DNA of 36,453 nt from Synechococcales cyanobacterium PMM_0083 (GCA_949127665.1 CASBQE010000161.1:1-36453), one strand, 5' to 3'. Counted from the first letter of the stretch, positions 1-36,453 are shown. The notes: a model not told the origin generated them from the letters alone. Translations and numbers: made by a program.

Positions 1-383
1 AACACCACTTCTTCAATGGTGACTTGATTTTTAATCTGGTCAAATTGCGCTTGACTAATCACTTTCTTGCTAACCAAATCTTCGATGCTGCCATAGGGGC
101 GACTTGCTTGAATTTTGTTGGAGAGTGCAGGAACGCCCAACGCCGCTTCTAATTTGTCGAGTTCAGACAAAATGGCAGTATTAATGTTGATCTTGGGTTT
201 TCCCATCGCCATTGACTCACTCGGCGACATGGCAACAGGCGAAGAGGGAGCCGTTGTTTGATTCGAGGCGGGAGGACTGCACGCTTTAATTCCAATCACG
301 ATCGCGCCAATCGATAGCGCCAAAAAAGCATATCGAATCAAGCGATGAAAAATTCCCATTGCCACGGCTCCCAATAAATTCAT
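1..383 (-). CDS. Helix-hairpin-helix (ComEA/PsbU-like) secreted protein, partial (C-terminus outside window)
   Basis: Minus-strand reading from the ATG at 383 gives MNLLGAVAMGIFHRLIRYAFLALSIGAIVIGIKACSPP...INTAILSELDKLEAALGVPALSNKIQASRPYGSIEDLVSKKVISQAQFDQIKN, a signal region followed by an HhH-like 'INTA..ELDKLE..G' motif. Confidence 0.6.
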   Translation of the reverse strand, partial: MNLLGAVAMGIFHRLIRYAFLALSIGAIVIGIKACSPPASNQTTAPSSPVAMSPSESMAMGKPKININTAILSELDKLEAALGVPALSNKIQASRPYGSIEDLVSKKVISQAQFDQIKNQVTIEEVV

Positions 384-511
384 AAATGCTCTCGATCAAG
401 CTGGCTTGGTAAAGTCACGCAGGAGGCGGCACTCTAAGACAGCTTGTCAAAGTCAGTAAGCTCGATCGTCACACTTTTGACTACTTATGTCAATAAGTTT
501 GCAAATAATTT

Positions 512-1546
512 TCAACTATTTTCTGGAATAACGTCAAACATTCCCATGCAGCCTGCTTCGGCGATCGCGTCTTGGTGGGGGTGAAACATATATTTGCCAG
601 GGTATGGATAGGCAAACTCTAAAATATGCCGCTCCGCCGTGCCCATGGTAATCACATCGGCTTCATGAGTTGGTTTTAGCACCATCCCGGTTGGATAAAC
701 CCGAAAGAAGTTGGCATGAATATGAAACGTCAGCGCTGGATCAAATTCAACCATATTCAGCAAATACAACCGCACCAGTTGGTTTTGATAGATCGGGATA
801 GGATGACGCATGTAGTAGTGAGGTAAGCCATTAAAGGCATACAGATCATTACGCTGCTTGTCGTTGATATCGTAAGCATTCATCACCAGCACAATCTCGT
901 CGGCGGGTGGGCGACCTTCCTTTGGGTCAATGATCAACATGCCGTGCAGTCCCTTGCCAATATGACGGCTGACCGGAGCAATATGGCAGTGATAAAGATG
1001 CAAACCATAGGGCACCGCATCAAACTCGTAGATAAAGGCTTTGCCATTGCTGACGGGGCGCACCCCATCCATATCGCTGGAATGGATGCCGTGGAAGTGC
1101 ATGGTATGGGCATGACCAGCCTGGTTGAGAAACAGAACGCGAATGCGATCGCCCTCCCGTGCGCGCAAAGTGGGACCCGGCACCCGTCCGTTATAGTTCC
1201 AAGTGATATAGGAAACCGCGCTGTTTAACTGCAACGGCATGGTGCCTGCAACAATCCGAAACTCGCGAATCGTGCGCCCATTTTCTTGCTTAACGGTGCC
1301 ATAGTCGAAGTCGCGTAGTGCCTGCATCGGGTTCACCCCGTTGCCGTAGGTGGGCGTGTCAGTCGGCAATGGCGGCACTCGCACCTGTTGACGCGATCGC
1401 TGATTGAGCCAGTGATAGCTGCCAGCGACTCCAGCCAAAGCGGCACCTCCTATCCCTGCTTGTAAGAGCCGCCGCCGCCCCCAAAGCTTACCGCTGTCAA
1501 AATTTTTGAATGAAGGCATTACAAATACTAACCGTCGCTTTTGCAT
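512..1546 (-). CDS. Multicopper oxidase / cupredoxin-domain protein with Tat-like signal
   Basis: GRRRLLQAG twin-arginine motif; copper-ligand motifs HTMHFHGIH, LYHCHIAPVSRHI, LTFHIHANFF and GKYMFHPHQDAIAEAGCMGMF. Confidence 0.8.
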   Translation of the reverse strand: MQKRRLVFVMPSFKNFDSGKLWGRRRLLQAGIGGAALAGVAGSYHWLNQRSRQQVRVPPLPTDTPTYGNGVNPMQALRDFDYGTVKQENGRTIREFRIVAGTMPLQLNSAVSYITWNYNGRVPGPTLRAREGDRIRVLFLNQAGHAHTMHFHGIHSSDMDGVRPVSNGKAFIYEFDAVPYGLHLYHCHIAPVSRHIGKGLHGMLIIDPKEGRPPADEIVLVMNAYDINDKQRNDLYAFNGLPHYYMRHPIPIYQNQLVRLYLLNMVEFDPALTFHIHANFFRVYPTGMVLKPTHEADVITMGTAERHILEFAYPYPGKYMFHPHQDAIAEAGCMGMFDVIPENS

Positions 1547-1601
1547 TTAGAGTTATACCAGTCTCTAAAATTTTATTGCAAATTGTTCTCATATGCTTAA
1601 G

Positions 1602-2348
1602 CTATCCCGCGACTGGCGAGGGCAATTTCATTGGATTTTGTCGAATGGCTTGAATCCCTCTAAAAGCAAGCTGAGGATTTACCTCAACTGAACTGGCTAC
1701 ATCGGGATAGAGACTTTGCAGGTGGGCATGGAGGCGATCGCCATCACCGCCCGTCAACACCACCGCGCTGGTTGGATAGGTTTGTCGCCAATCGATAATA
1801 AAGGAGTGCAGTCCGGCAATCAGAGTGTACAAAATGCCGCTGGCGATCGCGGTTTCGGTGGTCAATGCCCAACGGGAGGGAAATGTCGAATGTCGAATGT
1901 CGAATGTCGAGTGAAGATCGGGGAGGGCGGTGGTGCCTTGGTGAAGAGATTGGAATTGCAGCTTTAATCCGGGGAGGATGGCTCCGCCGATGAGTTGATC
2001 GCCATTGGCTCCGGTGAAAGTGAGGGCGGTTCCGGCATCAATCACAAGAACGGGACTGCCCACGGTTTGAATGGCACCCCACAGCGCCAAAGCGCGATCG
2101 ATGCCAAATGTCGAGTACATTTCTTGAATCGGCACCTGTTCTAAGCTTACGAAGTGAGCGTGAGGATGGGCTTGCCAAAACTGATTTTGAGAGGGCACAA
2201 CGGAGGCAATCCAAAGTTCGTGTTGCAACTGGGTTTGATCCTGATTGACATGGGGCGTATGCCATATTTTTTGCAGGCGATCGCCGCGAAACTCCGCCCA
2301 ATGCAAGCGAGAATTACCGATTATCAGTGCTGTCCATAAATCAGCCAT
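1602..2348 (-). CDS. coaX: Type III pantothenate kinase
   Basis: ALIIGNSRLHWAEF, FGIDRALALWGA, VLVIDAGTALTFTG, GGAILPGLKLQFQSLHQGTTALP, VVLTGGDGDRL: typical CoaX motifs. Confidence 0.85.
   Translation of the reverse strand: MADLWTALIIGNSRLHWAEFRGDRLQKIWHTPHVNQDQTQLQHELWIASVVPSQNQFWQAHPHAHFVSLEQVPIQEMYSTFGIDRALALWGAIQTVGSPVLVIDAGTALTFTGANGDQLIGGAILPGLKLQFQSLHQGTTALPDLHSTFDIRHSTFPSRWALTTETAIASGILYTLIAGLHSFIIDWRQTYPTSAVVLTGGDGDRLHAHLQSLYPDVASSVEVNPQLAFRGIQAIRQNPMKLPSPVAG
1882..1909. repeat. Heptanucleotide tandem repeat (AATGTCG)x4 inside coaX
   Basis: Direct reading: aatgtcg aatgtcg aatgtcg aatgtcg at 1882-1909; encodes the HSTFDIRHSTF stretch on the minus strand. Confidence 0.9.
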
Positions 2349-2488
2349 GCTAGAAAGCAGCCCCCAAAAGCGATAAGCTAGACTGATAGATCACTTCATC
2401 TAACAAAATTTTACAAAACTCAAATCCCCATTCAAGATGTAGAGATAGACAACTTTTTATTTTAAGTACTTACTAAGAGAGGTTAATC

Positions 2489-4216
2489 ATGGTAGCACTT
2501 CGAGAAAAAGCATCCACCCGGTTGACCATGCAAACCGTTGAGATTGCTGCCAACACGACGGCACTGCGATCGCTCGATTGGGATCGCGATCGGTTTGATA
2601 TTGAATTTGCCCTAGAAAACGGCACGACCTATAACTCTTTTCTAATCCGTGGCGATAAGGTGGCACTGGTGGACACCTCTCACGGAAAATTCCGCGAAAT
2701 TTATTTAGATACTTTGACGGGCTTGATCGATCCTGCCGACATCGATTATCTCGTCATTAGCCATACTGAACCTGACCACAGCGGCTTAGTCAAAGATGTG
2801 TTGCAGCTCAACCCCAACATCATCGTCGTGGGTGCCAAAGTTGCCATGCAGTTTTTGGACAACTTAATCCATTTTCCCTTTCAGCGAAAACTGGTCAAAA
2901 GCGGTGAACGGCTGGATTTGGGCAATGGGCATGAACTGGAATTTGTGGCTGCGCCCAATCTGCACTGGCCCGACACCATCCTTACCTACGATCACAAAAC
3001 CCAGACTCTCTTCACCTGCGATGTGTTTGGGATGCACTACTGCGATGACCAAACCTACGACGAAGATTTGGAGCTACTCAACGCCGACTACAAAACCTAT
3101 TACGACTGCCTCATGGGTCCCAATGCGCGATCGGTTTTGGCGGCGTTAAAGCGCATGGCGGATTTGCCAGCGATCGCCCAAATTGCGACAGGGCATGGTC
3201 CATTGCTGCAACACCATGTTGAAGAATTGGTGGGGCGCTATCGCACTTGGAGCCAAGAACAGGCAAAGGCGGCAACGACAGTCGCATTTTTCTACGTGTC
3301 TGAGTACGGCTGTAGCGATCGCTTGGTTCATGCGATCGCCCAAGGAGTTGCCAAAACAGGCGTGGTGGTTGAACTGATTGATCTGCTAGAAGCCGATCCG
3401 CAGGAAGTGAGAGAGCTAGTAGATATTGCCGCCGGAATTGTGGTTGGAATGCCGCCGCAATCGGGAACTCATGCTACTCAAACTCAAGCATTACTTAGCA
3501 CAATTTTAGCTGCAACTCATGCAAAACAGGCTTTTGGTCTATTTGAATCGGGCGGTGGTGATGATGAATCGGTTTATCCACTGCGGAACAAGCTTCAAGG
3601 GATTGGTGTTATCGAGGCATTTCCGCCTATTTTGATCAAGGAAACGCCAACGGAAGCGACCTACCAACTGTGCGACGAAGCCGGAACGGATTTAGGGCAA
3701 TGGTTGACCCGCGATCGCAGCATCAAACAAATGAAATCTTTGGATAACGATCTGGATAAAGCCTTGGGACGGCTCAGTGGCGGACTGTATATCATCACCG
3801 CGAAAAAGGGGGAAGCTTCCAGCGCCATGCTAGCTTCCTGGGTTGCTCAAGCCAGTTTGGAACCGATTGGCATTACCATTGCCGTCGCCAAAGATCGGGC
3901 GATCGAATCCTTCATGCATGTGGGAGATCGCTTTGTGCTGAACATTCTCGAAGAAGGCAACTATCAGCTCTTGATGAAGCACTTTTTGAAGCGCTTTCCC
4001 CCCGGTGGCGATCGCTTTGCTGGCATCAAAATCTATCCTGCATCCAATGGTTGCCCGATCCTAGCGGATTCTCTGGCATACCTGGAATGCGAGGTGATTA
4101 GCCGGATGGAAGGCAGCGACCATTGGATTGTTTACAGCAGCGTGGACATGGGGCGGGTTTCTAAAGCTGATGGGCTAACTGCCGTTCATCACCGCAAAGT
4201 GGGCAATCATTACTAA
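2489..4216 (+). CDS. flv3: Diflavin flavodiiron protein (Flv3-like)
   Basis: RSLDWDRDRFDIEFALENGTTYNSFLI...VISHTEPDHSGLV (canonical di-iron ligands)...APNLHWPDTI...TCDVFGMHYCDD; flavodoxin domain and C-terminal flavin reductase domain. Flv3 versus Flv4 assignment not certain. Confidence 0.8.
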   Translation: MVALREKASTRLTMQTVEIAANTTALRSLDWDRDRFDIEFALENGTTYNSFLIRGDKVALVDTSHGKFREIYLDTLTGLIDPADIDYLVISHTEPDHSGLVKDVLQLNPNIIVVGAKVAMQFLDNLIHFPFQRKLVKSGERLDLGNGHELEFVAAPNLHWPDTILTYDHKTQTLFTCDVFGMHYCDDQTYDEDLELLNADYKTYYDCLMGPNARSVLAALKRMADLPAIAQIATGHGPLLQHHVEELVGRYRTWSQEQAKAATTVAFFYVSEYGCSDRLVHAIAQGVAKTGVVVELIDLLEADPQEVRELVDIAAGIVVGMPPQSGTHATQTQALLSTILAATHAKQAFGLFESGGGDDESVYPLRNKLQGIGVIEAFPPILIKETPTEATYQLCDEAGTDLGQWLTRDRSIKQMKSLDNDLDKALGRLSGGLYIITAKKGEASSAMLASWVAQASLEPIGITIAVAKDRAIESFMHVGDRFVLNILEEGNYQLLMKHFLKRFPPGGDRFAGIKIYPASNGCPILADSLAYLECEVISRMEGSDHWIVYSSVDMGRVSKADGLTAVHHRKVGNHY

Positions 4217-4288
4217 GTTTGGCTGCTTTGGGCGATCGCTGTAAGGATCGTTTCACAAATCGCGCTTCCCATAAAAATCGCGCGGTAC

Positions 4289-4583
4289 TGTTCTAGAAGT
4301 GTGGAAATGAGGAAGAATCGACAGGTGTTATCGCTACAATTTACAACATGGCTTTAGAACCTGTCCTTTGTCCTACTTGTGGTACTAATGATGTAGTGAA
4401 GCATGATCAATCTGAGACAGGCAAACAACGTTACAAGTGTCGATCATCTTGTAGACCTGTGGTTAGTGTTGGCAGAGCTAAACTGTATCAGACAATTTGG
4501 ATCAATTAGCCACAGGTCTAGCGCACTACCAAATTAGCAATAACACCTGTTTGATTGTCTGTTATTTCCACACTTCTAGAACA
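4289..4583. mobile_element. IS1-type deletion derivative / MITE (295 bp) with terminal inverted repeats
   Basis: Perfect 20-bp TIRs: tgttctagaagtgtggaaat (4289-4308) and atttccacacttctagaaca (4564-4583). Similarity continues imperfectly inward (acaggtgttatcgct / its complement). Encloses an InsA-like zinc-ribbon ORF fragment. No target-site duplication seen. Confidence 0.8.
4348..4509 (+). pseudogene. IS1-family InsA-like N-terminal fragment
   Basis: MALEPVLCPTCGTNDVVKHDQSETGKQRYKCRSSCRPVVSVGRAKLYQTIWIN*: CPTCG...KHxxSETGKQRYKC zinc-ribbon signature of cyanobacterial IS1-family transposases, then truncated. Confidence 0.75.
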
Positions 4584-4759
4584 TCATCCTCAATTTGAGA
4601 CACTCGTTTTCGTATTGTTTGAAGTGCCCAAGCGTTCCTTATAAACAGCAAAATTGGCAAAATGATCTCGTTAAAGTGTAGGTTTTCTGTGACGGTCAAG
4701 TCCATGTGAGATGATGGAAAAATATGCTTTTTGCTCAGTAATAAATTACTCAGAAGATT

Positions 4760-5116
4760 ATGGCTCGAATTCAATTCGCTAAGGGTATGGACGAGGACGT
4801 GATTCCCGATGTTCGTTTGACTCGTTCTCGCGATGGCAGCAATGGGACTGCAACGTTTTATTTTGAGAATCCTAAAGCTCTCAGTCCCCAAAATACTGAA
4901 GCCGTTACAGGCATGTATCTGATTGATGAAGAAGGCGAACTCACTACTAGAGAAGTGAAAGCTAAGTTTATCAATGGTCAGCCTGCTGCAATTGAGGCAC
5001 TTTACGTAATTAAATCGGAGGCAGAATGGGAGCGCTTTCTGCGATTTATGGATCGATTTGCGGATAAGAACGGGCTGGACTTAACTAAATCTGACTCCGA
5101 ATCTGAATCTGAATAA
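4760..5116 (+). CDS. psb28: Photosystem II reaction center Psb28 protein
   Basis: [41 protein letters not shown]...[50 protein letters not shown]. Confidence 0.93.
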
Positions 5117-5150
5117 TGAGCAAGGGCGATCGCACAGGTCATAAAAGCTT

Positions 5151-5705
5151 TTGCCATCGCCTCACCGCTACTATTGCCGTGTGGTCAATTTTATGGGCTT
5201 AACTCCTCATCCTGATACTGTTCTGATGCCGCTCCATTGTGCGGTCATTACTGTGAGCGATACGCGGACACCCGAAAGCGATCGCAGTGGTCAATTGATT
5301 CAGCAGCTATTGGTCGAAGCCGCTCATCAGGTCACGGCTTACATGATCATTCAAGATGAGCCTGCCCAAATCGAGCAGCAATTAGACCTGCTAGGAAAAC
5401 GATCCGATGTGGATGTGCTCATTCTGAACGGAGGCACTGGGATTGCTCCACGAGATGCTACCTATGATGTGGTTGAAGGGTTGCTGGAGAAGGGACTCCC
5501 TGGGTTTGGAGAGGTGTTTCGCTGGCTCAGCTATGCAGAAATTGGTTCACGGGCGATCGCATCACGAGCGATCGCGGGAGTCTTTCAAGAAACCCTAATA
5601 TTTTCCTTGCCCGGCTCAAGTAATGGTGTTTTATTGGCAATGGAAAAGCTAATTTTGCCAGAAATTCGACACTTGGTGAGCCAACTGAAAACAGGAACTA
5701 GCTGA
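5151..5705 (+). CDS. moaB: Molybdenum cofactor biosynthesis protein MoaB/Mog family (true start may be around 5190-5226)
   Basis: CAVITVSDTRTPESDRSGQLI, LILNGGTGIAPRDATYDVVEGLLEKGLPGFGEVFR, SLPGSSNGVLLAMEKLILPE. Confidence 0.85.
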   Translation: MPSPHRYYCRVVNFMGLTPHPDTVLMPLHCAVITVSDTRTPESDRSGQLIQQLLVEAAHQVTAYMIIQDEPAQIEQQLDLLGKRSDVDVLILNGGTGIAPRDATYDVVEGLLEKGLPGFGEVFRWLSYAEIGSRAIASRAIAGVFQETLIFSLPGSSNGVLLAMEKLILPEIRHLVSQLKTGTS

Positions 5706-5728
5706 AGCTTAATTAGCCAGAAAAAACT

Positions 5729-5764
5729 TAAAGAACCAAATCTCATATGAGACTTGGTTCTTTA
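5729..5764. terminator. Bidirectional terminator palindrome between convergent moaB and ctp
   Basis: taaagaaccaaatctcatatgagacttggttcttta: 36-nt near-perfect palindrome (one A/C mismatch) between two convergent genes; flanking aaaaaa at 5721-5726 gives a U-tract on the minus strand. Confidence 0.75.
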
Positions 5765-5796
5765 AAGGTTGGTATAGAGCCGCTTAAAAAGTGAAA

Positions 5797-7122
5797 CTAC
5801 CGCGATCGTTGAACACTGGCTTGCTTGCCCGTAGTCGGTTGATTAGGACGTGCCAAGATAATTCTCTCTAGAGCAGAAATCGCACCTGAATACTGAGGAT
5901 CTTGCAAGGTTGCTAGCAACTTAGGATTCGATGACAACGTTTGTTTGTCCGCTTCGGTCAGGTCAATCTTGACATCAGGAGTGATCCCTTTATGGCTAAT
6001 GTCAGTGCCTTTTGGCGTGTAGTAATGAGCGATGGTCACTGCTAACCCTGACCCATCTGCAAGGTTATGAACTGATTGCACCAAAGCCTTACCAAAGGTT
6101 TGGCTACCAACGACCGTTGCACGACCATTATCTTTCAAAGCACCCGTCAAAATTTCGCTAGAGCTTGCAGAATTACCATCCACGAGCACAACCAGTGGCA
6201 ACTTGGTTAAAGCAGTTTGATTAGCGGAGACCTCTTCGTTTTTGCCGCGACGATCAACGGTACGAACGATCGCACCTTCTCCCATCCACATCCGGCTGAT
6301 TTCGATGCTGGACTGCAATAAACCACCTGGATTACCGCGCAGATCTAGCACAAATCCATCTGCCTTTTGAGTCTGCAAGTCTTTAATGGCGCGCCGCATT
6401 TGGTCTGCTGCATGGGAACTAAATTCGTTTAAACGAATATAACCAATATTGCTTTTGCCTTCTTGCTTTAGAGAATATCTTACCGTTGCCAACTCAATCC
6501 GAGCGCGAGTAATGGAGACCACAAAAGGCTGTCCTTGATCCCGACGAATTTCCAGACTAACTTTTGTGCCAACATCGCCACGAATCAAATTGGAGGCGTT
6601 CTCTACCGTCATGCCCTTCGTTAGTTTGCCGTTGATCGACATAATGCGATCGCCCGACTTGAGACCCGCTTTAAGGGCGGGTGAATTTTCAATCGGCTCT
6701 ACTACCGTCAATGCTTTTGTTTGTTCAGGAACTTCTAGGCGAATCCCAATCCCAGAAAGCTCTCCAGATGTTTGATTAGTTAATGCCTCATACTGCTTTG
6801 GATTCATGAAGCGAGTGTAGGGATCATTCAGCTTTTCTAGCTCTTTACGAAGCGCTGCATAAGCCTGATCACGAGAACTATATTTTTTGTCTAAAAGGCG
6901 CTGTCGAACCTGTTGCCAATCAACTCGATTAAATGTTTCGTCAACGTATTCGCGATTCACAATTTGCCAGGCTTCATCCAGAACGGCTTTAGGACTATCC
7001 TGCAAAGCTGCCCGCACACGACCCAGACCAGGACCAAACAAGGAAACTGCGGCAGTAGCTGCGACTGCTCCTCCACAAAGCGCCAATTTTGAGAGTGAAA
7101 CGTGCTTCAGGGTTCGGTTCAT
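5797..7122 (-). CDS. Carboxyl-terminal processing peptidase (S41, CtpA-type), paralog 1
   Basis: PDZ (GIGIRLEV...AGLKSGDRIMSING) and S41 core (LDLRGNPGGLL, VDGNSASSSEILTGALKDN, GSQTFGKALVQ). Likely start at MNRTLKH (7122); the supplied ORF extends to 7206. Confidence 0.88.
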   Translation of the reverse strand: MNRTLKHVSLSKLALCGGAVAATAAVSLFGPGLGRVRAALQDSPKAVLDEAWQIVNREYVDETFNRVDWQQVRQRLLDKKYSSRDQAYAALRKELEKLNDPYTRFMNPKQYEALTNQTSGELSGIGIRLEVPEQTKALTVVEPIENSPALKAGLKSGDRIMSINGKLTKGMTVENASNLIRGDVGTKVSLEIRRDQGQPFVVSITRARIELATVRYSLKQEGKSNIGYIRLNEFSSHAADQMRRAIKDLQTQKADGFVLDLRGNPGGLLQSSIEISRMWMGEGAIVRTVDRRGKNEEVSANQTALTKLPLVVLVDGNSASSSEILTGALKDNGRATVVGSQTFGKALVQSVHNLADGSGLAVTIAHYYTPKGTDISHKGITPDVKIDLTEADKQTLSSNPKLLATLQDPQYSGAISALERIILARPNQPTTGKQASVQRSR

Positions 7123-7586
7123 TAGAAATAACTCAAAGATCTGATGGATTAATTTTCTACCGTACAGATGTCTTACGTGTGTCTTACATGCGTCTACAAG
7201 AAGCAAATAGTTTCAAAACGCATGAAGTTTATTACAGGTGCAAACTGACTTCAACCGGAAAACCTTGCGAAACTAGCACACAATCCGGCTAATGAGCTTA
7301 GAATAGCGAAACCAACGGTTTCAAATTGCTCCAGAGGATGCCAGTTCTCAAACTGTCCTACCTGATTAAGTTAGCCAGTAGAGCAGGCGAAGTCCTAAGA
7401 TCTATCTTATAGTTCTTGCGCTAATTTAACCGAATATCATTGAATTTGCATAGGTCTAAACCGTAAACTTTGCTGAAGTTTTTGAATAGCTTTGAATTTC
7501 CTCTTGCTATCCCACCAAATACAACCAGGCAAAATTAAATTACATTGAATTTAGGAAGTCATAAGGATTTTGCGAAAGGTTAAAAG

Positions 7587-8402
7587 ATGGAGCTTTTTAA
7601 GCAAAAAAATAGCCTAAAGTGGGCGCAATCAGTGGGGTTAGTAGCGATCGCCCTAGCTGCATTGGTTGGAGTAATTTTAATTCAGCGATCGCAGCTTGAC
7701 CAGCCATCTCAGTGGGCAGAAAACCCAAAGCAGGCTGAAGAGCAAGAAACCCTAAAATTAAAGTTACTGAGCCGCACTCCGACCTTTGGGTTTGATAATG
7801 TGGTGTCAGACTGGGTATTTCTTAACTTTTTGCAATACTATGGCGATGATGATGCCCGCAAAAAAACAGGATATTCCCTCAGTCCCCAATATTTTGACAT
7901 TGTGACCCGCCTTGACCCACGGTTTACTGATGTCTACATGTTTATTTCCAGCGCGGTGTCTTATCAACTGGGTAAGCCCGATCTTGCCATTGATCTAATG
8001 AAACGTGGCACAGCGGCTCTCTCCCCAAAAGCAAATCCAAAAGCGTTTCAAGTCTGGCGCTTTATGGGGCTGGATCAATTGCTGCTACAAGGAGATGTTC
8101 CTGGCTCGATTCACTCCCACGAGATGGCAGCCCAATGGGTCAAAGGAACGCCGGATGAGGATCTTGCGCCGCTTTTTCAAGGGACTGCAAAATTTTTGCG
8201 GAATGATCCCAATAGTCTGACTGTGCGAGTTTTTTCGTGGGGATCGATTTATGAACAGGCGCGAATGGTTGGAGATCAGCCAACCCAAGACCGGGCAAAA
8301 CAGGCGATCGAAGGTTTAGGCGGCAAGATTTTTGAAAAGGATGGACAAATGGTGATTCAGCCTCCCGTGAGTAAGCCGCCGAAAAAAGCGCCAACGCAGT
8401 AA
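7587..8402 (+). CDS. Conserved hypothetical membrane-anchored protein (TPR-like)
   Basis: Single N-terminal TM helix followed by a soluble domain (FGFDNVVSDWVFLNFLQYYGDDDAR...YFDIVTRLDPRFTDVYMFISSAVSYQLGKPDLAIDLMKRG). Confidence 0.65.
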   Translation: MELFKQKNSLKWAQSVGLVAIALAALVGVILIQRSQLDQPSQWAENPKQAEEQETLKLKLLSRTPTFGFDNVVSDWVFLNFLQYYGDDDARKKTGYSLSPQYFDIVTRLDPRFTDVYMFISSAVSYQLGKPDLAIDLMKRGTAALSPKANPKAFQVWRFMGLDQLLLQGDVPGSIHSHEMAAQWVKGTPDEDLAPLFQGTAKFLRNDPNSLTVRVFSWGSIYEQARMVGDQPTQDRAKQAIEGLGGKIFEKDGQMVIQPPVSKPPKKAPTQ

Positions 8403-8413
8403 GGAGAAGCGTT

Positions 8414-9511
8414 TTATTCCGGCACGATCGCGACTTTAATCACCTTGCGATCGCGCATGTCTTCAAACACTTGCTCTAGATTGCTGAGGGACTGTTCGCC
8501 ACTGAGCAGCAGTTCAAACGGCACAGCACGACTAGCTAAAAGATTCAGGGCTGCCCGAACGTATTGAGGCGTGTTATGAAAAACGCCTTTGAGGGTGAGT
8601 TCGCTGTAGTGAAGTTGGTCTGTGTTAACTGTGATCGTCGTATCGCGGGGGCAGCCACCAAACAGGTTCACCGTGGCACCTGGACGGGCACAGGCGATCG
8701 CCATTTCCCACACAGAAGGAACCCCGGTCGCCTCAATTACCACATCGGCTCCCCAGCCATCGGTCAGGTCCTTGACCAATGCCGGGACATCTTCAACCTG
8801 CTTGTAGTTAAAGGTTTTCACTGCACCCAACTTTTCGCCGACTTGCAAGCGGGAGGCGTTGCCGCCAAACAGAAAAACTTCGGAGAAGGGCGCGGGGTGA
8901 GGGGTGAGGGGCGAAGGGGCAATCCAGTCGCCTCTCCCGGACGATAGCGCGGCAACGAACATGAGACCGATAGCGCCATCCCCCAAAATTACGACGCGAT
9001 CGCCGGGTTTTACGTGCGATCGGGCGGCTCCGTGCAGCACACAGGCGAGTGGCTCGGTCATGGATGCCAAGTCATAAGGCAAATCGTCTGGAATGGGTAG
9101 CAGGTTGTGCTGCACGATCGCTGCGGGAATTTTGAGATACTCCGCAAAGGTGCCGTTGTTAAACAGCAAATTTTGGCAGAGGGAATATTCGCGCTTCCGG
9201 CAGAAAAAGCAGGTCATGCAAGGAGCAGAGTTATTGGCAACCACGCGATCGCCTAGATGCCAGCCTTCTACGCCTGCGCCCAACGCCACAATTTCTCCCG
9301 CTGCTTCATGCCCAAATGGGGTCGGTGGCTTTAGCATCTTGGCATGTCCGCCCCTGCGCCACACTTTCAAATCGGTGCCGCAGGTGGTCGCCGCTTTCAC
9401 GCGAATCACGACTTCTCCAGCAGCAGGAGTGGGGTCTGCAACCTGCTCCAGCCGTAAGTCTTCTTTGCCATACAGTAATGCAGCCAACACAGGGCGATCG
9501 CTCCAACTCAA
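8414..9511 (-). CDS. Zinc-dependent medium-chain alcohol/L-threonine-type dehydrogenase
   Basis: TTCGTDLKVWRRGGH, PFGHEAAGEIVALGAGV, CFFCRKREYSLC, VILGDGAIGLMFV, WGADVVIEATG; contains an unusual insertion RGDWIAPSPLTPHPAPF. Confidence 0.85.
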   Translation of the reverse strand: MSWSDRPVLAALLYGKEDLRLEQVADPTPAAGEVVIRVKAATTCGTDLKVWRRGGHAKMLKPPTPFGHEAAGEIVALGAGVEGWHLGDRVVANNSAPCMTCFFCRKREYSLCQNLLFNNGTFAEYLKIPAAIVQHNLLPIPDDLPYDLASMTEPLACVLHGAARSHVKPGDRVVILGDGAIGLMFVAALSSGRGDWIAPSPLTPHPAPFSEVFLFGGNASRLQVGEKLGAVKTFNYKQVEDVPALVKDLTDGWGADVVIEATGVPSVWEMAIACARPGATVNLFGGCPRDTTITVNTDQLHYSELTLKGVFHNTPQYVRAALNLLASRAVPFELLLSGEQSLSNLEQVFEDMRDRKVIKVAIVPE

Positions 9512-9532
9512 CCACCCGATAATCTTACAGGT

Positions 9533-10291
9533 CTACAGCCCTGCAAACCACTCGTAGCCAAAATCTTCCCAATAGCCCAGTTTCGATGGCAGTTGACTCA
9601 GCAGCGTCACCCGTGTCACCCACTTAGATTGTTTATAGCCCAGCTTGATCGGGGCTGCTAGTCTCAGCGGTGCGCCGTTTTCAATGGGCAATGGCTGACC
9701 ATTTTTTTGATACGCCAACATCGTTTGGGGATGCAGTGTGGAGGCAAGATCCCAGCTTTCGTAGTAGCCATCGGCAGACTCAAAGTAGGCATAGCGAACT
9801 GTGGATTTAGGCTGAGCGCGCCGAATGAGTTCACCCAAACTCACCCCGCCCCACTGGACGATCGCCGCCCAGCCTTCTACACACACATGCCGAATCACCA
9901 TTGAGGTCAGGGGCATTGACTGGATTTCTGCCAGACTTAGGCTCAAGGGTTGGGCGACATCGCCATCCACTATTAAGCGAAAAGTGGTGCGATCGAGGTT
10001 CGGTGTCGTATCAAACGAATTAATCAGCAGAGCTTCCGGCTCAATTGCGCTGACTGGAAACTCTGGCACCAACGCTTGCGGGTTGAGCAGCAACTCTTCC
10101 ACCCGTTGGTTGAGCGGATCAATCGTGGCTCCCACCTGCTCAGCAATGGAGGTGGAAGCACAACTGCCCAGCAGCAACCCCATGCCTGATAATCCAGAAA
10201 GCTGTAACAATCTCCGACGGGTTAGCACTGGGCGAGGGGTTTGAATAATTGGCATAGCAGTAGCCCTAGAGAATGAAAGATTAACGGACAA
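9533..10291 (-). CDS. Sulfite-oxidase-fold (YedY/MsrP-like) molybdopterin oxidoreductase, Tat lipoprotein
   Basis: TRRRLLQLSGLSGMGLLLGSC (twin-arginine plus lipobox); Moco-cysteine motif VIRHVCVEGW; GAPLRLAAPIKLGYKQSKWVTRV typical of the family. Confidence 0.8.
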   Translation of the reverse strand: MSVNLSFSRATAMPIIQTPRPVLTRRRLLQLSGLSGMGLLLGSCASTSIAEQVGATIDPLNQRVEELLLNPQALVPEFPVSAIEPEALLINSFDTTPNLDRTTFRLIVDGDVAQPLSLSLAEIQSMPLTSMVIRHVCVEGWAAIVQWGGVSLGELIRRAQPKSTVRYAYFESADGYYESWDLASTLHPQTMLAYQKNGQPLPIENGAPLRLAAPIKLGYKQSKWVTRVTLLSQLPSKLGYWEDFGYEWFAGL

Positions 10292-10892
10292 AGATCGAGC
10301 GGATCAGCCGCATACTGCCAACCCGAAACGCCAGTAGAGAATGGATCAGCGTAAACCCAAGCACAATCGGCACTGTGATAAAATGAACGGTGCGGAGCGT
10401 TTGCCAACTGCCAAACAGACTTGCCAACCAGGGAAGTTGAGCGGGTTTATACATGGCTAGCCCACTGGCGATCGCCAGCAGCAGGATTGGAATAATCGCC
10501 GTATATACGACCCGATGCCATGCATAGGTTTTACGCTTGGCATTTTGCGACACTTGCAGCGCCTTCAAATCACTGCTAGACACGTAGCGCTGCTGCCAGC
10601 GACGAGAGATGAGAATGAATAGCCCATACGCCAGCAGGTTAAGCGAATACACCCACATAAAGGTGAAGTGCCAATCTCGCCCCCCTGCCAACCAGCCGCC
10701 TAAGAGCAACCCTTTGGGAAAATGCCATCCCTCCCGTCCGCCAAATACTGGATTGGCATTGTAAATTTGCAAGCCACTGCTCATCATCAGCAACAGACTA
10801 ATAATATTGACCCAGTGAAAGGCTTTCGCAAAGATTGCCTGTTTGGGGACGACCGCTTTTTTCGGTAATTTGGCAGGCTGGGAAATTGTCAT
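10281..10892 (-). CDS. Cytochrome b561-like membrane protein (putative redox partner of the molybdoenzyme)
   Basis: Multi-TM protein with His residues in TM segments (AKAFHWVNIISLLLMMSSGLQIYN, HFTFMWVYSLNLLAYGLF, HRVVYTAIIPILLLAIASGLAMY, RTVHFITVPIVLGFTLIHSLLAF); overlaps the downstream molybdoenzyme gene by 11 bp. Confidence 0.75.
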   Translation of the reverse strand: MTISQPAKLPKKAVVPKQAIFAKAFHWVNIISLLLMMSSGLQIYNANPVFGGREGWHFPKGLLLGGWLAGGRDWHFTFMWVYSLNLLAYGLFILISRRWQQRYVSSSDLKALQVSQNAKRKTYAWHRVVYTAIIPILLLAIASGLAMYKPAQLPWLASLFGSWQTLRTVHFITVPIVLGFTLIHSLLAFRVGSMRLIRSIFVR

Positions 10893-10901
10893 GAATAATC
10901 T

Positions 10902-11423
10902 CTACTTGCCTAAGCTGGCGTAGCCGAATGTTGCATTAAATTTGCGGCACCAAATCGCCACGCTAGAGAAATTCTCTGGCTTCACCGATTGAGGCAGCGC
11001 ATACCGTTGAGCGCCGGAAACCTTTTGCAGTTTTGCCACCGCCACATAATCTTTTTCTTTAATGCCAGTGATGGGTGGCTGACCAGTACGATACAAAATC
11101 ACGTATAGATCGGGACCTGCATCAGTCTTAAAGGTTTGGTCGAATGCCAGATAAGATTTGCCGCCTTCGTTGACCAGCATGACAGATCCCTGAGTGGGAT
11201 GTTCAGCTTTAACAAATTTGCCCGATCGCATTGCCATCGTTCCTGGCTTCATCATGCTGCCGCTAGGGTTTTTCATACTGCCTTCCGGCTTCATCATGCT
11301 GCCCTCTGGCTTCATAGCGGGAGCATTTTGAGAGCTAACAGATTGATACTCTGCAACTGTGACAACCGTAGTGATTGCAATCAGAGAAATCAGGCTAAAA
11401 AAGCGTTGCAATTTCATAATCAA
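10902..11423 (-). CDS. DM13 domain protein with Met-rich N-terminal linker
   Basis: Signal sequence; linker MKPEGSMMKPEGSMKNPSGSMMKPGTMAM; DM13-like core KFVKAEHPTQGSVMLVNEGGKSYLAFDQTFKTDAGPDLYVILYR...VAIWCRKFNATFGYASL. Confidence 0.75.
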   Translation of the reverse strand: MIMKLQRFFSLISLIAITTVVTVAEYQSVSSQNAPAMKPEGSMMKPEGSMKNPSGSMMKPGTMAMRSGKFVKAEHPTQGSVMLVNEGGKSYLAFDQTFKTDAGPDLYVILYRTGQPPITGIKEKDYVAVAKLQKVSGAQRYALPQSVKPENFSSVAIWCRKFNATFGYASLGK

Positions 11424-11462
11424 ACTCCTTAAATAATTGATTTACTTGAATATCTGAACAAT

Positions 11463-12167
11463 TTACAAACGTGCGGCGGGAAATAGCGGTGCCAGCCAAA
11501 GCTGCACTTGCACATCCCAGCCCAACAAAATTGCGATCGCAGTTGCGGCGATCAATCCGCCACCAATCCGCTGGAGTGCCGCGCTGTAGGGACGTAATTT
11601 TAGGACTGAGCGCCCAACATATCGCCCAGAGTAAGCGATCGCCAGCAGTGGCAAACTCGCCCCCACGCCAAATGCCAGCAGCAGCCCAAAAACCTGTGTA
11701 ACCTCTTGCTGCACCGCTGCCAACACAACAATGCTGCCCAAAACGGGACCCGCACAGGGAGTCCACAGCAGCCCCAATTGAGTGCCCAGCAGAAACTCGC
11801 CCCATAGTCCAACCCGTTTAGGTTCTTTCAAACCGTCGAGCCGCAGATAGCTAAATAAGCGATAGCTCCAAGCTGGAAATAGCGCTAATAGACCTAGAAA
11901 CAGCAGCAGCACGATCGCAAAGGTTCTTAAGCCACTCGCGAATCCGGCAATCCATTGACTGGTAAATGCCAACAAGCTGCCTGCTGCGGCAAACCCACCG
12001 ACCAACCCCGCAACTAACGCCACCGCCCCATAGCGATGAGACTGAAGCGATCGCCCGACCAAAATCGGCAAAATTGGCAAGACACAAGGAGACAATACGG
12101 TTAGTATTCCAGCCAAAAACGCTAGCCCAACGGAAAGTGAGGAAGTAGACATAAGCAGAAAGCTCAA
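11463..12167 (-). CDS. CcdA/DsbD-type transmembrane thiol-disulfide protein
   Basis: AFLAGILTVLSPCVLPILPILVG and LGLLWTPCAGPVLGSIVVLAAV: paired cysteine motifs of the CcdA family. Confidence 0.88.
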   Translation of the reverse strand: MSFLLMSTSSLSVGLAFLAGILTVLSPCVLPILPILVGRSLQSHRYGAVALVAGLVGGFAAAGSLLAFTSQWIAGFASGLRTFAIVLLLFLGLLALFPAWSYRLFSYLRLDGLKEPKRVGLWGEFLLGTQLGLLWTPCAGPVLGSIVVLAAVQQEVTQVFGLLLAFGVGASLPLLAIAYSGRYVGRSVLKLRPYSAALQRIGGGLIAATAIAILLGWDVQVQLWLAPLFPAARL

Positions 12168-12209
12168 GAGTTTTCAGGTGGCGGGTTTCAAGGATCAGAA
12201 ACCTGATTT

Positions 12210-12809
12210 CTATGTCAACAACTTCCGAATCATTTTGTCTGTTTCGTCGTAGGCACCTTCGCCAATATGGTCATAGCGAATAATTCCTTGGCGATCGGCT
12301 AAAAATAAGTGGGGCCAATACTCATTTTTATAGGCACTCCAGGTTTTGAACTGGTTGTCCATCGGCACGGCGTAGGTAATGCCATGCTTCTGTAATGCTT
12401 GCTTGACGTTGTTTACATCACGCTCAAAGGCAAATTCAGGCGTGTGAATGCCAACCACTTTTAGCCCTTTGGCAGCATATTGCTGATGCCAGCGAACTAC
12501 AGACGGGAGGGTGCGCTGACAGTTAATGCAAGCAAAAGTCCAAAACTGGATCAGCGCTACATTTCCTTTGAGGGAATCAACGGTTAGCGGCGGGGAATTC
12601 AGCCATTGAGAAATGCCCTGAAATTCTGGTAGGCGATTGGTAGAAGTGGCGGCAAGATTGGTCGTGCGATCGCTGACTGTTGCAGACGCTTGAGCGTCAG
12701 GCACAGACGATTCCTCATGAAGGCGACTAGCTAGGGTTACGCCACCAGCCCCGATGAGTCCTAAGCCAAGATAGGTCAACATTCGACGACGCTGTAAAAG
12801 AGAACTCAT
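12210..12809 (-). CDS. DipZ/TlpA-like redoxin (thioredoxin fold), Tat- or Sec-exported
   Basis: RRRMLTYLGLGLIGAGG signal; IQFWTFACINCQRTLPSVVRWHQQYAAKGLKVVGIHTPEFAFERDVNNVKQAL..YAVPMDNQFKTWSAYKNEYWPHLFLADRQGIIRYDHIGEGAYDETD, strongly DipZ-redoxin-like with CINC active site. Confidence 0.88.
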   Translation of the reverse strand: MSSLLQRRRMLTYLGLGLIGAGGVTLASRLHEESSVPDAQASATVSDRTTNLAATSTNRLPEFQGISQWLNSPPLTVDSLKGNVALIQFWTFACINCQRTLPSVVRWHQQYAAKGLKVVGIHTPEFAFERDVNNVKQALQKHGITYAVPMDNQFKTWSAYKNEYWPHLFLADRQGIIRYDHIGEGAYDETDKMIRKLLT

Positions 12810-12843
12810 AGAAATACCTGCAAGAAGGTTTGCATTAACTGGA

Positions 12844-13218
12844 CTACTGCTTCATGGCATCGCCTTCCTTTTTCATTGCGTCACCCTTCATCGCGCCGCC
12901 TTCTTTTTTCATGGCATCGCCTTTCATCGCACTACCTTCCTTCTTCATCGCATCGCCTTTCATCGCGTCACCTTTCATTGCGCTACCTTCTTTTTTCATT
13001 GCGTCGCCCTTCATCGCATCACCCGTGGTGCTTGCCGCAGGTGAAGCAGAAGTGCCGGGAGTTGCTTGATTGGCACCGCCAGAGCAAGAAGCCAAACCAG
13101 CGGTAATCACTAAACTTGCTGCCAAACCCAAAACTTTTAAGTTCATCATTTTTCTCAAGCCTTTAGATGTATGTGTATTTGTGGGGCAAGAATCGTTTTT
13201 GTTCTTTCCTAGTGACAT
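12844..13218 (-). CDS. Met/Lys-rich pentapeptide-type repeat lipoprotein (MrpX-like)
   Basis: LVITAGLASCSGG lipobox; C-terminal repeat DAMKGDAMKKEGSAMKGDAMKGDAMKKEGSAMKGDAMKKEGGAMKGDAMKKEGDAMKQ. Likely start MMNLKVLG (about 13149); the supplied ORF extends to 13218. Confidence 0.75.
   Translation of the reverse strand: MSLGKNKNDSCPTNTHTSKGLRKMMNLKVLGLAASLVITAGLASCSGGANQATPGTSASPAASTTGDAMKGDAMKKEGSAMKGDAMKGDAMKKEGSAMKGDAMKKEGGAMKGDAMKKEGDAMKQ
12850..13035. repeat. Imperfect tandem repeat DNA encoding AMKGD/AMKKEG units
   Basis: Repeated ttcatcgc(a/g)(t/c)c(a/g)cc... and ttctttttcat blocks across the 3' half of the lipoprotein gene. Confidence 0.8.
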
Positions 13219-13270
13219 ACGAATGGGTTAAGCGATCGGATTAAAGTTTTTTGCCAGGTTGCAAACGACC

Positions 13271-13304
13271 CGACTGATGTTCTTAATGGGTTCACATCCA
13301 GTCG
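13271..13304. promoter_or_regulatory. Inverted repeat in the divergent sigma/lipoprotein intergenic region
   Basis: cgactgatgt (13271-13280) and acatccagtcg (13294-13304), 10-bp complementary arms with a single bulge, 13-nt spacer. Confidence 0.4.
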
Positions 13305-13449
13305 CATCCAATTCTTGCTATCACACGTAATTTAGATAGGAAGTGATGTGTAGATTTGAAATTGTGGGTGTTTTCATGAACTAAAGTGAAATTCTTGAGC
13401 AAATAGCGTTTAGCCTAAATTGGGCATTGATTGGTTTCTTCTTTTTAGG

Positions 13450-13560
13450 CAGGACTTAGGCAAATCAACCGAATTTGCCCTCCAACCTCCAATTCTGGGG
13501 GATCTAGAGATCAAAGTCCCCCAGAATTGTGGGATCTAGGGGGCGAGTGCATAAGTCCTG
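13450..13560. mobile_element. MITE-like repeat (about 111 bp) with TIR CAGGACTTA(G/T)GCA and internal hairpin
   Basis: caggacttaggca (13450-13462) versus tgcataagtcctg (13548-13560), 12/13 complementary; internal perfect 11-bp hairpin aattctggggg (13491-13501) / cccccagaatt (13518-13528). Confidence 0.65.
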
Positions 13561-13619
13561 TATCTAAAACTGCTGCTCAATCAGGGTTGATGTAGAACTT
13601 GTCTCAAAAACGTGAATCT

Positions 13620-14198
13620 ATGAATTTCGAGCCTTCTGATTCGCCCCCAATTCCCACTGATGCGGAGTTGTTTCAGGCGATGCAAGCTAAACAGCACTCT
13701 GCTCTGGCGGCGCTTTACGATCGCTACGCTAGCCTAGTGTATAGATTGGCGTTGAGAGTTTTGCTGAATCCGCAGGAAGCCGAAGATTTGACTCAAGAAA
13801 TTTTTTTGAAACTTTGGCGCAGCAGCACCTATGACGTAAACCGAGGTTCTTTAAGCAGTTTTTTGACCACCTTGACGCGATCGCGGGCAATTGATCGACT
13901 CCGTTCACGCAGCAGCAATCTCAAGTCTCTTCAGCGCTGGGGCAACACCATGACCACTCAACCGCCGCCGACCACACCGTTTGAAGCCGCATCCATCCAT
14001 CAACGTTCGGAGCATGTACGCGATGCCTTGGCTGACCTGCCCGAAAAGTATCGACAAATCCTGGAGCTGGCGTATTACGAAGGGCTGAGCCAGTCAGAAA
14101 TTGCTGCCCGGTTAGAGATTCCCTTGGGAACGGTGAAATCCTGGTCGCGCCAAGGATTGCTCACCCTCAGAAAAACCTTACAGACCTGGATTGAATAA
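13620..14198 (+). CDS. ECF-type RNA polymerase sigma factor (SigK-like)
   Basis: LYDRYASLVYRLALRVLLNPQEAEDLTQEIFLKLWRSSTYD (region 2) and LADLPEKYRQILELAYYEGLSQSEIAARLEIPLGTVKSWSRQGLLTLRKTL (region 4). ORF opens at TTG 13599; ATG 13620 is the likelier start. Confidence 0.9.
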   Translation: MNFEPSDSPPIPTDAELFQAMQAKQHSALAALYDRYASLVYRLALRVLLNPQEAEDLTQEIFLKLWRSSTYDVNRGSLSSFLTTLTRSRAIDRLRSRSSNLKSLQRWGNTMTTQPPPTTPFEAASIHQRSEHVRDALADLPEKYRQILELAYYEGLSQSEIAARLEIPLGTVKSWSRQGLLTLRKTLQTWIE

Positions 14199-14961
14199 TC
14201 GCGTTATGGCTGAACCCATTTATCCTGAATCGTCCTATTCTGAACATTCGCACGAGCTAATGGCTGGTTACGTATTGGGCAATCTTACGTCTGAGGAAGC
14301 TGAAGAGTTGCAGCAACTCTTGGCTGCCCATCCCGAACTAGGCGAGGAAATGCACAGCCTGCAAGATGTGCTGGCAGCGATGCCCTACGCCCTACCGGAA
14401 GTGCAGCCTGCCGCAGCGGTGCGATCGCGCATTCTCACCGCTGCTCAAAATCAAGCAGTGCCAATTCGTCGGCGCGATCGCCGCCAGTCAATGATTCTAT
14501 GGGGCGGTAGCATTGCCGCCGTTCTCGCACTGGCGATGGGATTAGACAATTTGAATTTGCGGCAACAGCTTGCCACGACTCAAGCCAAGATTTCCTCCCA
14601 AAAAGACCTGATTGCCATGCTGCAAGCACCCCAAACTAAGTTGGTGAATTTAAAAGGCATGGATCAACTGGCGAAAGCGACGGGAAATGTAGTGATTACG
14701 CCGGGAGAAGCAGGGGCGATCGTCGTGCTGCAAGATCTGCCAACCCTACCACCCGGACAAACCTATAACCTCTGGGCGGTTGCCAACGGTCAAAAGGTTT
14801 CAGCGGGAAATTTCACCGCAAATCCCCAAGGCAGAGTATTTGTGAAGGTGCCTCTAACCTCAGCAACCAGCGATCGCGTCACCAATCTCGTTGTCACGAT
14901 CGAAGCTTCGCCTACACCAGTTTCGCCTCAAGGTCCGATGGTGATGACTAGCAGCCTGTAA
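14191..14961 (+). CDS. Anti-sigma factor (RskA/anti-sigma-K family)
   Basis: Overlaps the sigma gene by 8 bp; HELMAGYVLGNLTSEEAEELQQLLAAHPEL zinc-finger-like N-terminus, single TM, C-terminal domain with VVLQDLPTLPPGQTYNLWAV..G.KVSAGNFT...VTIEASPTPVSPQGPMVMTSSL typical of RskA. Confidence 0.9.
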   Translation: MNNRVMAEPIYPESSYSEHSHELMAGYVLGNLTSEEAEELQQLLAAHPELGEEMHSLQDVLAAMPYALPEVQPAAAVRSRILTAAQNQAVPIRRRDRRQSMILWGGSIAAVLALAMGLDNLNLRQQLATTQAKISSQKDLIAMLQAPQTKLVNLKGMDQLAKATGNVVITPGEAGAIVVLQDLPTLPPGQTYNLWAVANGQKVSAGNFTANPQGRVFVKVPLTSATSDRVTNLVVTIEASPTPVSPQGPMVMTSSL

Positions 14962-14989
14962 AATGCGGTTTCTGCAACTAAGGAATGAA

Positions 14990-15345
14990 ACTTAAACAAG
15001 TTCGAGATATGGTAGTCAAATTTGCTGGAGAAAGCGCTTCCCAAAGATCTTTGTGAATCCAGGCGACATCGGGCGATCGATTCGCACCATTCGGCAGCTT
15101 AAAGATCGTCGAAGAATTGAAGATATAGCCTTGTCGAGTTTGCCGATTCCAAATTTCTACATCGGTGATTCAAGCCGCTTCTTGGTTGCCACTATCGTCG
15201 CCTACGGGTGCTATCACAATTAAGTCGCCAGTTAGCGATCGCTCAAACTGCCAGTCCTGATTGCGCTGGCACAGTTCATAGAACTGATCATCCGAAAAGT
15301 GAACCTCATCCAGATTGAGCGTCAGAACATTCGTTGTTTCTACAA
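14990..15345 (-). pseudogene. Uma2-family (DUF820-like) endonuclease relic
   Basis: Minus-strand reading VETTNVLTLNLDEVHFSDDQFYELCQRNQDWQFERSLTGDLIVIAPVGDDSGNQEAA*ITDVEIWNRQTRQGYIFNSSTIFKLPNGANRSPDVAWIHKDLWEALSP: one in-frame stop, C-terminus lost. Confidence 0.8.
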
Positions 15346-15416
15346 CTTTTCCAGAATGATGCTGGGATGGCGTTACTACAGCAAACCGAACGGGCGATTT
15401 GGATCAAGGGCGATCG

Positions 15417-16133
15417 CTATTCCGTGACTAATTCTCCTAAACGCCTGAGAATACTCAGCACGGTGTAGAGTTCATTGCCTTGACGATTAAGCGAAAATTC
15501 ATCTGACAGTATGTATTGAGGAACGTTCCTTTTGAGTAATTTAATGAACGCAAAGTGACTCCCATTGGTGACAAATCCAAAAATTGGCTTGTCGATGGTT
15601 GGGCTACTCATCATATAAAACAAAGCTTGAGGCATTGCTTTGAGCAGGCTAAAGTCTTTGTTTTTTGACTCAATCAGTGTGACCCAAAGTTGCTGCCGAA
15701 CGATCAATACATCAACTCTGCCGTTAATCACTTCACCCTCATCCTCAGCAAAAATCTTGACCTCTACTTCTGCTCGTGGATAAAAAGGATAGTGGAAAAA
15801 TCTAGCGAAAAATAACAGCGGTGAAAGAACCGCCATTTTAATAACTTCTTCATGAAGTGGATACTTCTCTAGCGACAGGAAGTCGGCTTTGACCTGATCC
15901 AACCATTGCTTTTCAGCCTCGGTCACAGAGGGTAAATTTTCTTGCCACTCCAAGAAAAGTGCTGGATCGAAAACTCGCTGGAGTTTAAATTTCTCTTCCA
16001 CCTCAAACAAACTGAGGCTGCTAGCCTGGATAGCTTGTACCATGAGTTTTGCATAACGCTGCCGGGATGGTGTTACTCTAGCAAACTGAACGATCGATCT
16101 TACGAAAGGTGCGATCGCTCTTTTACAACGCAT
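15417..16133 (-). CDS. Putative PD-(D/E)XK-fold restriction-endonuclease-like protein
   Basis: GRVDVLIVRQQLWVTLIESKNKDFSLLKAMPQALFYM: D...ExK nuclease-like motif. Natural start likely MVQAIQASSLSLFEVEEKF (about 16043). Confidence 0.55.
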   Translation of the reverse strand: MRCKRAIAPFVRSIVQFARVTPSRQRYAKLMVQAIQASSLSLFEVEEKFKLQRVFDPALFLEWQENLPSVTEAEKQWLDQVKADFLSLEKYPLHEEVIKMAVLSPLLFFARFFHYPFYPRAEVEVKIFAEDEGEVINGRVDVLIVRQQLWVTLIESKNKDFSLLKAMPQALFYMMSSPTIDKPIFGFVTNGSHFAFIKLLKRNVPQYILSDEFSLNRQGNELYTVLSILRRLGELVTE

Positions 16134-16149
16134 CTGCCCTTTAGTCTAA

Positions 16150-16274
16150 ACTTCAGTCATTCTGCTGGAGCCTATTTTCGCCGGCCTATTAGGCTATCTC
16201 TTGTTTACGCAAATACCCGGAGTCTCATGTTACTTAGAACACTTGTATTATTGGCAGGAGTCGCAATCGGGTGA
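16150..16274 (+). pseudogene. C-terminal relic of an EamA/DMT-type permease (frameshifted)
   Basis: Frame 1 reads VILLEPIFAGLLGYLLFTQIPG; frame 2 continues SLMLLRTLVLLAGVAIG*. Together they match the EamA C-terminal pattern LEPIFAxLLGYLLFxxxP..LLxxxLxLAGVAIG. Confidence 0.6.
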
Positions 16275-16327
16275 GTGATTAACGGCAATCTTTCGTATTT
16301 GTCAGCCCGAAGTTTAGTTTAGGTTGT

Positions 16328-16474
16328 GATAATGATCACAGAGGTAAATGATCGCGATCGCTTGCCCCGTCTATTTCCAAAGACATACTTATGAAGACTC
16401 AACTTTTAAAGCCGAGTCATCAACAGGGAACACACGACTAGCCGGCAGATTTCTTACGAAACTGTCGGTTTTTT
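16328..16474 (+). ncRNA. Candidate orphan small RNA (transcript about 16340-16474)
   Basis: Extended -10 tgtGATAAT at 16326-16333; 5' hairpin gactc(16396-16400)/gagtc(16414-16418); unpaired atcaacagggaacacacgacta; 3' hairpin ccggcag/ctgtcgg followed by tttttt. Confidence 0.4.
16442..16474 (+). terminator. Rho-independent terminator
   Basis: ccggcag (16442-16448) atttcttacgaaa ctgtcgg (16462-16468) tttttt. Confidence 0.75.
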
Positions 16475-16778
16475 GTTGGAATTTTGTAGATCTCTTGCAT
16501 AAATATAAACGTAGCCCACCTTACAGAAGCAAGCTATATCCCCCAACCCTTCGTCTGCAATATTTGGGTAAGGGCAAAGATTCGCGCAAGAGGTCTAGTG
16601 ACGCAACGCCCTCTCCTGTGGACAAGGGCAACAAAACCGCTAAAAGCTCCTCTCGAACAGGAGAGGGATTTGGAGTGAAGTTGATTATTCTGAATCCAAT
16701 TCTTCAGAAACGATTTGGTTTAGAGGAGAATGGTGAACCGTGATCGAATCGAACTGAACCTTTGCTAGATTAAGCGTT

Positions 16779-19700
16779 TTACCAGCCAAATTGCGTTGGG
16801 GCGATCGGTTCAATATCGGGATCATTACCGCCAATTTGGTTGGTTCGCAAAACCCAGAGGGTGGCACCTTGATCGAGGAACTGTTTCGCGATCGCCTCAC
16901 TGGCAACGCGGGGTAATAGAGTTCGCCAGCTTCGCAAACCAACCGATACTCCTTGAAAAAAGTCTTCCTCCGGGCTAATCCCTAAACTAGATTGATTGTT
17001 TTGCCAGTCGGCACGAGCAGAACCAAAGGGCAATAGTTTTTGCCGAATTCCTTCGGTCAGTTTGATCAGTTGCTCAAACCGTTCTGCCTCACCGGGATCG
17101 TCTTGCAGTTCTTCCACAAATTTAGGGTCAGATTGAATCGCATTACGAACTCGCTTAAGTGCCGCATACAAAGCTTGATTAGAATCCTGACAGCAATTGT
17201 GAGCTGGTCCCACATAGGTGCCGCCTGTGCCATCGCCAATTCGGTATCGCGCAATCATCACTTCAAGCTCGTAAAGCAGCACATTTAGCACGGAATATTT
17301 CTTGCCATAGACATCGAATGCGCCTGTAAACGACTCCAATTTGATCAGCACATCGCACACGGGACGAGTGCCCAGCCAGCCTATCTGGCGATCGCCCATA
17401 AATCGATTCCAGGCAAATCGTCCGGCTACAATGCCATCAATATTGTGGGAATAAACCTGATGGTATTGAATATCAAACTTTAATTCATCCGCCAGCGGCT
17501 CTCGAATCACTGTCGCCACACCATAGGCAAAGTGCCCAAAGAAAATGGGAGTTCTGGCGGCGGGTTCTCGTTTTTTGCCACCAATGCCGCCGTACACATG
17601 CAGGACAAGGGCGCGATCGCCTTCATTCCAAAATTGTGAAGCAGGAGATAGCGGTTCCAGGCTTCGGGTTAACTCCTGCGGAGAGGCTACGCGAACAGGT
17701 TTCAGGGTGTGGTCAGGGATTGCATCCTCTGTTTCCTGTTCCCTATTCCCTGTTTCCTCCGCCCCTACCAACATTACGGATTTAATTTGTCCCTTTTTGC
17801 CTTTGACTTGCCATGCTTGTTTTTTGAGGTAACGCCAAGATTTTTGTTTGCCGATGATGACTTTATCTGGCAAGAGACGGAAAAGGGCGCGGGGCGCGAT
17901 CGCCTGCACAACAAACATTCCATTGGCATCTTTCGCGCCATAGATGTACCATCCCGTCTCATTCAGCGGCATTTTTTCAATATCGCGAGTTGTGGAAGGA
18001 TAGCTGCCATATTTGGACAAAACCACTTGGGGAAAGGAAACGATTTCTTCAGCGCCGTTAAATTGATGAGTGGCGCGATCGTAGTGAGCTACCCGAAAGA
18101 GTCGAGAGGTTTGAATTGCCGGAGCAGCAAGGATCGACGTTGAAGCTGCGTTGGTGATTGTTAAGGTTTCTACGGCTGTCTGAGATTGAAGTTCGGCAAC
18201 CTGAAGAATTTTGACTAAACCATAGTAGCGCCCAGTGATTTGTAATGGTTCTCGGTTAATCCGCAGCCCATAAGCAGGGTGATCCTCTTGACTATTGTCT
18301 GCGGATTGCACCTCTACAAAGTCGGTCAGCGCCACGATTACATCATCGTTGGGGCGTGCGCCTGCCAGCGATTCTAATGGATCAACCTGCTGCCAATGGT
18401 TGAGGCGATCGGGATGAATCACGCCTTGCCGCTGGCTATCTTCGGCTTCTTGGCTAAAATGCACCGCTTTGGTTGTTGTTTTCACAAATCGCTGAGTTGC
18501 GGCATCGCTGCTCCAGCAGAGGGGAATCACTTTTCCGATCAAATGCTGATACTCCGTTGGAGCGTGATGCACTTCAAACCAAACGCCGCGAAGGGTATAG
18601 CGCTCTTGAGGAGTGGGAAGAATTAATCGTCCCAGCCAGGGCGCGATCGCCTGGTATAAACCAGGGTCAACTGTTTGATCCAGCGGGTAAAACTCTGGTC
18701 GATTAAAAGCAGCTTGCTGATATAAATCGTAGTGGCTCGGCGTGGTTGCCCTAGCCGCCGACACCACCGCTGAAGTTCCTTGAAGAATGCCAGAAATCAC
18801 TTCAACGGTTTGCTGGAGATGCGTTCGTCCATCTGGCAGTCGTGCTTCTGCCCCATAAGGACCGTTGGCGGCATTGTGCCCCACGGGTCCGAGTGAAATG
18901 AAGCTAATTTTGCCCCGTGCCTTTGCCCGATTCCAGTAAGACAAAAAGAGCAGTTGCCAACGGCGTGGAAAGATAACCGGACCCTGTTTCTCGACTAAAT
19001 CGTTGTCGCCGACGATGTGATAGAGATGCTCTACCGCCAGCAGATTATGATTGCCGCTAATTACACCTGCCAAAGACACCAACTCGATTGGGGCTGCTAA
19101 TGCCCGTTTCACATAAGGAGCCGCTCCCGCCGCCATTTGTCCACCACCGCTGTAGCCCAAAATTGTGATGGGGATGCCACATCCTCGCCAATAGCCATGA
19201 TGAATCAGGCTATCGTAAATCATTTGGGCAGTTGCCTGGTTGTAGATCGGTCCATAGCGCTGATCGGCTGCCACGCCTACAATCAACGTGTTGCGAATAT
19301 TGATTGTGACTCCAATTAAGAGACCAAAAATGCCCCCGGAAGCGGTCATTTGATAGTGATCGGCTTTGCGCCAGAGAAAGGATAGCCAGCGGTCTTCAGT
19401 CAGGGGCTTATTCAGGACGCTGTAAGGCATCAGCCCGCGAATTAGAGCAATGTCATCGGGTAAAGCGATCGCTAGCTCATTCAAAAAAATTTCCACTTCT
19501 GGAAGATATTGGGAATGAGATTGACAGATCCCATCCAGATAAATCACATATTTGCGGATGTCAGTGTTTTCAGGAATTGGCTCTTCTAACGTGCCGGGAT
19601 AGCTTGCGGTATCTAAGTCATCGTCATACCAGCCTGCCCACCAACCCAATGCTTCCAAGGGAATCAGCAATCCGGCAAACATTAGGGTGATGATCAGGAT

Positions 19701-19865
19701 AGAAATAATTTGTAGGGAAAAGTTCCAGGTTGCGGCTAAGCCCGCTAGGGTTAGGGTGATTGCTAGCAAAACGCCCTGAATCACAGTGCTAAATCCGATA
19801 ACCAAAGAGAGGACGAGGGTAAATAAACCTAGCCCAATCCAGCGAGAGATTTTACGGTTGCTCAC
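16779..19865 (-). CDS. Large (1028 aa) membrane-anchored protein with alpha/beta-hydrolase-like GYSGG motif
   Basis: N-terminal TM segments; YVIYLDGICQSHSQYLPEVEIFL; nucleophile-elbow ITILGYSGGGQMAAGAAPYVKRAL; followed by about 650 aa of unassigned sequence. Confidence 0.7.
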   Translation of the reverse strand: MSNRKISRWIGLGLFTLVLSLVIGFSTVIQGVLLAITLTLAGLAATWNFSLQIISILIITLMFAGLLIPLEALGWWAGWYDDDLDTASYPGTLEEPIPENTDIRKYVIYLDGICQSHSQYLPEVEIFLNELAIALPDDIALIRGLMPYSVLNKPLTEDRWLSFLWRKADHYQMTASGGIFGLLIGVTINIRNTLIVGVAADQRYGPIYNQATAQMIYDSLIHHGYWRGCGIPITILGYSGGGQMAAGAAPYVKRALAAPIELVSLAGVISGNHNLLAVEHLYHIVGDNDLVEKQGPVIFPRRWQLLFLSYWNRAKARGKISFISLGPVGHNAANGPYGAEARLPDGRTHLQQTVEVISGILQGTSAVVSAARATTPSHYDLYQQAAFNRPEFYPLDQTVDPGLYQAIAPWLGRLILPTPQERYTLRGVWFEVHHAPTEYQHLIGKVIPLCWSSDAATQRFVKTTTKAVHFSQEAEDSQRQGVIHPDRLNHWQQVDPLESLAGARPNDDVIVALTDFVEVQSADNSQEDHPAYGLRINREPLQITGRYYGLVKILQVAELQSQTAVETLTITNAASTSILAAPAIQTSRLFRVAHYDRATHQFNGAEEIVSFPQVVLSKYGSYPSTTRDIEKMPLNETGWYIYGAKDANGMFVVQAIAPRALFRLLPDKVIIGKQKSWRYLKKQAWQVKGKKGQIKSVMLVGAEETGNREQETEDAIPDHTLKPVRVASPQELTRSLEPLSPASQFWNEGDRALVLHVYGGIGGKKREPAARTPIFFGHFAYGVATVIREPLADELKFDIQYHQVYSHNIDGIVAGRFAWNRFMGDRQIGWLGTRPVCDVLIKLESFTGAFDVYGKKYSVLNVLLYELEVMIARYRIGDGTGGTYVGPAHNCCQDSNQALYAALKRVRNAIQSDPKFVEELQDDPGEAERFEQLIKLTEGIRQKLLPFGSARADWQNNQSSLGISPEEDFFQGVSVGLRSWRTLLPRVASEAIAKQFLDQGATLWVLRTNQIGGNDPDIEPIAPTQFGW

Positions 19866-20485
19866 GATCGCCGACCCTGTGCAATGATCCGCTCTAGATC
19901 TTTCAAATCAGTCACCAGCGGCACTCCTGCTACTGAGTTGCGAATCCATTTTCCGATATTGGCAACGGGTCTCCCTACCGTTCGTTGCAATAGTTGCAGC
20001 ACTGCCCAGCCCAATACGCCGCACCAAAATCCTTGCCACAAATCTAAGCCGAGTGTGGCTCGAATGCCGACCAAGAATGCGAGAAAGCTCCAAATGGAAA
20101 GGATGATAGAAATGGGAACCCCCAGATAGGGCAACGCAATAAAGATGCTAAAAACTTTGGGCGCAAAGGAAACGGCAAGCGTGATCAGGAGTTGGATCAG
20201 GGGAGCGCGGGTTCCAAAAAATATTTTGAGCACCATCCAAGTGCTGCCTGCCCAAAATAAAAAACCGAAGACGAACAGAATCGACGCGATCGCCAAACTC
20301 AGCACAAACCGCAGCGGTTTCACCCGGTTGACAAATAGCACAATTCCTTGGGCGATCGCCTCAGAGAAACCAGATAACAGCAGCACTCCTAGGGCAATCA
20401 ATCCGCCGGACGACGATTCCACGACGCGCCGATAGGTTTCTGGATTTAAGGAAATCGCGCCCACCTCAACATCCCAGAAGTTCAT
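19862..20485 (-). CDS. Multi-TM conserved hypothetical (Yip1-like), operonic with the 1028-aa gene
   Basis: Four to five hydrophobic segments; stop overlaps the start of the 1028-aa ORF (4 bp). Confidence 0.6.
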   Translation of the reverse strand: MNFWDVEVGAISLNPETYRRVVESSSGGLIALGVLLLSGFSEAIAQGIVLFVNRVKPLRFVLSLAIASILFVFGFLFWAGSTWMVLKIFFGTRAPLIQLLITLAVSFAPKVFSIFIALPYLGVPISIILSIWSFLAFLVGIRATLGLDLWQGFWCGVLGWAVLQLLQRTVGRPVANIGKWIRNSVAGVPLVTDLKDLERIIAQGRRS

Positions 20486-20536
20486 CCCCTATCCTCGCTA
20501 CGTCAATTAGTTATCCTGAATCGAAGGTTACCCGAA

Positions 20537-21274
20537 ATGACCGGGAAAACCAGCCCACTTAGCTTTTATCATGCTTGCATACTCTGGCATCGTCATCAAT
20601 TCAATGCTTCAAATGCTAGCATTCCAAAAGCGGGCGCAATCAATGCCCAATTTTTCAAAACTGTGAGCTACTACCGTCAACAGTCGAATGCGTTTTCTGC
20701 CGCTGATCTTCACGATTTGACGGGCAGAATTTTGGCGTGTCCTTACTTTGCAGTGAATAATCTCAACCGCGATTTTGTGGGCACCAAGGGATTTTCGATC
20801 GCGTTTCGGCGATCGCAGATTGCTGAAGTAGAACGACAGTTTCCATTTTTCAGTTCTTACCTAAATCTAGCGCTTGAGCCAAGCTGCAATGCGTTTTACC
20901 TCAATCCGCTGTTGCTAAAAGAAGGCTCCCGCGTTGATCCACATATCGATCGCTCCTTGCGCTCCTATTGCAAAACCATTGATCCGCCTGCGATCGTCAG
21001 TGTGCTGTATGTGCAGGTGCCGGACGCGCTTCAGGGCGGCGAACTGGTGCTGCGAAACCATCGGCAGCAAGTGGGGCAGATTAAGCCGCAACTCGGTAAA
21101 TTACTATGGTTTCAAGGTGATCTGACTCATTCAGTCAATGCGGTGAAAACGCCTGGAAGTCGGCTTAGTCTGGTGTGTGAGCAGTACAACCTGGTGGATG
21201 CAGAACTGGAGGATATTCCACCATTTGCGATCGAGTCGAGAGTACTGAAACCTAAAAGCAGGAGTTGTAAATAG
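20537..21274 (+). CDS. 2OG-Fe(II) oxygenase (prolyl-4-hydroxylase-like)
   Basis: SRVDPHIDRSL (HxD) ... VSVLYVQVPDALQGGELVL ... LLWFQGDLTHSVNAVKTPGSRLSLV (distal H and R). Confidence 0.75.
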   Translation: MTGKTSPLSFYHACILWHRHQFNASNASIPKAGAINAQFFKTVSYYRQQSNAFSAADLHDLTGRILACPYFAVNNLNRDFVGTKGFSIAFRRSQIAEVERQFPFFSSYLNLALEPSCNAFYLNPLLLKEGSRVDPHIDRSLRSYCKTIDPPAIVSVLYVQVPDALQGGELVLRNHRQQVGQIKPQLGKLLWFQGDLTHSVNAVKTPGSRLSLVCEQYNLVDAELEDIPPFAIESRVLKPKSRSCK

Positions 21275-21366
21275 CAGATAAGTGCTGAGTGCTGGGTATG
21301 GTGAAGATAGGAATCAGAGGTTTGAGCGCTGCGATGTGATAGGTTTCATCATAGAAAGGATTACTG

Positions 21367-22080
21367 TTGCTAAAGATGCTGAAAGCCGTTCTGTTTGACT
21401 TCAATGGTGTGATCATCAACGATGAGGCAATTCACAACAAGCTGATCGATCAGTTGTTGATTGAAGAAAACCTGCGACCCAAACGCGGAGAACTGCGCCA
21501 AATTTGCTTGGGACGCAGCGATCGCGCTTGCCTCACAGACCTATTTGCCAGCCGCAGCAGAATTTTGTCTGATGCAAACTTAGATAGACTCATCAGTCGC
21601 AAATCCGCTGCCTATCAACAAGAACTCATCAATTTAGAAAAACTGCCGATCTATGCAGGCTTATCTGACATTTTGTTTAATATCCATGCCGCACAACTCA
21701 AAGTTGCCATAGTTACCGGAGCGCTGCGATCGGAAGTGACAACAGTGTTGGCACGGGCTGAATTGACTGACACGTTTCCAATTATTGTGTCCGGTGATGA
21801 GCGAGTTCCTAGTAAGCCAGAACCCGACAGTTACCTGTTGGCGGTGAAGCGACTCAATGAACTCTATCCAGCGCTCAATCTACTGCCTGCGAATTGCTTG
21901 GCGATCGAAGATACGTTTGCTGGAATTACGGCAGCTAAAAAAGCAGGCATTCCGGTCGTCGGGGTTGCCAACACTTACCCGTTTCACATGCTGCAACGCT
22001 GCGCGAATTGGACGGTGGATTACCTCTCCGATCTAGAGCTAGACCGCGTTCGCCAAACCTACGATCTCGTTGCGGCTTAA
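21367..22080 (+). CDS. HAD-superfamily hydrolase (beta-phosphoglucomutase/phosphatase-like)
   Basis: KAVLFDFNGVIINDEAIH (DxN variant of DxD), VTGALRSEV, KPEPDSYLLAVKRL, CLAIEDTFAGITAAKKAGIPVVGV. Confidence 0.85.
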   Translation: MLKMLKAVLFDFNGVIINDEAIHNKLIDQLLIEENLRPKRGELRQICLGRSDRACLTDLFASRSRILSDANLDRLISRKSAAYQQELINLEKLPIYAGLSDILFNIHAAQLKVAIVTGALRSEVTTVLARAELTDTFPIIVSGDERVPSKPEPDSYLLAVKRLNELYPALNLLPANCLAIEDTFAGITAAKKAGIPVVGVANTYPFHMLQRCANWTVDYLSDLELDRVRQTYDLVAA

Positions 22081-22132
22081 ACCTCTTCTCTGCTAGTCGA
22101 TGATAAAATGGCTAAGCTTAGAGCTTAGGCTT

Positions 22133-22205
22133 GGGGAGTTAGCTCAGTTGGTAGAGCGCTGCGATCGCACCGCAGAGGTCATCGGTTCGACTCCGTTACT
22201 CTCCA
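22133..22205 (+). tRNA. tRNA-Ala (CGC anticodon)
   Basis: GGGGAGT TA GCTC AGTTGGTA GAGC G CTGCG ATCGCAC CGCAG AGGTC ATCGG TTCGACT CCGTT ACTCTCC A folds as a 73-nt cloverleaf; G3:U70 pair (alanine identity); one U50:U64 mismatch in the T-stem; CCA not encoded. Confidence 0.88.
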
Positions 22206-22269
22206 TTCTTTGTGTAGATTCGCACATCAAAAGAGCTTGTTTTTAAGAACGTGAGGCTCAGCGATCGCC

Positions 22270-22581
22270 ATGCAGCAGTCAGATACTCCAAATTCCTCAA
22301 TGCAGTCGCTTCGGCGGGTGTTGAAAAGTTTGAGGGCTTACCGTTGGTTGTCGCTGGGCGCATTCTTTAGCCTGCTGCTGTTGACGGCGGCGATCGCTCC
22401 CTCTCTCCGCAACCGACGCTTATGCGGAATAGCCGATTCAAACTTGGGATATGCAAACGCGCACAACAGTAAAAAACCTACAGAGAGATCGCCCTTACAA
22501 AGGCATGAATATCACTAGGGTGACGGGAATTTCTGAAGGACAAAAAGCGAACCTAAAGCCCTAGGGGCGATCGAAGTATGA
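22270..22581 (+). pseudogene. Degenerate gene: TM-containing N-terminus plus relic C-terminal tail of a WD40/pentapeptide-type protein
   Basis: MQQSDTPNSS..YRWLSLGAFFSLLLLTAAIAPSLR, then in another frame IQTWDMQTRTTVKNLQRDRPYKGMNITRVTGISEGQKANL and, after a further shift, KALGAIEV*, matching the 'LRxDRPYEGMNIxGVxGLTEAQKxxLKALGA' tail common in cyanobacterial repeat proteins. Confidence 0.55.
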
Positions 22582-22617
22582 AAGCATATTACTCTAAGCT
22601 ATTCCACTCTTTAAGGC

Positions 22618-22968
22618 ATGACCATTATGTTTACATCGCTGCCAGAAATTACGGTTGATCAATTGGCGACTCTGTTACAGGAAGGGGGCGATCGCCAGTT
22701 TGTGGATGTGCGGGAACCTCAGGAATTAGAGTTAGCTCAGCTAGAGGGCTTTGTCAACTTGCCCCTGAGTCAGCATGGTAACTGGTCAACTGATATTCAT
22801 AGTCGCCTAGACGCGAACAAAGAAACTCTGGTGCTGTGCCATCACGGGATGCGCTCTGCTCAAATGTGCCAATGGCTGATGAGTCAAGGTTTTGCGAATG
22901 TTAAAAATGTGACAGGCGGCATTGATGCTTACTCCTGTGCCGTAGATGCTGCCGTGCCCCGATATTAG
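22618..22968 (+). CDS. Rhodanese-like domain protein
   Basis: QFVDVREPQELELAQLEGFVNLPLSQ, LVLCHHGMRSAQMCQWLMSQGFANVKNVTGGIDAYS (active-site CHHGMRS). Confidence 0.9.
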   Translation: MTIMFTSLPEITVDQLATLLQEGGDRQFVDVREPQELELAQLEGFVNLPLSQHGNWSTDIHSRLDANKETLVLCHHGMRSAQMCQWLMSQGFANVKNVTGGIDAYSCAVDAAVPRY

Positions 22969-23182
22969 GGTCGGCTATTCGCAATCGTGGTCATACAGTG
23001 GTGGCAATACAGTGGCAGGGCGATAACTCTCTACCTTATATTGGATACATAAGCCATCTACGCAATAGTTCGCTAAGAACACCTTTAGTTCAGCATTTCA
23101 CTGATGATTAGTTTTTATACATAAGCGATAAGCAGTGCGATCGCACTTCATGCAATCCCTTTAAAATTCGCGCCTTACCCTA

Positions 23183-24253
23183 ATGTCCTCACCTATTAAA
23201 CTCACGAATCGTCAGCAGCAGGTGCTTTGGGCAACCGTTCGTCATTACATTGCCACCGCAGAACCCGTCGGCTCCGAAGCATTGCTGAAGGAATATAACC
23301 TGAGCGTTAGCGCTGCGACCATCCGCAACTCTATGGGCGTATTGGAAAAAGTTGGGCTGCTTTACCAGCCTCATATTTCCGCTGGACGGGTGCCCTCTGA
23401 TTCGGGCTATCGAATTTATGTCGATAAGCTGCTGACTCCATCGAGTGACTTTGCGCTCCAGATCGAGCAGTTGCTGAGCGATCGCCGCACCCGCGAAGAC
23501 GGTAGCCTGGAAGCCATGCTGCGGGGAGCCGCTCACATTTTGGCAACTGTCAGCGGCTACATTGCCCTGATCACCATGCCCCAAACCTATACGGCGCGTT
23601 TACATCACATTCAACTGGTGCTGGTTGACCCCAATCGAGTGATGCTGATTTTTGTCACTGATTCCTATGAAACCCAGTCGGCTTTACTCGATCTGGCAAC
23701 GGGTGAAGATAATACACCAGCCGAAGTGGAGCTGTTGGAACGAGAATTGCAGATTTTGTCCAACTTTTTGAATAGCCATCTGCGCGGCAAGGCGATCGCT
23801 GAACTCACCCAAATGGATTGGACTGAACTCGATCGCGAATTTCAACGGTATGGCGATTTTCTCAAAAATATTTTGACTGAACTCACACGCCGATCTCAGT
23901 CTCCCGCGCCCACCCAATTGATGATGAGTGGGTTATCGGAGGTGATGCGGCAACCCGAATTTTCCGAAGTGCATCAGGTTCAAACCATCGTGCATTTGCT
24001 CGAAGATGAGCAAGATCAAATCATTCCCCTGATCTTTGAACCGTCCCCCTTTGGCAAGCGTGTCTCCATTCGGATTGGCTCCGAAAATTCTCTAGAGCCG
24101 ATTCGCGCTTGCACCCTAATTTCATCTACTTACTGCAAGGGCACCACGCCAGTGGGCAGCGTTGGCATGTTAGGACCCACGCGGATGGCATATGAAAACG
24201 CGATCGCTTTAGTAGAAGCCACTGCGGACTACATTTCAGAAGCGATTAGTTAA
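23183..24253 (+). CDS. hrcA: Heat-inducible transcription repressor HrcA
   Basis: [75 protein letters not shown]...[18 protein letters not shown]. Confidence 0.95.
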
Positions 24254-24297
24254 GAGAATGGGAAATCGAAACTTGGTTCGTTGACGCTTACGGTTCT

Positions 24298-24954
24298 TTA
24301 GCTGCCATGATAAGGATTGAATTGATGTTGTTTCTTATCCCAAGTGAGGATTTGGTGGGGAAAGGAAAGGGCGATCGCGCTGCAACGTTCGCTGACCAAC
24401 CGAGCATCATCCAATGTGTGGGTGTGAATGCTTAGGACGCTGTTTTCAAATAGCACTCGTGGCATGGGTTGAATTTGGCTTAGCGCTGTCAGCAGAGTCA
24501 TAAAACCAGGATTCCAGCTATCAAACGAGAGAAAATTATTGGTGAGTCGTTCGGGTTCGTTTGCTGCACCCGAACGCTGATTCAGTGCGGTTTGAATGGT
24601 CGCTCCCAGTTCTTCAGAGGTGAACGGCTTGAGTAAGTAGCCAGCAGGTTGTGTAATCTGCGATCGCGTCAGAATTTCATCATCTCTATGGGTCGTCATG
24701 TAGATCACCGGGCAATAGCATTCATGACTAATTTTCCAGGCAGTCGTAATGCCATCCATGTAACCCGACAGGTCAATATCCACCAGCACCACATCAGGCA
24801 GGGTAGCGGTTGCAAACTCTAATGCCCGTTCGCCAGAGTTGACAATGCCCGCGATCGCATAGCCATGACTTCTTAAGGTTGAAGCAATTAGCGCTGCCAT
24901 AGTTGGGGCGCGCTCCACAATCAACACTTTTACTTGAGCAATCGGACGAGTCAT
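24298..24954 (-). CDS. CheY-like response regulator with short uncharacterised C-terminal domain
   Basis: VKVLIVERAPTMAALIASTLRSHGYAIAGIVNSGERALEFATATLPDVVLVDIDLSGYMDGITTAWKI...VIYMTTHRDDE...GYLLKPFTSEEL. Start assigned at MTRPIAQ; the supplied ORF extends to 25107. Confidence 0.85.
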   Translation of the reverse strand: MTRPIAQVKVLIVERAPTMAALIASTLRSHGYAIAGIVNSGERALEFATATLPDVVLVDIDLSGYMDGITTAWKISHECYCPVIYMTTHRDDEILTRSQITQPAGYLLKPFTSEELGATIQTALNQRSGAANEPERLTNNFLSFDSWNPGFMTLLTALSQIQPMPRVLFENSVLSIHTHTLDDARLVSERCSAIALSFPHQILTWDKKQHQFNPYHGS

Positions 24955-25317
24955 AGTTCGGCAGCAATGGCAGGGTGGATAACGAGAGCAAAGCGTTTGC
25001 AATAGTGATTCTGCTCTGCAAGCTATTGTTCCCAAACAGCAGACAGTAGCCCCAACCTTTTTTGCAGTTGAGTTATTGGCTATCAGCACTTTCTCCAGTT
25101 CCACCATAGAAGATGCTCAGGTTTGATACTTCATCCATTTTCCTCATCTAGATAGGTGACATTGAAAGCACCCCTATCGCAAGCTAACCAACCGTTTCGC
25201 ACTAGATGAGTGGATGAGCTGCGCGATCGCTGAGGGTGAGATTGAACGCTAGCGAAGCGCTGACTTGTCAGTTCAACGGTAGGATGCAAGAGCAGCCCCA
25301 TTGCTTAAACCGTTCCT

Positions 25318-26424
25318 ATGTCTTCTCAGTCTGAAATTGGCGTTGCCATCGTTGGCACAGGTTTTGGTCAAAAAGTTCACATTCCTGGGTTTCAGGCGCA
25401 TCACCGGACTCGGATTGTGGCGGTCTATCATCGAGAGTTAGCAAAGGCTGAAGCGATCGCTCATGCCCACAATATTCCCCATGCTTGCCAAAGTGTTGAG
25501 GCGATCGCGGCATTGCCAGAGGTGCAGGCAGTCAGCATTTCGACCCCGCCGTTTCTGCATTACGAGATGGCAAAAACGGTGTTGAATGCAGGAAAACATT
25601 TGCTGCTGGAAAAACCGACTACTTTGAATGTGACTGAGGCAAAGGAACTGCATCAGATTGCGATCGCCAAAGAACTCGTCACCACCATGAACTTTGAGTT
25701 TCGCTGCATTCCGGCATGGCAGCGCCTACAAGAATTGCTGACCGAAGGCTATGTGGGCAAACCACGCCTGATCAAAGTGGATTGGCTGGTTTCTAGTCGA
25801 GCCGATGCCGCTCGTGCGTGGAACTGGTACGCCCAGAAGGATTTAGGCGGCGGTGCTTTGGGGGCGATCGGTTCCCACGCCTTTGATTACATTGCTTGGC
25901 TATTTGGCTCTGTTCGCAGGCTGAATGCCCGGTTAAGCGTGGCTGTATCCCAGCGCCCTGATCCACTCAGCGGCGGTAAACTTAAACCAGTCGATGCCGA
26001 TGATGTTTGCCTGATCATGCTGGAATTGGCAGACGGTACGCCTTGCCAAATGACGCTGAGCGCGGCAACTTATCAAGGGCGGGGGCATTGGCTGGAGGTG
26101 TATGGCGATCGCGGCACATTGATCTTAGGCAGTGACAACCAAAAAGATTACGTCCACGGTTTCAACCTCAGGGGCAGCCAAACCGGAGAACCGCTTGTAA
26201 CCCTCGAAATCCCCGATCGTCTCGCCTTTCCGCGCACTTGGGATGATGGACGGATTGCGCCCTTTGTTCGCATCATCGATCGCTGGGTGCAGGGTATCGA
26301 TCAGAGCAAATCCCTAGCGCCATCTTTGCAAGAAGGCGTATATTCCCAAGTGCTGATGGATTTGACGCATCAATCCAACCAAACAGGTACTTGGGTTACC
26401 GTGCCAAACAATGATAAAAGGTGA
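25318..26424 (+). CDS. Gfo/Idh/MocA-family oxidoreductase
   Basis: GVAIVGTGFGQKVHIPGFQAH, VQAVSISTPPFLHYEMAKTVLNAGKHLLLEKPTTLNVTEAKEL, GGGALGAIGSHAFDYIAWLFG. Confidence 0.92.
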   Translation: MSSQSEIGVAIVGTGFGQKVHIPGFQAHHRTRIVAVYHRELAKAEAIAHAHNIPHACQSVEAIAALPEVQAVSISTPPFLHYEMAKTVLNAGKHLLLEKPTTLNVTEAKELHQIAIAKELVTTMNFEFRCIPAWQRLQELLTEGYVGKPRLIKVDWLVSSRADAARAWNWYAQKDLGGGALGAIGSHAFDYIAWLFGSVRRLNARLSVAVSQRPDPLSGGKLKPVDADDVCLIMLELADGTPCQMTLSAATYQGRGHWLEVYGDRGTLILGSDNQKDYVHGFNLRGSQTGEPLVTLEIPDRLAFPRTWDDGRIAPFVRIIDRWVQGIDQSKSLAPSLQEGVYSQVLMDLTHQSNQTGTWVTVPNNDKR

Positions 26425-26474
26425 TGGCTTTGCCTTCTCTTCAGCCTGAGTAGTTCCCTTTTCTTAATCCACCG

Positions 26475-27143
26475 ATGTATCGATTCAAAAAGCCTCACGT
26501 CCGACTACGGTTTCTGCTGACCATTACCTTAGCGGCTTTAATCGCAGCAATCTTGCCGGAATGGATATCTTTAGCAGGACGAATCCTTTGCGTTTGGGAT
26601 GGAGCAATGGTGTTTTTTCTAGCCACAACCTGGCTGGTGATGTTGCAGGCAACCCCTAATTTAATGCGGCGCTATGCTCAAAAAGAAGATGCCGGACGAA
26701 CAGCCATTTACATTCTGGTTACGTTTTCTGCCTGCGCTAGTTTATTAGCAATTGGCTTCATTCTCCGGCAATCTCAAACTGTCGCGCCTGCGGTTTTAGC
26801 TTTGCATGTCTTGCTAACGGCAACTACGGTAATCGTGTCTTGGCTGCTAGTGCATACCATTTTTGCGATTCATTATGCTCACGAGTACTATCAATCAGAG
26901 CCAGACCCAAATGACAGCGATACCAATGCACCTAGCCTCGATTTTCCTGATGATATTGAGCCTGACTACTGGGATTTTCTCTATTTCTCGTTTGTGATTG
27001 GCATGACGAGTCAAGTGTCGGATGTTCAGATTACAACTCGCTCAATGCGGCGACTGGCGTTAGTTCACGGTGTCATATCTTTTTTCTTTAACACCACAAT
27101 TCTGGCAATGAGCATCAATCTAATTGCAGGATTGGTGTCCTAG
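26475..27143 (+). CDS. DUF1345-like membrane protein
   Basis: Multi-TM; HAHEYYQ-like IHYAHEYYQ and PDYWDFLYFSFVIGMTSQVSDVQITTRSMRRLALVHGVISFFFNTTILAMSIN typical of DUF1345. Confidence 0.8.
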   Translation: MYRFKKPHVRLRFLLTITLAALIAAILPEWISLAGRILCVWDGAMVFFLATTWLVMLQATPNLMRRYAQKEDAGRTAIYILVTFSACASLLAIGFILRQSQTVAPAVLALHVLLTATTVIVSWLLVHTIFAIHYAHEYYQSEPDPNDSDTNAPSLDFPDDIEPDYWDFLYFSFVIGMTSQVSDVQITTRSMRRLALVHGVISFFFNTTILAMSINLIAGLVS

Positions 27144-27183
27144 AATTACTGGTAGTTTTGTCTACGGGCGATCGCTGATAAGG

Positions 27184-27966
27184 TTAGGTGCTATCTTGCC
27201 CAATCAACAGCTTTTCTAGCAGAGTGGATACTTCGGCAGCATGATTCATCACCATTAAATGTCCACCTTTTTCAAGAATGTAATCGGCTTTGATGAAGCG
27301 CATGAGGAAAATGCGATCGCTCGTTCCGTGGATGTGCTGGAGATTTTCAGGAATCTCATCATTTTTCCAAGTCACCACTTTATGAAATGACCATTTAAGA
27401 AACTGCGGATCAATATCTAGCAAAATTGCTTTAAGCATTTGGCGTTCATCCACTGTGTTTATGCTGAAAAACCAGTAGGCAAGCCAGTATCCCGCCCAGA
27501 GCATACTTTTGAAGGGAAACACGCGATGAATAGGGAACCAGCGAAACAGCTTGAAGTAGAACGGAACTTCAGCGCAAGTTTTAGTGCTAGAAATCAAGAT
27601 TACTTTTTCGGTTTCAATCTGCTTGGCAATTTCAACCGCCATGATGCCGCCAAAAGACAATCCTACAAGAATGGGGCGATCGCACTGAATTTGATCGGTC
27701 AAGCGTTTGGCGTAGTCTTGAATTGTCTCACCTCGCTCTGGTTGCTGCCATTGAATATGCACAGGTCGGTAGCCTTCACATTTCAACAGTCGAAACACCC
27801 GCTCATCGGTGCCTAACCCGCTGACAAAGTACACATCTTTGAGCGACTTTTCAAGCTGGTCGGTTGCCTCAGTCTGCCGAACAATTTCCTCCACAACTTG
27901 TTCCGGTGCTTGAGCTAGCTCAGCTTTTACAGATTCTAAAACAGCATCAGACTGAATTTCTGTCAT
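27184..27966 (-). CDS. Alpha/beta-fold hydrolase
   Basis: VYFVSGLGTDERVFRLL, PILVGLSFGGIMAVEIAKQ (GLSFGG nucleophile elbow), HIHGTSDRIF, GGHLMVMNHAAEVS. Confidence 0.8.
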   Translation of the reverse strand: MTEIQSDAVLESVKAELAQAPEQVVEEIVRQTEATDQLEKSLKDVYFVSGLGTDERVFRLLKCEGYRPVHIQWQQPERGETIQDYAKRLTDQIQCDRPILVGLSFGGIMAVEIAKQIETEKVILISSTKTCAEVPFYFKLFRWFPIHRVFPFKSMLWAGYWLAYWFFSINTVDERQMLKAILLDIDPQFLKWSFHKVVTWKNDEIPENLQHIHGTSDRIFLMRFIKADYILEKGGHLMVMNHAAEVSTLLEKLLIGQDST

Positions 27967-28080
27967 TGCGATCGCTCTCTTAAAAGCCCATCCCTCTATT
28001 GTCAGGTTTTGCCCAAAAAATGCAATAAACCACGCTACATCCCAACTCTCATTAAGTAAGCAGATTCCTCTTATGATCTG

Positions 28081-28183
28081 AGGCTAAAGCACTGATGCCT
28101 TGTGGAACCTGAAGCATGGCCGAATGAATCGGGTGATATAAGGTATCTCGCTGTTGATGAGGTCTGTGAATGGAAGCGATCGC
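28081..28183 (-). pseudogene. Displaced 3'-end copy of cofH (left arm of a 103-bp direct repeat)
   Basis: Gap-free alignment with 28983-29085, 12 mismatches in 103 nt by eye; minus-strand translation [34 protein letters not shown] versus CofH C-terminus [34 protein letters not shown]; an in-frame TGA lies just upstream. Confidence 0.85.
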
Positions 28184-28248
28184 TCAGCAGTTAATTAGCG
28201 ATCGTCAGGCTAAAATCAAAGCACTCTCTATCTTGTGACCTGCTCACT

Positions 28249-28515
28249 ATGAACCTCTCTCCCAACCTGCAACAAGCGATCGCTCAAATTGCAGCCAGCC
28301 AAGGTATTTCACCAGAGCAGTTTATTATCCAAACCCTGACAGAAAAAATAGATCGCCTCAAGCAACCCGTTCCAACTGCCTCAATGTCTCAGACTGGACT
28401 GAGACAAAAAGAAGGTCTTCTGGTCTTCGACACCGAGTCCCTCGATCACGTTGACTTTGATTCACTGATCACTCGAAGTCGTGAAGAATGTAACTGGGAG
28501 CAGATAGGACTGTGA
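28249..28515 (+). CDS. Putative antitoxin of a PIN-domain toxin-antitoxin pair
   Basis: 88 aa, N-terminal helix-rich 'SPNLQQAIAQIAASQGISPEQFIIQTLTEKI' RHH-like segment; stop overlaps the start of the PIN gene. Confidence 0.7.
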   Translation: MNLSPNLQQAIAQIAASQGISPEQFIIQTLTEKIDRLKQPVPTASMSQTGLRQKEGLLVFDTESLDHVDFDSLITRSREECNWEQIGL

Positions 28516-28952
28516 AAGTTCTATTTGACACGTCTGTGATCATTGCTGCTTCGCTTCCAAAGCATCCAAACCACGCCCCATGCTTTGTCCAACTACAGGC
28601 GGCAAAACTGAGTCAAATTCAAGGTTGTCTTTCTACCCATAGTCTGGCAGAACTCTATTCAGTAATGACTCGTATGCCTAGCCAACCTCGAATGTCTCCT
28701 CAAGAAGCCAGAACGTTAATTGAGAGCTACCTCCCATATCTGAAAGCGATTCCATTAGGAACAGCAGATTATCAAGCCGCGCTCGCTCAAATGGCTACCC
28801 TTAATCTACCGGGGGGTGGGATTTTTGATGCCTTAATCGCTCAAGCTGCTCTCAAAATATCAGCAGCCAAAATTCTGACGCTCAATTCCAATCACTTTAC
28901 TCGATTAAATGCTGCGATCGCCCAGATCACACCGGTTCCTGGAGAGGATTAG
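28512..28952 (+). CDS. PIN-domain (VapC-like) toxin
   Basis: MKVLFDTSVIIAASLPKHPNH..., LSTHSLAELYSVMTRMP (conserved E), GGGIFDALIAQAALKISAAKILTLNSNHFTRL (conserved D and D/N). Confidence 0.85.
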   Translation: MKVLFDTSVIIAASLPKHPNHAPCFVQLQAAKLSQIQGCLSTHSLAELYSVMTRMPSQPRMSPQEARTLIESYLPYLKAIPLGTADYQAALAQMATLNLPGGGIFDALIAQAALKISAAKILTLNSNHFTRLNAAIAQITPVPGED

Positions 28953-28980
28953 ATTAGCGATAAGGCGATTTTTTCATGCG

Positions 28981-30183
28981 TCAGGCTACGGCACCGATAC
29001 CTTGTGAAACCTGAAGCATGGCTGGATGAATCGGCTGATAAAGCGTGTCTCGCTGTTGATGAGGTCTGTGAATGGAAGCGATCGCGCCCTGCAACTCTGC
29101 GACCTCCAAACAAGTGCCACCTTGAGCGCCTGCCATCGTCGTAATGTGTTCTTCCATCAAGGTGCCGCCCAAGTCATTGCAACCCCACTGCAAAGCTTCG
29201 ACGGCTCCGGCTAAGCCCAGTTTGACCCAGCTCGGCTGATGGTTGACGATCCACCGCCCAAAAAACAGTCTAGCCACAGCAGTTAAATGAAGCGTGTCAG
29301 ATAAAACTGGCTGATCGCGCCCAACCCGGCGACGGAGCGGTTTGGGCGCGGATTGACCCACGAAAGGCAGCAGAATAAATTCTGTGATGTGAGCGGGATA
29401 GTGATTTTGGATGGCAGTTTGTTGCAGCGATCGCACTTGCTCGAAATGGCGAATCTGCTGGGCTGGGGTTTCAATGTGACCCGATAGCATCGTGCTAGTG
29501 GTGGGCATTCCCAAACGGTGCGCGGTGCCCACAATCTCTAACCAAGTCGCGCTATTCGTCTTTTCGGGACAGAGAACTCGCCGCACGTCATCATCCAGCA
29601 CTTCTGCCGCCGTTCCCGGCATAGAGCCAACTCCCGCATTTTGTAATGCGCCGATCACTTGGGAATAACTCAATCCATCTTCTCGTGCAATAAATTGAAC
29701 TTCTTGGGGTGAAAACGCATGAAGATGCAGAGTTGGAAATTGCGTTTTGATGCCAGAAATTATCTGGGTGTAATAAGCCAAGGACGTTCCGTTGACTTTC
29801 GCTTTCAGGTTCAAGCCGCCCTGCATACAGATTTCAGTGGCTCCGCGTTGCACCCCATCCGCCGCTTTTGCCAAAATTTGCTCTAGATCTAGCCAAAAAG
29901 CGCCCTCTTCTCCTTCATCTCGCCGAAACGCACAAAAGCTGCAATGTTGTTCGCAGATGTTGGTGAAGTTAAGGTTGCGGTTGACGACATAGGTGACTGT
30001 TTCCCCTACTAGATCTCGGCGGAGTTGATTTGCAGCCTCTCGGATTTGCAACAGTTCGGCAGGCGATCGCGCATCTAGCAACATAACCCCATCGCCCACC
30101 GATAAATCTTGCCCTAAAAGTGCGCGTTCCAGAATAGACTCAACCGTTTCAATCATCACAAGGGTTTCAGCTAGCAATATCAA
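28981..30183 (-). CDS. cofH: FO synthase subunit CofH (radical SAM)
   Basis: [36 protein letters not shown] (CxxxCxxC), [64 protein letters not shown]. Confidence 0.92.
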
Positions 30184-30199
30184 CCTAGCCTAACGCAGC

Positions 30200-30979
30200 T
30201 TACTCGTCTGGGAGGTAAAGCATCCCTAAAAGCTGATCGGCATGATCTAAATTGCCCACAATGCGGCGAGTGGGTTGAGGCCACGCTCTGACAAGGGTTG
30301 GAGTGGCGGTCACATGGTCGATTTCAGCCTGTTCTGGATGCTGAGTTACATCGATAACTTTCAACGTGTAGGGCTGATTGAGCGATCGCTCTAGCAAAGC
30401 ATGAATTTTGTGCAACGTCCGCTCTGTTGCCATGCTGTGCCCTGATACAAATAATCTCAGCACATAGCCTTGGGGATTGGTCGATTCCTGGCGAGTGGTA
30501 GCTCCTAGCTTAAACAAAGGAACCGTTGGAGTATGGGAGGCTGCTCGCTTGTATTGCACCACGAGATCGTGAGATTCCCAGAGTTGAGGGAAGCGATCGC
30601 GGTAAGTGGTCAGCACCATCGGCTCACACATTTCTAGTTGCAGTGGCGCAACCTGCCAGATCAGGTCATGAAAGCCAAACACTGCATTGAGCAACGGTTG
30701 ATAGTGGAAAACCAAGGGTGAAACTTCTGCGATCTGCTGCAACTTCTGCGTGTGCGGATCAAAAAACTGATCTACCGTTGCCCCATAGCAAGGCACTAAA
30801 AAGTGAGGAGGTTCAGACAATCCCAGTAGATTTTGCAGCATTCCACAAAGATCCAGATGCCAACGCACCTGCTTTTGGGGATCAATGCAGTAGATTAGAT
30901 CGCCGCCGGGAGTAAACAACGCAATGCCTTTGAATACCTCCGGCGATCGATCTAAAATCATAGCCAAGGGCTTGTTCAA
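30200..30979 (-). CDS. KaiB-like C-terminal domain fused to an unassigned N-terminal domain (about 165 aa)
   Basis: C-terminal YVLRLFVSGHSMATERTLHKIHALLERSLNQPYTLKVIDVTQHPEQAEIDHVTATPTLVRAWPQPTRRIVGNLDHADQLLGMLYL matches the KaiB/SasA-N thioredoxin-like pattern. Confidence 0.8.
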   Translation of the reverse strand: MNKPLAMILDRSPEVFKGIALFTPGGDLIYCIDPQKQVRWHLDLCGMLQNLLGLSEPPHFLVPCYGATVDQFFDPHTQKLQQIAEVSPLVFHYQPLLNAVFGFHDLIWQVAPLQLEMCEPMVLTTYRDRFPQLWESHDLVVQYKRAASHTPTVPLFKLGATTRQESTNPQGYVLRLFVSGHSMATERTLHKIHALLERSLNQPYTLKVIDVTQHPEQAEIDHVTATPTLVRAWPQPTRRIVGNLDHADQLLGMLYLPDE

Positions 30980-30987
30980 ATCGTAAG

Positions 30988-32358
30988 TTACACCCGCCCC
31001 CGCAGAATTTGAGCCATTTCATTTGGTTTTGGCGACATTTCCAGCGCTGTCTCCTCGGTAATCATGCCCGCTTCATAAAGCTTGTAGAGGGATTGGTTCA
31101 TATTACACATCCCATCAAAGGTACATCGCGGCATTAATTGCTCAACTTCGTCGAGATCGCCCCGGCGGATGTAGTCTTTAATCGCATCGGTGTTAATCAA
31201 AATGTCGTGGAAGGCAGCGCGTTTACCATCCGTTGTGCGGCATAGCCCTTGAGAAATGACCGCAACCATAGATTCTGCGATCGAAACTCGAATTGGCTCC
31301 TGCTGATCGGGTTCAAAAAGCTGAAGAATCCGCTCGATGGTTTTGACGGCGCTGTTGGTGTGCAGTGTGCCCATAACCAAGTGCCCCGTTTGAGCGGCTT
31401 TGAGGGCAGTGTTGACGGTTTCGCGATCGCGCATTTCCCCAATCAAGATCACATCTGGATCTTCCCGCAAAGCAGCTTTGAGGGCATTGTCAAACTTGCG
31501 CGTGTGAATGCCCACTTCGCGATGTTTGATCAAAGCTTTTTTACTGCGATGCACAAACTCAATTGGATCTTCAATCGTAATAATATTTTTAGGCATCTCC
31601 TTATTCATATAATCCACCATTGCCGCCATCGTGGTGGATTTGCCTGAACCTGTCGGTCCAGTAATTAAGATTAAGCCTTTGTGATAGTGGCAAATATCCT
31701 TGAAAATAGGCGGCAGATTCAATTGCTCAATCGTGAGAATTTTCATGGGAATCAGCCGCATCACCATGGCAGGACCATAGAGTGAATCGAAGATGTTAAG
31801 CCGAACCCGCGCAAAATCGTATTGGGTCGCACCATCAAACTCTAGCGTTTCTTCAAACCGATGAATTTCTGCATCGGTGAGGATTTCTTGAAGCCAGCTA
31901 TAGAAGGTCTCGCGATCGGTATCGGGCCACGCCGTGTGATCCATTTCTCCCCGATTTCGATAGCGGGGCACTTCGCCAACCCCAACGTGAACGTCGGAAT
32001 ATCCTTTATCAAAAGCGGTACGCACCAGTTCAGAAAGAGTTGGCGAACCGTTTGTAGGAACCCGACGAGAAGTGACAGGTGCAGGTGCAGTGGGTGCTGC
32101 CGTAGAACGGTGCCCAGCGGCAGGGGGCGCTTGCGGCGGAGAAGACGAAATGACTGTAGCTGTTCCACCGAGATGAGCAGGAGGAGCGTGGGGCGACACC
32201 ATTGTTGCACTATCCGCAGCGGAAGAGACCATCGTTGGAGGGTTCATTTGCTGAGTAGCAATAGCTGTTGCTCCATTATTTACGGCTCTTGGTGGTGGCG
32301 GAGCAGGAGGAATCCGGGACGGTGGGGGAGCACTAGGTTGACGCTGGGATTCAGTCAT
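30988..32358 (-). CDS. pilT: Type IV pilus retraction ATPase PilT family, with Pro/Ala/Ser-rich N-terminal extension
   Basis: LILITGPTGSGKSTTMAAMVDYMN (Walker A), IITIEDPIEFVHRSKKALIKHREVG, LREDPDVILIGEMRDRETV, GHLVMGTLHTNSAVKTIERIL; about 105-residue disordered N-terminus. Confidence 0.93.
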   Translation of the reverse strand: MTESQRQPSAPPPSRIPPAPPPPRAVNNGATAIATQQMNPPTMVSSAADSATMVSPHAPPAHLGGTATVISSSPPQAPPAAGHRSTAAPTAPAPVTSRRVPTNGSPTLSELVRTAFDKGYSDVHVGVGEVPRYRNRGEMDHTAWPDTDRETFYSWLQEILTDAEIHRFEETLEFDGATQYDFARVRLNIFDSLYGPAMVMRLIPMKILTIEQLNLPPIFKDICHYHKGLILITGPTGSGKSTTMAAMVDYMNKEMPKNIITIEDPIEFVHRSKKALIKHREVGIHTRKFDNALKAALREDPDVILIGEMRDRETVNTALKAAQTGHLVMGTLHTNSAVKTIERILQLFEPDQQEPIRVSIAESMVAVISQGLCRTTDGKRAAFHDILINTDAIKDYIRRGDLDEVEQLMPRCTFDGMCNMNQSLYKLYEAGMITEETALEMSPKPNEMAQILRGRV

Positions 32359-32830
32359 AGAGTTAATCTCAACAGCTTTGGTGGTAAAAGGCTAAAGCGG
32401 CTTGTTGCAAAATTGGCGCAATGTTTTTCTTGAATTGATGCTTGTAAACATTGGTGTCTGCAATGTAGCAGCCTTCATTATTTTATTCAGGACTTTCTAA
32501 AAACTTTACGCAAAAACATTAGAAGATTCAGATTTATTAACCCAGGAATACTTAATCTGACATTGCAAACCGTTGCTGGGTTTTACTGAGAATGCTTGCA
32601 TCAAAGCTTAAGACTGGCTGAAAGGCTGGCATTTCATCTATAACAATGACCCCTGTGAGTATAGGTTGCCCGTTTGATCGCGATCGCTACCAATAATCTT
32701 GCCCAATGATCAACAAATAAGCTTTTCAGGAATTAAGCACGGAATAGCAAAATCTATGACCAAAGTTTACAACAGTAGCCAACAATAGTGAATACGAGTA
32801 TGTATTTATAAGTTGAGTTGAGGCGTGAAG

Positions 32831-33040
32831 ATGATGAGTGAATCTAACCAGTGGTTTATTGTGAAGCAGAATAATGGGCAATGTGCGATCTTAGGTGATG
32901 GTGTGATCAAACCCGAAGACAGCCCAGCCGAATCTGAATTAGGGGCACCAGGAGAACAATGGGGACCATTTGACTCCCAAGCAGAAGCGATCGCACGGCG
33001 GGTCGGGTTAATTCGAGCAGGTAAATGCCAACCAGTTTAG
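32831..33040 (+). CDS. Small conserved hypothetical protein
   Basis: Compact ORF MMSESNQWFIVKQNNGQCAILGDGVIKPEDSPAESELGAPGEQWGPFDSQAEAIARRVGLIRAGKCQPV; SPOR-like 'GPFDSQAEAIARRVGLIRAGKC'. Confidence 0.6.
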   Translation: MMSESNQWFIVKQNNGQCAILGDGVIKPEDSPAESELGAPGEQWGPFDSQAEAIARRVGLIRAGKCQPV

Positions 33041-33054
33041 GTGCGGGTATTTAT

Positions 33055-34440
33055 CTAAGGTTTCGTTTCTGCCCGTGGAGCCTGGAGCCGAGCAGCCTGA
33101 ATCTTCTCCCCTAAAACTCCCACAGCTTTAGCAACTTGAGGGTCTTCTAACGTGCCAACCTTATCTCGATTGGCACTTAGCTGCTTTTTCTGCGCTTCAG
33201 TAAGTGGAACTTCCACATCTGGGTCGATACCGTGCTTGTTGATATCACGACCATTGGGAGTGTAATACTTGGCGATCGTCACTGCCAATCCACTGTCTTT
33301 ACCCACTTGCCGGACAGATTGCACTAACCCTTTACCAAAAGTTTTCGTGCCAATCAACACTGCACGACGATTATCTTGCAGCGCTCCAGACAGAATTTCG
33401 CTGGCACTAGCCGAGCCACCATCGACCAAAACCACTAAAGGCTTGTTCGTCAGCGATCGCCCGTTTGTTTGCTCCTTATCTTGCTCGCCAGTGCGACTTT
33501 TTGTAGAGACGATCGCGCCCTTTGACATCCACATCCGAGCAATATCCACGCTGGTGTACAAAAGCCCGCCCGGATTGCCGCGCAGATCTAAAACATAGCC
33601 TGCAACCTGCTGTTTCTCTAGCTGCTTAATCGCCTTTTCCATATCCATTGGGGCATTCGCGCTAAATTGCACTAACCGGATATAGCCCACCTTGCCTTGA
33701 GGCGATGACAATTCACTTGATTTAACCGCATGAATTTCAATCCGCGCCCGTTTAATTGCATAATCCTTTTGCTCAGTGCCGCGCAAAATTGTTAGGTTTA
33801 CGGGTGTTCCCACGGCTCCGCGAATCAGCGTCACCGCTTTGTTCACATCCATGCCTTCAGTACTTTTGCCATCAATTTTGAGGATGATGTCTTTAGATAG
33901 AATGCCAGCCGTGAAGGCAGGAGAATCTTCAATCGGAGCAATCACCGTTAATTTTTTCGTTTTTTCATCTGCCGCGAGTTGAATGCCTACCCCGGTCAAT
34001 TCGCCAGAGGTATCAATCTTCATATTTCTAAACTCTTGGGGATCCATGAAGCGGGTGTAAGGATCTCCAATTTTTTTCACCATTTCGCGAATGGCTTTAT
34101 AAGCATCTTCGTTGCTAGAGTACGATCGCTTTAGGTAGTCATTTCGCACCTTTTTCCAATCCACCTGGTTAAAAGTGCCGTCTACATAAGTGCGATCAAT
34201 AATTTGCCAAACCTCGTCAACCAGTTCCTTGGGGCTTTGGTTAAAGAAAGATTGCAGCGAGAGCATAGACATCGGCTGAAGCGCAGTATCCTTATCTGAG
34301 TCGGCAACTTGCTGCCCAGAGTCATTACTCTGCAACAACGCTTGTCCTTTGAAAAAGTGCAATCCAGTGCCTGCGATCGCGGCAGTAGAAACGGTTACTG
34401 CGGCGGCACCAAGGACAAGCCCACGTTTTATAATTGCCAT
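33055..34440 (-). CDS. Carboxyl-terminal processing peptidase (S41, CtpA-type), paralog 2
   Basis: PKELVDEVWQIIDRTYVDGTFNQVDWKKVR, PDZ GVGIQLAADEKTKKLTVIAPIEDSPAFTAGI, catalytic VDGGSASASEILSGALQDN, GTKTFGKGLVQSV. Confidence 0.9.
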   Translation of the reverse strand: MAIIKRGLVLGAAAVTVSTAAIAGTGLHFFKGQALLQSNDSGQQVADSDKDTALQPMSMLSLQSFFNQSPKELVDEVWQIIDRTYVDGTFNQVDWKKVRNDYLKRSYSSNEDAYKAIREMVKKIGDPYTRFMDPQEFRNMKIDTSGELTGVGIQLAADEKTKKLTVIAPIEDSPAFTAGILSKDIILKIDGKSTEGMDVNKAVTLIRGAVGTPVNLTILRGTEQKDYAIKRARIEIHAVKSSELSSPQGKVGYIRLVQFSANAPMDMEKAIKQLEKQQVAGYVLDLRGNPGGLLYTSVDIARMWMSKGAIVSTKSRTGEQDKEQTNGRSLTNKPLVVLVDGGSASASEILSGALQDNRRAVLIGTKTFGKGLVQSVRQVGKDSGLAVTIAKYYTPNGRDINKHGIDPDVEVPLTEAQKKQLSANRDKVGTLEDPQVAKAVGVLGEKIQAARLQAPRAETKP

Positions 34441-34504
34441 ATTGATAAGCCTAGGAATTGACTACGAAAAGTATGCCCAATCTAGCACAGGCAAACAGCC
34501 TTGG

Positions 34505-35743
34505 TCAGCGCTCAACTGACTCTGGCTCAACCCAACGCCCATCCGATTTAATCAGATCAATTAACTCCTCAACTCCGTCTGCTTCTGGCACCCGCTTAAT
34601 CTCTTCTCGCCCCCGATAAAGCGAGATATAGCCTGCTTGCTTACCCACATAGCCATAATCCGCGTCTGCCATTTCGCCGGGACCGTTGACAATGCAGCCC
34701 ATGACAGCAATATCCAACCCTGTCAAATGGTTTGTGGCATCCCGCACTTTATGCAGAACTTCTTCAAGGTTAAACAGCGTGCGTCCGCAGGAGGGACAAG
34801 CAACGTATTCCACCATGGTTTTTCGCAGCCCCAAAGCCTGCAAAATGCTGTAGCACACTGGGATCTCTTTTTCGGGGGCTTCGGTCAAAGATACTCGAAT
34901 GGTGTCGCCCAGCCCTTCGGCTAACAGGGTGGCGATTCCCGCAGTCGATTTGATCCGTCCATATTCTCCATCTCCTGCTTCAGTCACGCCCAAATGCAGG
35001 GGATATTCCATGCCCTGCTCGTCCATCCGCTGAGCCATGAGGCGGTAAGCTGCCAGCATAACGGGCACACGAGACGCTTTCAGAGAGATGACAATGTTAT
35101 GAAAATTTAATGACTCACAAATCCGAATAAATTCAAGAGCAGACTCCACCATGCCTTCGGGAGTGTCGCCGTAGGTGAACAGCATCCGCTCTGCTAGGGA
35201 GCCGTGGTTTACGCCAATTCGCATGGCTTTGCCTTGATCTCGCAGGGAAATAACTAGCGGTTCTAAGGTTTCCCGAATCTTGTCGCCAATGTCGCCAAAC
35301 TCGGAGTCTGTATATTCGGTGCGATCGCTCTTTGGCTTTTCAAAGACATATAACCCAGGATTAATCCGAACTTTATCAACGTGTTTTGCCACTTCTAGGG
35401 CAATTTTCATACCGTTGTGATGAACATCGGCAACTAAGGGCACGGGTTGGTAGGTGGCAAGCAGCTTTTGCTTGATTTCGGCGAGGGCGATCGCGTGAGC
35501 CATGCTGGGAACCGTTACCCGCACAATTTCACAGCCAATTTCATGTAAACGGCGAATGCCAGCCACCGACCCGGCAATATCCAAAGTGTCTTCGTTAATC
35601 ATGGATTGAACTACGACCGGATTGCTACCGCCAATGGTGATGCCACCCACCTGTACAGGGCGAGTTTTACGGCGGTGAATGGTGCCATCGGTGGAGTAGC
35701 GGGAAGAAACAGTAGATGTGAGAGGATTAGATAGGGTTTGCAT
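34505..35743 (-). CDS. ispG: 4-hydroxy-3-methylbut-2-en-1-yl diphosphate synthase
   Basis: [102 protein letters not shown]. Confidence 0.96.
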
Positions 35744-36211
35744 AAGGCTATTGCTTACTCTCTATGGCAGGAAAAGGAACTAGGGTTCAGTATGAGTATG
35801 TCTCTGCTTCCTAGATTGCCATAGATAGGTCGTTTTGCGGCAGGATATTGGGTTGAATTTCAGCACTCGGCAGTTGGGCGATTTGTGAACCGTTCCCCAA
35901 GATATTCTTACGGGAATTGTCGCAGTTTCTCGTCCGCCGCCTCAAGTTCCACGTAAAACTAGAGTCAGTACACCTTGGGCTAGATTTTAAGGGGACGAAA
36001 GCGATGCTATTCACAATATTTTCTTTCAAATCGAATATTTTCATATCATCCAGATTGTCGCTACTTCAGGCGTATTTTTTAAATATGAATATTGCAGGAA
36101 TTCTTTAACTAAGAGCCTCTATTCAAACCATAGATAAAATGCATCAACGCATCGTTTGTCAGTGTGCCTAGCGCGGTAGGGTATCTTTTCTGAGTAGTGG
36201 TGATTTAGTTT

Positions 36212-36453
36212 ATGAAACTTGTTAAGCCGGGTCGCAATCTGATGAATCATTTGAACTACCCTCAGAAATTTGCGCTGATCAGTAGCTTCTTTGCTTTGCC
36301 GATTGTTTTACTAACCTATTTACTATTTTCTGAGTTTCAAAGCAGAGTTAATTTTACTGAGAAAGAACTGCATGGAACTCAATATCTTCGTCCGTTACGT
36401 CGCTTGCTAGAAAATACGTTGAAAGCCAATATTGACAACGATCGCACTAAAGA
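36212..36453 (+). CDS. N-terminal fragment of a methyl-accepting chemotaxis-like protein (runs off window)
   Basis: MKLVKPGRNLMNHLNYPQKFALISSFFALPIVLLTYLLFSEFQSRVNFTEKELHGTQYLRPLRRLLENTLKANIDNDRTK: TM followed by 'EKELHGTQYL.PLRRL' periplasmic pattern. Confidence 0.6.
   Translation, partial: MKLVKPGRNLMNHLNYPQKFALISSFFALPIVLLTYLLFSEFQSRVNFTEKELHGTQYLRPLRRLLENTLKANIDNDRTK

Follow-up and report, generated by a model that had tools for sequence, protein, structure and literature searches.

A divergent set of eight genes in Synechococcales cyanobacterium PMM_0083 is best explained, with good likelihood, as a dedicated envelope regulon for defense against methionine oxidation. A promoter shared by both divergent units, the same promoter in front of a distant exported methionine sulfoxide reductase (MsrA), MsrA and MsrB genes inside related modules, and proteobacterial pairs accompanied by MXKDX peptides together point to methionine-sulfoxide buffering and repair, a theme already raised in the sequence-only reading and strengthened here by the MsrA promoter and the MsrA/MsrB neighbors. 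Judged from sequence, the regulon is akin to the MrpX/BcrXQP kind, with differing parts. Protection against hypochlorite has been shown for MrpX/YedY1 of Azospira (PMC5748585) and for BcrXQP of Brucella melitensis, the latter with HOCl induction and resistance (PMC8315932).

Layout of the locus and its sigma/anti-sigma pair

The window, that is, the whole stretch of 36,453 nucleotides analyzed, contains an ECF sigma/RskA-type pair on the plus strand, divergent from a tight minus-strand operon of six genes encoding a Met-repeat lipoprotein, a DipZ-type redoxin, CcdA, a DM13 protein, a cytochrome b, and a Tat-lipoprotein molybdoenzyme (Table 1). The sequence-only reading had placed eight genes here, and all eight ORFs were found where and on the strands it had put them, with the expected Pfam domains. 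The minus-strand genes have operon-like spacing (-11 to 42 bp), and Oxidored_molyb, Ni_hydr_CYTB (cytochrome b561), DM13, DsbD_TM, AhpC-TSA/Redoxin, Sigma70 r2 and r4, and RskA_C all score above the curated Pfam cut-offs. The alcohol dehydrogenase gene at 8414-9511, 22 bp past the enzyme gene, is not counted as a seventh member of the operon, since no homologue adjoins the enzyme in any other locus. No MsrA gene lies within the window.

Table 1. Positions of the genes, predicted promoters, and repeat, counted from the first letter of the window.
Feature	Position	Strand	Remarks
ECF sigma factor, PRK12519 cyanobacterial subfamily, SigK-like	13599..14198	+	ATG start probably 13620; profile matches
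RskA-type anti-sigma, RskA_C extracytoplasmic domain	14191..14961	+	ATG start probably 14206; profile matches
Predicted sigma-gene promoter CATCC-N16-CGTAA	13305..13330	+	Motif
Predicted six-gene operon promoter AATCC-N16-CGTAT	13217..13242	-	Motif
MITE-like small mobile repeat, terminal inverted repeats	13450..13560		5 places in genome
Met/Lys-rich DAMK-repeat lipoprotein	12844..13149	-	Start moved from 13218
Tat-exported redoxin, CINC, DipZ C-terminal-domain type	12210..12809	-	Pfam; structure-relative search
CcdA/DsbD_TM membrane thiol transporter	11463..12167	-	Pfam; invariant Cys
Exported DM13-domain protein, Met-rich linker	10902..11423	-	Pfam; invariant Cys
b561-type cytochrome b (PF01292)	10281..10892	-	Pfam; candidate haem ligands
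Tat-dependent lipoprotein molybdoenzyme, sulfite-oxidase family	9533..10255	-	Start moved from 10291

For the lipoprotein and the molybdoenzyme, the ORFs stood and the starts were revised. The lipoprotein start at 13218 is ruled out because the conserved promoter -10 (CGTAT, 13221-13217) overlies it; a start at 13149 or 13146 gives M(M)NLKVLGLAASLVITAGLASC, with a standard lipoprotein signal. The enzyme more likely begins at ATG 10255 (MPIIQTPRPVLTRRRLLQL...) than at 10291. The reported overlap of the sigma and anti-sigma genes depends on the listed TTG starts and is gone with ATG starts 13620 and 14206. The MITE-like repeat separates the sigma gene from its promoter, and its insertion accounts for the long leader; it has no part in the mechanism.

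The sigma factor passes the PRK12519 profile in the NCBIfam search (278.7 bits, cut-off 222) and has the features of ECF (group 4) sigma factors, namely, no regions other than 2 and 4 (Sigma70_r2 and r4_2 both exceed their cut-offs) and an adjoining anti-sigma gene. The latter encodes an RskA-type protein (RskA_C, 75.7 bits, Pfam cut-off 29.4; NF052375, 113 bits, cut-off 100), and an anti-sigma of this type accompanies the sigma at nearly all loci compared. The pair had been called SigK/RskA-like, of which the RskA half holds. SigK proper (ECF18/ECF19) was rejected, as the sigma scores 141 bits against PRK09646 (cut-off 226) and contains no cysteines, hence not the C133/C183 pair of SigK, which is present in 94% of ECF18 and 56% of ECF19 (PMC7509140).

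A promoter motif common to both divergent units

The motif [C/A]ATCC-N16-CGTA lies upstream of both the sigma pair and the six-gene operon, in agreement with the earlier proposal of a single module under sigma control. Derived by eye from the sigma and Met-repeat leaders prior to counting, it was found upstream of 25 of 37 sigma genes and 20 of 40 Met-repeat genes vs. 7 of 1504 other genes. All Met-repeat genes with a sigma gene at ≤3.5 kb carry it (16/16), compared with 5 of the remaining 24 (p = 3e-7). The sigma pair almost certainly turns on the adjoining operon, to go by these leaders. Of the 40 Met-repeat genes, 19 have neither the motif nor a sigma close by, and control therefore differs between lineages.

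The sigma pair and the operon might be neighbors by chance, the operon being under other control: the two lie apart in many genomes, the linkage must have been gained or lost at least four times on the sigma tree, and some sigma-less modules show other repeated CTGAG boxes. However, with the promoter common to both divergent units and to every Met-repeat gene with a sigma nearby, such an arrangement is highly improbable.

In a pattern search, the genome of the organism (4.6 Mb) has 13 motif matches, two being the divergent sites in the window; those in front of genes number three and belong to the sigma, the lipoprotein, and an unlinked exported MsrA, the MsrA result being independent of how the motif was derived. 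The exported MsrA genes of three other genomes (G118, G024, and G109) likewise carry the motif upstream, while it is absent upstream of those in G034, G014, G095, and G105 and of all 15 cytosolic MsrA genes (0/15). From its leader, the distant exported MsrA gene probably belongs to the same sigma regulon.

The methionine-repeat lipoprotein and its redox partners

The mature lipoprotein is 80 amino acids long with 10 Met, spaced at one per 5 to 8 residues in repeats (DAMKG, DAMKKEGS) together with Lys and Asp. It matched no Pfam family and scores 33.8 bits against the MXKDX profile (TIGR02953, NCBIfam penta_MxKDx), below the 41-bit cut-off; a relative in L062, at the same locus, passes at 92 bits. 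A search of 146 genomes found DAMK-repeat arrays in 22 (reversed-pattern control, 0), all 22 of them among the 53 enzyme-bearing genomes (p = 7e-12), and nearly all arrays lie within ~3.5 kb of the enzyme gene, which bears out the suggested tie between a Met-rich sacrificial peptide and the cytochrome b/molybdoenzyme pair. Met is held in the repeats while the D, A, and K codons drift (355 DAMK units vs. 10 Met-replaced). The lipoprotein is proposed to be a sacrificial oxidant sink.

Met-rich periplasmic proteins frequently bind copper, and both DM13 and the CcdA/redoxin couple are redox components of a general kind. The locus could accordingly be read as metal handling, in which the Met-rich proteins would bind periplasmic Cu(I)/Ag(I), redoxin/CcdA and DM13 would keep copper sites reduced, and the molybdoenzyme pair would be a passenger; in one proteobacterial case, cueR and a metal ATPase are found 4 kb away from the homologue. 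This is very unlikely, as the repeats, with their wider Met spacing, are without MxxM or MxM copper motifs, no copper gene recurs beside the module among the loci compared, and MsrA/MsrB both recur and share the promoter.

The molybdoenzyme had been called YedY-like, but its assignment to MsrP/YedY is rejected: it scores 92 bits against the NCBIfam MsrP equivalog (cut-off 207), is only 25% identical to E. coli MsrP, from which it lies far outside in the tree, and is partnered by a PF01292 cytochrome b561, not by the ferric-reductase-like MsrQ. MsrP is its best family match and best PDB sequence match, and Cys137 (ORF numbering from 10291), invariant in 19 sequences, aligns with the catalytic Moco-binding Cys of MsrP (RMRCVEAW). 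SorA, SorT, and SoxC scores are 54, 26, and 53 bits vs. NCBIfam cut-offs of 600, 570, and 420, respectively. Because the enzyme misses the MsrP cut-off and is distant from E. coli MsrP, homology does not fix its substrate. Candidate haem ligands of the cytochrome b (H26, H75, H170, and H184) are invariant or 99% conserved, proteobacterial homologues included.

The enzyme could instead be an oxidase or reductase of sulfite or another small molecule, coupled to quinone via the cytochrome b, with the Met-rich protein only a shield. Its sulfite-oxidase superfamily membership and the missed MsrP cut-off are consistent with this, as is a Foldseek search with the AlphaFold model (pLDDT 70) in which SorA and MsrP rank level. 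Nevertheless, a single PF00174 domain was found and the C-terminal dimerization domain is absent, like MsrP and unlike SorA/sulfite oxidase; MsrP remains the best sequence match, and the closest non-cyanobacterial homologues accompany MXKDX, MsrA, and MsrB, which makes a small-molecule role quite unlikely.

The best solved relative of the redoxin is M. tuberculosis DipZ (2hyx/5cyy), at 154 bits, and its R7, R8, C94, and C97, the last two being the CINC cysteines, are invariant. CcdA passes DsbD_TM (39.8 bits, cut-off 27.1), and its C28 and C138 are unchanged in all 60 sequences compared; the assignment as a DipZ-type redoxin domain plus CcdA is thus upheld. The DipZ fusion, with the CcdA-like part, redoxin, and C-terminal domain in one chain, was not found, the genes being separate (234 and 199 aa). 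Redoxin and enzyme co-occur in 27 of 29 cases (p = 1e-12). The DM13 protein, which scores 102.5 bits (Pfam cut-off 25) and has a C159 shared by all 26 sequences compared, is an optional module member across loci, and its Met-rich linker is missing in most relatives.

CcdA-type proteins act in cyanobacterial cytochrome c maturation, and some genomes (L122-L128) have redoxin-CcdA at a distance from the enzyme. Service in that or another disulfide pathway, with mere co-regulation here, is nonetheless unlikely, since the redoxin has only 36 bits to ResA against 154 to DipZ, the same redoxin type adjoins MsrA and MsrB in non-cyanobacteria, and MsrA occurs in several cyanobacterial modules.

Conservation, known systems, and proposed mechanism

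The sequence-only reading had staked itself on conserved synteny across cyanobacteria; in the neighborhoods compared, synteny is strong and recurs over many families. The cytochrome b and molybdoenzyme genes are adjacent in nearly all of ~68 loci, and redoxin-CcdA is joined to them at ~20 loci from many families. The same joining is seen in genomes that carry the names Nostoc, Pseudanabaena, Phormidesmis, Oculatella, and Chamaesiphon, and MsrA or MsrB lies within or beside the module in several cyanobacteria. Many cyanobacteria keep the cytochrome b/molybdoenzyme pair with no recognized Met-repeat protein, redoxin, or sigma nearby; therefore, the pair has a different or wider role as well.

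Cyanobacterial and proteobacterial enzymes form one family in the tree, the non-cyanobacterial distribution being sampled via plasmids only. Homologous pairs occur in plasmid clusters of Methylobacterium (NZ_CP099614; MXKDX-ECF-NrsF-msrB-msrA-cytb-mo, thus adding msrA/msrB), Caballeronia (NZ_CP071132; ECF/NrsF beside cytb-mo-MXKDX), Rahnella (NZ_CP089920), and Sphingomonas (NZ_CP117026; ECF/NrsF divergent from thioredoxin-CcdA-DUF1223-cytochrome b-molybdoenzyme, thus adding thioredoxin-CcdA). All but the Sphingomonas cluster have an MXKDX peptide, and ECF/NrsF or two-component genes are present. They differ from the window in enzyme identity (38-40%), in having NrsF-type control wherever there is a sigma, and in lacking DM13. 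Proteobacterial ECF/NrsF with MXKDX and the cytochrome b/molybdoenzyme pair is the setting of the characterized HOCl systems.

As in MrpX/BcrXQP-type systems, an exported Met-rich repeat protein, a cytochrome b, and a sulfite-oxidase-family enzyme adjoin an ECF pair here; the anti-sigma is RskA-type, not of the NrsF family (ECF16 control). The Azospira suillum SigF/NrsF-MrpX-YedY1/YedZ system shares ECF sigma/anti-sigma control, a periplasmic Met-rich peptide, a molybdoenzyme with a membrane cytochrome (a Met-SO reductase in Azospira), and operon logic (Melnyk et al., 2015, per PMC5748585). It differs, as compared by published description, in its NrsF anti-sigma, and the sources consulted mention no DipZ-type redoxin, CcdA, or DM13 for Azospira (PMC5748585). 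In the B. melitensis BcrS/AbcS-BcrXQP system, the MXKDX Met-repeat protein BcrX is cotranscribed with a membrane/molybdoenzyme pair under ECF control, whereas ECF16 acts with a six-TM NrsF-family anti-sigma bearing sensor cysteines, the -35/-10 elements are TGTAAC/GCGAAA vs. CATCC/CGTA here, and the operon has no redoxin, CcdA, or DM13 (PMC8315932).

E. coli MsrP/MsrQ resembles the present pair as a Tat-exported sulfite-oxidase-family enzyme with a single Moco domain, the conserved Cys, and a membrane haem partner; the present enzyme differs in the low identity noted above, its lipoprotein form, its b561-type PF01292 partner in place of MsrQ, and the Met-rich peptide in its operon. The mycobacterial SigK/RskA regulon is similar in its RskA-type anti-sigma, SigK-like sigma, and presumed DipZ-type redoxin and CcdA-type membrane members; here, in contrast, the sigma is without the SigK Cys pair and below the SigK cut-off, the DipZ domains are on separate proteins, and MPT70/MPT83 are replaced by the Met-repeat lipoprotein, cytochrome b, and molybdoenzyme.

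Given the observed genes, conservation, promoter sharing, residues, and homology, we infer how sigma release, enzyme substrate, electron flow, and oxidant identity may fit together. In the resting cell, the RskA-type anti-sigma would hold the ECF sigma until an envelope oxidant signal frees it to transcribe the sigma/anti-sigma genes, the six-gene operon, and the unlinked exported MsrA from the common motif. Cheap methionines of the DAMK-repeat lipoprotein and, here, also of the Met-rich DM13 linker would then react with the oxidant. One reducing line would run from quinone through the b561-type cytochrome b to the Tat-lipoprotein molybdoenzyme for direct Met-SO reduction, and a second from cytosolic thioredoxin through CcdA and the DipZ-type redoxin to exported MsrA/MsrB, with DM13 as an optional redox accessory.

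Oxygenic phototrophs generate oxidants throughout the day. In the literature searched, no dedicated regulon repairing oxidized envelope methionine was found described for them, nor any cyanobacterial example of such an envelope methionine-defense system, known in other bacteria; the earlier view that the combination is undescribed in cyanobacteria holds to that extent, with partial precedent in the Sphingomonas plasmid cluster. The chances are about even that a dedicated methionine-redox buffer with its own ECF regulon is widespread in the cyanobacterial periplasm and that it is fed simultaneously by two independent electron sources (quinone/cytochrome b/molybdenum and cytosolic thiols/CcdA/redoxin/exported MsrA), governed by a switch of the RskA type, independent of the NrsF switch in Proteobacteria, and extended by DM13 as an added electron-transfer part. 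The same effector pair is wired to two kinds of anti-sigma switch, one in cyanobacteria and the other in Proteobacteria. The locus offers a concrete regulon, complete with predicted promoter, whose substrate protein can be traced by mass spectrometry and whose two electron routes can be separated. Three parts of poorly defined function, namely, the b561/molybdoenzyme pair, the DipZ-type redoxins that adjoin MsrA/MsrB, and DM13, thereby acquire a testable role.

Gene content and recurrence of the module

The assembly is cyanobacterial, 4.6 Mb in size and 85.9% complete, and the window is one entire contig of it. All eight genes claimed in the sequence-only reading are present as described, with their domains, and the six minus-strand genes are spaced as in a single transcription unit (gaps of 34, 42, 39, 9, and -11 bp). 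Start codon revision was needed for three parts, namely, the lipoprotein, the molybdoenzyme, and the sigma/anti-sigma pair. For the lipoprotein, the start is 13149 or 13146, which gives a normal lipoprotein signal, and not 13218, because the promoter -10 covers the ATG there; the molybdoenzyme start is probably 10255. The divergent sigma/anti-sigma pair stands, while its claimed gene overlap is abolished by the probable starts of 13620 (sigma) and 14206 (anti-sigma). A zinc alcohol dehydrogenase gene lies 22 bp downstream of the molybdoenzyme and is not conserved at the module in other loci.

A close relative of the molybdoenzyme occurs in 53 of the 146 genomes of the class, with the cytochrome b gene almost always its immediate upstream neighbour (around 68 loci). 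At about 20 loci, spread over many families, redoxin and CcdA stand beside this pair in either order, and 27 of the 29 genomes having the close redoxin also possess the enzyme (Fisher p = 1e-12). The synteny recurs across cyanobacteria. Nostoc sp. LEGE 06077 carries the Met repeat, redoxin, CcdA, DM13, cytochrome b, and enzyme in the gene order of the window; the set was also found in Pseudanabaena biceps, Phormidesmis priestleyi, Oculatella, and Chamaesiphon. Several families have the sigma pair linked to the module, and in some of these DM13 lies within the operon. DM13 is an optional member with an invariant Cys159; in two loci (L115 and L116), its gene is directly upstream of a same-subfamily sigma/anti-sigma pair with the module absent, which suggests an old partner of this sigma group. 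The genome of the window (G000) has a second cytochrome b/molybdoenzyme pair (L037, L254) with 67% enzyme identity and without the Met repeat, redoxin, or promoter box.

Two adjacent DAMK units, searched for as a DNA pattern, were matched in 22 of the 146 genomes, and the reversed form, run as a control, in none; all 22 also have the enzyme. The listed arrays are no more than about 3.5 kb away from the enzyme or sit on its split contig, except for an additional, isolated array in G095 and one unlisted place in G039. The former (L238), a lipoprotein away from any molybdoenzyme, is the sole clear exception. Among 39 distinct proteins there are 355 DAMK units, and near-units have substitutions of Met in 10, Asp in 28, and Lys in 30 cases. 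The D, A, K, and G codons of the window repeat alternate while the protein repeat is constant, which, together with the array proximity, argues that the protein is kept for its repeats, beside the enzyme pair. It scores just under the MXKDX cut-off; its counterpart in L062 is clearly above.

Coordinates of features in the window and in compared loci
Feature	Position	Strand	Remark
Box, sigma direction	window 13305-13330	+	pattern match
Box, operon direction	window 13242-13217	-	pattern match
MITE-like repeat	window 13450-13560		between sigma promoter and sigma gene
Zinc alcohol dehydrogenase	window 8414-9511	-
Exported MsrA	G000:C313, 9191-8469		box 9310-9285
Exported MsrB-like gene	G000:C119:6886-7380
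Second cytochrome b/enzyme pair	G000:C122:6057-7467
Ferritin-like protein	L104:7571-8257; L108:6489-7295
Solitary DAMK array	G095:C1 about 2564925		L238

Predicted promoter box and probable linked control

The box [C/A]ATCC[A/G]-N15-CGTA, with 16 bases from ATCC to CGTA, was recognised in the sigma and Met-repeat leaders. It is upstream of 25 of the 37 sigma genes and 20 of the 40 Met-repeat genes, compared with 7 of the 1504 remaining genes at these loci; the counts are descriptive, because its definition was drawn by eye from the same leaders. All 16 Met-repeat genes that have a sigma gene no more than 3.5 kb away carry it, compared with 5 of the 24 lacking such a neighbour (p = 3e-7); some of these five are on contigs ending before any sigma is visible. 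The strict form has only three (G145) and six (G053) genome matches, two of each being the sigma and Met-repeat promoters. In the window, 294 nt separate the box from the sigma ORF, compared with 31-162 nt in relatives, largely because a MITE-like repeat intervenes, which carries an inner hairpin as well as terminal inverted repeats (CAGGACTTAGGCA / TGCATAAGTCCTG) and occupies five places in the genome.

The exported MsrA provides a test independent of the defining leaders. G000 has 13 whole-genome matches, against 9 for the reversed pattern: two are the window pair, nine are inside long reading frames, one sits 1.2 kb from the next gene, and the thirteenth precedes the exported MsrA start codon by 94 bp (chance of a correctly oriented box no more than 150 bp from a single given gene, ~2e-4), marking this MsrA as a candidate unlinked regulon member. 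Among other genomes with a linked sigma, the box also stands 63-87 bp ahead of the exported MsrA start in G118, G024, and G109; it was absent from the exported MsrA genes of G034, G014, G095, and G105, from all 15 cytosolic MsrA genes, and from the exported MsrB-like gene of G000.

Assignment to SigK proper did not hold, as the sigma is PRK12519, scores under the SigK cut-off, and lacks the Cys pair reported for ECF18/19 SigK (PMC7509140). Module sigmas are not one clade, and their tree indicates that linkage was made or broken at least four times. Repeated CTGAG boxes precede the Met-repeat gene in sigma-less modules (L035, L155, L157, and L158), where another regulator may have taken over; a GAF histidine kinase adjoins the L035 module. 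In two genomes (L104 and L108), whose sigma pair is separate from the module, the box stands in front of a divergent gene for a Tat-exported ferritin-like protein carrying a Met-rich linker (MPGQSMMPQNSMPGNSMM), which is putatively a second type of Met-rich target of this sigma group.

Molybdoenzyme, redoxin, and their relatives

The enzyme has a twin-arginine motif and a lipobox, and its invariant Cys aligns with the cysteine that binds Moco in E. coli MsrP. The proposed MsrP/YedY type was rejected: the enzyme reaches 92 bits against a curated cut-off of 207, with 25% identity to E. coli MsrP. Its cytochrome partner is of the b561 type, not MsrQ, with H26, H75, H170, and H184 (nearly) invariant in 91 sequences, proteobacterial included. 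The nearest non-cyanobacterial relatives found (38-40% identity) form one family with the cyanobacterial enzymes in the tree, and E. coli MsrP falls far outside it. These relatives belong to clusters of Methylobacterium (MXKDX-ECF-NrsF-msrB-msrA-cytochrome b-enzyme), Caballeronia (NrsF-ECF divergent from cytochrome b-enzyme-MXKDX), Rahnella and Yersinia ruckeri (cytochrome b-enzyme-MXKDX), and Sphingomonas (NrsF-ECF divergent from thioredoxin-CcdA-DUF1223-cytochrome b-enzyme). By their description, these clusters match BcrXQP under BcrS/AbcS in Brucella (PMC8315932) and MrpX/YedY1 under SigF/NrsF in Azospira (PMC5748585), both shown to protect against hypochlorite. The window enzyme is likely of the same subfamily as theirs; unlike in Azospira, the anti-sigma of the window is not NrsF.

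Four modules (L097, L094, L146, and L158) have MsrA between CcdA and cytochrome b; in Chamaesiphon (L160), MsrA adjoins the enzyme, and in L043 it is divergent. MsrB neighbours the module in L149 and L043. The redoxin has M. tuberculosis DipZ as its best solved relative (154 bits), and about a dozen non-cyanobacterial loci have a redoxin of this type adjoining MsrA and MsrB, which points to the redoxin as the putative thiol donor of the exported Msr enzymes.

Proposed working

Gene content, conservation, promoter sharing, key residues, and homology form the observed part of the model. Most likely, an envelope oxidant would cause the RskA-type protein to release sigma, and the Met-repeat lipoprotein would be oxidised in place of other proteins. 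The cytochrome b would pass quinol electrons to the molybdoenzyme for Met-SO reduction, and CcdA with the redoxin would supply thiol electrons to exported MsrA/MsrB. No description of the module in cyanobacteria was found in the part of the literature that was searched. The kind of system is already known; the elements new here are its switch, the thiol branch added to it, DM13, and a cyanobacterial regulon with a putative unlinked msrA.
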